Source: Candidatus Zixiibacteriota bacterium
GTDB taxonomy: Bacteria > Zixibacteria > MSB-5A5 > GN15 > FEB-12
Reading direction: 5' to 3'
NCBI GenBank assembly: GCA_034003725.1
Contig: JAVEYB010000002.1
Coordinates: forward strand, 206,568-265,391
DNA: 58,824 bases
Both the position numbers and the translations under genes were made by a program. Each line of letters begins with the position of its first letter. Positions within the stretch are counted from its first letter, which is position 1. Shown here piece by piece: positions 1 to 58,824 of the stretch. The notes beneath the pieces were generated by a model that worked only from the letters and a program-made list of their open reading frames with translations, had not been told where the DNA came from and ran no database searches.

Positions 1-815
1 GCGACTATGGTCTGGCGCCGACGTTCGGGCAGTGGGTCATGTACGGATTACCGTTTGTGCCGGTGATGGCCCTGGTGATCGCGACGTACTTCTATCTCGT
101 GTTCAGGAAGAAGCTCCAGGTGAAGAATCTCGATGTGTCGACGATGGTGCGTCAGGCCTCTGAGAAAATCGGTCCCATGAACGGCAAAGAATACGTTACA
201 GCCACGGTGCTGGTGGTATTGATCGCCTTATGGGTGCTGGCGAGCGACATATACGGCATGGGCGGCCCGGTGGTACTGGCGATTGTCGCACTCAATATCT
301 TTCGGGTGTTGCGCTGGCGCGATATAGCGAGCATTCCGTGGGATGTCGTGGCGCTGTACGCGGCCGCGACCGCCATGGGCAAAGGGTTGGCGATTACGGG
401 AGCGGCGCTCTATCTGGCCGACTCGTTCGTATCAATCCTACCGATTTTTCTGCGCACGGGTGAGGGGCTCGCGATGGCGGCCAGTTTGTTCACGGGAATC
501 GCAACCAATTTCATGAGCGACGGCGCCACGGTGTCGGCGATCGGCCCGATAACGATTCCAATGGCGAAAATAGCCGGCAGCAGTCCGCTCATGGTGGGAC
601 TGGCGACGGCATTTGCGTCGTCGTTTGCACATACCTTGATCATCGGCACGCCGAACAACGCAATATGCTATGCCCTGGCGAAGGATCCGTATACGGGAGA
701 GCAACTGGTGACACTGGGGGACTTCATCAGGCACGGGGCGGTGGTCCTGGTGCTGTCATTCGCGGTGTTGTGGCTGTGGACATTTTACGGTTACTGGCGC
801 TGGATCGGCTTTTGA
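1..815 (+). CDS. DASS/SLC13-family anion symporter, C-terminal part
   Basis: The gene enters from outside the window; the open frame is already running at base 3, so about 270 C-terminal residues are visible. The protein is strongly hydrophobic with several membrane spans. The segment G-I-A-T-N-F-M-S-D-G followed by I-G-P-I-T-I-P-M-A, and the later I-I-G-T-P-N-N-A-I-C-Y-A-L-A, match the second SNT-like signature region of divalent anion:Na+ symporters (sulfate, di- and tricarboxylates). The substrate cannot be told. It ends with a stop at 815, and a response-regulator gene follows 16 bases later, so the two are probably co-transcribed. The missing N-terminal half prevents a check for extra TrkA-C-type regulatory domains. 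Confidence 0.85.
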   Translation, partial: DYGLAPTFGQWVMYGLPFVPVMALVIATYFYLVFRKKLQVKNLDVSTMVRQASEKIGPMNGKEYVTATVLVVLIALWVLASDIYGMGGPVVLAIVALNIFRVLRWRDIASIPWDVVALYAAATAMGKGLAITGAALYLADSFVSILPIFLRTGEGLAMAASLFTGIATNFMSDGATVSAIGPITIPMAKIAGSSPLMVGLATAFASSFAHTLIIGTPNNAICYALAKDPYTGEQLVTLGDFIRHGAVVLVLSFAVLWLWTFYGYWRWIGF

Positions 816-831
816 GAAGGAGTGTAAAATA

Positions 832-1320
832 ATGCCGGATGCGATCAAACTGCTCATTGTCGACGACGAGGTGAAGTTTCTGGAGTCGATTGCACAGCGG
901 CTGAAGTTGCGCGGGCTGGACGTCACTACGGCGACCAGCGGGCGTGAGGCAGTCCAAGTCGCAGAAAGCCAGAAATTCGATCTCGCGCTGCTTGACCTGA
1001 AGATGCCCGGCATGGACGGCAAGCAGGTTCTCGAAATTCTGAAGCGGGAGCACAAGTTTCTCGAAGTGGTGATTCTGACCGGGCACGGCTCCGTGGACTC
1101 CGCAGTGGAGTGCACAAAGCTCGGGGCGTTCAGTTATCTGCCGAAGCCGTATGAGTTCGACGATCTCATCGAAGTACTGCGTCAGGCCTATGAAGCGCGA
1201 CTCAAGAAGAAATTCCAATCGGATATGGCCAGGATGGAAAAACTGGCCGGGCTTGCAACGGGTTCCAGCGCATTGGGTATCCTGCGCGCGATGCGGGAAC
1301 TCGACGACGAAGACCGGTAA
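832..1320 (+). CDS. Stand-alone receiver-domain response regulator
   Basis: This 162-residue protein is a CheY-like receiver domain with no recognisable output domain. The acidic pair is D11-D12, the phospho-acceptor is D55 in L-L-D-L-K-M-P-G-M-D-G, the conserved threonine is T83 in I-L-T-G-H-G and the lysine is K105 in Y-L-P-K-P. After residue about 125 there is only a short charged helical tail (R-L-K-K-K-F-Q-S-D-M) and a terminal acidic stretch. A good ribosome site (GAAGGAG) precedes the ATG. It lies 16 bases after the anion symporter gene, so it may control or report on that transporter, but no histidine kinase is in view. A bidirectional terminator follows at 1349. Confidence 0.9.
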   Translation: MPDAIKLLIVDDEVKFLESIAQRLKLRGLDVTTATSGREAVQVAESQKFDLALLDLKMPGMDGKQVLEILKREHKFLEVVILTGHGSVDSAVECTKLGAFSYLPKPYEFDDLIEVLRQAYEARLKKKFQSDMARMEKLAGLATGSSALGILRAMRELDDEDR

Positions 1321-1348
1321 GAGCCCGAGGGCACGGATCAAAAAAACA

Positions 1349-1373
1349 GGGCGGGACTGATGTCCCGCCCTTT
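1349..1373. terminator. Bidirectional intrinsic terminator
   Basis: A perfect 9-bp stem (GGGCGGGAC with GTCCCGCCC) closes a TGAT tetraloop. On the plus strand it is followed by TTTCTGTT, and on the minus strand by six U residues (A-run at 1341-1346). It lies between the convergent response-regulator gene and the giant esterase/LamG gene and can end both transcripts. Confidence 0.85.
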
Positions 1374-1418
1374 CTGTTGTGACGAACGCCGAAGCGAGCG
1401 TCACGGATTCGGCACAGA

Positions 1419-4400
1419 CTATTTCAGCAGATCGCAGGCCTGAACGCACGGGCGGGGCGCGGGTCCGCCGAGGAAGAGGTGATTGACAAAGTAGATGAGG
1501 TCAGTCAGATCAACCTCACACGCCGGATCTCCGTTGATGTTTGACTCGCCGCGACACGCCGGTGCGGGTCCTCCCAGGAACAGGTGATTTACGAGGAAGA
1601 CGAGATCCGACAGATCGATTTGATCCTGCGGATCGTCGTTTACGTTGCCGGTCGGATCGGTGCAGCAGCTCGGCGGCGCCCACGTGAACTGCCAGACGTA
1701 GCTGCAACTGTCGGCGCAGGCGTTACCGGCTTCGTCCGTGATCTTGAAGTACAGGTCGTGAGCGCCCGGCTCCACGGTCGGTGTGGGCCAGCCGATCGCA
1801 ACGTTGTCGCCCACGAGGTTGAATACCCACATCGGTTGCCACGGCCCGGTACAGCCATCGAGTCGGTAGAACCCGTACCCGAGGTCGATGTCGTCAATCA
1901 GATGGAACGTTATGGTCGGCAGCAGGTCCGTGTACGTCTGTCCCGAAGGCGGTGAGAAGACTGCCAGCGTGGGCCTGGTGCAGTCGATGCGCATGCAGCA
2001 CCCTGCGATTCTATGCGGCACCGGATCCATGATGGTATTCATGAGAGCGCTGTGGACGATTTCGATTTCGGTCGAGGCCGCCTCGCCGACGCAATTGACG
2101 ACAATTCCGAAGATTGTCACGGGCGTCAGTCCCAACTGGCCGCTGTTGATGTCGAACTGCACGACGATAGAGTCGGCGTAGGCGGTCGATGTCAGTGAGT
2201 AGTTGCCGGCGCCGATGCTGTCGAGTGCGGGGCCCGGCACGGCGGCAACGGGCTGGAGGTAGCCGGCCTGCACGCCGATCGTGAACAGCCCGGACCGGAC
2301 GACGACGGTGTCGTAGTCCATCTGCAGCCAGACCGTGTCGATGCCATCGCAGCGATTGAGCTGTCCGTCAGGACCGAGGCTCAGCAGCGCTTCCGGCAGC
2401 GGCTGAACGACGACGGCATTGGATACGCACGTGGTTCCGGCGGCGACGTCGTTAAACGGAGTGACATACGCTTCCCACGTGTCGTACGCACGGGTTTCCG
2501 TGTACTTAATGGTATTACGGCCGGCCGAGTACAGCGAGGCAATCTGTTCCGGCGTCAGCGAGTAGTTGTATACGCACGGGTCGTCGATAGTGCCGACCCA
2601 CGCGAACGTGCCTCCGTACGCCCCGATCTGCAGTAGTGCGTCGGTAACATCCACAACGGATGATACGGCCCTCGACACTTGAACACCATTCTTGTACAGG
2701 ACCATGTCGCCGGTCGCATAGTCGAATGTCAGGGCGACAAAATACCACGTGTTGAGGGCGAGTGGTTCGGTATCCTGCACGGTAAACCAGGCGCCGTTGT
2801 GACCGCCCGCGAGACGATAACTGTTGACGCCCGGAGCCCAGAAGGCATGGCTGCCGGCGTTGGGCAGGTTGCCGGAGATGATGTTTCCGTTATTGGCGCT
2901 TCCGGCATCGGTCCGATACACCCACGCGGTTTTGGTGTAGGACGAGCCGGTCGGGAACGACAACCCGCCGCTCAACCATGACGTTCCGTCGAACTGGAAG
3001 GCACCAAACCCATCGTGGCCCGCTGAACTACTCCAGGCCGGTGCACCGACTGTCGTCACCGTCGCTCCGCTGCCGGAGTAGTCTGTCAGAGCGTTGTCGG
3101 GTCCGCCTTCCATCGGCAGGTAGAATGCCATGGTGGGCAGGCCGTTTTTGTAGAACGCCGTGGCAGACGTGGTTGCATCGGCAACCAACGTGAACGAGCA
3201 GATAAGGTCATCGGTGATCAGCGCTTCCGGTGACGTGGCGATCAGTTGGATGTCGGTCAGTTCGACTACCGGGAGAGGATTAATGGTGACGGTGTTGGAG
3301 ACAGACGCCTCTCCCATTCCGGCGGCCGAGAACGGCGTGACGTGCGCTTCCCATACGTCGCCGACTTCCGTTTCGGACGGCACAATAAGGTCCGGTCCGG
3401 AGCCGTATATGGCGGAGATCTGGTCCGGGGTCACGACGAAGTCATACACTCGGGCATCGTCGATTACACCAAACCACGGGAAGACGGTTCCGTACACGCC
3501 GACCAAGAGTACCGGGTCGGTGACATCAAAGACAGTGGCCGTGGCGGTATCAACTTCCACGCCGTTTTTGTACAGCCTCAGCATGCCGGTTGTGTAGTCG
3601 AAGGTCAACGCGACATGGTACCACGTGGCGAGTTCCAACGGGTTCGGATCCATGACGGTGGTCCAGGCGCCGTTGTGTCCAGCACACAGACGGAACGACT
3701 GGTTGCTGGGCGCCCAGAATGCGTGGCTGCCGGGATTCGGATTGGTTCCGGAAATGATGTTACCCGCGTTCGCGCCTCCGTTGTCCGTTCGGTAGACCCA
3801 GGCCATCTTCGTATAGGAAGACTGCGTGGGGAAGGCAGTTGGGTTACTGAGCCATCCGCTTCCGCCGAACTGGTAGGCACCGAACCCGTCATGGCCCGCA
3901 TTCTGGCTCCATGGCAGCGTGCCGACCACGGTCAGGTCGTTGTCGTTGCCGGAGAGGTCTGCTGTTGAGGTCGTGCTGCCCTCAAACGGGTACAGTGCGG
4001 TCACAGTTGGTGAGCCGTTGAGGTACCAGGCGGTCGCGGCCGTGACGGCGTCGGCCACCAACGTATACGAGCAGAACAAGGAGTCGCTGACATAGGCGTA
4101 CGGCGACGATGCCGCGACGGTGAGATCGGCCAGCTCAATCTGCTCGAGAATGGTCAGGTTGTTCGAGATGTAGGTGTCGCCGGCTTCGGACGCAGAGAAC
4201 GGCGTGACGTGCGCGGACCAGACGTCGAAGTGTTCGGTCTCCGAAGCCATGATGACGTTTTCGCCTCCGGCGGCAAACATGGCGGCAATCTGGTCTGCGG
4301 TCAGAGCCCGGTTGTAGATGCGGGCATCGTCGATTGTTCCAATCCACTGGTACTGGCCGTTATAGGCTCCGACCTGGAGCGTCGAGTCGGTCACGTCGGC

Positions 4401-7400
4401 CGAGGCCGCCGTACCCGTATCAATCACAACGCCGTCTTTGTACAGGGTCATGAGACGGGTCGACTGATCGTAGGTGACGGCCACGAAGTACCAGGTGTCG
4501 AGCGCGAGAGGATCGGTGTCCTGGACTACCTGCCAGTCGCCGTTATTACCTGCCGACAGACGGTGCGAGTATGCGGTCGGCGCCCAGAACGCGTGGCCGT
4601 TGGGGCCGACATTGCCGGACATGATGTTCTGGCCCGCCCCGGTCCGATAAACCCACGCCGACTTGGTATATGACGACACTACAGGGAATACTTCGCCGGC
4701 GACGAGATAGTCGTCACCGTCGAATTCCACGGCTCCGTTGCCGTCATGTCCGGTGGTGGCGTTGAAGGCCGGATCGCCCACCGGCGTGGCATTATGAGCG
4801 TTGCCCGAGTAGTCGTTCAACGCGGAGGTCCCGCTTTCGAATGGATAGAACACAGTCATGAGCGGGGTACCATCCAGATACCATGCCGTGGCCGCTGATG
4901 TCGCAGCGTCAACAAGGTCATAGGTGACCGTGAGGTCGTCTTCGGTGAAGTCGTTTCCGGACGAGCTGCTCAACACGAGATTGGCGATCTCCACGGACGG
5001 GATTTCATTGATCGTCAGGGTGTTCGAGGAGACAGTCGTTCCGAGGCCGGTTGCCGCAACCGGGGTGACATCGGCGTACCACTGATCGCCAATTTCGGTT
5101 TCCGATGCCATGATGACATCCTGTCCGGTGGAGTACATAGCCTGAATCTGGTCGTCAGAGAGCGCGAAGTCATATACTCGGGCGTCGTCGATACGCCCGA
5201 ACCAGGGGGCGACATTGCCGTATGCGCCGACCTGGAGAGTCGAGTCGATCACATCCTTCACAGCGACGGTACCGGTGTCAATGAGCACACCGTCTTTGTA
5301 CAGTGACATGAGGCCGGACGTATAGTCGAACGTGACTGCGACGAAGTACCAGGTTTCAAGGGCCAGCGGGACATTGTCGGCGACGGTCGCCGTAGCAATC
5401 CAGGCGCCGTTATGGCCCGCCCGCAGAGTGTGGCTCACGCCGCTGGGCGCCCAGAACGCGTGGCTGCCGGCGGTCGGGTAGTCGCCTGAGATGATGTTAC
5501 CACACTGTGCCCCGCCCGCGTCAGTGCGATAGACCCAGGCCGTTTTGGTATACGACGACAGGGTCGGGAAGGTCTGACCTGCGGACAGGTAGCCCGTGCC
5601 GTCGAAAACGAGGGCGCCGGAGCTGTCGTGTCCCGCGGTGCCATTCCATGCCGGAGTTGTCCCGAGAGCAGTGACGGTGAGTGCGTTACCGGACAGGTCC
5701 GCCAACGCATTGGACGCCCCGCCTTCAAACGGCAGATACAGGCTCAACATCGGCGTGCTGTTAACATACCAGGCGGTTGCAGCGCCGTCGGCACCATCGG
5801 AAAGCGTATACGCGACCGTCAAATCGTCGTCATCATAGGAACCCGGGGTGCTGGCGGACAGGACAACATCGGATACCTCGGGCAGGTATGGGTTGATTGT
5901 CAAGACATTCGACGTGACGGCGGTTCCGACCGCAGTCGCTGAAAACGGAGTGACGGTTGCCTGCCATTCATCGTCGATTTCAGTCTCGGTGTGTTTGATA
6001 ACATCACGTCCCTGCTGATACAGCGAGAGCACCTGTTCCGGAGTCAGCGCAGTGGTATACACGCGCACTTCATCCATGGAGCCGTGCCAGGGGAAGATGG
6101 CGCCGTAGATGCCGATATTCAGCTGGGTATTGGTTACATCGGGAGTCGTCGGATTGCCTCTACTGACTTCAATACCATCCCGGTACAGGATCATCAGATT
6201 GGTGGCATAGTCGAAGGTCATCGCAACACAGGTCCAGGTGTTGAGATCCAGTGAGTCCGGATCGTACACCGTAGTCCACGTGGAATTGTGACCACCGGAC
6301 AGATGATAACCGTTGTTGCTGGGGGCCCAGAAGGCATGGGAGCCGGTGGTGGCGCCGCCGGAGATGATATTTCCGTAGTTGCCGACGCCCGCGGCTGTGC
6401 GATACACCCACGCGAATTTCGTGTACGACGAGTTGGTGGGGAAGTTCGGGCCGGCGGAAAGCCAGTCGTTGCCGTCAAAATCGTAACAGCCGAATCCGTC
6501 AACGCCGCCCGTGGCATTCCATGTCGCGTCGCCTGATACGGTAAGTGAGAGGCCGTTTCCGGAGTAGTCGGCCAGTGACGCGGTTTGGCCACCTTCAAAG
6601 GGGAAGTACGCGCGCATGATCGGGCTGCCGTTGCGAGACCACGACGTCGCGGCGGTGATTGCGTCGCCGCCCAGCGTGTACGTGCAGGTAAGATCGTCAT
6701 CGGTGAAGTTGTTCGGAGTTGATGCGGCGACCGTTACGTCGGTAACGGCAGGCTCGGTAGGGCCATATATCGTGATGGTATTTGACTTGACGGACGCACC
6801 GGCTTCCGTGCTGGAGAACGGCGTTACCCAGGCTGCCCAGTCGTCGCCGATCTCGGTTTCGGTGTAGCGCAGAGTATCAGTACCGCCCGGGGTGTACAGG
6901 GTCGCGATCTGCTCGGGAGAGAGGGCGAAATTGTACACGCGAGGATCGTCAATGGTACCCGTCCACCAATGGCCGGGTCCGAAGGCGCCAACCGTTATCG
7001 TATTGTCCGTGACGACACTGTCAGCCACGGGGACGGTGGCGGTGTCAACAACGGCGCCGTTCTTGTACAGGACCATCATTCTTGTCGCGATATCGTAGCT
7101 GACTGCGACGAAGTACCATGTGTCCAGGGCCAGCGGTTCGCTGTCCTGTACGGTGGTCCAATGTGAATTGTGACCGGCCGACAGTGCGTGCGAGGTGCTG
7201 GTAGGAGCCCAGAAGGCATGTCCGCCTGCACCAAGGTCGCCGGAAATGATGTTGTTGTTTAAGGTTCCCGTGCGGTAGACCCAGGCGGTTTTGGTATACG
7301 ATGAATTGACCGGGAAGTTTTCACCCGCGATCAGGTGGTCGTTGCCATCGAAGTCCATGGCTCCGAAACCATCGTGACCGCCGGTTGCCGTCCAGGCAGG

Positions 7401-9218
7401 ATCTCCGACAGCGCTGACTGTAACCGACTTACCGGAGTAGTCATTCAAGGCGTTCGCGCTGCCGCCCTCGAACGGGAGATACAGGGACATGGTTGGGAGG
7501 TCGTCCTTCAGCCATGCCACGGACGCGGTGGTGGCGCCCCCTTGCAGCGTGTATGTGGCAAAGAGATCGTCATCGTCGCCGTTTTCCGGCGATGTCGCAC
7601 TTATGAGGACATCGCTGAGGTAGACGGACTTTATCGTCACCGTATTGGAAAACGCCGGCGCTCCCTGAGAGGTGTCCGAGAACGCGGTGACGCGCGCAAA
7701 CCACTGGTCGGTGATGGACGTCTCGGCGGCATCGATACGGTTTTCGCCGTCAGAGAAGAGTGTGCTTATCTGGTCGGGCGAGAGGACAAAGTTGTACAGC
7801 CGGACATCATCGATAACACCCTCGAACTCTGAGCCGCCCTGATACGCGCCGATCTGGATCGTAGCGTCAGTACAGGCCGGAGCGGTTCCGCGGTCGACCT
7901 CGCTTCCATCTCTGTAAAGAATCATCTCACCGGTGGAGTAGTCGTAGGTGAGGGCAACGAAGTACCAGGTGTCTTCGCTGAGTGCGGTTGCGTCCTGAAC
8001 GACCGTCCAGTTGCTGTTGTGACCGGCTATAAGGACGTTGCCAAGCGAAGCGGGACAACGAATAACATGTCCGCCCGCGCTCACATCGCCGCAGAAGATG
8101 TTGTTCCAATCACTGGCCTGTCTGTTGATCCACATCGTAGCACTATACGACGCGTTGACCGGGAAGTATTCGCCCGCAGACAGGTACGCGTCATTGTTGA
8201 ATTGAAAAGCCCCGGTGCCGTCGTGGCCGATGGTGCCGGACCATACGGGACTGCGCACCGGCGTCAGCGTCCGGCCGTTGCCGGAAACATCGTGCAGCGC
8301 GTTGGTGTCTCCACCTTCGAAGGGGAAGATCATCGCGGCAAGCGGCGAACCGTTGCGGAACCATGATGTGGCTCCCACCACCGCTTCGCCGTCAAGCGTG
8401 TAGGTGAAGATGAGATCGTCGTCGTCGAGTTCAAACGCCGAGGTTGCGGTCACGGCCAGGTCCGTGACTCCAACGTCGTTGGGAGCCCACGAACTGGTGC
8501 CGAGGACGGAGTCAAGTGCGGTGAACCAGACGTTGCCCATTTTGCCGTACCCGACATCGTTCGGATGAACGGCATCGGCGAGGTCTGCCGGATATGTCAA
8601 CGCCTCGAACATGTCGACAATCGCGATATCGTCGCCGGCGGCGATCCGATCCTGCGCAATAGCCAGTACCCCGGCATTAAAATCGGCAGTTTCGGGATCA
8701 TAGCCGCCGTCGCGCGAGATGATGGCAGCTAGTATCACCTTGATGGAGACCCCGTAGGTCGATTCGTAACGGTCGATTTCGTCGAGGATCTGCGCGACTT
8801 CCTGCGGATTGGCATCGCCATGCGAAATGTCGTTGGTGCCGATGTGGAGCAGGACTATGTCGGCGGGATTCTGTACCAGCCAGCCGTAGACATAGTCCCG
8901 AATCTGGTTGGCGTGCCAGCCGCCGTGGCCCTCGTGGTCGCGGTCGAAATCGAGAGGTATGCCCCCGATTTGCGACCCGACGAAGTCCACCCAGTAGCCG
9001 GCGTTAGTGAGTTGCAGGTACAGCGACCTGCGATAACCGGTGTCGTCTGAGCTGCCAACGGCTCCGTCCGTAATGGAGTCCCCCAGCGGCATTATTCGGA
9101 CCGGCGCCGGTTGAGCCCAGCCAGCGGTCACCAAAGTGACCAAAGCCAGGCATGTGAGTACCAGGGTCGCCACGGACACGTGACGATCCGGTGTGTCTTC
9201 CACTCTTCTTGCCTTCAT
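1419..9218 (-). CDS. Giant secreted SGNH/CE3-type esterase with seven LamG repeats and a dockerin-like C-terminus
   Basis: The protein has 2599 residues from the ATG at 9218. The frame stays open to 9392, but 9218 begins a clear signal peptide (M-K-A-R-R, hydrophobic core V-L-T-C-L-A-L-V-T-L-V, cleavage near G-W-A-Q-P) and has a G-rich site upstream. Residues about 40-240 form an SGNH hydrolase of the carbohydrate esterase 3 type: G-D-S-I-T-D-G at about 44, H-I-G-T-N-D, and the late H-P-N-D-V-G-Y-G with catalytic D and H. Then come seven copies of a unit of about 290 residues: an Ig-like linker (D-D-D-L-x-x-x-Y-T-L) and a concanavalin/LamG jellyroll (P-F-E-G-G, D-Y-S-G-N, W-V-Y-R-T, D-T-W-Y-F-V-A, I-D-D-A-R-V-Y). 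A cohesin-like region (about 2265-2410), an Ig-like region and the dockerin-like pair (from about 2518) close it. It probably deacetylates or binds an external polysaccharide. Confidence 0.88.
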   Translation of the reverse strand: MKARRVEDTPDRHVSVATLVLTCLALVTLVTAGWAQPAPVRIMPLGDSITDGAVGSSDDTGYRRSLYLQLTNAGYWVDFVGSQIGGIPLDFDRDHEGHGGWHANQIRDYVYGWLVQNPADIVLLHIGTNDISHGDANPQEVAQILDEIDRYESTYGVSIKVILAAIISRDGGYDPETADFNAGVLAIAQDRIAAGDDIAIVDMFEALTYPADLADAVHPNDVGYGKMGNVWFTALDSVLGTSSWAPNDVGVTDLAVTATSAFELDDDDLIFTYTLDGEAVVGATSWFRNGSPLAAMIFPFEGGDTNALHDVSGNGRTLTPVRSPVWSGTIGHDGTGAFQFNNDAYLSAGEYFPVNASYSATMWINRQASDWNNIFCGDVSAGGHVIRCPASLGNVLIAGHNSNWTVVQDATALSEDTWYFVALTYDYSTGEMILYRDGSEVDRGTAPACTDATIQIGAYQGGSEFEGVIDDVRLYNFVLSPDQISTLFSDGENRIDAAETSITDQWFARVTAFSDTSQGAPAFSNTVTIKSVYLSDVLISATSPENGDDDDLFATYTLQGGATTASVAWLKDDLPTMSLYLPFEGGSANALNDYSGKSVTVSAVGDPAWTATGGHDGFGAMDFDGNDHLIAGENFPVNSSYTKTAWVYRTGTLNNNIISGDLGAGGHAFWAPTSTSHALSAGHNSHWTTVQDSEPLALDTWYFVAVSYDIATRMMVLYKNGAVVDTATVPVADSVVTDNTITVGAFGPGHWWTGTIDDPRVYNFALSPEQIATLYTPGGTDTLRYTETEIGDDWAAWVTPFSSTEAGASVKSNTITIYGPTEPAVTDVTVAASTPNNFTDDDLTCTYTLGGDAITAATSWSRNGSPIMRAYFPFEGGQTASLADYSGNGLSLTVSGDATWNATGGVDGFGCYDFDGNDWLSAGPNFPTNSSYTKFAWVYRTAAGVGNYGNIISGGATTGSHAFWAPSNNGYHLSGGHNSTWTTVYDPDSLDLNTWTCVAMTFDYATNLMILYRDGIEVSRGNPTTPDVTNTQLNIGIYGAIFPWHGSMDEVRVYTTALTPEQVLSLYQQGRDVIKHTETEIDDEWQATVTPFSATAVGTAVTSNVLTINPYLPEVSDVVLSASTPGSYDDDDLTVAYTLSDGADGAATAWYVNSTPMLSLYLPFEGGASNALADLSGNALTVTALGTTPAWNGTAGHDSSGALVFDGTGYLSAGQTFPTLSSYTKTAWVYRTDAGGAQCGNIISGDYPTAGSHAFWAPSGVSHTLRAGHNGAWIATATVADNVPLALETWYFVAVTFDYTSGLMSLYKDGVLIDTGTVAVKDVIDSTLQVGAYGNVAPWFGRIDDARVYDFALSDDQIQAMYSTGQDVIMASETEIGDQWYADVTPVAATGLGTTVSSNTLTINEIPSVEIANLVLSSSSGNDFTEDDLTVTYDLVDAATSAATAWYLDGTPLMTVFYPFESGTSALNDYSGNAHNATPVGDPAFNATTGHDGNGAVEFDGDDYLVAGEVFPVVSSYTKSAWVYRTGAGQNIMSGNVGPNGHAFWAPTAYSHRLSAGNNGDWQVVQDTDPLALDTWYFVAVTYDQSTRLMTLYKDGVVIDTGTAASADVTDSTLQVGAYNGQYQWIGTIDDARIYNRALTADQIAAMFAAGGENVIMASETEHFDVWSAHVTPFSASEAGDTYISNNLTILEQIELADLTVAASSPYAYVSDSLFCSYTLVADAVTAATAWYLNGSPTVTALYPFEGSTTSTADLSGNDNDLTVVGTLPWSQNAGHDGFGAYQFGGSGWLSNPTAFPTQSSYTKMAWVYRTDNGGANAGNIISGTNPNPGSHAFWAPSNQSFRLCAGHNGAWTTVMDPNPLELATWYHVALTFDYTTGMLRLYKNGVEVDTATATVFDVTDPVLLVGVYGTVFPWFGVIDDARVYDFVVTPDQISAIYGSGPDLIVPSETEVGDVWEAHVTPFSAAGMGEASVSNTVTINPLPVVELTDIQLIATSPEALITDDLICSFTLVADATTSATAFYKNGLPTMAFYLPMEGGPDNALTDYSGSGATVTTVGAPAWSSSAGHDGFGAFQFDGTSWLSGGLSFPTGSSYTKTAWVYRTDAGSANNGNIISGNLPNAGSHAFWAPGVNSYRLAGGHNGAWFTVQDTEPLALNTWYFVALTFDYATGDMVLYKNGVQVSRAVSSVVDVTDALLQIGAYGGTFAWVGTIDDPCVYNYSLTPEQIASLYSAGRNTIKYTETRAYDTWEAYVTPFNDVAAGTTCVSNAVVVQPLPEALLSLGPDGQLNRCDGIDTVWLQMDYDTVVVRSGLFTIGVQAGYLQPVAAVPGPALDSIGAGNYSLTSTAYADSIVVQFDINSGQLGLTPVTIFGIVVNCVGEAASTEIEIVHSALMNTIMDPVPHRIAGCCMRIDCTRPTLAVFSPPSGQTYTDLLPTITFHLIDDIDLGYGFYRLDGCTGPWQPMWVFNLVGDNVAIGWPTPTVEPGAHDLYFKITDEAGNACADSCSYVWQFTWAPPSCCTDPTGNVNDDPQDQIDLSDLVFLVNHLFLGGPAPACRGESNINGDPACEVDLTDLIYFVNHLFLGGPAPRPCVQACDLLK
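2880..8400 (-). repeat. Seven tandem Ig-linker/LamG coding repeats, period about 870 bp
   Basis: The stretch coding for W-V-Y-R-T (W-I-N-R-Q in the most upstream copy) recurs near 8125, 7275, 6402, 5527, 4645, 3790 and 2922, a regular step of roughly 850-880 bp. Each unit also repeats the codon blocks for P-F-E-G-G, N-I-I-S-G, H-A-F-W-A-P, H-N-G-A-W and W-Y-F-V-A. The downstream copies resemble each other more than the first (signal-proximal) copy does, which suggests expansion by internal duplication. Bounds are approximate. Confidence 0.85.
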
Positions 9219-9773
9219 TTGCGCCCCCGCAATTGCATGTACGGTTGATAATGATGAGGTTAGCAGAGGATGACGCGACAGCCGAGAGAGGGAGTCATCT
9301 GTGGTGTATCTGCCCCGCAGAGCCGGAATGGTACTGCCCCCATCGTACTGCCGAGACGCAACACGTCGATAGCAACCAGGTGCCGACGTCACCCCCTGTT
9401 AAGTGATTTCTACCTCTAATCGCTTCTGTGGGACGTGACATGTACCGAGTCGCATCGGATGCGGCAGAATAGGGGAAAGTCGCGCATGCAGTCGAGCGTG
9501 ACGCTGCCGTTCTGGATTACCATTGGACCTAGCCCGATAGTGACGGAGTCCTTGTCGCCCACTTTACCTGTAATATGGACAACGCACTCCATTCGTCAAG
9601 GAGTATTCTGAGCAAGTCCATGAGAATCCTATTAGTTAGGCCAACGCGACACCCAATGTCGCATTAACTGCGACAGAAATTGACTGCAATCGTCGGCAGA
9701 TGGTTTGCCGAAGAGAGTGTGCTCTACTGACGTCGGCTTACGCGGGCGAGCATAGTGAGGAGGCCGAAAGAGA
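9219..9773. other. Intergenic region upstream of the giant esterase gene, with a doubtful 58-codon ORF
   Basis: There is no convincing gene here. On the minus strand an ATG at 9592 opens a 58-codon frame ending at 9416. It encodes a beta-rich stretch (G-K-V-G-D-K-D-S-V-T-I-G-L-G-P) and three cysteines, has no Shine-Dalgarno site, and has a stop just upstream. It could be a relic of a secreted-protein gene or chance. No strong promoter was recognised for the 9218 start. Confidence 0.3.
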
Positions 9774-12700
9774 CTATGGTTCAGGAGCAGAGCAGCCGAC
9801 GCGCAGGTCCGGACCGCCGAGGAAGAGAAGATTCACCAAGTAGATCAAGTCGGAGAGATCAACCTGGCAATCACCGTTGACGTCGCCTGTGAAAAGCGGG
9901 TCCGGTTGAGCTCCGCCAAGGAAGAGTCCGTTAATGAGGAAAATCAGGTCGGCAAGATCGGCGGCGTGATCGTGGGTAACGTCGCCCAGCATCCATGTCC
10001 AGAACTGCAGGGTGTCTGTCGAGGCGGTTGTCAGGTCCGACAGATCGGTTGCTTCGACAAACCACCAGTAGCGGTGGCCGAACCGGAGAGAGTCGGTCAG
10101 CGTGTACGACGTGTCGCGAATTGAATCCATTCGGGCAACAACGTCGCTGACGGAATCGCGTGCTATCAGAAGCGAATACGAGACCGTGTCATCCGGGTCG
10201 GTATCGAGGGAGGGATGCCAATCGAAGGTCGGCAGCATTTCATAGATAATATTGAACGGAGTTGCGCTTGACGGTGGGGCGACGCAACCAAATGAACCGG
10301 GGGCGGTCGGGCCGCCGTTTACCACGAACCAATCCGGCTCGGCCCATTCGCCGTACTCGTATCCGTCGAATGCGCGTGATCGCCACCAATACGGCCGGTC
10401 ATCGCCGAGCGGCGGTGTGACACTCCATCCGGTCGAGTCAGGAAACCCATCTACCGCGGCAACGGAGGCTATAACGTCGTTGAGCAGGCTGTCGGTGCTC
10501 ACCTCGAAATCGTAGTATAGCGGGTCGTTTTCGAAATCGATTGCCTGAAGAACGAACAGAGTCGGTGACAGCGTTTCAACGATTTGTCCGTTTCGCGGAA
10601 AGCGGAGCGGTGGGGGGAGTGGTAGTGAGTTGACGCGGAAGGGCATTTCGTGCCAGCGCGACCACGAGTATCCGTTGTTCGCTCTCAGGCGGAGGAAGTA
10701 GACGTTGCCGTCGACCAGTGGTTCGCCGGCGTACACAATGAGGGAATCCGTGATTTGCAGTGAGTCCGGGTTCCAAAGCTCTGCGACTGCCCAATCGGCG
10801 TCCTCACCGAACTCCACTTCGACAAAAACCTGCGGATGACCGGCGGTGTCAAAGAACATCCACTCAACGAGCGGGGTTTCATCGACAACGTGCAGGTTAC
10901 TGTCCAGTCCATCGATCAGAATTCGACGAATCTCCGGCCGTCGGGCGCTAACCGATATAACAACCAGCCCGGTATCTGCCGATTGCTCGTCCTCTGCGAC
11001 TATGGTAATCGCATGCTGACCCGTATCGCCGTACGGTATGATCCACTCCAAGCCGCCGATACCGGCGCCACTGTCCACGAATTGAGCGTCAGCGGGGAGA
11101 TTCTCGGCGCGGAGCGATGGCGGGATACCGTCTCGATCGATAGCGGTGACGCGTAACGCTGAAGTGTCACCCTCAAAGGCCGACAACGCGGAGATTGAGT
11201 CGATCTCAGGAGGGATATCTACGTCGGCAACGACAACAGCGATCGTCAGTGTATCTGTGGCGAGGGAATCATCGAGCGCTCGAACGCCCAGATGATACTC
11301 GCCGTGCTGGTTGTATTCCGGAGTCCAGTGTACGGCCGCCGTTCCGTTGCCGCTGTCTGCAAAGGACGATCCGTCAGGGAGCGAATCAACGACAATCGCC
11401 GGGATTACGCCATCGGGGTCGATTGCAGAAATCACGATTGCCAACGGCTGGCCTTCGCTTGCGGTGACGGAATCAGGCGCCTCGAGAATCGGCGGACGAT
11501 TGATGTTCAGCACGGTGATCAGAAACGCCAGCGTATCGGCAACGAGAGAATCATCGACTGCTATGAGTACGACTTCATGCGCTCCCTGATCATCGTAGCC
11601 CGGCAGCCATTCGAATGCACCGAATCCGAGCGAGTCGATTGTGAAAGTCGCCCCCGGCGGGAGCAAATCGGCAAACAGGTCAGGAGCGGTACTATCGGGA
11701 TCCCGTGCAATGACGGACAGGAGTAGGAGGTTTCCTTCGAAGGTGCTCGTGTCGGTGATCGGCAAAATCACCGGGGCGGCGTTGCGATTCTCGACGGTTA
11801 TCGCGGTAATCATGGTGTCGGAAGCGCTGGAGTCGTCGCCCGCAACGAAGTACACTTCGTACTCACCCGCCTGCCAGAAGTCGGGCGCCCATCGAAATCT
11901 GCCGGTTCCGTCCAGCTGGTCGGTGAAAACCGCGCCGTAAGGGAGCGAATCCGCCGACAGGGTCGGGATCGTACTGTCCGGGTCGGACGCCTGAACCGTA
12001 AAGGTGAGAGAATCACCTTCAGCGACCTGCCTCGGGGTAATCTGGTTGAGTTGCGGCGGGTCGTTTGTTGCGACTACTCGAATGAATATCAGAAGTGTAT
12101 CACTGAGATAGCCGTCGGACACGCGAGTCACCAGCGACGTATCCGATTGGCCAGCGATTGGGGAGCCGAATACACTGTCGGCTGAGACGGTGAGCCATGA
12201 GGGGAGAAGATCATATGAAATGACCGTGTCCGGCGCAAAGGAATCCTCGAAGGCAGTTCTGTAAGAGAAGTTCTCACCTTCGAAGGCGATTACGGAATCG
12301 GGTGACGTGATCACAGGGGTTTCGTTCAGGCACGCAACGGGGTAGGCACCGATGATCGTGCTGCAGGGGCTGAGTGAATCGGCGCATGGTGAGATATCAT
12401 AGAGCGTGAACTCGTCACCAGCGGCGTTGCAGTAATACGGATTTGCCGAGAAGTTCCCGTCTGCACCGAGCTGCGGCAGCAATAAGTCGATCCAATCTCC
12501 TCCCTCATTGCCGTATATGTTGCTGCACGTGAGCGCGGGAGTGCTCGAAGAATCAGCGACAAAAATGCCGGCGCCGGATAAACTGAATGAGATAACACTG
12601 GCGACAATCCCGATCGAGCTGGTGGCCACGTATAGCCCGCCGCCAAGACCGGGCTCTCCAAAACCGGAAGTGTCTGCGCGGTTGTGGCTGAGAGTCACGT

Positions 12701-13820
12701 GATCCAGGGTCAGATCGGAGGCTGAGGCAAACAGGGCGCCGCCGCGCGCAGCCTCGTCGAATGTCATATCCCGTGCGGTGTTATGGGCAAGCAGAGAGTG
12801 ACCGAGGGCGACCGCAGAGCGCACAAGGTAGACTGCGCCACCGTGGGTTGCCTGATTTCTCAGAAACACGGTGCTGTCTACGGTCACGACGGAAGAATCG
12901 GCGAATAGGGCGCCGCCCCGGTAGAAGTTTTCTACCGAATTGTTCTCGAATCGACTCGACAGGACCGTCAGGGACGAGGAGTCATCGACGTAAATGGCGC
13001 CGCCGGCCGAGGTTGCGGAATTGGCCACGAACTGACATCTGAGCACGGCGAGGACGGACCGATACGCGGCTATCGCGCCACCGTACGGGGTGGGCCCGCC
13101 GACACCACCGTCGCTGGCAATGTTGTTGGTGAAGGAGGTGCTGTCGATAGTAACGGTTGACTGCTGGACGGAGACGGCGCCGCCGAGACCTTCGGCATCC
13201 GACAAGTTGTTGCTGAACTCGCATCGGCTGACAGTGACATCGGAGCCGTTGCGAATTTTCAGTGCCCCGGCGACATAAATCGGCAGCTTGTCGGTTTCTT
13301 CGGGGGTTTTGCAGGCAGAGCACCCAACTACGTTGTCGGCAAATCGACAGTCGACAAACGAGGGCGAGGCATTATCGACCAAGACTGCTGTGCCCTGTCC
13401 GTCCAGATAATAATCTTCAAAGACGCAGTTGTAGAAGCGAGGGGAGACGCCCTGCAGGTGCACCATACCGGTGTAGGCGTCGCCGTTTCGAAAGGTGATG
13501 CCCGAGATGGTGGTGGTGGAGTCTTCTCCCGAGTGGAGATAGAGCGCTCTCAGGCCCGATCGCTGGCAGTCGATTCGGGTGGAGTCGGCTCCAAACTGGG
13601 AAGTGAGTACGAGCGATTTTCCGTCGAAGTCCACGGCCAGATTGCCGGAACCGGTAAAGGTGCCGGAGGCAAGCAGGATCGTATCTCCGGGCAGTGCAGC
13701 ATCGACAGCCGCCTGAATGGTCGCATACTCGCCGGGAACGTTGAGTACGGTTGCTGAGGCCCCGCCGGCGAGCATTAATATAGAAGCGACAAACAGCCCA
13801 AACCGTGAGCAAATTACCAT
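9774..13820 (-). CDS. Secreted parallel beta-helix protein with five Ig/cadherin-like repeats and a dockerin-like C-terminus
   Basis: The 1348-residue protein starts at the ATG at 13820, which has AGGGA six bases upstream and begins a signal peptide (M-V-I-C-S-R-F-G-L-F-V-A-S-I-L-M-L-A-G-G-A-S-A). The frame is open further upstream, but without a ribosome site. Residues about 28-460 form a right-handed beta-helix of the pectate-lyase/Pmp type: the opening P-G-E-Y-A-T-I-Q-A-A-V-D-A-A-L-P-G-D-T-I and then many short turns of the kind G-G-A-L-F-A-D-S-S and F-x-N-N. Residues about 505-955 hold five Ig-like repeats (E-G-D-S-L-x-x-x-V-x-A-x-D-P-D). Fibronectin-III-like segments follow to about 1270. 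The last about 75 residues are a dockerin-like pair that lacks the CC lead found in the six related proteins. Probably an adhesin or polysaccharide-binding surface protein; no catalytic site is evident. Confidence 0.85.
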   Translation of the reverse strand: MVICSRFGLFVASILMLAGGASATVLNVPGEYATIQAAVDAALPGDTILLASGTFTGSGNLAVDFDGKSLVLTSQFGADSTRIDCQRSGLRALYLHSGEDSTTTISGITFRNGDAYTGMVHLQGVSPRFYNCVFEDYYLDGQGTAVLVDNASPSFVDCRFADNVVGCSACKTPEETDKLPIYVAGALKIRNGSDVTVSRCEFSNNLSDAEGLGGAVSVQQSTVTIDSTSFTNNIASDGGVGGPTPYGGAIAAYRSVLAVLRCQFVANSATSAGGAIYVDDSSSLTVLSSRFENNSVENFYRGGALFADSSVVTVDSTVFLRNQATHGGAVYLVRSAVALGHSLLAHNTARDMTFDEAARGGALFASASDLTLDHVTLSHNRADTSGFGEPGLGGGLYVATSSIGIVASVISFSLSGAGIFVADSSSTPALTCSNIYGNEGGDWIDLLLPQLGADGNFSANPYYCNAAGDEFTLYDISPCADSLSPCSTIIGAYPVACLNETPVITSPDSVIAFEGENFSYRTAFEDSFAPDTVISYDLLPSWLTVSADSVFGSPIAGQSDTSLVTRVSDGYLSDTLLIFIRVVATNDPPQLNQITPRQVAEGDSLTFTVQASDPDSTIPTLSADSLPYGAVFTDQLDGTGRFRWAPDFWQAGEYEVYFVAGDDSSASDTMITAITVENRNAAPVILPITDTSTFEGNLLLLSVIARDPDSTAPDLFADLLPPGATFTIDSLGFGAFEWLPGYDDQGAHEVVLIAVDDSLVADTLAFLITVLNINRPPILEAPDSVTASEGQPLAIVISAIDPDGVIPAIVVDSLPDGSSFADSGNGTAAVHWTPEYNQHGEYHLGVRALDDSLATDTLTIAVVVADVDIPPEIDSISALSAFEGDTSALRVTAIDRDGIPPSLRAENLPADAQFVDSGAGIGGLEWIIPYGDTGQHAITIVAEDEQSADTGLVVISVSARRPEIRRILIDGLDSNLHVVDETPLVEWMFFDTAGHPQVFVEVEFGEDADWAVAELWNPDSLQITDSLIVYAGEPLVDGNVYFLRLRANNGYSWSRWHEMPFRVNSLPLPPPLRFPRNGQIVETLSPTLFVLQAIDFENDPLYYDFEVSTDSLLNDVIASVAAVDGFPDSTGWSVTPPLGDDRPYWWRSRAFDGYEYGEWAEPDWFVVNGGPTAPGSFGCVAPPSSATPFNIIYEMLPTFDWHPSLDTDPDDTVSYSLLIARDSVSDVVARMDSIRDTSYTLTDSLRFGHRYWWFVEATDLSDLTTASTDTLQFWTWMLGDVTHDHAADLADLIFLINGLFLGGAQPDPLFTGDVNGDCQVDLSDLIYLVNLLFLGGPDLRVGCSAPEP

Positions 13821-14189
13821 GCAAATCCCTATGCCACTGGTGTTCCGGAGAACCGGTGCGCCCAACAGGTAATCGAGGCAGGGGTAATTAGTCGACCGCT
13901 TACACCAGTGTCAAATACTAAAGATTCTGCCGTCAATTATAGTAATCGGACGTCGCGGGATTCGCTCTTAGATTGATCTTACGTTGCGACGGCTTACTAG
14001 TATAACAATCCGACACGGCAAGTGGTTGCCGGCGGCCGCATATGAGACAGTCCCCCTGATTCATGGCATCTCAACGCAGGTGTCCCTGGGGAGTCACCCT
14101 CCGCGTACGCCAGACGCGGGAGGCCGGAGCCAGCGGCGCTATATAGTAAAGCTTGCAGTCTGCTTCGTAACTATCCGTGGATGAATGAA
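13821..14189. other. Intergenic region between tex and the beta-helix protein gene
   Basis: About 370 bases without a gene on either strand. The part near 13820 holds the ribosome site and candidate promoter of the beta-helix gene. The rest (13920-14189) shows no recognisable element; no clear terminator for tex was seen. Confidence 0.5.
13885..13914 (-). promoter_or_regulatory. Candidate sigma70-like promoter for the beta-helix protein gene
   Basis: On the minus strand TTGACA (13914-13909) is followed after 18 bases by TAATTA (13890-13885), about 65 bases before the ATG at 13820. The -35 box is perfect; the -10 box is mediocre. Confidence 0.4.
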
Positions 14190-16337
14190 TTAGGGAACGT
14201 CCTGACGTTTCTTTCTCATCGATAAGCCGATCCGGTTTCGATCCAGATCGATAGCTATCACGGTGACAGTGACTTTCTGTTGTGGCCGGACGACTTCGTT
14301 GGGGTCTTTGACATATCGGTCGGCGAGTTCACTGATGTGGACCAGACCGTCCTGATGGACGCCTATATCGACAAAGGCTCCGAATGCAGTCACGTTTGTC
14401 ACAATGCCCGGTAACGACATTCCGACCTTGAGGTCCTGCAGCGAGGTAACCGATTCATCAAAGCTGAATGATTCATAGGCGGCCCTCGGATCGCGACCCG
14501 GCCGGTCGAGTTCCGCCAGGATATCCTGAAGTGTGGGGATGCCGATTGATTCGGTTACGTATTTTCTGAGTTCAATCTTCTTCCTAAGCGATTCATCTTC
14601 CATCAGGCGGGAGATCGTGCAGCCGAGGTCGGCGGCCATTCGTTCTACGACGGCATAGCTTTCCGGATGAACTGCGCTGCGGTCGAGCGGGTGGGAGCTG
14701 TCACGAATCCGAAGAAAGCCGGCGGCTTGTTCGAATGCTTTCGGGCCGAGGCGCGGGACTTTTTTGAGTTCGCCCCGGGAAGTAAAAGGGCCATTCTCTT
14801 CTCGGTACGCAACGATTTGTGTAGCGAGGGAGGGGCCCAGGCCGGAGACATAGGTGAGCAACTCGGAGCTCGCCGTATTGACCTCGACCCCGACCGAGTT
14901 TACACAACTCATGACGGTATCATCGAGTCCGACTCGCAGCAGCCCCTGATCGACATCATGCTGGTACTGGCCGACACCGATCGACTTGGGGTCGATTTTT
15001 ACCAGCTCGGCCAGCGGATCAAGCAATCGTCGGCCGATTGATACGGCGCCGCGAACGGTGACATCATGATCCGGGAATTCTCGTCGCGCGACCTCGGACG
15101 CGGAGTAAATCGACGCTCCCGATTCGTTTACCATCTCAACCGCTACGTGATCGGGGAGCCCGGCCTCCTTCAGGAAGGTCAAGGTTTCACGGCTGGCCGT
15201 TCCGTTGCCGACGGCGATGACGTTGATTTTGAATCGTTCGCAGAGGGCCTTGATATCGACCGCGGCTTCACGTCGGGCTGTATCGCCGGAGTGCGGAAAC
15301 ACGGTGGTGTGGTGTTCGAGTTTTCCCTGGCGGTCAAGGCAGACCACCTTGCAGCCGGTTCTGAAGCCCGGGTCAATGGCGAGCACGCGCTTTCGACCGA
15401 GCGGCGAGGTCATCAGCAGCTGCCGGAGGTTTTCGGCGAAAATTCGGATAGCCTCCTGATCGGCGCGAGCCTTAGCGGTTGCCCGCGTTTCCGTCTCCAT
15501 AGAGGGGGCGAGCAGCCGCTTGTAGCCGTCGGCCACGGCGACTCGAACCTGCTCAGAATCGGGGCCGCTCCCGGTCACAAACATCTTTTCCAGAATCGAG
15601 AGAGCTTTTTCTTCGGGTGGCGCGATTTTCAGACTCAGGAAGCCCTCGGTCTCGCCTCGGCGCATTGCGAGAATTCTGTGAGAAGGGGCGGTTGCGACCG
15701 GCTCCTGCCAGTCGAAGTAATCGGAGTATTTGACACCATCGGTCTCTTTTCCCGAAAGCACGTGGGAGAAGATCACGCTTTCGGCCGAGAACAGGTCCCG
15801 CAGCTTGCTACGGGCCTCAACGTCTTCGTTCACCCATTCGGCGATGATGTCGCGTGCACCGGCAAGGGCTTCATCGGCGGTTGCGATACCTTTTGATGAA
15901 TCGACAAACATTGCCGCAGCATCAAACGGATCGACACCATCCTGTCCGAAGATCATCTCGGCCAGGGGTTCCAGGCCTTTTTCGCGGGCTATTGTCGCGC
16001 GGGTCCTGCGTTTCGGGCGGTAGGGCAGGTAGAGATCCTCGAGTTCGGCCATGGTTGCCGCGGCTGCCAGCGAGCCGCGAAGCTCGTCTGTCAGGAGGTT
16101 ACGTTCTTCCAGAGATTCAAAAATAGCGATACGGCGTTTCTCCAGCTCGCGGAGCTGGTGAATGCGGTCGCGTATGGCGGTAATGGCGACCTCATCGAGG
16201 CTGCCCGTCATCTCCTTGCGGTACCGAGCGATGAACGGGACTGACGCCTGGTCATCAAGAAGGTGGATGACCGCGGAGACCTGCCTGGGGGTGATTGCGA
16301 GCTCCGAGGCGATGCGTTCGGCAAAGACGACTTCCAT
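14190..16337 (-). CDS. tex: Transcription accessory protein Tex
   Basis: The 715-residue protein has the full Tex layout: N-terminal helical region (I-A-S-E-L-x-I-x-x-x-Q-V, F-I-A-R-Y-R-K-E-M-T-G), a YqgF/RNase H-like domain starting at V-L-A-I-D-P-G-F-R-T-G, tandem helix-hairpin-helix motifs (Y-V-S-G-L-G-P-S-L-A and V-P-R-L-G-P-K-A-F-E-Q-A-A-G-F-L-R-I) and a C-terminal S1 RNA-binding domain ending in M-R-K-K. Tex binds RNA and the transcription machinery in the cytoplasm. The frame reaches a GTG at 16370, but the ATG at 16337 is preceded by GAGGA five bases away and gives the family's usual N-terminus, so I choose it. It is divergent from the DEAD-box helicase gene. Confidence 0.93.
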   Translation of the reverse strand: MEVVFAERIASELAITPRQVSAVIHLLDDQASVPFIARYRKEMTGSLDEVAITAIRDRIHQLRELEKRRIAIFESLEERNLLTDELRGSLAAAATMAELEDLYLPYRPKRRTRATIAREKGLEPLAEMIFGQDGVDPFDAAAMFVDSSKGIATADEALAGARDIIAEWVNEDVEARSKLRDLFSAESVIFSHVLSGKETDGVKYSDYFDWQEPVATAPSHRILAMRRGETEGFLSLKIAPPEEKALSILEKMFVTGSGPDSEQVRVAVADGYKRLLAPSMETETRATAKARADQEAIRIFAENLRQLLMTSPLGRKRVLAIDPGFRTGCKVVCLDRQGKLEHHTTVFPHSGDTARREAAVDIKALCERFKINVIAVGNGTASRETLTFLKEAGLPDHVAVEMVNESGASIYSASEVARREFPDHDVTVRGAVSIGRRLLDPLAELVKIDPKSIGVGQYQHDVDQGLLRVGLDDTVMSCVNSVGVEVNTASSELLTYVSGLGPSLATQIVAYREENGPFTSRGELKKVPRLGPKAFEQAAGFLRIRDSSHPLDRSAVHPESYAVVERMAADLGCTISRLMEDESLRKKIELRKYVTESIGIPTLQDILAELDRPGRDPRAAYESFSFDESVTSLQDLKVGMSLPGIVTNVTAFGAFVDIGVHQDGLVHISELADRYVKDPNEVVRPQQKVTVTVIAIDLDRNRIGLSMRKKRQDVP

Positions 16338-16580
16338 ATAGTCCTCAGTTACGGGAGATTCGACGGGCACAAAATACGAAAAAAAGCGAACGTTGCAACT
16401 GTCAGTAGCGCGAAGGCGAATTTTGCGCTGTACGGCGGGACGACAGGGCCGTATTATTGCATTTCAGGTAAGGAGAAGAGCGAGGCGGCAGAAGACATGT
16501 GTCGATACGGCGGGCCGTCTCGTGAGCCGCACACCGCGGACAGGAAAAGTGAAACCACTCGCTGAGGGGCGCATTTCATT

Positions 16581-18050
16581 GTGACACAAGACGGAAGCCC
16601 GATTATCGAACCAAAAGACAGATTGCCCGAAGTAAGTCTCGCTGACCTGCCGGGGCGGCTCCGGGAGGCCGCCGCCCGAGCCGGATGGAAGGAACTGATG
16701 CCGGTGCAGGCGCGGGCCATTCCATACCTATTGCGTCGGCGCGACCTGATGTGCCAGTCGCGCACGGGCAGCGGAAAGACCGGGGCGTTTGTCCTCCCCA
16801 TTCTGGAACGAATAGACATAGCCAGTATTGCGACGCAGGCACTGGTTCTGGTTCCGACCAGAGAACTTGCTCTCCAGGTGGCGACGGATGCGAAGACGCT
16901 GGCCGGAGACAGCGGGGTAAGGATTGCATCGGTATACGGCGGCGTCGGGTACGGTCCGCAGTTGAAGTCGTTTCAGGAGGGTGCACAAATCGTTGTCGGT
17001 ACGCCCGGCCGTATCCTGGATCACCTGATTCGCCGGACGCTCTCGCTAAACGGTCTGAAGATGCTTGTCTTCGATGAAGCCGACCGCATGTTGTCGATGG
17101 GCTTTTACCCTGATATGAAACGCATTCAGGAGTTTCTGCCGGAACGCGCCTCGCTCAACGGATACATGTTTTCGGCGACCTTTCCGACACAGGTGCTTCG
17201 TCTGGCGGGGCAATTCCTCAACAAGCCGGAGTTGCTGAGCCTGAGCCGTGACCACGTGCATGTAGCAGAAACCGAACATGCGTATTATGTGGCGCCGGCG
17301 ATGGAGAAGGACCGGTGTCTCGTCCGGATAATCGAAATGATCAACCCGGCGTCGGCGATTATTTTCTGCAATACCAAGGCCCAGGTTCACTATGTCGGTA
17401 CCGTACTTCAGCGGTTTGGTTATGACGCCGACGAGCTGTCGGCCGACTTGAAGCAGCGTTCCCGCGAGAAACTGCTCGAGCGACTTCGCAAAGGGCAGCT
17501 TCGCTTTCTGGTGGCGACCGACCTGGCGGCCCGGGGCATCGATATACATGAATTGTCCCACGTGATTCAATACGAACCGCCGGAGGATCCCGAGGCTTAT
17601 ATTCATCGTGCGGGGCGGACAGGTCGTGCCGGCGCGACCGGCGAGGCGATTACGCTGGTGTCGGGGCAGGAGCAATCCGAACTCATGCGTATCGGACGGC
17701 GGTTTTCGATCGACTTGCAGCAGCGTCCGATGCCGACGGACGACGATGTGGCCCGCGTGGTATCGGAGCGGCTGACCGCTTTGCTCGAGTCGCGTCTGCG
17801 TGACCGCGACAAGCTCCAGACCGAACGAATGCAGCGCTTTCTGCCGCTGACGCGGTTCCTTCACGAAAGCGACGAGGGGCAGAATCTGTTGGCGATGATG
17901 CTGGATGATTTCTACCAGCGATCATTGCACGCGCCGCCGTCTCCTCCCGAGGAGCCGCCCTCACCGGTGAGTGAGGCGCGTGGTGAGGAGGGAGAAGGAG
18001 CCAAACGGGCGCGGCGACCGCGGCGGCGGCGGGGCAAGACTCGGGAGTAG
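16581..18050 (+). CDS. DEAD-box ATP-dependent RNA helicase
   Basis: The 489-residue protein carries the helicase core in order: upstream Q-motif glutamine in M-P-V-Q-A-R-A-I-P, Walker A S-R-T-G-S-G-K-T at about 59, P-T-R-E-L, D-E-A-D at about 165, S-A-T at about 197, A-R-G-I-D and H-R-A-G-R-T-G-R at about 342. The last 70 residues are basic and low-complexity (R-R-P-R-R-R-R-G-K), as in RhlE/CsdA-like enzymes that act on structured RNA or ribosome assembly. The start is a GTG with GAGGGG about 11 bases upstream, which is slightly long. It is transcribed alone and ends at a strong terminator at 18101. Confidence 0.9.
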   Translation: MTQDGSPIIEPKDRLPEVSLADLPGRLREAAARAGWKELMPVQARAIPYLLRRRDLMCQSRTGSGKTGAFVLPILERIDIASIATQALVLVPTRELALQVATDAKTLAGDSGVRIASVYGGVGYGPQLKSFQEGAQIVVGTPGRILDHLIRRTLSLNGLKMLVFDEADRMLSMGFYPDMKRIQEFLPERASLNGYMFSATFPTQVLRLAGQFLNKPELLSLSRDHVHVAETEHAYYVAPAMEKDRCLVRIIEMINPASAIIFCNTKAQVHYVGTVLQRFGYDADELSADLKQRSREKLLERLRKGQLRFLVATDLAARGIDIHELSHVIQYEPPEDPEAYIHRAGRTGRAGATGEAITLVSGQEQSELMRIGRRFSIDLQQRPMPTDDDVARVVSERLTALLESRLRDRDKLQTERMQRFLPLTRFLHESDEGQNLLAMMLDDFYQRSLHAPPSPPEEPPSPVSEARGEEGEGAKRARRPRRRRGKTRE

Positions 18051-18097
18051 GCTTCAGAAGCGCGCCGTAAAGATATCCTGACCCGATCAGCAAGAAG

Positions 18098-18125
18098 AAA
18101 GGGCGAGTCATAAGACTCGCCCTTT
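18098..18125. terminator. Bidirectional intrinsic terminator
   Basis: A 9-bp perfect stem (GGGCGAGTC with GACTCGCCC) and an ATAA loop, flanked by AAA before and TTT after, so the stem can extend to 12 bp. It separates the helicase gene from the convergent PPC-type dockerin gene. Confidence 0.85.
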
Positions 18126-18151
18126 GTGTATGCTATCAATGATGCTGCGGT

Positions 18152-19639
18152 TTATTCGCAGTTCGGGTCACACGGCATGGGAGCCGCTCCCTGCAGGAAG
18201 AGATAGTTCACCAGATGGATCAGGTCCGACAGGTCGGCGTCGCAGGCGGCATCGCCGTTAGTATTGGCGGCTGCGAGGCATGCCGGCGCAGGACCGCTGT
18301 TGAACAGCCAATCGACCATGTAGATCAGGTCGGAGAGATCGACATCGCCGGCGATATCGTCGTTGATATTACCGGTGTTGCCGACGCAGCAATACTGGGG
18401 GCACGGGTTCGGTGTGCAGGAGGTGCCGTCGCCCTGATACGTCCCGCCGGACTGGCCGCATTCGGTTGCCGTCAATTCCGCACAGGACCCATCGAGGTAA
18501 CAGCAGGCGCCGGTCGGCTCACCTATCTGGCCAAGCAGACAGAAAGACAAGTCGCCCGCTTCCGGACCGAGGACGGACGTGGCATCCAGCAGGTAATGTT
18601 GGTTGTCGATGCCATATCCGCTCATCCAGAGGAACCAGCAGGTGGCGGCATCCGTCCCCTGTATGGAAAGCCAGCCTTCGCTCAGTGCCACCGGGCTGGT
18701 CAGTTCGACGCGGTATTCATCGAGAGTGAACCCGGAGAAGAGGAAGGCAGTCGGGATCCCGGCCACCGAGACATCAAACGTGGCAACCGGTGTGCCGGGT
18801 TCGCCCGCGTCATCCTGGTAGAATACGATTTGCAGGTCGCGAGGTGTTTCATCGCATTCCGACCAGCCGGAGCCGGGGTTGTAGGCACTTATCGCCCAGA
18901 AGTGAACGGCGGCGATGTCGGTCGTGAGACCCTCGAAGTAGTCATACCGAAGCAGCGGGCCATCGGTGAATCCAACGTCGCTCACTCCGGCCGACCATCC
19001 GGAATAGTCCGGAGTGTGGGTAGACTGCCCGAAGATGGTCGTGTCGACCGGGCAGTAGTCGGGCGGCGGCTCACCCACCACTACATCGAGGAAATAGGTT
19101 CCACTGGCAGTGCCATAAGCGTCAATAACAATATAGTAGGTGTTGCCTCCTGTCACCGGTACACCGACCAACTCGGATTTGTAGCCGTCACTGCCGCAGG
19201 CATCGTCGTTACAGGCGTGAGGCGATCCGGGGATGACGGCATTTTCATAGATGTACATCTTGGTGTCGTACAATGACTGACAGAGGGACACGTCGATCCA
19301 CTCGTTTGCGGTCGGCGTGTACGAGTACACAACATCAGGGGCCGTCGAGCCGGTGTACGGACACACTTCGTCATAGTCGTTGGTGTAACCGGTGGTGGTT
19401 CCAGAGCTGGAGAATGGAAGTGACGGAATCACGACGGCCGTCGCGACGTTGTCGCCGCCCTGCTTCGTAACCTGTGGATCGGGCGGCGTCAGTTCGCCGG
19501 TTGGCGGTGGTTTTTCGATCGAGAACGTGGACTCTGCGTTGAGAGATCGTTCAGCGGTCGCCAGATCGGCCACCGCCCACGCCGCCAACACGAACACCAC
19601 GAGCCCGATGCATACGGTCCAGAGTCGCGCCCTTGTCAT
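18152..19639 (-). CDS. Secreted PPC-like protein with dockerin-like C-terminus
   Basis: The 495-residue protein begins with a signal peptide (T-R-A-R-L-W then V-C-I-G-L-V-V-F-V-L-A-A-W-A-V-A) and has a perfect AGGAGG site seven bases before the ATG. Residues about 55-190 resemble the bacterial pre-peptidase C-terminal (PPC) beta-sandwich: D-V-V-Y-S-Y-T-P, Y-D-T-K-M-Y-I-Y, C-N-D-D-A-C and Y-Y-I-V-I-D-A-Y-G. A second beta-rich region with F-Y-Q-D-D-A-G-E-P-G-T-P follows, then a cysteine-rich segment (G-A-C-C-Y-L-D-G-S-C with C-x-x-x-G-G-T-Y-x-G-D-G-T-x-C). The dockerin-like pair starts at about 415 and ends C-D-P-N-C-E. No catalytic residues are recognisable; a binding or structural surface role is likely. 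Confidence 0.82.
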   Translation of the reverse strand: MTRARLWTVCIGLVVFVLAAWAVADLATAERSLNAESTFSIEKPPPTGELTPPDPQVTKQGGDNVATAVVIPSLPFSSSGTTTGYTNDYDEVCPYTGSTAPDVVYSYTPTANEWIDVSLCQSLYDTKMYIYENAVIPGSPHACNDDACGSDGYKSELVGVPVTGGNTYYIVIDAYGTASGTYFLDVVVGEPPPDYCPVDTTIFGQSTHTPDYSGWSAGVSDVGFTDGPLLRYDYFEGLTTDIAAVHFWAISAYNPGSGWSECDETPRDLQIVFYQDDAGEPGTPVATFDVSVAGIPTAFLFSGFTLDEYRVELTSPVALSEGWLSIQGTDAATCWFLWMSGYGIDNQHYLLDATSVLGPEAGDLSFCLLGQIGEPTGACCYLDGSCAELTATECGQSGGTYQGDGTSCTPNPCPQYCCVGNTGNINDDIAGDVDLSDLIYMVDWLFNSGPAPACLAAANTNGDAACDADLSDLIHLVNYLFLQGAAPMPCDPNCE

Positions 19640-19815
19640 ACAAACCTCCTCTGCGAGACGTGAAAGAACGGGAAAGGAACCAAGCTACTGGTGTCGTCGT
19701 CATCACCGAAGCAGGGAAGTTCTCCATGGGGTGAACTCGCGGAGGCTCTCCATCACGGAGATATGCGCTCTGCAATCGCTGTGTGAATGCCCCTCGTCCT
19801 TAACCTCAGTAATTT

Positions 19816-19843
19816 AATATACTGCTTTGTCCTTGTTTGTCAA
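19816..19843 (-). promoter_or_regulatory. Sigma70-like promoter for the PPC/dockerin gene
   Basis: On the minus strand a perfect TTGACA (19843-19838) is followed after 16 bases by TATATT (19821-19816) in an AT-rich pocket. The start codon lies about 177 bases downstream, so the transcript would have a long leader. Confidence 0.6.
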
Positions 19844-19909
19844 GGAGCCTGCATTAGGGGAACAAGTCGAGTGATCGAGGCGGGAGCATGGCAGTCCGCG
19901 GGCCGAATA

Positions 19910-19946
19910 GAAAGCGGGGGATCGGCTTGCAATGCCGATCCCCCGC
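19910..19946 (-). terminator. Intrinsic terminator of the papain-like peptidase gene
   Basis: A perfect 13-bp stem (GCGGGGGATCGGC at 19914-19926 pairing with 19934-19946) with a 7-base loop. It lies just beyond the stop at 19973 on the minus strand and is followed by UUUCUAUU. Confidence 0.85.
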
Positions 19947-19972
19947 GCTGAGCGTCAATTGTTGACCTGATC

Positions 19973-22204
19973 CTATTCACAATTCGGATCGCACGGCATG
20001 GGAGCCGGACCACCCAGGAACAGGTTGTTGACCAGATAGACCAGGTCGGAGAGGTCGATATTACATTCGGTGTCGCCGTTTACGTTCGCCTCAGGAGGGC
20101 ACGGGGCATCCGGGCCACCAAGGAAGAGTCGATTGACGAGGTAGATGAGATCCGACAGATCAACCAACTCTTCCATATCACCGTTGACATTGCCCGTGAT
20201 ACCGACGCAACAGCCGACCTGATACGTGATCGATCCTGCCACGAGGTCCGGCGTGAAGCTGCCCATTTCGGTTACCAGTGAGGGCAAGTGAGACAGATAC
20301 CCATTCACGGAAATGGGGCTGGTACCCGGAAGGGCCGATGTCGGTACGGTGAAGAAGATACTCAGAACGGGCCCGTCGCCGGGGGGCAATGTCGGCGCAC
20401 CGGGATTCTGGGTGGGATCGATGAAGTAGGTGCCTCGCTTATTGCCGCCGTCGTAATGAATCCACTGGTGGTAGACGAAGGATTCGGTGCGCAGGCCGGT
20501 GGTGCGCGACGAGTCGAACTGGAGGTTGAGTTCGCCCGCCCAGCTGACCGGAAGCGTAAGCGACTGCAACGGGACATGGTTGCAGACGCATACATCGACG
20601 CGTACCGACATACCGGGATGGCCGAGTGTCTCGGTTGCGTAGACGGTGTCCGCAAATGCCATGACCATGTCCGGCCCGAAGTCCGACACGGTATAGCCGG
20701 GGATTTCGACTGTCATTCGAACGTCATACGCTCCGGCCTCGGTATATGTGTGCGACGGCGACTGCTCGTCCGAGCCCTGGCCATCGCCGAAGTCCCACGT
20801 CCAGGAGAGTGCGGTCTCCGAGCTCGATCCGGTAAACTGCACCGTCAGCGGGACCGGTCCGAAGCAATTGGAGCCCTCCATCCGGCAGACCTCTTTGGCC
20901 AGACCTTTGATACAGAAATTGGCGGTGCTGTTAAATGTTGTCAGATCGAGCCAGGTGCCGCCCGAACGAAAGTAGCTTTGCCCGGACTGGGCTGATGATT
21001 CAACAAGTGTGCGGTACTTGGCTCCCAGGAGGACGGGAACATCGGACGTTCGGTCGAACGCATGACCGCCGTCCGAGAGGGAAACATAGATGTAGAACTC
21101 ATCACCGCCAGTGAGGCCGACCGGTGGATCGAGGTCGATGGTGTGAAAGCCGGTGAATTCGATCATGCCGGATGTCGTGGCAAGCACGTCCATCAGTTCG
21201 CCGCCTTCAAAACGATCATATATCGTGACGACGTAGTCTACGCTGTCGACGGCCGTGAAGAAACTAACGGCCTGCAGCAGCTCACCGCCATCGGCGGTGA
21301 AGGCGTTAAACGCCTCAACGGCGTCGGTCCGGGTGTCGCGCCAGCCGTGGTAATCATGGTAGTAGACTTTGTCCCAGGCGAAGGGTTCCACATCCTGGAA
21401 GGAGATGGCACCCATTTCCGGGTGGCGGGCGGCGTGTTTGTCGTAGTACGAGATCCAGAAGTAGCCGCTGAGTCCCCACCAGGAGCCCCAACTGTTCTTG
21501 CAGAGCCATGCGCCGGGTTGGGGCGCCTGCGTGATTTTGGAGTCATCCCAGCCGATGATCGCGACGGCGTGGTTCGGGTCGAGCGAACTGCTCGGCGGCT
21601 GGTAGTGGACGTAGCTGCCGTTAATGAAAGCGTCATCGTAGCACATACACGTGCCCATGACGCCTTCATCCATAATTTTCTGCTTGATCAGATTGATACG
21701 CTCGAGGTTGGGGCCAAGGGTGTACCACTCGATGTCTCTCGGATAGTAATAGTGGTAGCTGGGTTTGGTGCGGTCCGGCGGCGTCGAGTAGCTCTGGCCG
21801 TCGATATCTCGTACCGCCCCTTCGCCACGGCTGAGGTAAGCCGAGGTGACCCGGTAGTCACCGCCCTGATGGACGGTCAGGCCGGCGCCATCGGGCGGGT
21901 CGATGTCATCGTTATTGTGGTCGTTGAAACCGTTCCACCAGTCGAGGTGGTATTCGGCAAGATTGGGCTCGCCGGACTCTCCGTTGGCTGCCCACAGCCC
22001 GGTCATCAGCAGGTTGCCTTCCATCGCGGACATTGCCCCGTGGGTCCAGCAGGTGCCGCCCGACTGCGATTTCACCGAGGTTACGTAGTTGTGCCCACTG
22101 TAGTTGCGGAGGTCAAAAGTGCTGGGTGGCGTCTGAGTAAAGGTGGCAGCCGCGGCCAGCCAAACGAGCGCAGTAACAATTACAAAGCAGCGTAGACGCT
22201 TCAT
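19973..22204 (-). CDS. Secreted papain-like (C1A) cysteine peptidase with PKD, cohesin-like and dockerin-like domains
   Basis: The 743-residue protein starts at the ATG at 22204, which has AAGGAG six bases upstream and opens a signal peptide ([20 protein letters not shown]). There is no obvious propeptide: the mature enzyme begins at once with F-D-L-R-N. Catalytic residues are oxyanion Q47, C52 in S-G-G-T-C-W, H212 in [11 protein letters not shown] and N237 in [11 protein letters not shown] beta-sandwich of the kind found after bacterial C1A domains follows, then a PKD domain (W-D-F-G-D-G, S-H-T-Y), a cohesin-like domain (about 520-665) and the dockerin-like pair. It is probably an extracellular protein-degrading enzyme. 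The neighbouring M28 peptidase has the same C-terminal layout. Confidence 0.9.
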
Positions 22205-22253
22205 GCAGGACTCCTTTGCGACGCACAATCGCCAAATGGATCAAGTTGTCAAT

Positions 22254-22281
22254 AATATAGGCTTTGTCGGCAATTTTCCAA
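22254..22281 (-). promoter_or_regulatory. Candidate promoter for the papain-like peptidase gene
   Basis: On the minus strand TTGGAA (22281-22276), 16 bases, then TATATT (22259-22254), about 50 bases upstream of the ATG at 22204. The -10 box and spacing equal those of the 19639 gene. Confidence 0.45.
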
Positions 22282-22310
22282 GACGAGATTGAAGTCTTCG
22301 AGGGACGGCG

Positions 22311-22352
22311 CAAAAAATACGAGCGGGACTGCCGATGAATCGGCAGCCCCGC
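22311..22352 (-). terminator. Intrinsic terminator of the M28 peptidase gene
   Basis: A 14-position stem with one A-C mismatch (22323-22336 pairing with 22339-22352). On the minus strand it is followed by UAUUUUUUG, corresponding to the A-run at 22312-22317. It lies between the M28 peptidase stop and the promoter of the papain-like peptidase, so the two genes are separate transcripts. Confidence 0.85.
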
Positions 22353-22378
22353 GGAAGGCGCTTTGGCTGGGTGGAACG

Positions 22379-24568
22379 CTATTCGCAGGCGGGGTTGCAC
22401 GCCGCCGGTTCAGGACCACCCAGAAACAGGAAATTCACCAGATAGATTAGATCGGAAAGGTCCACACCGCACTCGCTGTCCCCGTTGACATTTGCTGCAG
22501 CCGGGCAGACCGGAGCGGCTCCACCGAGGAAGATGTGATTCACCAGGTACATGAGATCTCCGAGGTCGACAGTGCCTTCGGTGTCGTTGTCGGTGTTGCC
22601 GGTGAATCCAATGCAGCAGTTTCCAGTCGACAGAACGGTACCCATTGTCTTCGGATTGTACACGAGGTCCTTCCAGTGAAACACCGGCAGGTGGGTGGTG
22701 TACCCGCCGAGATTGACGAACGTGCTTTCTCCCAGCTGGGCATCACCGGGGACGGTGAAGTGGAGACGAATCAGGAGCCCGTCGCCGGGCGGGAGGAAGG
22801 AGGCCGGATTGGCATCGACGGACTGAACCATGACGGTTTTGCGGAACCGGGCGGGATCCCAATGGAGCCAGACGGGAGGCTGCATATGTGAAGCACGCGT
22901 CCCAACAGTGGTGGCGGAATCGAAGACGGCGCCGAGCGTACCCGTATATTCCACAGGGACCTCAAGGTAGTTGACGGGTACGGTATTACGTCCGCGAACG
23001 TCCACGACAACTCGAGTGCCGGCGACCGCGTTTTGCGTCTGTGGCCCGACCATCGAGTCGGCGAGCGCCACGATATAGTTCGGCTTGATCAGCTCTCGGG
23101 TTGCATCGCCGGTGCTGATCTGCATCGACACAGTGTGCAGCCCCGACTCTGTATACTCGTGCGACGGAGTCTGGACGAAGGCGGAGTCGCCGTCGCCAAA
23201 TGACCATGCCCACGACAGAGCGTTAAATTGTGTATTGCCCGTGAAATTGACGGTGAAGGGCACCCATCCCACAGTAGTATCAGCGCTGAAGGAGGTCCAG
23301 CCGGCCTGCTCACTGACGTAATAGGCGGTTGCCGCGCTGGCCTGTGTCATTCGATGAAAGTAATCGAAATTGACATAGGTGGTGCTGTCCTGAGGCGAGT
23401 GATAGACCGTCGAGAAGTTGTACTCGTGGACGAACGTGACTTCCCAGCCCTTCTGCTGAAACGGATAATGGTCGGAAGAGGCGGAGACGCCGGCAAGTTC
23501 ACCGGTGATTCCCACAAGCGAATCGGCCAGGCCCATCCACAGTTCAGAGAAATCGGTGACGGCGCCATGGAAGAGATTAGCCTGATTTGAATTCTGGTAA
23601 TGTCCGATCATATCCATATTCAGCATGTACACGATCGTGTCACCGCGCAGCGCCGCCTGGTCAGCATAGTACTTGGCACCATACAAGCCCCATTCTTCGG
23701 CGTCGAAAAGGACGAACACCATGGTCATTTCGGTGGGTACGTCGGCCAGCGCACGGGCGATTTCAAGCACCGCGATTGAACCGGTGCCGTTGTCGTCAGC
23801 GCCGGGCGAACCGGGGACCGCATCGAGGTGCCCGCCCACAATCACGTAGTGATTGGGAAAGGAGGCTCCGACTTTGGTTGCGACTACATTGTAGCAGTTG
23901 GTGGGCGTCCCGTAGATGCTGGAGACAAAGGGCTGGACGAACAGTGAATCGTACCCATAGGAGGAGAACTTATTGTACGCCCAGTTGCGTGCGGTGGTGT
24001 ACCCGGACGATCCCGCAACCCGATAGAGAGTCTGGAGATAGTTGAGCTGGGCCTGGATCGTATCAAGCGAGATACGTGCTATCAGGGAATCCAGCGACAG
24101 AGTCATCGAACGGGGCGATTTGAGAGCGGGCAGCGAGGCGTACGGATTGGAGTCGAGATACTCGATTCTGACCTCTGCAGGATCGAGCGCCCGCAGTTCA
24201 ACGAATTGGCCTCGGTACTGCGGGTCATTCAGGTTTACCCGATACAGCCGGATGCCGTCCTCGTCATAGATCAGCGGATAACGGCCGGTGTTGGCGCGGT
24301 CCATTCTCATATCCAGCGCCAGTTCTTCCAGTGTAACATCAACGGCAACTCGCCGGGCCTCAAGTCCACCGGCAAGCAGAGCCTGAGCAGCGTCTGAGTC
24401 GGCGAGAACCAGGTAACCGTCGTTGAGTCGCAAAAGCGGCTGGACACCGGCAGCGACAAGGTCCTTGGCGTCGGTTTCACTGGCGACGATCACGCGGTAG
24501 ATTTCATCAGCCGATACGGCGGGAACAAGTGTCGCGAGGCAGAAGACCAGAACAATGAACTGTTTCAC
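22379..24568 (-). CDS. Secreted M28 zinc peptidase with PKD, cohesin-like and dockerin-like domains
   Basis: The 729-residue protein has a signal peptide (M-K-Q-F-I-V-L-V-F-C-L-A-T-L-V-P-A-V-S-A) and AGGAGG seven bases before the ATG. After a propeptide-like region (about 21-165) comes an M28 aminopeptidase fold with the two-zinc site complete: H247 in G-G-H-L-D, D258 in G-A-D-D-N-G, E291/E292 in D-A-E-E-W-G, D319 in N-M-D-M-I-G and H390 in Y-H-S-P-Q-D. A PKD domain (W-S-F-G-D-G, S-H-E-Y), a cohesin-like domain and a dockerin-like pair ending in C-N-P-A-C-E follow. It likely releases amino acids from peptides outside the cell, complementing the downstream endopeptidase. Confidence 0.92.
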   Translation of the reverse strand: MKQFIVLVFCLATLVPAVSADEIYRVIVASETDAKDLVAAGVQPLLRLNDGYLVLADSDAAQALLAGGLEARRVAVDVTLEELALDMRMDRANTGRYPLIYDEDGIRLYRVNLNDPQYRGQFVELRALDPAEVRIEYLDSNPYASLPALKSPRSMTLSLDSLIARISLDTIQAQLNYLQTLYRVAGSSGYTTARNWAYNKFSSYGYDSLFVQPFVSSIYGTPTNCYNVVATKVGASFPNHYVIVGGHLDAVPGSPGADDNGTGSIAVLEIARALADVPTEMTMVFVLFDAEEWGLYGAKYYADQAALRGDTIVYMLNMDMIGHYQNSNQANLFHGAVTDFSELWMGLADSLVGITGELAGVSASSDHYPFQQKGWEVTFVHEYNFSTVYHSPQDSTTYVNFDYFHRMTQASAATAYYVSEQAGWTSFSADTTVGWVPFTVNFTGNTQFNALSWAWSFGDGDSAFVQTPSHEYTESGLHTVSMQISTGDATRELIKPNYIVALADSMVGPQTQNAVAGTRVVVDVRGRNTVPVNYLEVPVEYTGTLGAVFDSATTVGTRASHMQPPVWLHWDPARFRKTVMVQSVDANPASFLPPGDGLLIRLHFTVPGDAQLGESTFVNLGGYTTHLPVFHWKDLVYNPKTMGTVLSTGNCCIGFTGNTDNDTEGTVDLGDLMYLVNHIFLGGAAPVCPAAANVNGDSECGVDLSDLIYLVNFLFLGGPEPAACNPACE

Positions 24569-24700
24569 CGATAGACCCTCCTGATACAGATTCTACATAC
24601 TGTCTGCCGCGGACTTTCGGTGGTGAGGACACCGTCCGGTACACGCGTCTGCCCGATAGAGAGAAGACGTACCGCCCTTGCTGTCCGTGCAATTGGGTAA

Positions 24701-24729
24701 AATATAGCCATTTTGCCCCATTTTGCCAA
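24701..24729 (-). promoter_or_regulatory. Candidate promoter for the M28 peptidase gene
   Basis: On the minus strand TTGGCA (24729-24724), 17 bases, then TATATT (24706-24701). The leader to the ATG at 24568 would be about 125 bases. Confidence 0.55.
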
Positions 24730-24816
24730 CACAAAAGGGAGGGGACGTTGAGTTTCGGCCGGCGATATCGTCCGACTGCCGTTGTCGAAATGCTGTTTGG
24801 GGGCTGGTGAGAACGT

Positions 24817-26493
24817 CTAGCGGGTCACCAGCTTGCGATACCGGTTGCGCCTGTTTTCATACAAACCGGCGCCGAGTTCCTTCGCGCGCCACGCTTCGTA
24901 CTGGCCGAAGTTTCCATCGTACCAGCGCACTGTTCCGGCGCCTTCAAACACCAGCAAATGGGTGCAGATGCGGTCAAGGAAGAACCGGTCGTGGCTGATA
25001 ACCAGTACACAGCCGGGGAAGTTAAGAATTGCTTCTTCGAGCATTCGCAGGGTGTTCACATCGAGGTCATTGGTGGGCTCGTCCAGAAGAAGCACATTCC
25101 CGCCGACTTTCAGGATTTTGGCGAGGTTGCAGCGGTTCATCTCGCCGCCGGAAAGTTGTCCAACGGTTTTCTGCTGATCCGGACCACGGAATCCGAATTG
25201 AGACATGTACTGCCGAATAGGGATGGTCCGCTTGCCGAAGGGCAGTTCTTCCAGGCCCTCGCCGATTTCCTCGATCAAGGGGCGCGACACGTTGAGGGAC
25301 TGCCGTTCCTGATCGACGTAGGCTAGTTTGACCGTTGAGCCAAGTGTCACTTTGCCGGCATCCGGCTGCTCCTGTCCGGTGATAAGCCGAAGCATCGTGG
25401 TTTTGCCGGTGCCGTTCGGACCGATCAATCCCACGACGGCGGAACGAGGAATCTTGAAAGAGACGTCGGTGAAGAGGGGAGTATCGCCGAACGACTTCGA
25501 CACGCCGTCGAACTCGATTACCTGTTGTCCAAGTTCCGGCCCGGGCGCGATCTGGATGACGGCGGCCGCGTCCTTGCTTGCCGATTCTTTGGCGACGAGT
25601 TTTTCGTAGTCGCCCATGCGGGCCCGCGTAAGTTCGTGGCGGTCCTTGTTGGACATTTTTATAAACGCCAGTTCGCGGGAGAGCAGTCGTCCGCGAGGAC
25701 CGTCACCTTTTTCCTGTTGGGTCAAAACCGCGAGTTTCTGCTCCAGCCAGGAGCTGTAATTGCCTTCCCACGGTATGCCGTGGCCGCCCTCGAGTTCGAG
25801 AATCCACCGCGTGATATTGTCGAGGAAGTACCGGTCATGGGTGACAACGATGACGGTACCGGGATAATCGCGAAGTTGTTCTTCGAGCCATTCGACGGTT
25901 TCGGCGTCGAGATGGTTAGTCGGCTCATCAAGTAGAAGCAGGTCGGGGCGCTCGAGCAGGATCTTGCAGAGCGCGACACGGCGTTTTTCACCGCCCGACA
26001 GCGTGGAAATCGGTTGATCGTCGTCCGGGAGGCAGAGGGCATCGGACGCAATCTGCAGGGTACGGTCGAGTTCCCAGGCGTTGGCCGCGTCGAGTTTGTC
26101 CTGTAATTCCCCCATGCGATCCATGGCGGCCTGCATTTCATCGTCGGACATCGGCTCGGCCATTTTGGTCGTGATCTCGTTGTATTCGTCGAGCAAACTT
26201 TTTGTTTGCGCGAACGCCTGTTCAATGGACTGACGGACAGTGAGGGTGGGGTCCAGATCAGGATCCTGCTTGACCATGCCGGCCCGATATCCGGGGGTGA
26301 TGACGGCGTGCCCCTGGAATTCATCATCGATTCCCGCCATAATGCGCAGCACGGTTGACTTGCCGGCGCCGTTTTCGCCGACGATACCGATTTTGGCGCC
26401 GGGGTAGAAGCTGAGGCTGATGTCACGAAGAACCTGTTTCTGGCCGTAGAACTTATTGAGCCGCAACATGGTGAAAATGAACTTGTCCGTCAT
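24817..26493 (-). CDS. ettA: ABC-F translational throttle protein EttA
   Basis: The 558-residue soluble protein has two ABC ATPase domains and no membrane spans. Domain 1 has G-E-N-G-A-G-K-S-T (about 37), the E-subunit-type arm region (S-M-E/P-M-S-D-D-E-M-Q-A), L-S-G-G-E-K-R-R-V-A-L and L-D-E-P-T-N-H-L-D. The linker is charged. Domain 2 has G-P-N-G-T-G-K-T-T, L-S-G-G-E-M-N-R-C-N-L-A-K and L-D-E-P-T-N-D-L-D. Length, the F-I-F-T-M-L-R-L-N-K-F-Y-G start and the C-terminal Y-R-K-L form match EttA, which gates ribosomes entering elongation according to energy state. It is divergent from the exported PepF-like peptidase. Confidence 0.92.
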   Translation of the reverse strand: MTDKFIFTMLRLNKFYGQKQVLRDISLSFYPGAKIGIVGENGAGKSTVLRIMAGIDDEFQGHAVITPGYRAGMVKQDPDLDPTLTVRQSIEQAFAQTKSLLDEYNEITTKMAEPMSDDEMQAAMDRMGELQDKLDAANAWELDRTLQIASDALCLPDDDQPISTLSGGEKRRVALCKILLERPDLLLLDEPTNHLDAETVEWLEEQLRDYPGTVIVVTHDRYFLDNITRWILELEGGHGIPWEGNYSSWLEQKLAVLTQQEKGDGPRGRLLSRELAFIKMSNKDRHELTRARMGDYEKLVAKESASKDAAAVIQIAPGPELGQQVIEFDGVSKSFGDTPLFTDVSFKIPRSAVVGLIGPNGTGKTTMLRLITGQEQPDAGKVTLGSTVKLAYVDQERQSLNVSRPLIEEIGEGLEELPFGKRTIPIRQYMSQFGFRGPDQQKTVGQLSGGEMNRCNLAKILKVGGNVLLLDEPTNDLDVNTLRMLEEAILNFPGCVLVISHDRFFLDRICTHLLVFEGAGTVRWYDGNFGQYEAWRAKELGAGLYENRRNRYRKLVTR

Positions 26494-26757
26494 GCGCGCA
26501 GCACCCTTTCACAATTCGTAAAGCGATTTCGTTGAACGTGGTCGGTGGTTACCGGATGTCCGGTCGGAATAACGAATCTTTTGGTGAACGCGACAAGCAG
26601 AATCTGCGTCAGGCCTGTCAGCATTTGAAGCGGTTAGGAGGATCGGGTGAAACCAACACGGTGTGCGGAGCGTACATACGGACAGTATTCGTGCGGGCGA
26701 CGACCTGGCGTGCCGCATCCCGGGATTGGTAGATCTGCAACAAGAGGAAGGTTTGTT

Positions 26758-28662
26758 ATGCGTATTGTTCGCAAAGCATCATTCGTCCGCTCACTGCTAC
26801 TAGCTGCGTGTGTGGCAGGGCTAATGTCATCGGTCGCGGTTGCCGGGCCGTTCGGGCTCGATCGCGATTCTATTCCGGACAAGTACAAATGGAATTTCAG
26901 CGACATCTATGCCGACTGGGACGCCTGGCGGGCAGGGATGGCCGAGTTGGAGACCCTGATGGATCAGTACACGGCGCTTGAGGGAACGCTGGCGCAGGGT
27001 CCCGACCGGGTGCTCAAAGCGTATCGGCTGGGTGACCAGCTTGGCATGCTTCTGTACAAGGTGTACCGCTATCCCCAGTTGATGCGCGACACGGACACGC
27101 GTAACAACGAAGTATCGGCCAAATTGCAGGAAGTGCAGATTTTGCTCGCCAAGTTCAACTCGGCGACCTCGTGGTTCAACCCCGAACTGCTTTCGATTCC
27201 GTGGGACACGATGAAGGGATGGTTGAACAAATCGCCGGAGCTCGCGCCGTACGCGTTCAGTATTGAAGACCTGTATCGGTCACAGGAGCACGTGCTGACT
27301 CCCGAGCAGGAGAAACTGCTCTCGTACTTCAGCCAGTTCAACGGCATACCCGGTGCCATCCACGATGAGTTGTCGACTTCGGATATCGACTTTCCCGAAA
27401 TTACGCTTTCGGACGGTTCCACGGTTCGGGTTACGCCCGGCAACTACTACAATATTCTGGCCACGAATCGCAACCAGGAAGACCGGCGCAAGGCATTTGA
27501 GGCTCATTACAGCGTCTATCACACGAACGTGAATACGTACGCATCGATATACAACGGAATCCTTCAGCGCGACTGGGCGTTGGCGCAGGCGCGCAACTAC
27601 GGGTCGACGCTTGACGCGGCGCTGTTCGGCGACAACGTCCCGCACGAAGTCTTTGAGACGCTGTTAAGCACGGTCAAGGCAGGAACGGAACCCGTACGCC
27701 GGTATATGAAATTGCGGAAAGACAGGCTCGGGCTGGACACGTACCATCTCTACGACGGGTCAATCCCGATTGTCGATATCGACAAGACGTACAAGTACGA
27801 CGATATCACCGAGCATATCATTGCGTCGGTCGAGCCGCTGGGTGAGGAGTATCAGAGCAAGATGCGGCGGGTGTTCACGGACCGGTGGGTGGACGTGTAT
27901 GAAAACGAAGGCAAGTCCAGCGGAGCTTACTCGGCAGGCGTCTACGGGGTGCACCCGTATCTTTTGCTGAACTTCAACGGCACGCTGGAAGACGTCTTCA
28001 CGGTCGCACACGAGGTCGGCCACTGCATGCACACGCAGTTGTCGGACGAGACGCAGCCGTTTGCCACCGCCAGCTATACGATTTTCGTTGCAGAGGTGGC
28101 CTCGACTCTCAATGAGGCGCTGTTCCTCGATTACATGATGGAGCGCACCGACGATCCGAAGGAACGGGTGGCGCTGCTTCAGCACTCGATTGAAAATATC
28201 ATGGGGACGTTTTATACCCAGGTCATGTTCGCGGATTTCGAGTGGCAGGCGCATCGGATGGTTGAGGAGGGGCGACCGGTAACCGCCGAGGCGCTTCGGC
28301 AGTTGTATTTCTCGTTGCTGCAGGAGTATTACGGCGATGCGGTGGAACTTGATGATCTGTACGGTTCCACGTGGACCCGCATTTCGCATTTTTACGGCTC
28401 GCCGTACTATGTCTACAAATACGCCACCTGTTTTGCTTCCTCGGCCCAGTTGATGAATGACATCCGGTCCGAAGACGAAGCCACGCGCAACGCGGCGATC
28501 AAACGGTACCTGACATTGCTTCGATCGGGAGGGAACGACTATCCGATGAACCAACTGCAGGCGGCCGGGGCCAATCTTGCGAAGCCGGAGACGATCCAGG
28601 CGGTGGTTGCGCAGCTGGACGAACTGGTATCGAGATTCGAAGCGGAGTTGCAGAAGATCTGA
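26758..28662 (+). CDS. pepF: Exported oligoendopeptidase F-like M3 metallopeptidase
   Basis: The 634-residue M3B peptidase carries the zinc motif H418-E-V-G-H422 in V-A-H-E-V-G-H-C-M-H and the downstream conserved block A-E-V-A-S-T-L-N-E-A-L holding the third ligand glutamate. The ATG at 26758 has AAGAGGAAGG upstream and begins a plausible signal peptide (M-R-I-V-R-K then S-L-L-L-A-A-C-V-A-G-L-M-S-S-V-A-V-A-G), so the enzyme is predicted periplasmic, whereas classical PepF is cytoplasmic. An alternative GTG at 26647 also has an AGGAGG site, but the extra 37 residues look non-protein-like and would bury the signal. It hydrolyses short peptides and may finish the work of the exported peptidases encoded nearby. 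Confidence 0.88.
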   Translation: MRIVRKASFVRSLLLAACVAGLMSSVAVAGPFGLDRDSIPDKYKWNFSDIYADWDAWRAGMAELETLMDQYTALEGTLAQGPDRVLKAYRLGDQLGMLLYKVYRYPQLMRDTDTRNNEVSAKLQEVQILLAKFNSATSWFNPELLSIPWDTMKGWLNKSPELAPYAFSIEDLYRSQEHVLTPEQEKLLSYFSQFNGIPGAIHDELSTSDIDFPEITLSDGSTVRVTPGNYYNILATNRNQEDRRKAFEAHYSVYHTNVNTYASIYNGILQRDWALAQARNYGSTLDAALFGDNVPHEVFETLLSTVKAGTEPVRRYMKLRKDRLGLDTYHLYDGSIPIVDIDKTYKYDDITEHIIASVEPLGEEYQSKMRRVFTDRWVDVYENEGKSSGAYSAGVYGVHPYLLLNFNGTLEDVFTVAHEVGHCMHTQLSDETQPFATASYTIFVAEVASTLNEALFLDYMMERTDDPKERVALLQHSIENIMGTFYTQVMFADFEWQAHRMVEEGRPVTAEALRQLYFSLLQEYYGDAVELDDLYGSTWTRISHFYGSPYYVYKYATCFASSAQLMNDIRSEDEATRNAAIKRYLTLLRSGGNDYPMNQLQAAGANLAKPETIQAVVAQLDELVSRFEAELQKI

Positions 28663-28698
28663 CAGACCCCTTCCCGGGAATCCTCGCACAGAGGATTG

Positions 28699-28733
28699 GG
28701 GCCGGCTGCAGGTTCAGCCGGCCCTTTTGTTTT
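28699..28733 (+). terminator. Intrinsic terminator of the PepF-like gene
   Basis: A 10-bp perfect stem (GGGCCGGCTG pairing with CAGCCGGCCC), a six-base loop, then TTTTGTTTT. A strong Rho-independent terminator. Confidence 0.9.
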
Positions 28734-28776
28734 GTAGAGCAAAAGCACGGGAGATAACGGCGAGGCGGACAAGACA

Positions 28777-28806
28777 GCGGGGGCGAACCGTGTGGTCCGC
28801 CCCCGC
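28777..28806 (-). terminator. Probable terminator hairpin of the cupredoxin/MopE-like gene
   Basis: A 13-position stem with one mismatch (28777-28789 pairing with 28794-28806), 25 bases past the stop at 28831 on the minus strand. The downstream U-tract is poor (UGUCUUGUCC), so efficiency is uncertain. Confidence 0.55.
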
Positions 28807-28830
28807 CGAATCACGAAGTCTGCTGCTTCG

Positions 28831-31524
28831 TCAACAACCGGGGACACAGGCCGCCGGAGCGGCGCCGCCGAGGAAGAGATAGTTGACGAGTGCGATGAGA
28901 TCGGACAGATCAATGGCACAGGCGGCGTCACCGTTGACGTTAGCTTCGCCCGGGCAGACCGGGGCGGGTCCGCCGAGGAACAGGTAGTTGACCAGATAGA
29001 TCAGATCGGACAGGTCGATCGCGCTGAGCGCGTCGTTGTTCACGTTGCCGGTCGGAGAGACACAGCAGCCGCCGGTATCACAGGAGTCACCGATGCCATC
29101 TATATCGGTGTCTTCCTGCAGCGGATTGAAGTTCAACGGGCAATTGTCGCAGGGCGAGCCCCAGCCGTCGGCATCGGGATCCGGGAACGGATCGTCGCTG
29201 ACGCCGTTGCAGTTGTCATCGACCCCGTTGCATACGTCGGTGGCGCCCGGATTTATCGCGGCGGTTGCGTCGTTGCAGTCGGTGTTGTTGACTACGAAAC
29301 CTACGTTGCATACGCCGACCGGGCTATATGTCCCGGGATCGAGAATGTCTCCGTAGGTGTCCAGGTCGAGATCAACATAACACATCACGGCGTCGACTCC
29401 GTTGCAGTCCTGATCGATGGCGTCGAACGGAATGTCGAATGCGGCCGGATTGATCCCTGCGTTGTTGTCGTCGCAGTCAAAATTGTTGGCGGAGAAGCCG
29501 GGCCCGCAGGTGCCGTTGAGGTTAATGGTCCCCGGATCCAGCATATCTCCGAATGTATCACTGTCGACGTCCTGATAGCAGAGCACCGCATCGACACCGT
29601 CGCAGTCCTGATCGATGCCATCGTTGGGAATCTCGGGGGCGCCGGGATACACGTTGGGATTGGTGTCGTCGCAGTCGCAGGCGGTCCCCGCCGGATCACC
29701 GTCACCGTTCGCCTGAGAAGGATTGAATACGGTCGGGCAGTTGTCGACGTCGTCGGGAATACCGTCGGCATCGGTGTCAGCCCGCTTCAGGCCGCTGAAG
29801 AAGATGTCCTGATCGGCAAAGTTGCGGCCGTCGTTCCAAACGAACGCGGGACCCTGCGCGAGATGAAAGTCGGTGCCGAGGTAGTCGCTGAACTTTTGTC
29901 CCAGCGAACCCGGTGTCAGCGAATTCGGGGGGAAGCCTCCTCCGAGTGATACCATGGCGTCGACCCAGGTGACACCGCAATCGGGAGATGTGGAGGCCCA
30001 CACCTGCGTGAGGATATTGCCCGGGTCATTACGACGGTCATAGTAGGTTACTATGATCTCGCCCGTATTGGCATCCACCCGCATGTGAGGCGCCCACTGG
30101 TCGAGGCCGTTTCCAGCGGGATCCTGATTGATCCGTGTGGCGACCGACCAGGTGAGGCCGCCGTCAAAGCTGGCCGAGAAAAAGATGTCGGCATCGCCGG
30201 TAACCATGTCATCCCATGCGACGAACACGGCCCCCGGACATACCGGGTGAAGCTGGGTGGCGATGGTCACATGGTTGCAGGCGTCAATCCCCGGCGCAAT
30301 TATCTGCGGAATCGGCGGGCCCGGAGCTACGGCCATAGGCCCGGCGCCGCCGGTGAGTGCTCCCCACGGCGCACCGAGTCCCGGGGCCGGGTTGGCGTCG
30401 ACAAGCACGACTCCGGCCATGAGGTCTCGCATGGCGACATAGACTGCGCCCGGTCCGAGCAGCGGGTTGGGAGTATCAAGCACATCAAGCGCCCCGCGAT
30501 GCGAACCCGGGGAGTTCGGATACACGGGTACCGGGCCGAACAGCGGAGTAAGGGGCGCAAAACCCGGATAGACCGGCGATGCACCGGGGCCAACCGTGTT
30601 GGTGGAGGTAGTCCAGAGCGTCCACACGTCACCGAGGTCATCATACGGATTGCCGTTGCCGTCGGCGTCGCCGCCGGTGGCGTCGGTGAACTCGGTCCAG
30701 AGAAGGTGGGTCTCGCCGGGGACGGGGGCCAGCGCGATGTCATCGGCTTCGACTACCGGAAAGTCGACCCATGTGACGCCGGGGACGTTAAAGGCGAAGG
30801 GCGCCCCGGGGACAAAGCCTGCACCGCCGCCCGGACTGATATTGGCCACGATTGCGTTTGCAACCGGCGCCCACGGCGGACCATTGCGCTGTGAAGAGAC
30901 CATGAAGTACCCGCCTGCCGGTGGGATGGTTGCGGTGATCCAGGGATTCCACTCCTCCGTGAATCCCGGGTCAGGAGGCTTGATGCCATTGGTCCAGGTG
31001 CCGATGGCGCCGCCGGTCGGAGACCATGACCACCCTACCTGTGTGGGGGCGTTCGCTCCCGGGACCATAAACTCATTGAAGGTCGAGTAGACTTCGCCGT
31101 TGGCGAGTTCGCTAATGGCTACCGACGCATTGTTCTGATCCCGGCCGATGCCGAAGTTCGGATTGACATTGCTGTTCGGATACGGGGTGAACACGAAGAT
31201 TGTATCCACCATGGCCGGGTGAACGCTGCAGTGGTAGGGGAACGGACCTGGACCATCGAGCGGAGTTATCACGATTTGGTAGGACATACCGGCAGTTCCC
31301 ATCACTCCCGAGTCCCAGAATTTTCGCGACGTGAAGTCGGACGTAGTCGAGTGAACTCCCGCGACCAGCGTCCACTGCACCGTGTCGCCATAGGATACGG
31401 TGATGTTGGACGGCGTGAAGAAGAAGTTGCCGATGCTGATGTTGTGGATGGTCGCACCCGCCGGTTGCGACAAACAAAGGGAAAGCACCAGAACCACACC
31501 TAGTGCCCGTAAGCGTGGATTCAT
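28831..31524 (-). CDS. Secreted cupredoxin / MopE-type metal-binding repeat protein with dockerin-like C-terminus
   Basis: The 897-residue protein has a signal peptide (V-V-L-V-L-S-L-C-L-S-Q-P-A-G-A) and AGGAGG eight bases before the ATG. Residues about 25-112 form a plastocyanin-like domain with a complete type 1 copper set: H58, C99, H102 and M105 (H-C-S-V-H-P-A-M). Residues about 120-580 look like a BNR/sialidase-type beta-propeller without catalytic residues that I can assign. Residues about 583-805 contain TSP3 repeats (D-A-D-G-I-P-D-D-V-D-N-C-P) and three MopE-type putative metal-binding units (D-C-D-D, P-G-A, I-D-Q-D-C-D/N-G). The dockerin-like pair follows. Electron transfer or copper handling at the cell surface is possible but not shown. 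Confidence 0.85.
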   Translation of the reverse strand: MNPRLRALGVVLVLSLCLSQPAGATIHNISIGNFFFTPSNITVSYGDTVQWTLVAGVHSTTSDFTSRKFWDSGVMGTAGMSYQIVITPLDGPGPFPYHCSVHPAMVDTIFVFTPYPNSNVNPNFGIGRDQNNASVAISELANGEVYSTFNEFMVPGANAPTQVGWSWSPTGGAIGTWTNGIKPPDPGFTEEWNPWITATIPPAGGYFMVSSQRNGPPWAPVANAIVANISPGGGAGFVPGAPFAFNVPGVTWVDFPVVEADDIALAPVPGETHLLWTEFTDATGGDADGNGNPYDDLGDVWTLWTTSTNTVGPGASPVYPGFAPLTPLFGPVPVYPNSPGSHRGALDVLDTPNPLLGPGAVYVAMRDLMAGVVLVDANPAPGLGAPWGALTGGAGPMAVAPGPPIPQIIAPGIDACNHVTIATQLHPVCPGAVFVAWDDMVTGDADIFFSASFDGGLTWSVATRINQDPAGNGLDQWAPHMRVDANTGEIIVTYYDRRNDPGNILTQVWASTSPDCGVTWVDAMVSLGGGFPPNSLTPGSLGQKFSDYLGTDFHLAQGPAFVWNDGRNFADQDIFFSGLKRADTDADGIPDDVDNCPTVFNPSQANGDGDPAGTACDCDDTNPNVYPGAPEIPNDGIDQDCDGVDAVLCYQDVDSDTFGDMLDPGTINLNGTCGPGFSANNFDCDDNNAGINPAAFDIPFDAIDQDCNGVDAVMCYVDLDLDTYGDILDPGTYSPVGVCNVGFVVNNTDCNDATAAINPGATDVCNGVDDNCNGVSDDPFPDPDADGWGSPCDNCPLNFNPLQEDTDIDGIGDSCDTGGCCVSPTGNVNNDALSAIDLSDLIYLVNYLFLGGPAPVCPGEANVNGDAACAIDLSDLIALVNYLFLGGAAPAACVPGC

Positions 31525-31685
31525 GAGATAGCCTCCTGACAGAAGTTTATGGATATGGTCGAATGACTGCTATACAATCCACACACGCATACGACGGAAG
31601 AGCCCCGATGGAAGACTGTGCAGTCAGCTTTCGTCGCTTCGAAATGCGTGTTAGAGAATCCGGGAGAGACACTTGCCTTCACCCC

Positions 31686-31715
31686 CAATAAGGGCCGTTT
31701 GACCCTTATTGTCAA
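31686..31715 (-). promoter_or_regulatory. Perfect inverted repeat overlapping a TTGACA box upstream of the cupredoxin gene
   Basis: CAATAAGGG (31686-31694) and CCCTTATTG (31703-31711) form a perfect 9-bp inverted repeat with an 8-base spacer. On the minus strand TTGACA (31715-31710) overlaps its outer arm; the best -10 at 17 bases (CTTATT) is weak. The layout is that of an operator over a promoter, about 165 bases upstream of the ATG at 31524, but an RNA hairpin in the leader is an alternative. Confidence 0.4.
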
Positions 31716-31734
31716 GACAGAACTCGTCGCCTTT

Positions 31735-31776
31735 GGAAAAAGAGAGCCGGGGGGCCCATTATGGAGCCTCCCGGCT
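31735..31776 (-). terminator. Intrinsic terminator of the selenoprotein gene
   Basis: A stem of about 11 pairs with one G-U (31745-31755 pairing with 31766-31776), followed on the minus strand by CUCUUUUUCC. It lies 27 bases beyond the stop at 31803. Confidence 0.75.
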
Positions 31777-31802
31777 GAGTCATGAACGGCGATATACGTC
31801 TT

Positions 31803-33212
31803 TTATTCGCACGCGGGGGCGCACGCGGTCGGAGACGAACCGCCAAGGAATAAAAAGTTGACCAGGTAGATCAGGTCAGACAAATCAACATTACATGAGG
31901 TGTCGCCGTTTACGTTAGCGGCAGCCGCACACTGGGGCGCCGTACCTCCGAGGAACAGGAAATTCACGAGGTAAATCAGATCCGAGAGATCCACGGCGCC
32001 GCCGGTGTCGTTATTGATGTTTCCTGTTGAACCCAAACAGCAGGCGGCCGTGACATTCAGGGCCGGGGACCAGTCCGAGATCTCGCCGAATCGGTCATTG
32101 ATGCGCACCCGAACCTGGTAGTCGCCGGCCAACTGGTAGGCATGTGACCGAGAGACGGTACCGGGTGCGAACGGTCCGGTCCAGCCGGTGGTGCCTCCGT
32201 CGCCGAAATCCCAATCGACCAGCAGGCTATCGTTGTCCGAGTCGGCGATCGTCGCCTGGAAGTTCTGCGCCGAGTTGAGCGGGCAGGCGGTCGGACCGGT
32301 CGGCGCGACCGGATCGTCGGGCGCGACATTCGCGGGCACACCGTTACCGATTTTGATTCGGACTTTCATTCGATAGTTGGCGATCCAATCGGTAGCGACG
32401 ATCATATCCAGCGGAACGACGGATCTTGCACCGCACGCCTGCACGGCGGCGCGCATCGGGTCGGCGTTTGACGGACCGCCGACGACAACTTCATCGCCGC
32501 CGTCGAAGAAACAGGAGGGGTATCCCGCAAAATTGTAATCCAGATCCATGCGATCATAGGCCTTGGAGACCTTGTCGCAGATCATTGAAACGTAGTGCAT
32601 ATTGTACTTGTCGTGGAAAAACACTGAATCCAGCGCACGGCTGGCTTCCGGGCAACTCGGTCACCAGGTTGCCGATCCCTGCTCAATAAATACAGTGTGG
32701 GTGAAGCCGCCGTCAGTGGAGTTGCGGCCGACGGCGCCGGGCTCAGCGGCAGCGGCAGCATCGGCGTTGTGGGCGGTGAACCAGTACCCGTAGCCGGGAT
32801 ACGCATCGGCTGTGTATCCGGCGCTGTTGAACAGCGCGACGGTCGCCTGGATACTGTCTTCCTCAACCCCGGACCATCCGGCGGTCGTGGCGTTCCACTC
32901 CACGGTTCGTTTGTAGACGCCGTTATCGGGAACCACTATCGCTTCGACCAAACCCCAGTCGAGAAATCCAAAGCTGTAACGTTTCCCTTCGCTATCCCAC
33001 CAGCGCGAGATCGGTTCCACGATGTAGACACGAATGGTGCCGGTGTAGTCGGCTCGCCCTACCTCATTAAATGAGGGGCTTTCGCCGGCAATGACCTGCT
33101 CGTAGACGCGTGCCTGGCGAACCACATTGAAGTCGCCGCCATAGGCGATCCCGGCAACCGCGAGGATCAGCGCGCACGCAACGTACCATCGGCTTTTTGT
33201 CAGTAGCTTCAT
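31803..33212 (-). CDS. Probable exported selenoprotein: thioredoxin-fold (W-Sec-P-S-C), PKD-like and dockerin-like domains
   Basis: One frame of 469 residues contains a single internal TGA at 32663-32661. Everything else argues for one gene: both sides are in the same frame, and the upstream part has AGGGAG seven bases before the ATG and a signal peptide (M-K-L-L-T-K-S-R-W-Y-V-A-C-A-L-I-L-A-V-A-G-I-A-Y-G). The downstream part has no ribosome site, and the protein is only complete if read through. Position 184 is the TGA, inside F-I-E-Q-G-S-A-T-W-[184]-P-S-C-P-E-A, i.e. exactly the first cysteine of a thioredoxin-like C-x-x-C (resolving C187), and G-Y-P-S-C-F-F-D-G-G gives the cis-proline loop. 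A PKD-like domain (W-D-F-G-D-G, S-H-A-Y) and a dockerin-like pair ending C-A-P-A-C-E follow. Alternatives are a nonsense mutation or an assembly error. Confidence 0.8.
32626..32648 (-). promoter_or_regulatory. SECIS-like hairpin just after the in-frame TGA
   Basis: On the minus strand GAAGCCAGC and GCTGGATTC pair over nine positions with one G-A mismatch, closing a five-base loop C-G-U-G-C. The loop begins 21 bases after the TGA and has G in its second position followed by U. That matches the general bacterial SECIS rules (short apical loop 16-37 bases after UGA, G among the first two loop bases) and the G-U recognised by SelB in the E. coli fdhF element. The hairpin lies wholly within the coding sequence. 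Confidence 0.6.
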
Positions 33213-33308
33213 GAAATGTCTCCCTGTGAAGCTGGTAAACGGACGTGTCGCTACTTTCTGCTATCGATCACATGGTCCGCCAAGGTCCGCGGACCAGACT
33301 ATCGTCAA

Positions 33309-34484
33309 CTACAGTCGGACGGTTACGCCGGTCGAAATCGAAAAATCTCGGTAGTCGTACACGTCAATCGATGAGGAGTTGTACGTGTGCGACAGGTGCA
33401 GCGACGGCTCGATGATATAGCCGCTGTGGGCTGCAATCGGCCACTGCACCTGGGCGAAGACGCGCCGCTGATCGTCGCGGCGCTCACGGGCGAACAATGT
33501 CGAGATAATGCGAACCATTCCCCCCATGAAGGGGTCAGGGCGCCACTCTCCTTCGACCGTCGTCAGGTAGTCTTTCGTCCAGTAACCGGCTCCGGCCGAT
33601 ACGATCAGGCGCGGTACAAGATACGTCTTGAGAGTGATGGAAACGGCGTTGCCTTCGTAACTCGACGCCCATGGCGAGAGAATGTTGGTCGAGTATCCGT
33701 ACACGACGGCGCTGTCGGGCTGTTCGATGAATTCGCGGTAGGCATAGGTAACTGAGACGCCGGTGCGGGCGCCAACCGACCGAGACAGCCGTGGCGAGAA
33801 ATACAGCGTGTTCAGATTACCTTCTTCGAGGACCTCGTACGAGCGGTCGGGCCGAATCCCTCCAGTACGGCGAGGAACATAATCAAGATTGCCGAGGGTC
33901 ACACCGCCTTCGACATCGAGGGCAATCCGCCCCGGCAGCGCGGCGTTGATCCCCGCGAAGAAATCGCTGGTGACCCGGTCGCGGATGTCGTCGAGGCCAT
34001 ATGAGGTGGAGCTGTACGACACCCCCGTGCGAATGCGGGTCGCGCCATTCACGCGATAGGCGGCCGTCAGCATCGCGTCGTATTCACCGCTCGAGAACTC
34101 CGTCGAGGTGATGTCGGACATTTCCTCGCGATACTCGCGATCCCGATAGTGGCCGGTCAGATAGAGTTGGAACGGAGATTTCTCCGAGAGTGGCAGGAGC
34201 GTACCGCCAATTCCGTACATGATGTTTCCGAGGTCTCCGATCTGACCGTACATCGTGTGCTGGGCGATGAACTGGAGTTCAGCAAAAGACGCGGGGTGAA
34301 GTCCCACGTCGAGACTTGCAGTAGAGTAGGACGTTCCGCGGTCGGTGGAGTCTTTGATGAGGTTGCTGATGTTTCCGCCGGATAATCCGATCTCGATCTC
34401 CAGAGGCCCAAGTTCGGCCGAGCTGGTGCCACACATCACCAGTAACAGCGCAGCGAAGCATGCGACGAAGAGAACAGTACGCAT
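33309..34484 (-). CDS. Outer-membrane beta-barrel protein
   Basis: The 391-residue protein has a signal peptide (M-R-T-V-L-F-V-A-C-F-A-A-L-L-L-V-M-C-G-T-S-S-A) followed by alternating hydrophobic and polar strands with many aromatic girdle residues (e.g. F-Q-L-Y-L-T-G-H-Y-R-D-R, R-I-R-T-G-V-S-Y-S-S-T-S-Y) and a C-terminal strand D-F-S-I-S-T-G-V-T-V-R-L. This is typical of a barrel of 16 or so strands. I recognise no specific family. The start is set by coupling: the TGA of the upstream gene overlaps the ATG (T-G-A-T-G at 34486-34482), with GGAGGG 11 bases upstream. The frame runs eight residues further up to 34508, without a ribosome site. Its partner is the small TSP3-repeat protein encoded immediately before it. 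Confidence 0.75.
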   Translation of the reverse strand: MRTVLFVACFAALLLVMCGTSSAELGPLEIEIGLSGGNISNLIKDSTDRGTSYSTASLDVGLHPASFAELQFIAQHTMYGQIGDLGNIMYGIGGTLLPLSEKSPFQLYLTGHYRDREYREEMSDITSTEFSSGEYDAMLTAAYRVNGATRIRTGVSYSSTSYGLDDIRDRVTSDFFAGINAALPGRIALDVEGGVTLGNLDYVPRRTGGIRPDRSYEVLEEGNLNTLYFSPRLSRSVGARTGVSVTYAYREFIEQPDSAVVYGYSTNILSPWASSYEGNAVSITLKTYLVPRLIVSAGAGYWTKDYLTTVEGEWRPDPFMGGMVRIISTLFARERRDDQRRVFAQVQWPIAAHSGYIIEPSLHLSHTYNSSSIDVYDYRDFSISTGVTVRL

Positions 34485-34903
34485 CAGAAGCAGATCCCTC
34501 CAACGCATCGGCTGCCACCACCGCTGAGGTTGGTCCCCGGACCACTGTCGGCGTCAAAGGCACGATTAAGGTCAGACCGGCAGCTGTTGATGTCTCGAAC
34601 GGCGAACTCCCGCAGTTTAAACCTCTGAAGGACGCTCAGGTGTTCTTCGACAACCGCCTGGGCGGTCAATCCAGCGAAAAACGACGCACCGGGATTATCG
34701 ACCGCAATGATCTGGGGTGGTGGACGTTTTTCGGCGAGGTCGGGGATGCCATCGTTATCCGAGTCTTCGGCCATGTCATCAAATCCGTCGCCGTCGAGAT
34801 CAACAAATACGGAGTCGGCGGCGAACGCCGGCATAGGAGGGGATAGCGACAGGAAGAGAAGTATCGGGCAAAGAGCCAGAAGTAGACGCATCACTGATTT
34901 CAT
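34484..34903 (-). CDS. Small exported protein with a TSP3-type calcium-binding repeat
   Basis: About 139 residues from the ATG at 34903 (a second ATG at 34891 is equally plausible; no strong ribosome site marks either, and the frame is open to 34951). A signal peptide (L-L-L-A-L-C-P-I-L-L-F-L-S-L-S-P-P-M-P-A-F-A-A) is followed by D-L-D-G-D-G-F-D-D and D-S-D-N-D-G-I-P-D, the aspartate-rich calcium loop of thrombospondin type 3 repeats. The rest has no recognised domain; the last residues are G/S/C-rich. Its stop overlaps the start of the beta-barrel gene by one base, so the two proteins are probably made in fixed ratio and may act together at the outer membrane. Confidence 0.65.
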   Translation of the reverse strand: MKSVMRLLLALCPILLFLSLSPPMPAFAADSVFVDLDGDGFDDMAEDSDNDGIPDLAEKRPPPQIIAVDNPGASFFAGLTAQAVVEEHLSVLQRFKLREFAVRDINSCRSDLNRAFDADSGPGTNLSGGGSRCVGGICF

Positions 34904-34968
34904 ACCCACAATCCCAACGCGCGGAGTACCGTACAATACTATAATGGACAAGTCAGCCTATGGTCTAA

Positions 34969-34997
34969 AGTATACCATACAAATTAAGTATTGCCAA
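34969..34997 (-). promoter_or_regulatory. Sigma70-like promoter for the TSP3/beta-barrel operon
   Basis: On the minus strand TTGGCA (34997-34992), 17 bases, TATACT (34974-34969). Transcription would start near 34962, leaving a leader of about 60 bases to the ATG at 34903. This makes the TTG at 34951 unlikely as the start. Confidence 0.65.
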
Positions 34998-35069
34998 TGT
35001 TTTTTTGGATACATGGGGCGATTTGGCGACTATTTGGAGGGGGGAGCGTGGGGGGCGAGGTCGAAGATA

Positions 35070-35153
35070 TGCCGGAGGTCGGACTCGAACCGACACGATG
35101 TTGCCATCGGGGGATTTTGAGTCCCCTGCGTCTACCAGTTTCACCACTCCGGC
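35070..35153 (-). tRNA. tRNA-Leu (anticodon CAA)
   Basis: An 84-base class II tRNA. The acceptor stem is GCCGGAG with CTCCGGC and discriminator A; the D-arm has GTGGTGAAACTGGTAGAC; the anticodon stem is GGGGA/TCCCC around CTCAAAA, giving anticodon CAA (codon UUG). The long variable arm is CGATGGCAACATCG and the T-arm has GGTTCGAGTCC. The 3' CCA is not encoded. Confidence 0.95.
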
Positions 35154-35173
35154 ATTCAATCGGTAGGCTGACA

Positions 35174-35202
35174 ATACTATAACAGGACGGGGGAGATGTC
35201 AA
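35174..35202 (-). promoter_or_regulatory. Promoter of the tRNA-Leu gene
   Basis: On the minus strand a perfect TTGACA (35202-35197), 17 bases, TAGTAT (35179-35174); the overlapping TATAGT gives a 15-base spacer. Transcription would begin about 14 bases before the tRNA. Confidence 0.6.
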
Positions 35203-35275
35203 TACTGATCTGCGGCGTAATCCTTCGACAGGCTGAGGGTGACGCGAGTGCTGCGCAGTGCGTATACTGCCGCGC

Positions 35276-37438
35276 TCAGAAATGCGTGCGCTCGTCGGTG
35301 GTGTCTTCGGGGATAAGGTCTTCGGCCCGCTGGCGAGGGACATACAGCCCTTTGGAGGGGTGCAGGTGGCAGGTCGAGGTTGGCTGGTTGTCCACGGTGA
35401 AGATTTCGTTGCGGACGTTCAAACACCGGTCGGTGGCCAGTTCGCCGGACTCAAGGCAGACGTCGAGATGGACGAGGCCCTCGGGCTCTTCGAAGTCCAT
35501 TATCGGCAACGAGTCGTGAGCAGCCATCATAAACTCGGTCCAGACGGGCAGGCCGTTTTTGGCGCCATCCTGGTTGCGACCGATCGACGTGCGGTCGTCG
35601 AATCCGACCCAGGCACCTGCGGTTATCTGCGGTGTGAAGCCAACAAACCAGTTGTCACAGAAGCTCTGTGAGGTGCCCGTCTTGCCGCCCGCAGGACGGG
35701 TGAAACCGCGCCACCGGGCGCCGCGCCCGGTACCGGATTCAAGGACCGATTCCATCATATCGACCATGATATAGGCAGTCTGGGCCGACAGGACTTCTTC
35801 CTTGCGGACGGCCGAATTGTCTTCGAGAACCCGGCCGTATCGATCGACGATCTTGTAGATGAAGCGGTAGGGGATATGTATCCCCTGGTTCGGGAATGTC
35901 GTGTATGCCGAGACCAGTTCAACGGGCCGGACGTCGCTGACGCCAAGTGCAAGCGACGGCACGGGATCAAGAGAGGTCGTGATACCCATCCGTTTGGCAT
36001 AAAAGATCGGTTCTTCGGGGTTGATGCGAAGAAGGAGCCTGATCGCGACCAGGTTGCGTGACATCCTGATGCCGTCCCGGAGAGTGATCGGTCCCAGGAA
36101 CTTGCCGTCGTAGTTGTGAGGGCGCCACTGTTTGGCTCCGGGGATGTCGAGAACGATGGGGTTGTCGTCGATAATTTCAGTCGTCCGAAAGCCGTTGTCG
36201 ATGGCGGCCGTGTAAATGAAGGGCTTGAACGCCGAACCGGCCGGTCGGCCGGTGCCCTGCACGGCGCGATTGTACTTGGTGTCGGCCCAGGAGCGCCCGC
36301 CGATCAGGGCGAGGATGTCGCCGTTACTGTTATCGATCGCGACAAAGGCCCCCTGAATTTTCTTGTACGTCCGTATGGGGTCCCCGAACGCGTCAACCGT
36401 GTCCGGCAACGTCTCGGTGTACGCGGTGTTGGACATCGTGTACTGGCTCTCGATGCGCTGCTGGATTTCCGACAGCTTCTTCTCGAGCGCGACTTCGGCA
36501 TCCTGCTGCAGACCGGCGTCGAGCGTGGTGTAGACTTTGAGTCCGCCCGAGTACAGAACGTCCTCGCCGTACTTTTCGAGAATGTGCTGCCGGATCCACT
36601 CGGTAAAGAATGGCGCCGTTCCGGCTTCCTCTTCGGGCGAGGAGATCACCAGCGGCTCATTCCTGAGCGAGTCGTAGACCGCTTTGGAGATTCCACCGTT
36701 GCTGTAGTAGGAGTGCAGAACCCGGTTTCGCGCCTTGAGCGCCTTGTCGGGATTGTTGAGGGGTGAATTGATGTTTGGCCCCTTGAGCAGTCCGATGACA
36801 ATGGCGCAGTCATTGAGGTTCATTTCGGCCGGTCGTTTGTTGAAAAAGAGATTGGCCGCCGCCGCGATCCCGTACGCCCCCCGGCTGAAGTAATACTGGT
36901 TGAGATACATCTCGATGATCTCGTTTTTGGAATAGGTTCGCTCCAGTTTTACCGCGGTCAGGGCTTCCTTGATTTTTCTTTCGAGCGTCTGTTGACGGGT
37001 AAGAAACAGCATGCGTGACAGTTGCTGCGTGATGGTCGATGCGCCGGCTTCGATCTCCATCTTCAGGAGGTTATTGATCGCGACGATTGCGGCGCGGCGG
37101 ATATTGATGCCCCAGTGATCATAAAACTCGCGGTCTTCGGTGGCGATCAACATGTCGATCAGCGGGCGGGGCATCTCGGACAGGGGCGTCAGGGCGCGGT
37201 TTTCGGAATAGAATTCTTTTAACAGCTCGCCATTGCGGCCGAAGATTTTGGTTTTGAGATTCGGTTCTATATTGTGGAGCTGCTCAAAGGACGGCAACTC
37301 GGACTGGTAAATGTGATATGTCCGGGCGCCCACGATGACGAAGAAGACGATAATCAGGGCAGCAAGGATGATCAGGGAGTTGCGAACCCTGCGGGGATCA
37401 TACTTGCGGGGCGGTTTGTCTTTTCGAAAAATCGGCAT
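35276..37438 (-). CDS. mrcA: Class A penicillin-binding protein (PBP1A-type)
   Basis: The 720-residue bifunctional murein synthase has one N-terminal membrane anchor (about 21-37). The GT51 glycosyltransferase domain has its catalytic glutamate E101 in E-D-R-E-F-Y-D-H-W-G and the motifs G-A-S-T-I-T-Q-Q-L and K-I-K-E-A-L. The transpeptidase domain has S402-A-F-K405, S460-R-N462 and K586-T-G-T-S. It polymerises and cross-links peptidoglycan in the periplasm. The C-terminal 90 residues contain two cysteines (C-L-E-S-G-E-L-A-T-D-R-C) as in many PBP1A proteins outside Proteobacteria. No Shine-Dalgarno site precedes the ATG, and a promoter sits directly against it, so the transcript may be leaderless. 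It is divergent from tyrS. Confidence 0.92.
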   Translation of the reverse strand: MPIFRKDKPPRKYDPRRVRNSLIILAALIIVFFVIVGARTYHIYQSELPSFEQLHNIEPNLKTKIFGRNGELLKEFYSENRALTPLSEMPRPLIDMLIATEDREFYDHWGINIRRAAIVAINNLLKMEIEAGASTITQQLSRMLFLTRQQTLERKIKEALTAVKLERTYSKNEIIEMYLNQYYFSRGAYGIAAAANLFFNKRPAEMNLNDCAIVIGLLKGPNINSPLNNPDKALKARNRVLHSYYSNGGISKAVYDSLRNEPLVISSPEEEAGTAPFFTEWIRQHILEKYGEDVLYSGGLKVYTTLDAGLQQDAEVALEKKLSEIQQRIESQYTMSNTAYTETLPDTVDAFGDPIRTYKKIQGAFVAIDNSNGDILALIGGRSWADTKYNRAVQGTGRPAGSAFKPFIYTAAIDNGFRTTEIIDDNPIVLDIPGAKQWRPHNYDGKFLGPITLRDGIRMSRNLVAIRLLLRINPEEPIFYAKRMGITTSLDPVPSLALGVSDVRPVELVSAYTTFPNQGIHIPYRFIYKIVDRYGRVLEDNSAVRKEEVLSAQTAYIMVDMMESVLESGTGRGARWRGFTRPAGGKTGTSQSFCDNWFVGFTPQITAGAWVGFDDRTSIGRNQDGAKNGLPVWTEFMMAAHDSLPIMDFEEPEGLVHLDVCLESGELATDRCLNVRNEIFTVDNQPTSTCHLHPSKGLYVPRQRAEDLIPEDTTDERTHF

Positions 37439-37444
37439 GGCGCT

Positions 37445-37474
37445 TATTTACCCGGAAAAACCGGAACAAGTCAA
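37445..37474 (-). promoter_or_regulatory. Candidate promoter for the PBP gene, giving a leaderless mRNA
   Basis: On the minus strand TTGACT (37474-37469), 18 bases, TAAATA (37450-37445), then six bases to the A of the ATG at 37438. The predicted start of transcription falls on the start codon itself, and there is no ribosome site. Confidence 0.4.
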
Positions 37475-37610
37475 CTTAAAAGCGGCTGAAGGCTATCTCT
37501 CGTTGCTTTTTGACGCCTCCAGCGGTATTCTCAAGTTTTCGCCCGCGCGCGGGCGACGATGAACCTCCTAAGTTATATGCCGATAGTGACAAAAAGATGA
37601 TGCGAGGGAA

Positions 37611-38876
37611 ATGACCGTGGACCTGACGCTTGACAGCCGACAGCAGAAAGAATTCGATCGGCAGTGGGCCGAAATCAGTCGTGGAACTGTCGACACGCTT
37701 CCGGAAGAGGAATTCAAGAACAAGCTGAGGCGTTCGATAATCACGGGCACGCCGCTTCGCGTCAAACAAGGATTCGACCCCACCTCGCCCGACATTCATC
37801 TGGGACATACGGTGGGGTTGCGTAAACTCAAGCTGTTTCAGGATTTGGGGCATCAGGTCGTACTGATTGTTGGCGATTATACGGCGCTTGTCGGTGATCC
37901 CTCGGACCGCTCATCCACTCGTCCGCTGATCGGCTACGATGAGATTCAGAAAAATGCGGAAACCTATCAGGAGCAGTTTTTCCGGGTGGTGGACAAGTCC
38001 AGAACGGAAGTTCGCTATAATGGCGAGTGGTTCAAACAGATGAGCTTCCACGAGGTAATGCAGCTGGCGGGGAAGTTTACCGTAGCCCGGCTGCTCGAAC
38101 GGGACGATTTCTCAAGGCGAATGGAGGCCGGTAATCCCATATCGGTTCACGAGTTGTTTTATCCGCTGATGCAGGCGTATGATTCGGTCGCGATCCGGGC
38201 AGATGTCGAGCTGGGTGCGACCGAACAGACGTTCAACCTGCTGGCCGGACGAACCATACAGGAGGCCTATGGGGTTGAGCCCCAGGTTATTCTTACCCTG
38301 CCGATCCTCGTGGGGCTGGACGGGGCGAAGAAGATGTCAAAGTCCCTGGGGAACTATATCGGGATCGAAGAGCCGCCGCGAGAGATATTCGGCAAAGCAA
38401 TGTCTATTCCTGACAGGTTGATATACAGCTATTTCGAGCTTGCATGTGATGTTTCACTTGAAGAGCTGGCAGAGATTCGTTTGAGCCTCGATGATCCGTC
38501 GACGAATCCGATGGAAGTGAAAAAGCGCCTGGCGACACGACTGGTGGACATGTACCATCCAAAGGGCAGTGGCGCCGAGGCTCGTGCGGAATTCGAGAGG
38601 ATCTTCTCCAAAGGACAGCTTCCGGACGAAATGCCTGAGATGACGGTACGGGAACTGCAGAAGCTCGGGTTTGATCCATCGTCTGTTTACCTTGTCGGGT
38701 TTCTGACGAAAGCTGGATTGAGCAAATCGAACGGGGAGGCCCGGAAGCTTATCGCGGGAGGAGGCGTTTCCATCGACGGCGTCCGGATATCCGACGAGAG
38801 TCATGAGTTTGCAGTTACCGGTACTCATGTTCTTAAAGTCGGCAAGCGACGGTTTCTCCGGCTTATCAATGAGTAG
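37611..38876 (+). CDS. tyrS: Tyrosyl-tRNA synthetase
   Basis: The 421-residue class I synthetase charges tRNA-Tyr. The HIGH-type motif is H63-L-G-H in D-I-H-L-G-H-T-V, the K-M-S-K-S loop is at about 241, and an S4 RNA-binding domain occupies about 350-415 (K-A-G-L-S-K-S-N-G-E-A-R-K-L-I). Length and motif spacing fit the longer bacterial TyrRS group (TyrZ-like). The ATG at 37611 has GAGGG only three bases upstream. A GTG at 37617, better spaced from the same site, is an alternative that would remove two residues. Confidence 0.94.
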   Translation: MTVDLTLDSRQQKEFDRQWAEISRGTVDTLPEEEFKNKLRRSIITGTPLRVKQGFDPTSPDIHLGHTVGLRKLKLFQDLGHQVVLIVGDYTALVGDPSDRSSTRPLIGYDEIQKNAETYQEQFFRVVDKSRTEVRYNGEWFKQMSFHEVMQLAGKFTVARLLERDDFSRRMEAGNPISVHELFYPLMQAYDSVAIRADVELGATEQTFNLLAGRTIQEAYGVEPQVILTLPILVGLDGAKKMSKSLGNYIGIEEPPREIFGKAMSIPDRLIYSYFELACDVSLEELAEIRLSLDDPSTNPMEVKKRLATRLVDMYHPKGSGAEARAEFERIFSKGQLPDEMPEMTVRELQKLGFDPSSVYLVGFLTKAGLSKSNGEARKLIAGGGVSIDGVRISDESHEFAVTGTHVLKVGKRRFLRLINE

Positions 38877-38947
38877 CCTGCAACTTTCGCGTTCCACGGG
38901 CATTACAGGGGTACAAGTATCTGTACGGTTTGGTCGATTGGATTGAT

Positions 38948-40600
38948 ATGACGCGCTGGTTTATATATTGCTCCGTCGTGGTGTTGCTGGCAGTGGCGGG
39001 CGGATGTTCCTCGGGCAAGCAAGCTGTGACGGCCGGCCAGGAACGGGCCGCAGCAGTCGGGCGAGATTCCGGGGAAGCGGTTGCGCTACCGGCGGATACA
39101 GGTCAGATAAGGCCCTACGAACCGATCAGCCCTCAGGCGTACTGGCTGTATGTGGAGGGGATTATTCGGGAGGAGGTCGGCCGTCTGGACAGCGCCGCGC
39201 TCTTCTATCGCTACGCGTGGCAGTATTTCCCGGAGTCGTACGAGATAGGCTATTCACTGGCACGGGTGCTTTATCGATTGGGAGAGCCGAAGCTGACTAT
39301 CGATGTCGCCGACCGGACATTCCCGAAAACGGCGGAGTTGTGGGAGCTGGCGGCGGCCGCATACTACGAGCTGCGGAACAACGATTCCGTTATGATAGCG
39401 TATCACCATGTCGTGCAGCTCGATCCGAACAACGCCACGGCATTCAATTTTCTGGCGGGGACATATCGACTACGGGGGCAGCTCGATTCGGCGGCGTGGG
39501 CGTACAGCAACCTTGCGCGTCTGGTGCCCGAGAACTTTCGACCGCTCCAGGAACTTGGTCGGATCGAGCAGCAGCGGGGCCGTCCGGAGTCCGCACGCGA
39601 GGCGTATCTGCGCTCCGTGGCGCTTGATTCGAGCCGGGCAAATGTCCCGTCGATGGCAGGGCTCGGCGAGATTTATGGCGAACTCGGCCAACCCGATACG
39701 GCCCGCTATTACTACCTGAAGGCGCTCCAGGCCGACCCGTCAAACGAACTCGTGCATATGCTGCTGGTTTCGCACTATATCGAGCAGGATTCCCTTCCCG
39801 CAGCGCTCACCTATTCGGAACGGCTGGCGCAGCTTGCGCCGGACAATACGTATGCGAAGCGCCGGCTGGGATTGCTGTATCTCGATCTTGATTCGCTCGC
39901 GCAAGCCGACTCGGTGTTCACGGCGTTGATCGAGTCGGGGGATCGCACCTGGTTCAACTATTCCTATCTTGGCGAGATCGATTTGCGCGATGAGCAATAT
40001 GCCTCGGCGGTCGAGAACTTCACGAATGCCGCGGAACGCAACGACACGATTCCCGGCATCTGGCTCAACCTGGGGTTGGCGTACCGGAAGCTCGATCGGA
40101 CCGACGATGCGGTGGTGACCTATCGGCGCGGACTCGAGTCGATCAAAGACCCCAAAGCCAGGTCCGCGCTTTTCTTTGCGCTCGCGGTAGCCTACGAGCA
40201 GTCCAATCAGGTTGACCCTGCTACCGCGGCGTTTGAAGCGTTACTGAAAGTTGACCCCGATAACGCACAGGCGTTGAATTACCTTGGGTACATGCTTGCC
40301 GACCGCAGCCTTCGCCTGGATTACGCCCGGGATCTTATTGCCAGGGCGGTCGCGCAGGAGCCGAGAAATGCCGCGTATCTGGACAGCTATGGGTGGGTGT
40401 ATTATCGTCTGGGTGACTATGACCGGGCGGTCGAATACCTGAGCCAGGCGGTGACTCTGGGCAGTGATCCGATCATTTTCGATCATCTGGGCGACGCGTA
40501 CCATGCGGCGGGTGATAGAGAATCTGCCCGGCAGTGGTGGCAGCGTGCGTTGGAGCTGCAGCCCGAAAACGAGGCGATAAGGGAGAAGCTGAGTCGTTGA
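38948..40600 (+). CDS. TPR-repeat lipoprotein
   Basis: The 550-residue protein has a hydrophobic N-terminus ending in L-A-V-A-G-G-C-S-S-G, a lipobox-like site with acylation at the cysteine (a weak match at -3). After a low-complexity linker come about twelve tetratricopeptide repeats, recognisable by A-x-x-x-Y-x-x-A/L-x-x-x-x-P-x-x (e.g. N-A-T-A-F-N-F-L-A-G-T-Y-R-L-R-G-Q-L-D and Y-L-G-D). Such lipoproteins serve as scaffolds in the periplasm. I chose the ATG at 38948 because it starts the signal sequence; the frame opens at a TTG 18 bases earlier and neither has a clear ribosome site. Its stop overlaps the TTG start of the next lipoprotein gene, so both are translated together. Confidence 0.82.
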   Translation: MTRWFIYCSVVVLLAVAGGCSSGKQAVTAGQERAAAVGRDSGEAVALPADTGQIRPYEPISPQAYWLYVEGIIREEVGRLDSAALFYRYAWQYFPESYEIGYSLARVLYRLGEPKLTIDVADRTFPKTAELWELAAAAYYELRNNDSVMIAYHHVVQLDPNNATAFNFLAGTYRLRGQLDSAAWAYSNLARLVPENFRPLQELGRIEQQRGRPESAREAYLRSVALDSSRANVPSMAGLGEIYGELGQPDTARYYYLKALQADPSNELVHMLLVSHYIEQDSLPAALTYSERLAQLAPDNTYAKRRLGLLYLDLDSLAQADSVFTALIESGDRTWFNYSYLGEIDLRDEQYASAVENFTNAAERNDTIPGIWLNLGLAYRKLDRTDDAVVTYRRGLESIKDPKARSALFFALAVAYEQSNQVDPATAAFEALLKVDPDNAQALNYLGYMLADRSLRLDYARDLIARAVAQEPRNAAYLDSYGWVYYRLGDYDRAVEYLSQAVTLGSDPIIFDHLGDAYHAAGDRESARQWWQRALELQPENEAIREKLSR

Positions 40601-42300
40601 AGCGGAGCGCCGGGAAGACGCGATACCTCGCGTTTGTGGTGGTGTCGCTGTATGCAGGGTGCGCGGAAGTCGGCGCGCCGCCGGGTGGACCGATCGATCA
40701 GACAGCCCCCATCATTCTGGAGACCACGCCATCAAACGGCGCGCGTGGAGTGCCTCCCGGCAATCGTGTTACGATCGTGTTTTCGGAGCGGATTGTCAGG
40801 CCCACAACCGGACAGCCGGTCTTTGTCTCGCCCCGTCCCGAAATCGCGCCTGACGTACAATGGAAGTCCGACCGGATCATTGTTACGCTGGCGGATAGTT
40901 TCAAAACAGATCAGACCTATCTCGTGTCGGTGGCGCCTACGGTGGGTGACCTTCGCGGTAACAAACTCGACAGCACGGTTACGATTGCGTTCACAACGGG
41001 ACAACTGCTTGATTCGGGCCGGATCTCCGGTCACGTTCTCCAAAAGGACAAAGGAGTAGCCGCTGCCATGGTCGGGCTGTATCCGCGCAGCGTGCTCGCA
41101 GACACCGCGGCGCTGGATTCGCTGGTTCCCCGATATGCCGCCGTAACAAACGCCGAAGGGTACTTCTCGTTCAGCTATCTGTCTTCCGATTCGTTTCTAC
41201 TGGTCGCATGGAAGGACCAGAACCGGGACGAGGCCCTCAATCCGGGCCGCGAGAATTACGCTGTACCGGACCGGCCGGTAGGGATCAGCGACCTCCAGCC
41301 GTTTCTGAGCGGTATCACCTTGCCCATGAATGAGAAAGTAGTACCACTGCCGTGGCGGGATACCACCAGGGCCGGCATCATTTCGTCGCTGTATACCGAG
41401 GACGGGCTCGTGCGAGTTCGTTTTGCCCAGCCGGAACCGTTGTCGCTGCTCACCGCGCAGCCGGGCAATGCGTTGCTGCTCCCGGTCGGTGACACGCTCC
41501 GTGCCATACCGGCGAACGGACTACTCGAGGCCGGAGAGAAGGAGGTCACCGCGCTCACGCTGTACTTCGGTCCGCTTGCGGCCGGCGCGTACAACCTTCG
41601 CGTGACCACGCGCGCCGATCGCCCGACGCTTGGGTTTGACAGTGTGCTGGTGGAAACACGCGAGGATCGTATTCCGCCGCGGGTCGAAACAACGACCCCG
41701 GAAGACCCGACCGTGTTTCTTCGTGATGCCGCCGTGAGCATGACGTTCACGGAGCCGCTCGATCGTAACAGGATCACCGACGAGACATTTACGCTGTGGC
41801 AGGACGACTCCATCCCGGTACCGGTGGGCTACGTGTGGCGGGATCCCTTTCGACTGCAGTTTACAGCGCAGCTCGCGGCCGGGCGGACCTATCGGCTCAA
41901 CGCAACGGAATTTGACCTGGTTGATCTTGCGGGCAACCCGCTGGGGGACTCCCTGCTGGTTCACCGATTCGGGATATTCGATGATGACTCGCTGGGATCG
42001 ATCGCCGGGACGATTCAAATCCTTCCCGAGCACCGGAAGTCCGATCCCGCGGTGCTTCGGTTCAACCTCGTCGGCCGTTCCGAATTTTACTCGATGACGA
42101 GCCGAACCGGCAGCTTCCGTATCGACCTTCCGGCGGGGAAATACCTGATTACGGCATTTCTCGACTCCAATCTTGACGGGGAACTGACCAACGGCGAGCT
42201 GGCGCCGTATCGGATGTCAGAGACGCGGATGTCGATGGCCGACACTATTGCGGTTCGCGCACGGTTCGAGACGGCGGGCGTGGAACTCACATTCGAGTGA
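40597..42300 (+). CDS. Big_5 Ig-like domain lipoprotein
   Basis: About 567 residues. The frame is open from 40534 inside the TPR gene, but the natural start is the TTG at 40597: it overlaps the upstream TGA (T-T-G-A), has AAGGGAGAA eight bases before it, and begins a lipoprotein signal (K-R-S-A-G-K-T-R-Y then L-A-F-V-V-V-S-L-Y-A-G-C) with lipobox L-Y-A-G-C. The mature start A-E-V-G-A-P-P-G-G-P-x-D-x-x-A-P is the hallmark of Big_5 Ig-like lipoproteins common in the FCB group. Two Big_5 modules (N-x-x-I-V-F-S-E-R-I and A-V-S-M-T-F-T-E-P-L-D) flank a region with W-K-D-Q-N-R-D-E-A-L-N-P-G. The role is unknown, likely at the cell envelope with the TPR lipoprotein. Confidence 0.8.
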   Translation: MKRSAGKTRYLAFVVVSLYAGCAEVGAPPGGPIDQTAPIILETTPSNGARGVPPGNRVTIVFSERIVRPTTGQPVFVSPRPEIAPDVQWKSDRIIVTLADSFKTDQTYLVSVAPTVGDLRGNKLDSTVTIAFTTGQLLDSGRISGHVLQKDKGVAAAMVGLYPRSVLADTAALDSLVPRYAAVTNAEGYFSFSYLSSDSFLLVAWKDQNRDEALNPGRENYAVPDRPVGISDLQPFLSGITLPMNEKVVPLPWRDTTRAGIISSLYTEDGLVRVRFAQPEPLSLLTAQPGNALLLPVGDTLRAIPANGLLEAGEKEVTALTLYFGPLAAGAYNLRVTTRADRPTLGFDSVLVETREDRIPPRVETTTPEDPTVFLRDAAVSMTFTEPLDRNRITDETFTLWQDDSIPVPVGYVWRDPFRLQFTAQLAAGRTYRLNATEFDLVDLAGNPLGDSLLVHRFGIFDDDSLGSIAGTIQILPEHRKSDPAVLRFNLVGRSEFYSMTSRTGSFRIDLPAGKYLITAFLDSNLDGELTNGELAPYRMSETRMSMADTIAVRARFETAGVELTFE

Positions 42301-42357
42301 TCAGAGCAATCTGAACCGCCGGGCCGGTTTGGCCGGAACGGAGACCGGGAAGACATA

Positions 42358-42386
42358 AGAAAGGCGGGAACGATTCCCGCCTTCTT
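42358..42386. terminator. Bidirectional intrinsic terminator
   Basis: A perfect 10-bp stem (AAGGCGGGAA with TTCCCGCCTT) and a CGA loop, flanked by A-rich and CTTC sequence. It separates the Big_5 lipoprotein gene from the convergent OmpA-like gene. Confidence 0.75.
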
Positions 42387-42410
42387 CACAGTCGATCAAA
42401 TCGCTGCAAA

Positions 42411-43010
42411 CTAATTTGCGCCGAGATTGCCCCAGACGGTGAGGGTGACGCGACGGTTTTTGGAGTGCGCATCTCTCTCGTCGGGCATGGCGGCCGGCTT
42501 GTCCTGGCCGTACGACACCGTGAACATGCGGTACAGCGAGATGCCAAAACGCTCGGCGAGGTGCTTTTTGGCGGCCATCGCCCGCATTTCACCAAGCACG
42601 AGGTTATAGCGGGCGGAACCGGTTCTGTCCGTGAATCCGGCTATTTCGATCACCGAGCCCGGATAGGCTTCCATCTTGGCGCCGGCTTCATCGAGAATGC
42701 CCGCAGCCACATCGTTGATGGCGTACTGGTCAAAATCGAAGTGGATGGTGCCTTCCCAGATGATTTGATAGTTTTCGAAACCCGATGCCTTGTTGATGGC
42801 CATGTCGGCTTTTTCTTCGAGCTGCGCCGCGAGGCTCTTCAGGCGATCGACTTCGGCAGCGTTGGCATCGGCCTTCTGAGCGACTTCGCTAATTCGGGAG
42901 CCGGTGCGCGCTTCAGACTGAGCGATCTGCTCGCTGACATAGTCCTTGTTCACACCGCAACCGACCGCCAGCAACATGAGGGCGAGCGAAAGGGCAATCA
43001 GTGTTTTCAT
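42411..43010 (-). CDS. OmpA-family lipoprotein (Pal-like)
   Basis: The 199-residue protein has a lipoprotein signal (M-K-T-L-I-A-L-S-L-A-L-M-L-L-A-V-G-C) with acylation at the cysteine. A short coiled coil (about 22-80, with heptads around A-E-V-D-R-L-K-S-L-A-A-Q-L-E-E) resembles a Braun lipoprotein-style stalk. The OmpA/MotB peptidoglycan-binding domain follows (I-H-F-D-F-D-Q-Y-A-I, E-I-A-G-F-T-D-R-T-G, S-K-N-R-R-V). It would tether the outer membrane to peptidoglycan. GGAGGAAGG precedes the ATG by ten bases. In place of the common L-G/S-x-x-R-A it has L-G-E-M-R-A-M-A-A-K-K-H-L, still within family variation. Confidence 0.88.
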   Translation of the reverse strand: MKTLIALSLALMLLAVGCGVNKDYVSEQIAQSEARTGSRISEVAQKADANAAEVDRLKSLAAQLEEKADMAINKASGFENYQIIWEGTIHFDFDQYAINDVAAGILDEAGAKMEAYPGSVIEIAGFTDRTGSARYNLVLGEMRAMAAKKHLAERFGISLYRMFTVSYGQDKPAAMPDERDAHSKNRRVTLTVWGNLGAN

Positions 43011-43146
43011 GTGGTTCAGTCCTTCCTCCAGTTTCCGTATTGAACCTTCCGATTAATATGTTATGTTATCAACCGGCTGCGAGCAACGCAAGCTAAAAAC
43101 GACTGTTCTATTGTCGCACTTGCGCTTACACCCGATTCGCGCGCGA

Positions 43147-43974
43147 CTACTGTTTGATTCCTCCGGCTGTTATACCCGAAACCACCTGACGTTGCATCAC
43201 AAAAAACAGCGCCATGACCGGTAAAACAGCGACGGTCGAACCGGCCATCAGGTGCTGCCAGTCAACCGCCTGGTGGCCCTGCATGAGTGCGAGGGCGACG
43301 GGGAGCGTGCGCAGCTCGTCACCGGACGTGAGAATGAAGGGGAATAGAAACGAGTTCCAATTGGTGATGAAGGCGAGCACCGCCAGCACGGCGATAACTG
43401 GTTTGCAGAGGGGCATCACGACGGAGAGCAGGATGCGCATCTCCGAGGCACCGTCCACCCGCGCAGCTTCCTCCATGGAGGGCGGAATCGATTCGATGTA
43501 CTGCCTGGCGAGGAATATCCCGACGGGATTGACGAGGAACGGCAGGATCAACGCCCAGTAGGTGTCGTATATACCGCCCTTGAGGCAAATAAGGTACAGT
43601 GGGATTATGACAATGTGTACGGGGATCATCATGACGATGACGATGCTCATAAAGGTGAGTCGCGAGCTCAAAAACCGAAACCGTGCGAGCGCATAGCCAA
43701 CCATCACGCAGAACAATACATTGCCGGCGGTGACGACTGCAGCCACGAAGAGCGAATTGAACAGGTAGCGGGCAAGGCTGCCTTCCGCAAAGAGATCGGC
43801 GAAGTTTTGGAGCGTCACGGCGCCGCTGAACAGGACTTCGCCGGAAATTGAGAGCGCCTTATCGAGCAATGCGACCCGGATCATCCACACGAGCGGCCCG
43901 ACCATGACGACCAGCAGCGTGACGAGAACCGCGTAATGCAGCGCGGCGATGAGCGGCGGACGGCGAATCACCAT
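43147..43974 (-). CDS. Carbohydrate ABC transporter permease (MalG/UgpE type)
   Basis: The 275-residue membrane protein has six predicted spans and the permease coupling loop E-A-A-R-V-D-G-A-S-E-M-R-I-L-L-S-V-V-M-P-L-C-K-P typical of CUT1 sugar importers. It starts seven bases inside the 3' end of the upstream permease gene, so the two are translationally linked. The substrate is unknown. No ATPase gene is adjacent; importers of this class often borrow a shared MsmX/MalK-type ATPase. Confidence 0.9.
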   Translation of the reverse strand: MVIRRPPLIAALHYAVLVTLLVVMVGPLVWMIRVALLDKALSISGEVLFSGAVTLQNFADLFAEGSLARYLFNSLFVAAVVTAGNVLFCVMVGYALARFRFLSSRLTFMSIVIVMMIPVHIVIIPLYLICLKGGIYDTYWALILPFLVNPVGIFLARQYIESIPPSMEEAARVDGASEMRILLSVVMPLCKPVIAVLAVLAFITNWNSFLFPFILTSGDELRTLPVALALMQGHQAVDWQHLMAGSTVAVLPVMALFFVMQRQVVSGITAGGIKQ

Positions 43975-44840
43975 ACCGGCTCTTTTCTCCTCATCAACAC
44001 GAACTGGAGTATGGAGAAGACCCCGATGATAAGAAACAACACATACGCTGCCGCGGAGGCATAACCAAACTTGAATTGTGTTTGCAGCCCCGTTTCGTAT
44101 ACGAAGTACACCACGGTAGACGTGTCGAATCTCCCCTTGGTCATGACAAAAATTTCCACGAAGACCTGAAATGATTTGATCGAATTGATGACGACGATGA
44201 ACAGGGCAACCGGACGCAGCATGGGCAGCGTAATGGAGACAAACTGCCGCCAGGCCGAGGCGCCGGCAATCTCCGCAGCCTCATATAACTCATCAGGAAT
44301 AGCTTTGAGCCCGGCCAGAAAGATGAGCATATAGTAACCGGCCGCCATCCATACATCCATGGCCATGATGGAATACAGCGCTGTCGACCGATCATAGAGA
44401 AAACCGTTGACCGGCGGTTCGAGCCCGGCCATCCGTGCCAGCATTGCGATATATCCGCCCCGCTCGAACAGATTCGTGAAGATGAGCGCCACAACGACCA
44501 TTGAGGTCACCCAGGGCATGAAGTACGCAGAACGGAAGAAACCACGTCCCTTGAATTCTCTGTTGACGAGCAACGCCAGACAGAGCGAGACGATGGTCGA
44601 GACGGGGATAGTCCCCAGGACAAATATGAACGTGTTCTTGAGCGAAGAAATGAAATCAGCGTCGGAGAACAACGCTCGGTAGTTGTCCAGTCCGATAAAT
44701 CGCGGCGGATGAGGACTCAACAACTGGTAGTCGGTGAAGCCCATCCACAGTGAATAGAGCAGGGGAAAAGCCCAGAAGACAGCAAAACTCACCGTCCAGG
44801 GAGACGCAAAAAGCGCGGCGGTGAGCGAACGTGATCTCAT
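43968..44840 (-). CDS. Carbohydrate ABC transporter permease (MalF/UgpA type)
   Basis: The 290-residue membrane protein has six predicted spans and the coupling loop E-A-A-E-I-A-G-A-S-A-W-R-Q-F-V-S-I-T-L-P-M-L-R-P. It forms the heterodimeric pore with the permease encoded next. Its ATG overlaps the TGA of the substrate-binding protein gene (A-T-G-A), showing a compact operon. Confidence 0.9.
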   Translation of the reverse strand: MRSRSLTAALFASPWTVSFAVFWAFPLLYSLWMGFTDYQLLSPHPPRFIGLDNYRALFSDADFISSLKNTFIFVLGTIPVSTIVSLCLALLVNREFKGRGFFRSAYFMPWVTSMVVVALIFTNLFERGGYIAMLARMAGLEPPVNGFLYDRSTALYSIMAMDVWMAAGYYMLIFLAGLKAIPDELYEAAEIAGASAWRQFVSITLPMLRPVALFIVVINSIKSFQVFVEIFVMTKGRFDTSTVVYFVYETGLQTQFKFGYASAAAYVLFLIIGVFSILQFVLMRRKEPVW

Positions 44841-46072
44841 TGCTCGATTAGTTCGGTTATGCGCTTCTGAGCTTCCAACAGCGCAGTCGCCGGCAGGCCG
44901 CGACCGAACAAGGCGTCTTCCACGGCTCTCTCGATCTCGTCTTCGATATAGACCCAGTTCGGATCGACCGGGGGATTTTTGGCGAGCTGGATCTGCTTGA
45001 TGAAGGTCAGCTTGTTGATGTCATTCTGGAAGTACGGATCGGCCTGAGCCTGTACGCTTGACGGGTTGGTCGATCTGTTAGCCTTGCAGAATCGCACCTG
45101 GTTGGCGGGGCTGGTTACAAATCGAACAAATGCCAATGCGTGGTCACGGTGTTCGGATTTTGCGTTGATGGCAAGAAATTCTCCGCCCATAAATGAGCGA
45201 CCGGGATATCCCGGCCCGGGGAAGAGAGTGGTGACAAAATTGATTTTGCGCTTCTCCAGTTCAATCCGTTTGAGCAACCAGTCGCCGGAGAGGATGAATC
45301 CGATTTTGCCGTCGAGAAATGCGTCTTCGATTCCGCGCTGGTCCGCCACGTAGCCGTAGGCGTCATTGATCCATTTGTAGTCTTTGAGGGCATCGACCGC
45401 TTTCGTGGAGGAGACCACGCAGTACCTGCCGTCGTCGGTGAAGACCTGGCCACCATAGGTCCAGAAAAAGGGCAGAAACTTCTTGTAGAGACGATGTTTT
45501 TCGGCCGTATTCGAACCCCATCCGTAGATCCCATTCGGCCGGCCAACGGTATCGATTTTCGCAACCGCGCCGTAAAAGTGAGGGAGCGACACGGGCACCC
45601 ATGTGGAATCGTACCCGGCCATGGTAAGCAGGTCCCGATTCGCGAACAGGACTCGCGTTCCCAGAATCCACGGCACGGCGTAGACTTTGCCATCATATGT
45701 GGACATTCCCCACCCCTGGAACCCGGATGAGTCTGTCGCGATATCTGCGGAAATGTCCGCAATCTGGCCGTTTGCCGCGAACTGAGCGATCCAGTCAGAG
45801 CCCAATTCGACAATGTCGGGTCCCCGTCCTGAGGCAAAGCCTATGACGATTTTTTCATGACCGTTCGCCCAGGTCAAATCGGTCACTTTGATATCTATTC
45901 CGGGATTCTGTCGTTCAAATTCCTGTACCATCGAATCGATAGTCGGCTTGATAGCCGGGTCGGTCCAGAATTGCCACCACTCGATTGTCGTATCGGCCGA
46001 GGCAGGGGCGCCCAGACAGGACAGTGCGAGCGCCATCGTCAAGCAGCAGAAGAGTCGAGATTTCATAGTCAT
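44837..46072 (-). CDS. Extracellular sugar-binding protein of an ABC importer
   Basis: About 411 residues with a signal peptide (M-K-S-R-L-F-C-C-L-T-M-A-L-A-L-S-C-L-G-A-P-A-S-A). It is a family 1 solute-binding protein: W-W-Q-F-W-T-D-P near the mature N-terminus, F-E-R-Q-N-P-G-I-D-I-K-V, and G-R-G-P-D-I-V-E-L-G in the hinge-side region. No lipobox is present, so it is probably free in the periplasm. The frame opens at 46177, but the ATGs at 46072 and 46066 begin the signal sequence; I cannot decide between them because neither has a good ribosome site. It is the first gene of a three-gene operon (binding protein, two permeases). Confidence 0.88.
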   Translation of the reverse strand: MTMKSRLFCCLTMALALSCLGAPASADTTIEWWQFWTDPAIKPTIDSMVQEFERQNPGIDIKVTDLTWANGHEKIVIGFASGRGPDIVELGSDWIAQFAANGQIADISADIATDSSGFQGWGMSTYDGKVYAVPWILGTRVLFANRDLLTMAGYDSTWVPVSLPHFYGAVAKIDTVGRPNGIYGWGSNTAEKHRLYKKFLPFFWTYGGQVFTDDGRYCVVSSTKAVDALKDYKWINDAYGYVADQRGIEDAFLDGKIGFILSGDWLLKRIELEKRKINFVTTLFPGPGYPGRSFMGGEFLAINAKSEHRDHALAFVRFVTSPANQVRFCKANRSTNPSSVQAQADPYFQNDINKLTFIKQIQLAKNPPVDPNWVYIEDEIERAVEDALFGRGLPATALLEAQKRITELIEQ

Positions 46073-46109
46073 CCGTATAGTCCAGGGTGCGTTTATAGCG
46101 TTATTCTCC

Positions 46110-46138
46110 AATAAAGTCCGGCGTGTGGAGTGCGTCAA
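46110..46138 (-). promoter_or_regulatory. Candidate promoter of the sugar ABC operon
   Basis: On the minus strand TTGACG (46138-46133), 17 bases, TTTATT (46115-46110), about 40 bases before the start codons at 46072/46066. Confidence 0.5.
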
Positions 46139-46189
46139 ACAAAAATCTTTTTGTTGCGTCCGTATGCAGCCCCTCATTGTCTTTTGACA

Positions 46190-47002
46190 ATGCCGGCACT
46201 CTATTCACAGATCATTATACTCAGCGGCGGCGCCACGTGGTTCGACAAAACCACTCTGCCGGTGTTTATTGCCGCCGTGGTCGCGATCGGGATCGTCCTG
46301 TTCACGACCCTGCACCGTCGAAGCCGTGATACGTTCGCGATACGTAAAATTGCCGGTCTCGATGCGGTCGACGAGGCGATTGGCCGGGCGACCGAGATGG
46401 CACGGCCGGTTCTGTTTACGCCGGGCTGGGGGGGTGATATTCAGCGACCGACCACGATTGCCTCCATGAACATACTCAGTCACGTAGCGGCCAAAACCGC
46501 CCGGTACGATTGTCGGCTCGTGTATCCCACCCACGATCCAGTCTTGATGAGTGTGGCCCAGGAGGTCGCGCGGGAGAGCTACGTGCGCGAGGGTTACCCG
46601 GATCGCTTTGTAGAAGACGACATAACCTATGTCTCGTCTTCACAATTCGGCTACGCGGCGGCGGTCGAGGGCATGGTTGCAAGGCTGAAACCGGCATCGG
46701 TGTTTCTGCTGGGCACGTTTGAGGCGGAGTCGCTCATCATGGCGGAGACAGGGAACTCTGTCGGTGCGATCCAGATCGCCGGCACCGATTCGACCATTCA
46801 GTTGTCCTTCTTTATTGTTGCCTGCGATTATACGCTGATCGGGGAGGAGCTCTTTGCGGCGTCCGGGTATCTGTCGGGGGATCAATCGATTTTGGCCTCG
46901 GTTCGGGCGCAGGACATGATGAAGCTTCTGATTATCGTGCTACTGGTCCTGGCGGTCGCGTGGGCGACTCTGGATCCGGCGTCAACGTGGTGGCGGTTCT
47001 GA
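46190..47002 (+). CDS. DUF6754-like membrane-anchored protein
   Basis: The 270-residue protein has one membrane span at each end (about 18-40 and 245-262) around an alpha/beta domain. Recognisable stretches are D-A-V-D-E-A-I-G-R-A-T-E-M-A-R-P-V-L-F, S-M-N-I-L-S-H-V-A, T-H-D-P-V-L-M-S-V-A-Q-E-V and F-E-A-E-S-L-I-M-A-E-T-G-N-S-V-G-A-I-Q-I-A-G-T, which I recall as the family called DUF6754; I could not check this. The role is unknown. The frame opens 60 bases earlier, but the ATG at 46190 is the first that begins the hydrophobic N-terminus. It is the first gene of an operon in which each stop overlaps the next start by one to four bases. Confidence 0.7.
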   Translation: MPALYSQIIILSGGATWFDKTTLPVFIAAVVAIGIVLFTTLHRRSRDTFAIRKIAGLDAVDEAIGRATEMARPVLFTPGWGGDIQRPTTIASMNILSHVAAKTARYDCRLVYPTHDPVLMSVAQEVARESYVREGYPDRFVEDDITYVSSSQFGYAAAVEGMVARLKPASVFLLGTFEAESLIMAETGNSVGAIQIAGTDSTIQLSFFIVACDYTLIGEELFAASGYLSGDQSILASVRAQDMMKLLIIVLLVLAVAWATLDPASTWWRF

Positions 47003-47625
47003 TGCGCCGGCGCATTCCGCAGATCGTGTGCGGCTTATTCGGCCTGGTGACGTTTTTGTGTTACTTCTCCGACCACCCGGTCGCACGGGACATCTACCTG
47101 ACCGTTACGCTTGATTACTGGCAGATCATTTTTGCGTTCAGTCTGATAGTGGGGGCGATATCCTATGTCCGGGTCAATCTTCGCGGCGTGGAGCGCGGGG
47201 TAGACCGTCCGTACCGCATCGTGTCGCTCGCGGGCGTATTCCTCATGCCGGTGCTTGCCGCCGTCTGGGGCATAAAGGGCGGGAGTCCCTTTATGTGGGT
47301 GTTCGAGAACGTGCAGGTGCCGATGCAGGCCACGGTGTTTTCACTTTTGGCGTTTTTCGTTGCTTCGGCGTCCTACCGCGGATTCCGCGCGCGATCGCTG
47401 CAGGCGGCAATCCTGCTCGGCGCGGCGTTATTGATGCTGGTCAGCAGGTCGGCGATCGGCGATCTTCTGTGGAGCCAAATACCCGAGGCGGCGGAGTGGG
47501 TGAGAAACACCCCGGCGATGTCGGCCCGCCGGGCGATATTGATTGGCATCGGGCTGGGTTCGCTGACGACGTCCGTTCGGGTGCTGGTCGGCATTGAACG
47601 CACCTGGCTGGGAGGTGACAAGTGA
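47002..47625 (+). CDS. Integral membrane protein of the DUF6754-like operon
   Basis: The 207-residue protein has five or six predicted spans and no recognised family. The ATG overlaps the preceding TGA (T-G-A-T-G at 47000-47004); the frame opens at 46960, but coupling decides for 47002. Charged loops (R-V-N-L-R-G-V-E-R-G-V-D-R-P-Y-R) lie between spans 2 and 3. Its position between two soluble-domain membrane proteins suggests a subunit of a membrane complex. Confidence 0.72.
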   Translation: MRRRIPQIVCGLFGLVTFLCYFSDHPVARDIYLTVTLDYWQIIFAFSLIVGAISYVRVNLRGVERGVDRPYRIVSLAGVFLMPVLAAVWGIKGGSPFMWVFENVQVPMQATVFSLLAFFVASASYRGFRARSLQAAILLGAALLMLVSRSAIGDLLWSQIPEAAEWVRNTPAMSARRAILIGIGLGSLTTSVRVLVGIERTWLGGDK

Positions 47626-48434
47626 GCAGGCTGGAAGCGCGCCATTGGGTATTTCTCGGATTGTTTCTGGTGGTGCTTGTTTCCATGGTGCTGCAGGTGG
47701 ATCTCGGCGTGACGGTGTCCGACGACTCCAGGCGCATGCACGATTATCTCGAATCGCTTCCGCCGGGTTCGACGCTCTTGATGTCGTTCGACCTGGAAGC
47801 CTCGTCGCTGCCGGAGATGCGTCCGCTGGCCCTGGCAATCATCCGCCACGCCGTTTCGCGCGGCCACCGAATAGTCGGTGTTGCGCTTCTTGCCGAAGGC
47901 ACCGGTATCGGGTATCGCCTGCTCGAACAGGTTGGACGCGAGTACGGCAAAGTATACGGCGAGGATTACGTCTTCCTCGGTTTCAAACCGCAGTACATAG
48001 CGGCGATGCTGTCAATGGGTGAGTCTATCAAACAGACGTTCCCCGAGGACTATCTGGGGAGGCCCTATGATTCACTTCCGGTTCTTCGCAGGATTACGAA
48101 CTACGCGCAGATCGACGGGGTGATTTCGCTCGCGGACGGGTCGTTGACCACGCACTGGATCGAATACGCGGGCAATCAGTATGGGGTTCGCGTGTCGGCC
48201 GCAGTCGCCGCGGCGATGGTGACCACATACGACCCGTACCTGGCATCGGGACAGCTTCATGCCATGATCGGCGGCCTCCGGGGCGCCGCGGAATACGAAC
48301 AGCTCATTCATCGCGGGGGCAGCGGCCTGCGAGGAATGCTTGCGCAGACGACGTCTCACGTGTACGTCATCGTGATGATCCTGATCGGCAACGTGGCGTT
48401 TTTCCTCGGAATGCGCAAACGGAGGGCCGGGTGA
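47622..48434 (+). CDS. Membrane-anchored alpha/beta protein of the DUF6754-like operon
   Basis: The 270-residue protein starts with a GTG that overlaps the preceding stop (G-T-G-A). It has one N-terminal span (about 9-25) and one C-terminal span (about 245-262) with an alpha/beta domain between, the same layout as the first gene of the operon. Notable segments are L-L-M-S-F-D-L-E-A-S-S-L-P-E-M-R-P-L, F-L-G-F-K-P-Q-Y and a glycine-rich Y-L-x-S-G-Q-L-H-A-M-I-G-G-L-R-G-A-A-E-Y-E. I do not recognise a family and see no catalytic motif. Confidence 0.72.
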   Translation: MSRLEARHWVFLGLFLVVLVSMVLQVDLGVTVSDDSRRMHDYLESLPPGSTLLMSFDLEASSLPEMRPLALAIIRHAVSRGHRIVGVALLAEGTGIGYRLLEQVGREYGKVYGEDYVFLGFKPQYIAAMLSMGESIKQTFPEDYLGRPYDSLPVLRRITNYAQIDGVISLADGSLTTHWIEYAGNQYGVRVSAAVAAAMVTTYDPYLASGQLHAMIGGLRGAAEYEQLIHRGGSGLRGMLAQTTSHVYVIVMILIGNVAFFLGMRKRRAG

Positions 48435-49048
48435 TGGATATCGGGACTATCGTTGCCGGACTTCTGACTCTGGCGATCCTGACCTTTTTGTATCGGGACA
48501 ACCCGATTTACAAGATGGCAGAGTCCCTGTTGATCGGAATCGCCATCGGTTACATCCTCGTTATCACCTGGACAAATTCGCTGATGTCGCTGTTGTTCCG
48601 TCCCCTGTTGAATGAGGGAGCGGTCTGGCTGCTGATCCCGCTCGCATTAGGACTTATGATGTTCGGTCGCCTGCACCGACGCACCGCCCTGCTGTCGAGG
48701 ATCCCGATCGGCGTGCTTATCGGCTCGGGCGCCGGCGTGGCCATTCCTGCCATGCTGGACGCCCGGACACTACGTCAGCTGTCCGCAACGGTGGGCCCGG
48801 TCATCACAACCGGCGGCGTGCCCGATGTCTCGATGCTCGTGGTCCTGATCGGGGTCATCAGTACCCTCATATACTTCTACTTCAGCCGGGAGCATGTGGG
48901 CTGGTGGGGTCGCACGGCCCGGCTCGGCACGTGGTTTCTGATGGTATTCTTCGGGACCACGTTCGGGTACACGGTCATGTCGCGGATGTCGACCTTCATC
49001 GGCCGCATGGAATTTGTGCTGTCTGACTTCCTTCGCGTGATAAACTGA
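48431..49048 (+). CDS. Integral membrane protein of the DUF6754-like operon
   Basis: The 205-residue protein has five or six predicted spans. The start is either the GTG at 48431 (four-base overlap with the previous gene) or the ATG at 48434 (one-base overlap). A conserved-looking motif L-G-L-M-M-F-G-R-L-H-R-R lies mid-protein, and F-Y-F-S-R-E-H-V-G-W-W-G-R-T-A-R-L-G precedes the last spans. The family is unknown; the alternation with the second gene (polytopic, after an anchored alpha/beta protein) suggests two anchored plus two polytopic subunits. Confidence 0.72.
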   Translation: MMDIGTIVAGLLTLAILTFLYRDNPIYKMAESLLIGIAIGYILVITWTNSLMSLLFRPLLNEGAVWLLIPLALGLMMFGRLHRRTALLSRIPIGVLIGSGAGVAIPAMLDARTLRQLSATVGPVITTGGVPDVSMLVVLIGVISTLIYFYFSREHVGWWGRTARLGTWFLMVFFGTTFGYTVMSRMSTFIGRMEFVLSDFLRVIN

Positions 49049-49067
49049 GGTCGCGGGTACGGCGGCA

Positions 49068-49184
49068 ATGACATGCCCACGGTGCAAATCGGCAATGGAG
49101 GTGCTGAAGCGCACCTACCACAAGCAGCGCAAGTGGATCTGTCCGAAGTGCGGTTATGTCCGGTTCCAGAAGGTCAGAAAGTGA
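49068..49184 (+). CDS. Tiny zinc-ribbon protein (38 residues)
   Basis: The 38-codon frame starts at an ATG 19 bases after the previous stop. It encodes M-T-C-P-R-C-K-S-A-M-E-V-L-K-R, then a basic middle, then W-I-C-P-K-C-G-Y-V and a basic tail. Two C-P-x-C knuckles 18 residues apart make a rubredoxin-like zinc ribbon. The ribosome site is weak. It may be the last gene of the membrane operon or a separate small RNA- or DNA-binding protein. Confidence 0.55.
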   Translation: MTCPRCKSAMEVLKRTYHKQRKWICPKCGYVRFQKVRK

Positions 49185-49291
49185 TTGAAACCGGCCCGTC
49201 TTTCCAGCTATACTGCAACTGATTGAATTCTGCTTCGTATGCCGAGTAATATCTCTGTGCGACGGGTATTAATCTCAGGGCATCCTGACAC

Positions 49292-50065
49292 ATGGATCAA
49301 ATACGCGTAGGAACGTCGGGTTACAGCTTCGAGGACTGGCGGGGACCCTTTTATCCTCAGGAGATCGAAAAAGGGAAGATGCTTGACCATTATGTCAAAC
49401 ATTTTCCGACGGTTGAGATCAACTCGACTTACTACCGCATCCCGCATCCGGCGGTGATGGGGAAGATCGTCCAGAAGACGCCCGAGGGTTTTGATTTTAT
49501 GGTTAAGGCTCCGCAGTCGTTCACGCACAAACGGACAGATTTCGAGAACGACATAACAGCGTACCAAGATTGCCTGAGGCCGATGGTCGAATCGGGCAAG
49601 CTGTCGGGCGTGCTGGCGCAGTTTCCTTTCGCATTTCGATACAGTCAACCGGCGCTCGATCATCTTGTGCGCTGTCGCGACGCGGTCGCGCCGAATCCGC
49701 TGTTTGTCGAGTTTCGCCACCGGAGCTGGGTGAATCGCGGTATGTACGACCGGCTACGGGCCGAGCAGATCGGCTACGTATGTGTCGATGAACCGGATCT
49801 CGCGGGGCTTCTGGCTCCGGACTGTTTTGCGACGACCGATACGGGGTACATCAGGCTGCACGGCCGAAACGCCGAGCACTGGTGGAAGGGAGGGCCGCTG
49901 CGATACGACTATTTGTACACGCCTGAGCAACTCGGGGAGTGGAAAATGAAGGTCCAGAAGCTGCTCGGGAAAGTGAAGCGCGTGTATGTGTATTTCAACA
50001 ACTGCCACGACGGTCAGGCGGTTACAAATGCGGCGGAGTTCATGCAGATGATCGCGCAGGGTTAG
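49292..50065 (+). CDS. DUF72 (YecE-type) TIM-barrel protein
   Basis: The 257-residue protein matches the DUF72 family from end to end: V-G-T-S-G-Y-S-F-E-D-W at the start, Y-V-K-H-F-P-T-V-E-I-N-S-T-Y-Y-R-I-P, F-D-F-M-V-K-A-P-Q-S-F-T-H, V-E-F-R-H-R-S-W, Y-I-R-L-H-G-R-N and V-Y-V-Y-F-N-N-C-H-D-G-Q-A. The fold is a UVDE-like TIM barrel of unknown activity. It is cytoplasmic, with no signal peptide. The ATG lacks a good ribosome site. Confidence 0.9.
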   Translation: MDQIRVGTSGYSFEDWRGPFYPQEIEKGKMLDHYVKHFPTVEINSTYYRIPHPAVMGKIVQKTPEGFDFMVKAPQSFTHKRTDFENDITAYQDCLRPMVESGKLSGVLAQFPFAFRYSQPALDHLVRCRDAVAPNPLFVEFRHRSWVNRGMYDRLRAEQIGYVCVDEPDLAGLLAPDCFATTDTGYIRLHGRNAEHWWKGGPLRYDYLYTPEQLGEWKMKVQKLLGKVKRVYVYFNNCHDGQAVTNAAEFMQMIAQG

Positions 50066-50132
50066 GCCGCTTTTTTGTTGACCGTGGCGGGTCGAACGTG
50101 AAGATTAGCCATTCGTTGGAGGATAATATCGA

Positions 50133-51068
50133 ATGTACCTGGTACTGGACAAAGTCCGCAAGGAGTTCGGAGACAAGGTTGCGGTCGACGATTTGTCGCT
50201 GGAGGTGCCTCGGGGCGCTATCTATGGGATTATCGGCCCAAACGGCGCCGGGAAGACCACGACAATCCGCATGATCATGAACATCATAGCCCCGGACTCA
50301 GGTCGGGTTCTGTTTGAGAACAAAGAGGCCGACAGCCGTTTTACGGATAGAGTCGGCTATCTCCCGGAGGAACGGGGGCTGTACAAGAAAATGCTCGTCA
50401 AGGACGTCATGATTTACATGGCGGAACTGAAGGGCAAGAAGGCATCAGATGTCACGCCGCACATCGACCGCTGGCTTTCACGCATGGAATTGCTCGATTA
50501 CAAGGTACGTAAGGTCGAAGACCTCTCCAAGGGCATGGCGCAGAAACTCCAGTTTCTGACGACGATCCTCCATGATCCGGACGTTGTTATTCTCGACGAG
50601 TTGTTTTCCGGCCTCGATCCGATCAACATGGAACTGATGAAGGACGTACTGCTTGAGTTGAAACGATCGGGCAAGACGATCCTCTTTTCAACGCATGTCA
50701 TGGAGCAGGCCGAAAAGCTGTGCGATTATATCTGTATGATTTCGTCGGGTAGGAAGGTCCTCGACGGCAAGATGGCTGACGTCAAATCGCGGTTCGGCAA
50801 AAACTCCATTCAGGTGGAGATTGACGGAGACGGGTCATTCGCACGTACGCTTCCGGGGGTAGCGTCGATGACCGAGTTCAGTAACTACATTGAGCTCCGG
50901 CTGAACCAGGGAACCGATCCCAGCCTGATCCTGAAGCAGATAGTCGACAAGGTCGCCGTTCGTCGTTTCGAGGTCATGGAGCCGTCATTGTACGACATTT
51001 TCATCGATACGGCGAAAGTCACCCGCACGAGACTGCTGGGGGAGGAGAAGGGGGCGGCAAATGTCTAA
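50133..51068 (+). CDS. ABC-2 exporter ATP-binding protein (NatA-like)
   Basis: The 311-residue ATPase has Walker A G-P-N-G-A-G-K-T-T, a Q-loop region V-G-Y-L-P-E-E-R-G-L-Y, signature L-S-K-G-M-A-Q-K, Walker B V-V-I-L-D-E-L-F-S-G-L-D-P and switch H (S-T-H-V-M-E-Q-A). The C-terminal domain ends in Y-D-I-F-I-D-T-A. The E-E-R-G-L-Y form and the signature L-S-K-G are typical of the NatA sodium-export/ABC-2 group. It overlaps the permease gene by eight bases. Confidence 0.9.
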   Translation: MYLVLDKVRKEFGDKVAVDDLSLEVPRGAIYGIIGPNGAGKTTTIRMIMNIIAPDSGRVLFENKEADSRFTDRVGYLPEERGLYKKMLVKDVMIYMAELKGKKASDVTPHIDRWLSRMELLDYKVRKVEDLSKGMAQKLQFLTTILHDPDVVILDELFSGLDPINMELMKDVLLELKRSGKTILFSTHVMEQAEKLCDYICMISSGRKVLDGKMADVKSRFGKNSIQVEIDGDGSFARTLPGVASMTEFSNYIELRLNQGTDPSLILKQIVDKVAVRRFEVMEPSLYDIFIDTAKVTRTRLLGEEKGAANV

Positions 51069-52380
51069 GTTCTGGGTCATTTTCAAGCGCGAGTATACGC
51101 AGGTCGTCAAAAAGAAGTCTTTCATCGTCGGCATATTTCTAACGCCGGCCATCATGGCGGCATTCATGCTGCTTCCCGGGCTGCTGGCGAGTTCCGAGCA
51201 GTCCGAAGCCGAGCCGATGGTCGTAGTCGATCAGAGCGGCCAGGGGATCGGACGGCGTTTTGCGGAGTCGCTGGATCATTACCGAATCGGCAAAGACAGC
51301 CTGCCGGCCTACCGGTTCGTCCACATCTTCGAGGTGCCGGCCGCGGAGCAGGATCGCTACCGGCAGTTGATCGACTCTTTGTCGACCGCGATTCAGGACA
51401 AAGACGTCAAGTATGTCCTGGCGGTTCGTCCCGATCCACAGATCTCCGACAGCAATCTTACGCTTATCACGAACTCGGACGACTTCCAGGCCATCAACCG
51501 GTTTGAGCGAACGCTGACGGATATTGTGTCGTCGATCCGACTGCAGGATTCCGACGTCAATCTGCCGGTCGATTCCGTTCTCAAGCTAACCCACCGGATT
51601 AACCTTCCCATCCGAGATACGCAGGGAGAGTCTATTCCGTTCGAGGTGAAGTACTTCTCGGCTCTGATCTTCGTCATGCTGATCTATGCGATGATCGTTT
51701 CGTACGGCAGTATCCTCATGCGATCCGTTATCGAGGAAAAGAGCAGCCGAATCATGGAGGTGCTGGTTTCATCGGTCAGTCCCTTCCAGTTGATGCTCGG
51801 AAAAGTGCTGGGGCTCGGCGCTGCAGCGTTGACAACGGTGCTGGTGTGGGTGGCCCTGGGGGCGGCGGTGATGGCCGCGAGCGGCTCGGCGACACTTTCG
51901 ATCAGTGACGCGATCGGGAGGATGGTCTTTAATCCCGTGATCGTGGTGTTTTTCGTGCTATTCATGATTTCCGGTTACCTGTTGTATTCCACGATCTTCG
52001 CTTTGATCGGGTCGATCCTCAATTCCGAAAAGGAATCACAGAATTATATATTTCCGATCGTCATGTTTTTGATTCTGCCGGTCATCCTGGGTATCGGCGT
52101 GGTGCGTGACCCGTATGTCACCTGGGCGCAGGTGCTGTCATACATCCCGCTTTTTGCGCCGACAATGATGATAATGAGGATCATGTTCATAGCGCCGACG
52201 CAGACGGACTATTCGTTGTTCTCGGGAATCGTGGCGGAATCAACGATATCATTTTTGTTGGTGGTCGCCGCTACAGTCGGTATGATCTGGCTGACGGGTC
52301 GGATTTTCAGGATTGGAATTCTGATGTACGGCAAGCGTCCAACTCTGCCGGAATTGGTACGGTGGGTCGGTCACAAATAG
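51061..52380 (+). CDS. ABC-2 type permease (NatB-like)
   Basis: The 439-residue protein has an N-terminal span (about 20-40), a large extracytoplasmic domain (about 45-190) and five or six C-terminal spans, the ABC-2 membrane layout. The block E-E-K-S-S-R-I-M-E-V-L-V-S-S-V-S-P-F-Q-L-M-L-G-K-V-L-G is the family signature just after the second span. With the preceding ATPase it forms an exporter; Na+ or drug export is the family guess, and the substrate is unknown. Confidence 0.88.
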   Translation: MSKFWVIFKREYTQVVKKKSFIVGIFLTPAIMAAFMLLPGLLASSEQSEAEPMVVVDQSGQGIGRRFAESLDHYRIGKDSLPAYRFVHIFEVPAAEQDRYRQLIDSLSTAIQDKDVKYVLAVRPDPQISDSNLTLITNSDDFQAINRFERTLTDIVSSIRLQDSDVNLPVDSVLKLTHRINLPIRDTQGESIPFEVKYFSALIFVMLIYAMIVSYGSILMRSVIEEKSSRIMEVLVSSVSPFQLMLGKVLGLGAAALTTVLVWVALGAAVMAASGSATLSISDAIGRMVFNPVIVVFFVLFMISGYLLYSTIFALIGSILNSEKESQNYIFPIVMFLILPVILGIGVVRDPYVTWAQVLSYIPLFAPTMMIMRIMFIAPTQTDYSLFSGIVAESTISFLLVVAATVGMIWLTGRIFRIGILMYGKRPTLPELVRWVGHK

Positions 52381-52404
52381 GCGGACAGGGAAGTTACCGA
52401 AGCG

Positions 52405-53352
52405 ATGATTCGACGAGCGAGTTTGCCCAAAGTGTTGCTGTTGCTGGCTGCGTTCGTGTTTTTCTCGGCCAACACGGTGTACTTCGTGGAAGGCGGGGAC
52501 AAGCCAGGGCTTCGGGCGCACTTTCAGGACCAGCGGCCGGTTTACCAGTTTGACTTCGATCATATTCGGACCAATGCCCCGTACCTGAATGCCAAAGCCG
52601 CAATCGCGGTCAATTATGCCAACGGCGAAGTTTTGTGTGCGAGAAGCGCTGATGAGCCGCGGCCGATAGCGTCGATTTCGAAGCTGGTTGCAGCCATGGT
52701 GCTCATCGATAAGGGCGTCAATTGGGACACTACGGAGACGATTACCAAAGAGGACGCGTACCGTTCATCCAAATCGCGGCTCCGGGTGGGGTATACGCTG
52801 ACGCTGAGGGATCTTCTGTACGCAGCGCTTCTGAACTCCGATAATCGCGCCACCAGAGCGCTGGCCCGCGCATGCTGCGGCTCAATTGAAGCGTTTGCTC
52901 AGGAGATGAATCGTAAAGCCTTGAGCCTCGGCCTCAAACACACGTCATTTGTGGAACCGACCGGCCTGAGCGATGAGAATGTTTCCACCGCCCACGAGGT
53001 CGCCAAGATACTGCACTATGCCCGTGATTATGAGATGATCGCGAAGATTACGTCCCAGCGACGGAGCCAGACGGTACGGGTTGTCAATAAATCCGGCCGT
53101 GCTCTTCAGATGGCCAACACGAACCTCATGATTCACTCGCCTTATAAAGTACTGTCGGGAAAAACCGGTTATATTCGTGCCGCCGACTACTGCCTGACCA
53201 CCATGCTGAAAGATGGCGACGGTGACGTACTCACGTTAGTGGTCCTGGGCGTACCCGGCGACCGGCTCCGGTTCAAGCAGGCTCGAAAACTTGCCGATTG
53301 GGCGTTTGCCGAAATCGAACGATCTGAGTCGGCGCCAATCGCCGACCGCTGA
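52405..53352 (+). CDS. D-alanyl-D-alanine carboxypeptidase (S11, DacF/PbpG-like)
   Basis: The 315-residue penicillin-binding enzyme has an N-terminal signal or anchor (about 8-26). The active-site motifs are S90-I-S-K93, S145-D-N147 and K253-T-G-Y. It trims or cleaves peptidoglycan stem peptides in the periplasm. The domain ends at about residue 310, without the C-terminal beta domain and amphipathic anchor of DacA, as in PbpG-type endopeptidases. It begins 24 bases after the exporter permease and may be co-transcribed with it. Confidence 0.9.
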   Translation: MIRRASLPKVLLLLAAFVFFSANTVYFVEGGDKPGLRAHFQDQRPVYQFDFDHIRTNAPYLNAKAAIAVNYANGEVLCARSADEPRPIASISKLVAAMVLIDKGVNWDTTETITKEDAYRSSKSRLRVGYTLTLRDLLYAALLNSDNRATRALARACCGSIEAFAQEMNRKALSLGLKHTSFVEPTGLSDENVSTAHEVAKILHYARDYEMIAKITSQRRSQTVRVVNKSGRALQMANTNLMIHSPYKVLSGKTGYIRAADYCLTTMLKDGDGDVLTLVVLGVPGDRLRFKQARKLADWAFAEIERSESAPIADR

Positions 53353-53701
53353 TCCTCGGCGCAGTCACCCCCAGCCGATTTCCGTACAATCGCGCAGTCC
53401 GGTGGGGAAGAAGCTCCATGGCCGCCCGACCGCAGACTTCCCGGACTTTAGAGAACTCCAGTGTCGACATGGTCGGCAGTTCTTGTGTAGTATTTGGCTT
53501 GTCTAGTGGCCGCCAATAGATTCCTCGGCTGGTTGAGACAGAGCCGTTTGTTACGACAGGGTATACAGAAGAGTGTGGTTCGTCGGAGTGTGGGATATGC
53601 GGCCCCCTGAGAATGTCCTATAATATATATTATGTTAATATCCCGTCCGTTATATACCGCCTGATACGACCGATACCTGACAATTTCCGATTAATCCGCC
53701 T
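53353..53701. other. Intergenic region between convergent genes
   Basis: No gene is visible in 349 bases. A possible hairpin lies at about 53397-53454: AGTCC and GGGAAG, separated by a bulge, pair with CTTCCC and GGACT. It is followed by TTTAGAG and could end the carboxypeptidase transcript. From 53617 to 53660 there is a marked AT-rich patch (TATAATATATATTATG). It shows no clear function and is next to the leuS stop. Confidence 0.4.
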
Positions 53702-56197
53702 TTATCCCTTTACGACCACATTCAGCAGCCGGCCCGGGACATAGATCTTCTTGATGATGTGCTTGCCTTCAAGGTGTGCCTTGACCCGATCGCTGGCCAA
53801 CGCCACGCGCTCGACTTCTTCCTGGTTCACGTCGGCGGATACACTTATAGAGTCGCGAAGCTTGCCATTCACCTGAACAGCGATTTCGATCAGGTCTCCG
53901 ATTATGGCCTCGGGATCCCAGCCAGGCCAGCCCGATTTGAATACGGATTCGTTCATTCCGGTTCGGGACCAGAGCTCCTCGGCGGTGTGCGGCGCAAGTG
54001 GCGCGATCAACTGGATACATTTGAGGATGATCGTGTCGTTTAGGTGATCGTCGGAAATTCGAGCACAATCGAAATCCCGTGTCAGCTCCATGAGGGCCGC
54101 GATCGCGGTATTAAACTGGAGACGTTCGAATGACTCCGAGCACTTTTTGACGGTCTGGTTGAGCTTGACGTAGACGGCCCGGTCATTTGCCACCATGTCG
54201 CCAATCTTAAAGTGTTGCTTTAAGTCAGGGTTGGTCCCCCGATACATATCCGCCAGCGGAACAAGACGATTTAACAGGAACTTCTCCACGCCGGTGATGC
54301 CCTCGTCCGACCACATGACTTCTTTCTCGGATGGTGCGGTGAAAAACATCGCGAGACGGGTCACATCAATTCCGCGCTCTTCCATTACGGTGATGGGCGA
54401 GACCACGTTGCCTTTGGATTTGGACATCACTTCACCCCGGGCGTCCATTACCATCCCGTGGTTGAACAGCCGGGTAGCGGGTTCGTCGAACGTGAGCCAG
54501 CCGATGTCGCGCAGGAACTTGGTAAAGAATCGGAAATAAATCAGATGGCCGGTTGCATGCGTGACGCCGCCTACGTACAGGTCAATAGGCATCCAGGCCT
54601 CGGCCTTGGTTGGACTGAACGGCTCAGTATCGTTGTGCGGGTCTATGTACCGCAGGAAATACCAGGATGAACAGACAAACGTATCCATGGTGTCCGGGTC
54701 GCGCTCGGCTTTTCCGCCGCACGCCGGGCAGGTCACATTCATAAACTCCGGGACATCAGCCAGGGGCGATCGTCCCTTGGGCATGTAGTTATCTACTTTC
54801 GGCAGTGTAACCGGTAACTGCTCGTCCGGTACGGCAACGGGTCCGCATGCCGGGCAGTGTATGATCGGAATCGGGCATCCCCAGTAGCGCTGGCGGGAGA
54901 TGGACCAATCCTTCAACTTGTAGTTCGTAACCTTGCGGCCCAGGCCATGTTGCTCGGCGTAATCCGAGACGGCCGCAATAGCCTCTGCGCCGACCAGACC
55001 GTCGAACCGATCCGAATTCACCATAATGCCGAAGTCCGTGAAGGCGTCAGCCATCTCATTGCTATGCAATGCAGTGTCTTTGTCCGGATGAATCACAACT
55101 TTAATCGGCAAGTCGTATTTTCGGGCGAACGCAAAGTCGCGTGTATCATGCGCAGGGACGGCCATAACCGCACCCGTACCGTATCCTGCCAGCACGTAAT
55201 CAGCTACCCAGAGTTGGACGCGGTCTTTGGTGAAGGGATTGACCGCGTACTTCCCGGTGAACACGCCGTCCTTGTCGCCGGTTGTCGACGCCCGATCGAT
55301 TTCCGAACGTGCGAGCGCCGTCTGGCGATACTCGGAAACGATGGCGGCATGTTTGTTATCGAGATTGAGCCGATCGATCAGTTCGGACTCCGGTGCGATG
55401 GCCATGTACGTTACGCCGTAGATAGTGTCGGGGCGGGTGGTGAAGATCGGGAGCTTCTCCCCTGTTTCCTCGATAACGAAGTCCACCTCGAGGCCATGGG
55501 ACCTTCCGATCCACTCGCGCTGCATCGTTTTGACGTTTTCCGGCCATTCGGGCAGTTTGTCCAGGTCATCGATCAGCTGGTCCGCGTAGTCGGTGATCTT
55601 GAAGTACCATCCGACCAGCTCCTTTTTCTCGACTTTCGCGCCCGAGCGCTCCGCATAGCCGTTTTTCACCTGCTCGTTGGCGAGCACGGTCTTGTCCACG
55701 GGATCCCAGTTGACCCAGCTTCTCTTGCGCACGGCAAGTCCGCGCTTGAACATCTGGATAAACATCCACTGAGTCCACTTGTAGTAGTCGGGAAGGCAGG
55801 AGGCGACTTCGCGGCTCCAATCGAAAGAGATCCCCACCTTCTGGAGCGTGCGTTTAGAGACCTCGATATTCGACAGGGTCCACTTCTCCGGATGGATACC
55901 GCGCTGGATGGCAGCCCGTTCGGCGGGCAGACCAAACGCATCCCATCCGAACGGATGCAGCACGTCCTTGCCGAGCATCATTTGTTGTCGCGCGACGGCA
56001 TCGCCGATGATGTAATTGCGGAAGTGTCCCATGTGGATATCGCCCGACGGGTAGGCGAACATCACAAGCATGTAGAACTTATTGTTTTTGTCCGGGATGT
56101 CAGCGGTGCGATACAGATCGGATTCGGCCCATATCTGCTGCCATTTGTTTTCAATCTGTTTGAAGTCGTAGCGTTGCTTTTTCTCGGCCGAGGCCAT
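53702..56197 (-). CDS. leuS: Leucyl-tRNA synthetase
   Basis: The 831-residue class I synthetase charges tRNA-Leu. The HIGH-type motif is H55-M-G-H58 in G-D-I-H-M-G-H-F. The editing (CP1) domain includes F-T-T-R-P-D-T-I-Y-G-V and the C-P-A-C-G zinc-type cysteines, and the signature loop is V-M-S-K-S-K-G-N-V-V. The frame runs up to 56368, but the ATG at 56197 has GGGAG six bases upstream and gives the usual N-terminus (Y-D-F-K-Q-I-E-N-K-W-Q-Q-I-W). The first lysine of the K-M-S-K-S motif is replaced by valine. A promoter lies at 56245-56273. Confidence 0.94.
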   Translation of the reverse strand: MASAEKKQRYDFKQIENKWQQIWAESDLYRTADIPDKNNKFYMLVMFAYPSGDIHMGHFRNYIIGDAVARQQMMLGKDVLHPFGWDAFGLPAERAAIQRGIHPEKWTLSNIEVSKRTLQKVGISFDWSREVASCLPDYYKWTQWMFIQMFKRGLAVRKRSWVNWDPVDKTVLANEQVKNGYAERSGAKVEKKELVGWYFKITDYADQLIDDLDKLPEWPENVKTMQREWIGRSHGLEVDFVIEETGEKLPIFTTRPDTIYGVTYMAIAPESELIDRLNLDNKHAAIVSEYRQTALARSEIDRASTTGDKDGVFTGKYAVNPFTKDRVQLWVADYVLAGYGTGAVMAVPAHDTRDFAFARKYDLPIKVVIHPDKDTALHSNEMADAFTDFGIMVNSDRFDGLVGAEAIAAVSDYAEQHGLGRKVTNYKLKDWSISRQRYWGCPIPIIHCPACGPVAVPDEQLPVTLPKVDNYMPKGRSPLADVPEFMNVTCPACGGKAERDPDTMDTFVCSSWYFLRYIDPHNDTEPFSPTKAEAWMPIDLYVGGVTHATGHLIYFRFFTKFLRDIGWLTFDEPATRLFNHGMVMDARGEVMSKSKGNVVSPITVMEERGIDVTRLAMFFTAPSEKEVMWSDEGITGVEKFLLNRLVPLADMYRGTNPDLKQHFKIGDMVANDRAVYVKLNQTVKKCSESFERLQFNTAIAALMELTRDFDCARISDDHLNDTIILKCIQLIAPLAPHTAEELWSRTGMNESVFKSGWPGWDPEAIIGDLIEIAVQVNGKLRDSISVSADVNQEEVERVALASDRVKAHLEGKHIIKKIYVPGRLLNVVVKG

Positions 56198-56244
56198 ATG
56201 GGACTCCCAGTGCCCGCTCGTGTATATACCAACAATTGGCGCAC

Positions 56245-56273
56245 ATAATAACAAAATCGGAAAGTCGAGGCAA
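56245..56273 (-). promoter_or_regulatory. Candidate promoter of leuS
   Basis: On the minus strand TTGCCT (56273-56268), 17 bases, TATTAT (56250-56245), about 48 bases before the ATG at 56197. Confidence 0.5.
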
Positions 56274-56300
56274 GGGTTTACCCCGGCATCCGGATCGCAT

Positions 56301-57050
56301 TCAGATGCCGCGCAGACGGTTGAGCAGGACCGTGCCGCCCGAGAGGGCATGTGCCGCTGCCGCCTCAATCCGTTCCATGCGGCAATCTCTCATGCGGCGC
56401 ACAACGGCGTTGATGGTGTCAAATCCGTACACGGCAACCCGTCCGAGGGCAAGGGGCGGGTCAACAGCGCTCGGATGCTTCATTGTGTACGCGGCCGTGT
56501 ATCCTTCGGTTCGGGCAGCATCTCTTACGCGCTCGTCGTGCCGGCCGAATGGGTATGAAAGGAGGGTCACCCTCTCCCCTGTTAAGTCCTCGAGTCGCCT
56601 CCGTGAAGACCTCAACTCCTCGCGCAGACAGCCGTCCGGGAGACCGATCAATTCCCTGTGGCTGTGGCCGTGTGAGCCAAACATGACGCCACATTTATGT
56701 AATGCCGTGATTTGATGCTCGGTGAGGTGCGGTACCGAGTGGACCACATGACTATAATCCCATCGATTTGGGCGTCCGATCCATCCGGTCGGCACAAATA
56801 CAACCGGTCGGAAGCCGAACCGCTCCATTAACGAAGGCACGATGTCGGCGAGATGCGCATACCCGTCGTCAAAGGTCACTCGAACGGATCGGGAGCATTG
56901 TACGGATTCGTTTGCAAGAGAAAACTCCTGGTCCGCGAGGCGGCTCAGGAGCTTGTGCATTCGCCTGGGGTCATAGTTGGTGACGCCGTAGCTGAATCGA
57001 GGCATCACCTTGTGGAATGCGAGGACGATCGGCCCGTTTTCAGACAACAT
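56301..57050 (-). CDS. Polysaccharide deacetylase (NodB-type, CE4)
   Basis: The 249-residue protein has the CE4 metal site: T-F-D61-D62-G in motif 1, G-S-H127-G-H-S-H131 in motif 2, and S-Y-P-F-G-R in motif 3. It has no signal peptide and lacks spans, so its substrate may be intracellular, or it may leave the cell by another route. It removes N- or O-acetyl groups from sugar polymers such as peptidoglycan or chitin-like chains. The ATG lies 11 bases inside the upstream M16 peptidase gene, so they are translated together. Confidence 0.85.
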   Translation of the reverse strand: MLSENGPIVLAFHKVMPRFSYGVTNYDPRRMHKLLSRLADQEFSLANESVQCSRSVRVTFDDGYAHLADIVPSLMERFGFRPVVFVPTGWIGRPNRWDYSHVVHSVPHLTEHQITALHKCGVMFGSHGHSHRELIGLPDGCLREELRSSRRRLEDLTGERVTLLSYPFGRHDERVRDAARTEGYTAAYTMKHPSAVDPPLALGRVAVYGFDTINAVVRRMRDCRMERIEAAAAHALSGGTVLLNRLRGI

Positions 57051-58314
57051 CCTTCAAAACGTCTTTTTTGACCGGACCGAGCACGGTAACGGCCATGTTA
57101 CCATTGTCGAAGACCCTGTCAGCAACGCGGAGGATGTCCGATGATGTTACTTCGTCGATCGCTTTCAGCGTATCCCTTATTGAAACGTATCGACCGCACA
57201 TCAGTTCAAGTCGCGCGATCCGGCTCATCCGGTTATAGGTCGACTCCATGCCGAGGATGATCTGTCCCTTCAGTTGCGCCTTGACCTGATCGAGCCTCAT
57301 TTTGGAGAGGCGGTTCCGACGCACTTTGGCGACCTCGCGACGAATAATCTCCATGGCTTTGCTCAGGTACCGTCCGTCGGTAGCGAGGTACGTCCCCAGT
57401 ATGCCGGAGTCTCGATAGAAGTCGTGGAATGTGTAGACGGAGTACGCGAGTCCGCGTTCTTCCCGGATTTTCTGAAACAACACTGACGACATTCCGCCAC
57501 CGAGGTGAGTGGCCAGCGCCGTTATCGGCATGCGATCCAGAGAACCGTACGGCACGCCGGTATAGCCGATGCAGACGTGCGTCTGCGAGCCCTTGTCACG
57601 GATCACATCGACCTGTCGCTGCGCGGCCCGCCTGGCGTCGGGTGCCTTCGGAGACTCACCGGGGACGAACGAGAACTTCTCCCGGGCGAGGTTGACGAGT
57701 TTTCGGTGCGACACGGCGCCGCTGGCGGCGAGTACGACGGAGCCAGCCTGGTAATTGCGTCGGTAGTAATCCAGCATTCGACGGCGGGACATGCTTCCGA
57801 TGGTTGTTTCACTTCCCATGATCGGGTTGCCCAGCGGGTGCGCGCCCCAGTAGGTGCGGGCAAACTCGTCGAAGAGCTTGTCGACCGGGTTGTCGAGCGA
57901 CTCCTTGATTTCCTCGATGATAACCGTCTTCTCGCGCGACAGATTGTGCGCGGTCATGCTGGGATTGCAGGCTATGTCGGCAAGGACATCGACGGCTTCC
58001 GGCAGGTATTCGTCAAGCACGCGGGCGGTATAGCACGTTTGCTCGCGCGACGTCCATCCGTTCAAACTTCCGCCGAGCGATTCGAGCGACGAGGCAATCT
58101 GACGCGCGGAGCGGCGTCGCGTCCCCTTGAACACCATATGTTCAATCAGGTGCGAGACGCCGTTTTCGATGTCGGATTCATTTCGGGATCCGACGTCGAT
58201 CCACACACCAAGTGAGACAGACCGAACGGCCGGCAGGGTCTCGGTGATCACCCGCAGGCCGTTCGCAAGGGTCGTCTTATGGAATGCGCTCTGCGTTGTT
58301 CGTCGGGTCGTCAT
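57040..58314 (-). CDS. M16 family zinc peptidase (processing-peptidase type)
   Basis: The 424-residue protein has the inverted zinc motif H55-L-I-E58-H59 in G-V-S-H-L-I-E-H-M-V-F-K-G-T, and the second domain with R-E-E-R-G-L-A-Y-S-V-Y-T-F. Single-chain bacterial members of this length (PqqL/YmxG-like) cleave short peptides in the cytoplasm or periplasm; no signal peptide is present here. The gene directly follows pnp, a gene order seen in many bacteria. GAGAGGG precedes the ATG closely. Confidence 0.9.
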   Translation of the reverse strand: MTTRRTTQSAFHKTTLANGLRVITETLPAVRSVSLGVWIDVGSRNESDIENGVSHLIEHMVFKGTRRRSARQIASSLESLGGSLNGWTSREQTCYTARVLDEYLPEAVDVLADIACNPSMTAHNLSREKTVIIEEIKESLDNPVDKLFDEFARTYWGAHPLGNPIMGSETTIGSMSRRRMLDYYRRNYQAGSVVLAASGAVSHRKLVNLAREKFSFVPGESPKAPDARRAAQRQVDVIRDKGSQTHVCIGYTGVPYGSLDRMPITALATHLGGGMSSVLFQKIREERGLAYSVYTFHDFYRDSGILGTYLATDGRYLSKAMEIIRREVAKVRRNRLSKMRLDQVKAQLKGQIILGMESTYNRMSRIARLELMCGRYVSIRDTLKAIDEVTSSDILRVADRVFDNGNMAVTVLGPVKKDVLKDVV

Positions 58315-58340
58315 TACCCTCTCGATACTGACGGCAGCCC

Positions 58341-58824
58341 TCAGCCGCGCCGGCTGGTGCTGGGCTGACTATTGCCCTGCAGCAGCGCCTTGCGCGACAG
58401 GCGGATTTTGCCGTCACGGTCGATATTGATAACCTTGACTTCCATGCGGTCACCGACCCGGCAGATGTCTTCGACCTTGTTCACGCGTTGGGTGTCGAGT
58501 TCGGAGATATGCACCAGGCCATCGGTTCCGGGAAGGATTTCAACAAAAGCGCCGAAATCGGTGATACGGCGTACAATCCCGTTATACACCTTGTCGATTT
58601 CCGCTTCCTCGGTGAGCGCCTTGATTCGCGCAACGGCCGCCTGTCCGGCTTCGCCGTCGACGCTCGCGATCAGCACCGTTCCATCATCGTTAATATCGAT
58701 CTTCGCGCCGGTTTCCTCGACAATCGCCCGGATGACTTTGCCGCCGGGGCCGATCACGTCGCCGATCTTGGCGGGGTTGATCTTTATGGTGATGATACGC
58801 GGCGCGAACTGCGACAGCTGCTCG
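58341..58824 (-). CDS. pnp: Polynucleotide phosphorylase, C-terminal part
   Basis: The 3' end of the gene; the frame continues beyond the window (in frame from 58823), and about 160 C-terminal residues are visible. A KH domain ([21 protein letters not shown]) is followed by an S1 domain ([33 protein letters not shown]), which is the PNPase C-terminal order. It degrades and tails RNA in the cytoplasm. The tail after S1 is very short (about 12 residues). Confidence 0.95.

Follow-up and report, generated by a model that had tools for sequence, protein, structure and literature searches.

A minus-strand gene in a 58,824-nt stretch of a Candidatus Zixiibacteriota genome (the window, throughout) is, on every computational criterion, very likely a genuine selenoprotein gene. 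Its features predict, with a probability of about 0.95, an exported thiol/selenol oxidoreductase with the domain layout tabulated below and a redox role, in which selenocysteine (Sec) is inserted at residue 184 by means of SelB and a hairpin. Translation gives a frame of 469 residues that includes one TGA and closes with TAA. This lone TGA is codon 184, in the context ATW-U-PSCP, and the frame then stays open for 285 codons until the TAA; the initial annotation, which had placed a single TGA at residue 184 and counted 285 stop-free residues beyond it, described both correctly. A standard ORF caller cuts the frame into pieces of 183 aa and 273 aa, so such genes probably stand in public records as two broken genes.

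Features of the predicted selenoprotein gene and related tail matches, in window coordinates
Feature	Coordinates	Strand	Basis
Predicted selenoprotein gene, 469 aa with one Sec	31803-33212	minus	Translation; same layout in homologues
Signal-peptide-like N-terminus, MKLLTKSRWYVACALILAVAGIAYGG	33135-33212	minus	Read from sequence; similar N-termini in homologues
N-terminal beta domain, family unassigned	32790-33060 (approximate)	minus	AlphaFold model
Thioredoxin-fold domain with UxxC and cis-Pro-type loop	32370-32780 (approximate)	minus	AlphaFold, Foldseek, profile matches
Predicted Sec-UGA codon, residue 184, position 1 of UxxC	32661-32663	minus	Translation and homologue alignment
Predicted bSECIS hairpin, GAAGCCAGCCGUGCGCUGGAUUC, -8.4 kcal/mol	32626-32648	minus	Folding and family comparison
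PKD domain, residues 303-380	32073-32306	minus	PF00801
Dockerin-like tail, two repeats, 79 aa	31806-32042	minus	66 matches in genome
Possible intrinsic terminator 3' of gene	31737-31772 (core 31757-31744)	minus	Terminator scan; site number not above chance
Tail matches elsewhere in the window	28834-29067, 22382-22618, 19976-20212, 18155-18391, 1431-1667

Homologues sought across the taxonomic family and the phylum were found in 57 of 132 genomes. Among 75 distinct homologues of the phylum, the codon aligned to 184 is TGA in 47, TGC in 14 and TGT in 14. Nothing other than TGA or Cys occurs at this position in any of the 75, which answers in the affirmative the alignment check suggested by the initial annotation, and a single additional in-frame TGA turned up in all the matched stretches. 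A chance origin of the TGA is excluded because 47 of the homologues carry TGA there and the other 28 carry Cys; the earlier remark that a random nonsense mutation would be unlikely to hit this one codon is borne out by its recurrence at exactly the same column. The same TGA is independently present in a congeneric genome (G053), and a second congener (G052) has TGT. At least 12 Sec/Cys switches were counted on a tree of 63 sequences from which the position-184 column had been left out, a quick build with many weak branches. Several genomes, such as G003 and G066, harbor neighboring Sec and Cys copies, and G003 also holds a Sec member with UxxxC, one residue longer than UxxC, and a strong hairpin (L040, contig C170). 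A scan of genome contigs found one true relative, the remaining matches falling mostly in the PKD region.

The source genome (3.73 Mb in 35 contigs, 99.5% complete) contains all four genes of the Sec machinery, selA, selB, selC and selD, for which the initial annotation had recommended a search. The tRNA-Sec gene scores 69 bits (cut-off 47) and has the anticodon UCA. Matches to selA (TIGR00474, 512 bits) and selB (TIGR00475, 302 bits) both exceed their cut-offs, and the two genes adjoin on one contig, about 10 kb from the tRNA-Sec gene. The selD match (373 bits; C13:102559-103482) has one in-frame TGA, in the motif ACAGUASK, which by comparison with known SelD we take to be the catalytic position. 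This SelD is therefore probably a selenoprotein itself and serves as an internal positive control. Within the taxonomic family, tRNA-Sec scores over the cut-off in 43 of 54 genomes; three genomes with TGA homologues (G013, G036 and G037) gave no tRNA-Sec over the cut-off, in incomplete assemblies (69-84%) and under stricter filters. A genome-wide reassignment of TGA, for instance to Trp, without selenocysteine would likewise keep the frame open through codon 184, but of 22 main window ORFs checked, 8 end in TGA, the residue that aligns with codon 184 is Cys and never Trp, and the Sec machinery is complete. The TGA-terminated ORFs and the Cys at the aligned column refute reassignment, whose probability is negligible.

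Bacterial SECIS elements (bSECIS) are defined by four criteria in a 2026 review (PMC13188914): a loop of 3-9 nt on a stem of 4-16 bp, G in the first two loop positions, a spacing of 16-37 nt, and a minimum free energy of at most -7.5 kcal/mol. The hairpin of the window gene, with a 5-bp upper stem (CCAGC/GCTGG), a CGUGC loop with G at position 2, a spacing of 21 nt from UGA to loop and an energy of -8.4 kcal/mol with the lower stem included, lies within all four. Folding z-scores of this single hairpin against shuffled sequences were not significant, and the Rfam search gave no match there. Since the single-hairpin shuffle test was uninformative, comparison across the family and synonymous recoding were used instead. 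All four criteria hold in 32 of the 47 Sec genes and in 3 of the 28 Cys genes (Fisher p=1e-6), the other 15 Sec genes falling outside the strict -7.5 kcal/mol or other limits; a hairpin with G among the first two loop nucleotides occurs in 45 Sec genes and 5 Cys genes. Mean hairpin energy is -7.67 kcal/mol in Sec genes and -1.59 kcal/mol in Cys genes (Mann-Whitney p=3e-10, an optimistic value given that the sequences are related). Synonymous recoding of the Sec genes brought the mean to -2.37 kcal/mol (sd 0.41), while recoded and real Cys genes did not differ; for the window gene alone, 8% of recodings fold equally well. The hairpin evidence is modest for the window gene taken by itself and decisive across the family. 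The window gene and its homologue in a congener (L019) have identical hairpin letters and differing flanks, and the Cys version of another congener (L020) has lost the hairpin. Stem pairs vary among G-C, C-G, A-U and U-A with pairing kept, which is supportive only, as the stems were picked for pairing.

Against the same congener gene, L019, pN/pS is 0.229/0.645 upstream of the UGA and 0.215/0.659 downstream. Purifying selection is thus equal on either side of codon 184, so that the stretch beyond the UGA is translated and is under selection as protein. Could the gene nonetheless be a pseudogene, a Cys-containing thioredoxin-like gene interrupted by a nonsense mutation or a sequencing error? 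A single TGA in an otherwise intact frame is what such an event would leave, and Cys versions do exist, including that of the congener L020. However, 47 distinct genes, from many genera, have TGA at the same codon, hairpins track the TGA, and selection does not relax beyond it; these three observations refute the pseudogene explanation and leave it scarcely any probability. A subtler alternative is that UGA acts mainly as a stop, so that the main product would be an exported beta domain of 183 aa and Sec would enter only by minor read-through. The 183-aa ORF exists and its product would be exported, and bacterial Sec insertion is often inefficient, but the thioredoxin domain and the tail are conserved past the UGA and the Cys versions have no such stop, which makes this a very improbable account. 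The selenoprotein interpretation put forward in the initial annotation is supported, each testable objection to it having failed.

What fold holds the predicted Sec residue? The core domain has no Pfam match at E<=1, and that of the window protein none at E<=0.1. A profile of 25 homologues compared with the PDB found thioredoxins, weakly (E about 0.005). The AlphaFold model, a confident one (pLDDT 89.4, pTM 0.86), falls into two parts: Foldseek matches the second half to thioredoxins with probability 1.00 and a target TM-score of about 0.6-0.68, and its first half, a beta domain, lies outside the coverage of the top structure matches. Profile, AlphaFold and Foldseek together place the UxxC at the start of a helix in a thioredoxin fold. 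The thioredoxin-like assignment first made from the sequence therefore stands at the level of profile and predicted structure, though not as a Pfam hit for the core. Invariant in the family are H144, both active-site positions and P204 (core numbering), the last of which would fit cis-Pro. The PKD-like domain named in the initial annotation is real, with a PF00801 match at E=1e-9. A simple pattern match finds signal-like N-termini in nearly all homologues.

The C-terminal tail recurs well beyond this gene. It has 66 matches in the source genome, and window genes with the same tail include those at 28831-31524, 22379-24568, 19973-22228, 18152-19639 and 1419-9392, which agrees with the earlier description of a dockerin-like module common to neighboring genes. 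The first of these, downstream of the selenoprotein gene, encodes an exported protein with a cupredoxin-like start, MopE-type metal-binding motifs and a thrombospondin type 3 repeat ahead of the tail. Tail-type sequence is present at 25 of 29 homologue loci, the other four apparently being cut by contig ends or masked letters. Like type I dockerins (PF00404), the tail of the window protein has a duplicated, calcium-loop-like C-terminal repeat. Related tails of the same genome pass the PF00404 cut-off (about 12 of the 66 loci), and four cohesin domains (PF00963 being the cohesin family) score over theirs. Unlike type I dockerins, the window protein's own tail falls below PF00404, with no match at E<=1, and its cohesin binding is putative. 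The occurrence of the tail in dozens of exported proteins, together with the four cohesin matches, suggests a plausible cohesin-dockerin-like system at the surface. In three other frames of the genome (C2:12328-12555, C8:80640-80843 and C2:152196-152384) a TGA lies inside the tail match; since other tail-bearing frames show TAA or TAG instead, these are likelier to be broken genes than Sec genes.

The nearest named family is the Omp28-related selenoprotein family, NF045500, corresponding to the GOS_C hypothetical protein of an ocean survey (PMC2398784) and included in PMC13188914. It too is a predicted selenoprotein with a thioredoxin-like fold and UxxC. The window protein could be a plain member of this family: the NF045500 similarity is weak but real (23 bits, E=4.5e-5), hhalign against Omp28-type sequences of the phylum gives a probability of 97.4% over 107 columns, and the UxxC motif and a similar tail are held in common. 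Yet the homology is distant and confined to the thioredoxin part, and 23 bits is far under the curated cut-off of 200 bits, which no genome of the phylum passes. Unlike NF045500, the window protein carries its thioredoxin part centrally, flanked by an N-terminal beta domain and a PKD domain; here the beta domain precedes the thioredoxin part, whereas the Omp28-type set has about 150 conserved residues after it. The Omp28-type profile also has no match in the source genome at E<=0.001. Plain membership is accordingly unlikely, and the gap between 23 and 200 bits points instead to a separate, apparently unlisted family. Positions 321-374 of the NF045500 model do match the window-type tail, weakly (15 bits, E=0.009), so the combination of an exported UxxC selenoprotein and a tail of this kind probably has a precedent there. 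The initial annotation had called the fusion unusual; with 66 matches the tail is a genome-wide module, and given the apparently similar end of the NF045500 model that claim was overstated. Omp28-type thioredoxin proteins of the phylum with TGA in UxxC (L134, L145, L151 and others), all below the NF045500 cut-off, form a second set of probable selenoproteins.

More remote resemblances lead to other redox selenoproteins. Sec-containing thioredoxins, DsbA/DsbG-like and TlpA-like selenoproteins (Table 1 of PMC13188914) share with the window protein the thioredoxin fold, UxxC, Sec at the N-terminal catalytic position and the existence of Cys homologues. Unlike them, the window protein is modular and predicted to be exported, with PKD and dockerin-like parts, and it gave no match over the cut-off to the models of these families. 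NCBIfam selenoprotein models other than NF045500 gave no match, the 119-family inventory of PMC13188914 holds no relative recognizable by name or model except GOS_C, and a plasmid search found no match. The family is not described in the literature searched on selenoproteins or selenocysteine in Zixibacteria, on dockerin selenoproteins or on Omp28 selenoproteins. Judged from sequence comparison, it apparently constitutes an unlisted and so far undescribed Sec/Cys family distantly related to the GOS_C/Omp28 selenoproteins.

These features suggest how the protein might be made and used. SelB, carrying the Sec-tRNA with anticodon UCA, would recognize the hairpin 21 nt past the UGA and insert Sec at residue 184. 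From N- to C-terminus, the predicted product would comprise a signal peptide, the beta domain, a thioredoxin-fold domain with W-U-P-S-C as its active site, the PKD domain and the dockerin-like tail with its two repeats. Outside the cytoplasm, Sec184 would most likely be the attacking nucleophile and Cys187 the resolving residue. As to substrate and location, we infer that the reaction would be disulfide reduction or exchange, or peroxide reduction, and that anchoring or sorting is the probable role of the tail, possibly through binding to cohesin-type domains. The tail may play the same role in dozens of other exported proteins of the genome, and the Cys members of the family probably serve the same function without selenium. 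A broader proposal, advanced tentatively and with somewhat less than even confidence, is that the family is an undescribed exported modular Sec/Cys oxidoreductase family, regular in the phylum and with many Sec/Cys exchanges, with its members exposed on the cell surface or built into an extracellular cohesin-dockerin assembly.

The gene adds a predicted selenoprotein family missing from the 119-family inventory of 2026 and from the NCBIfam selenoprotein models. Because Sec and Cys have switched so often, and the hairpin comes and goes with them, the family is well suited as a natural data set on the gain and loss of Sec. It also points to the use of selenium in extracellular proteins of uncultured bacteria. 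If the broader proposal is true, a selenium-based redox enzyme would be at work outside the cell in a scaffolded complex.
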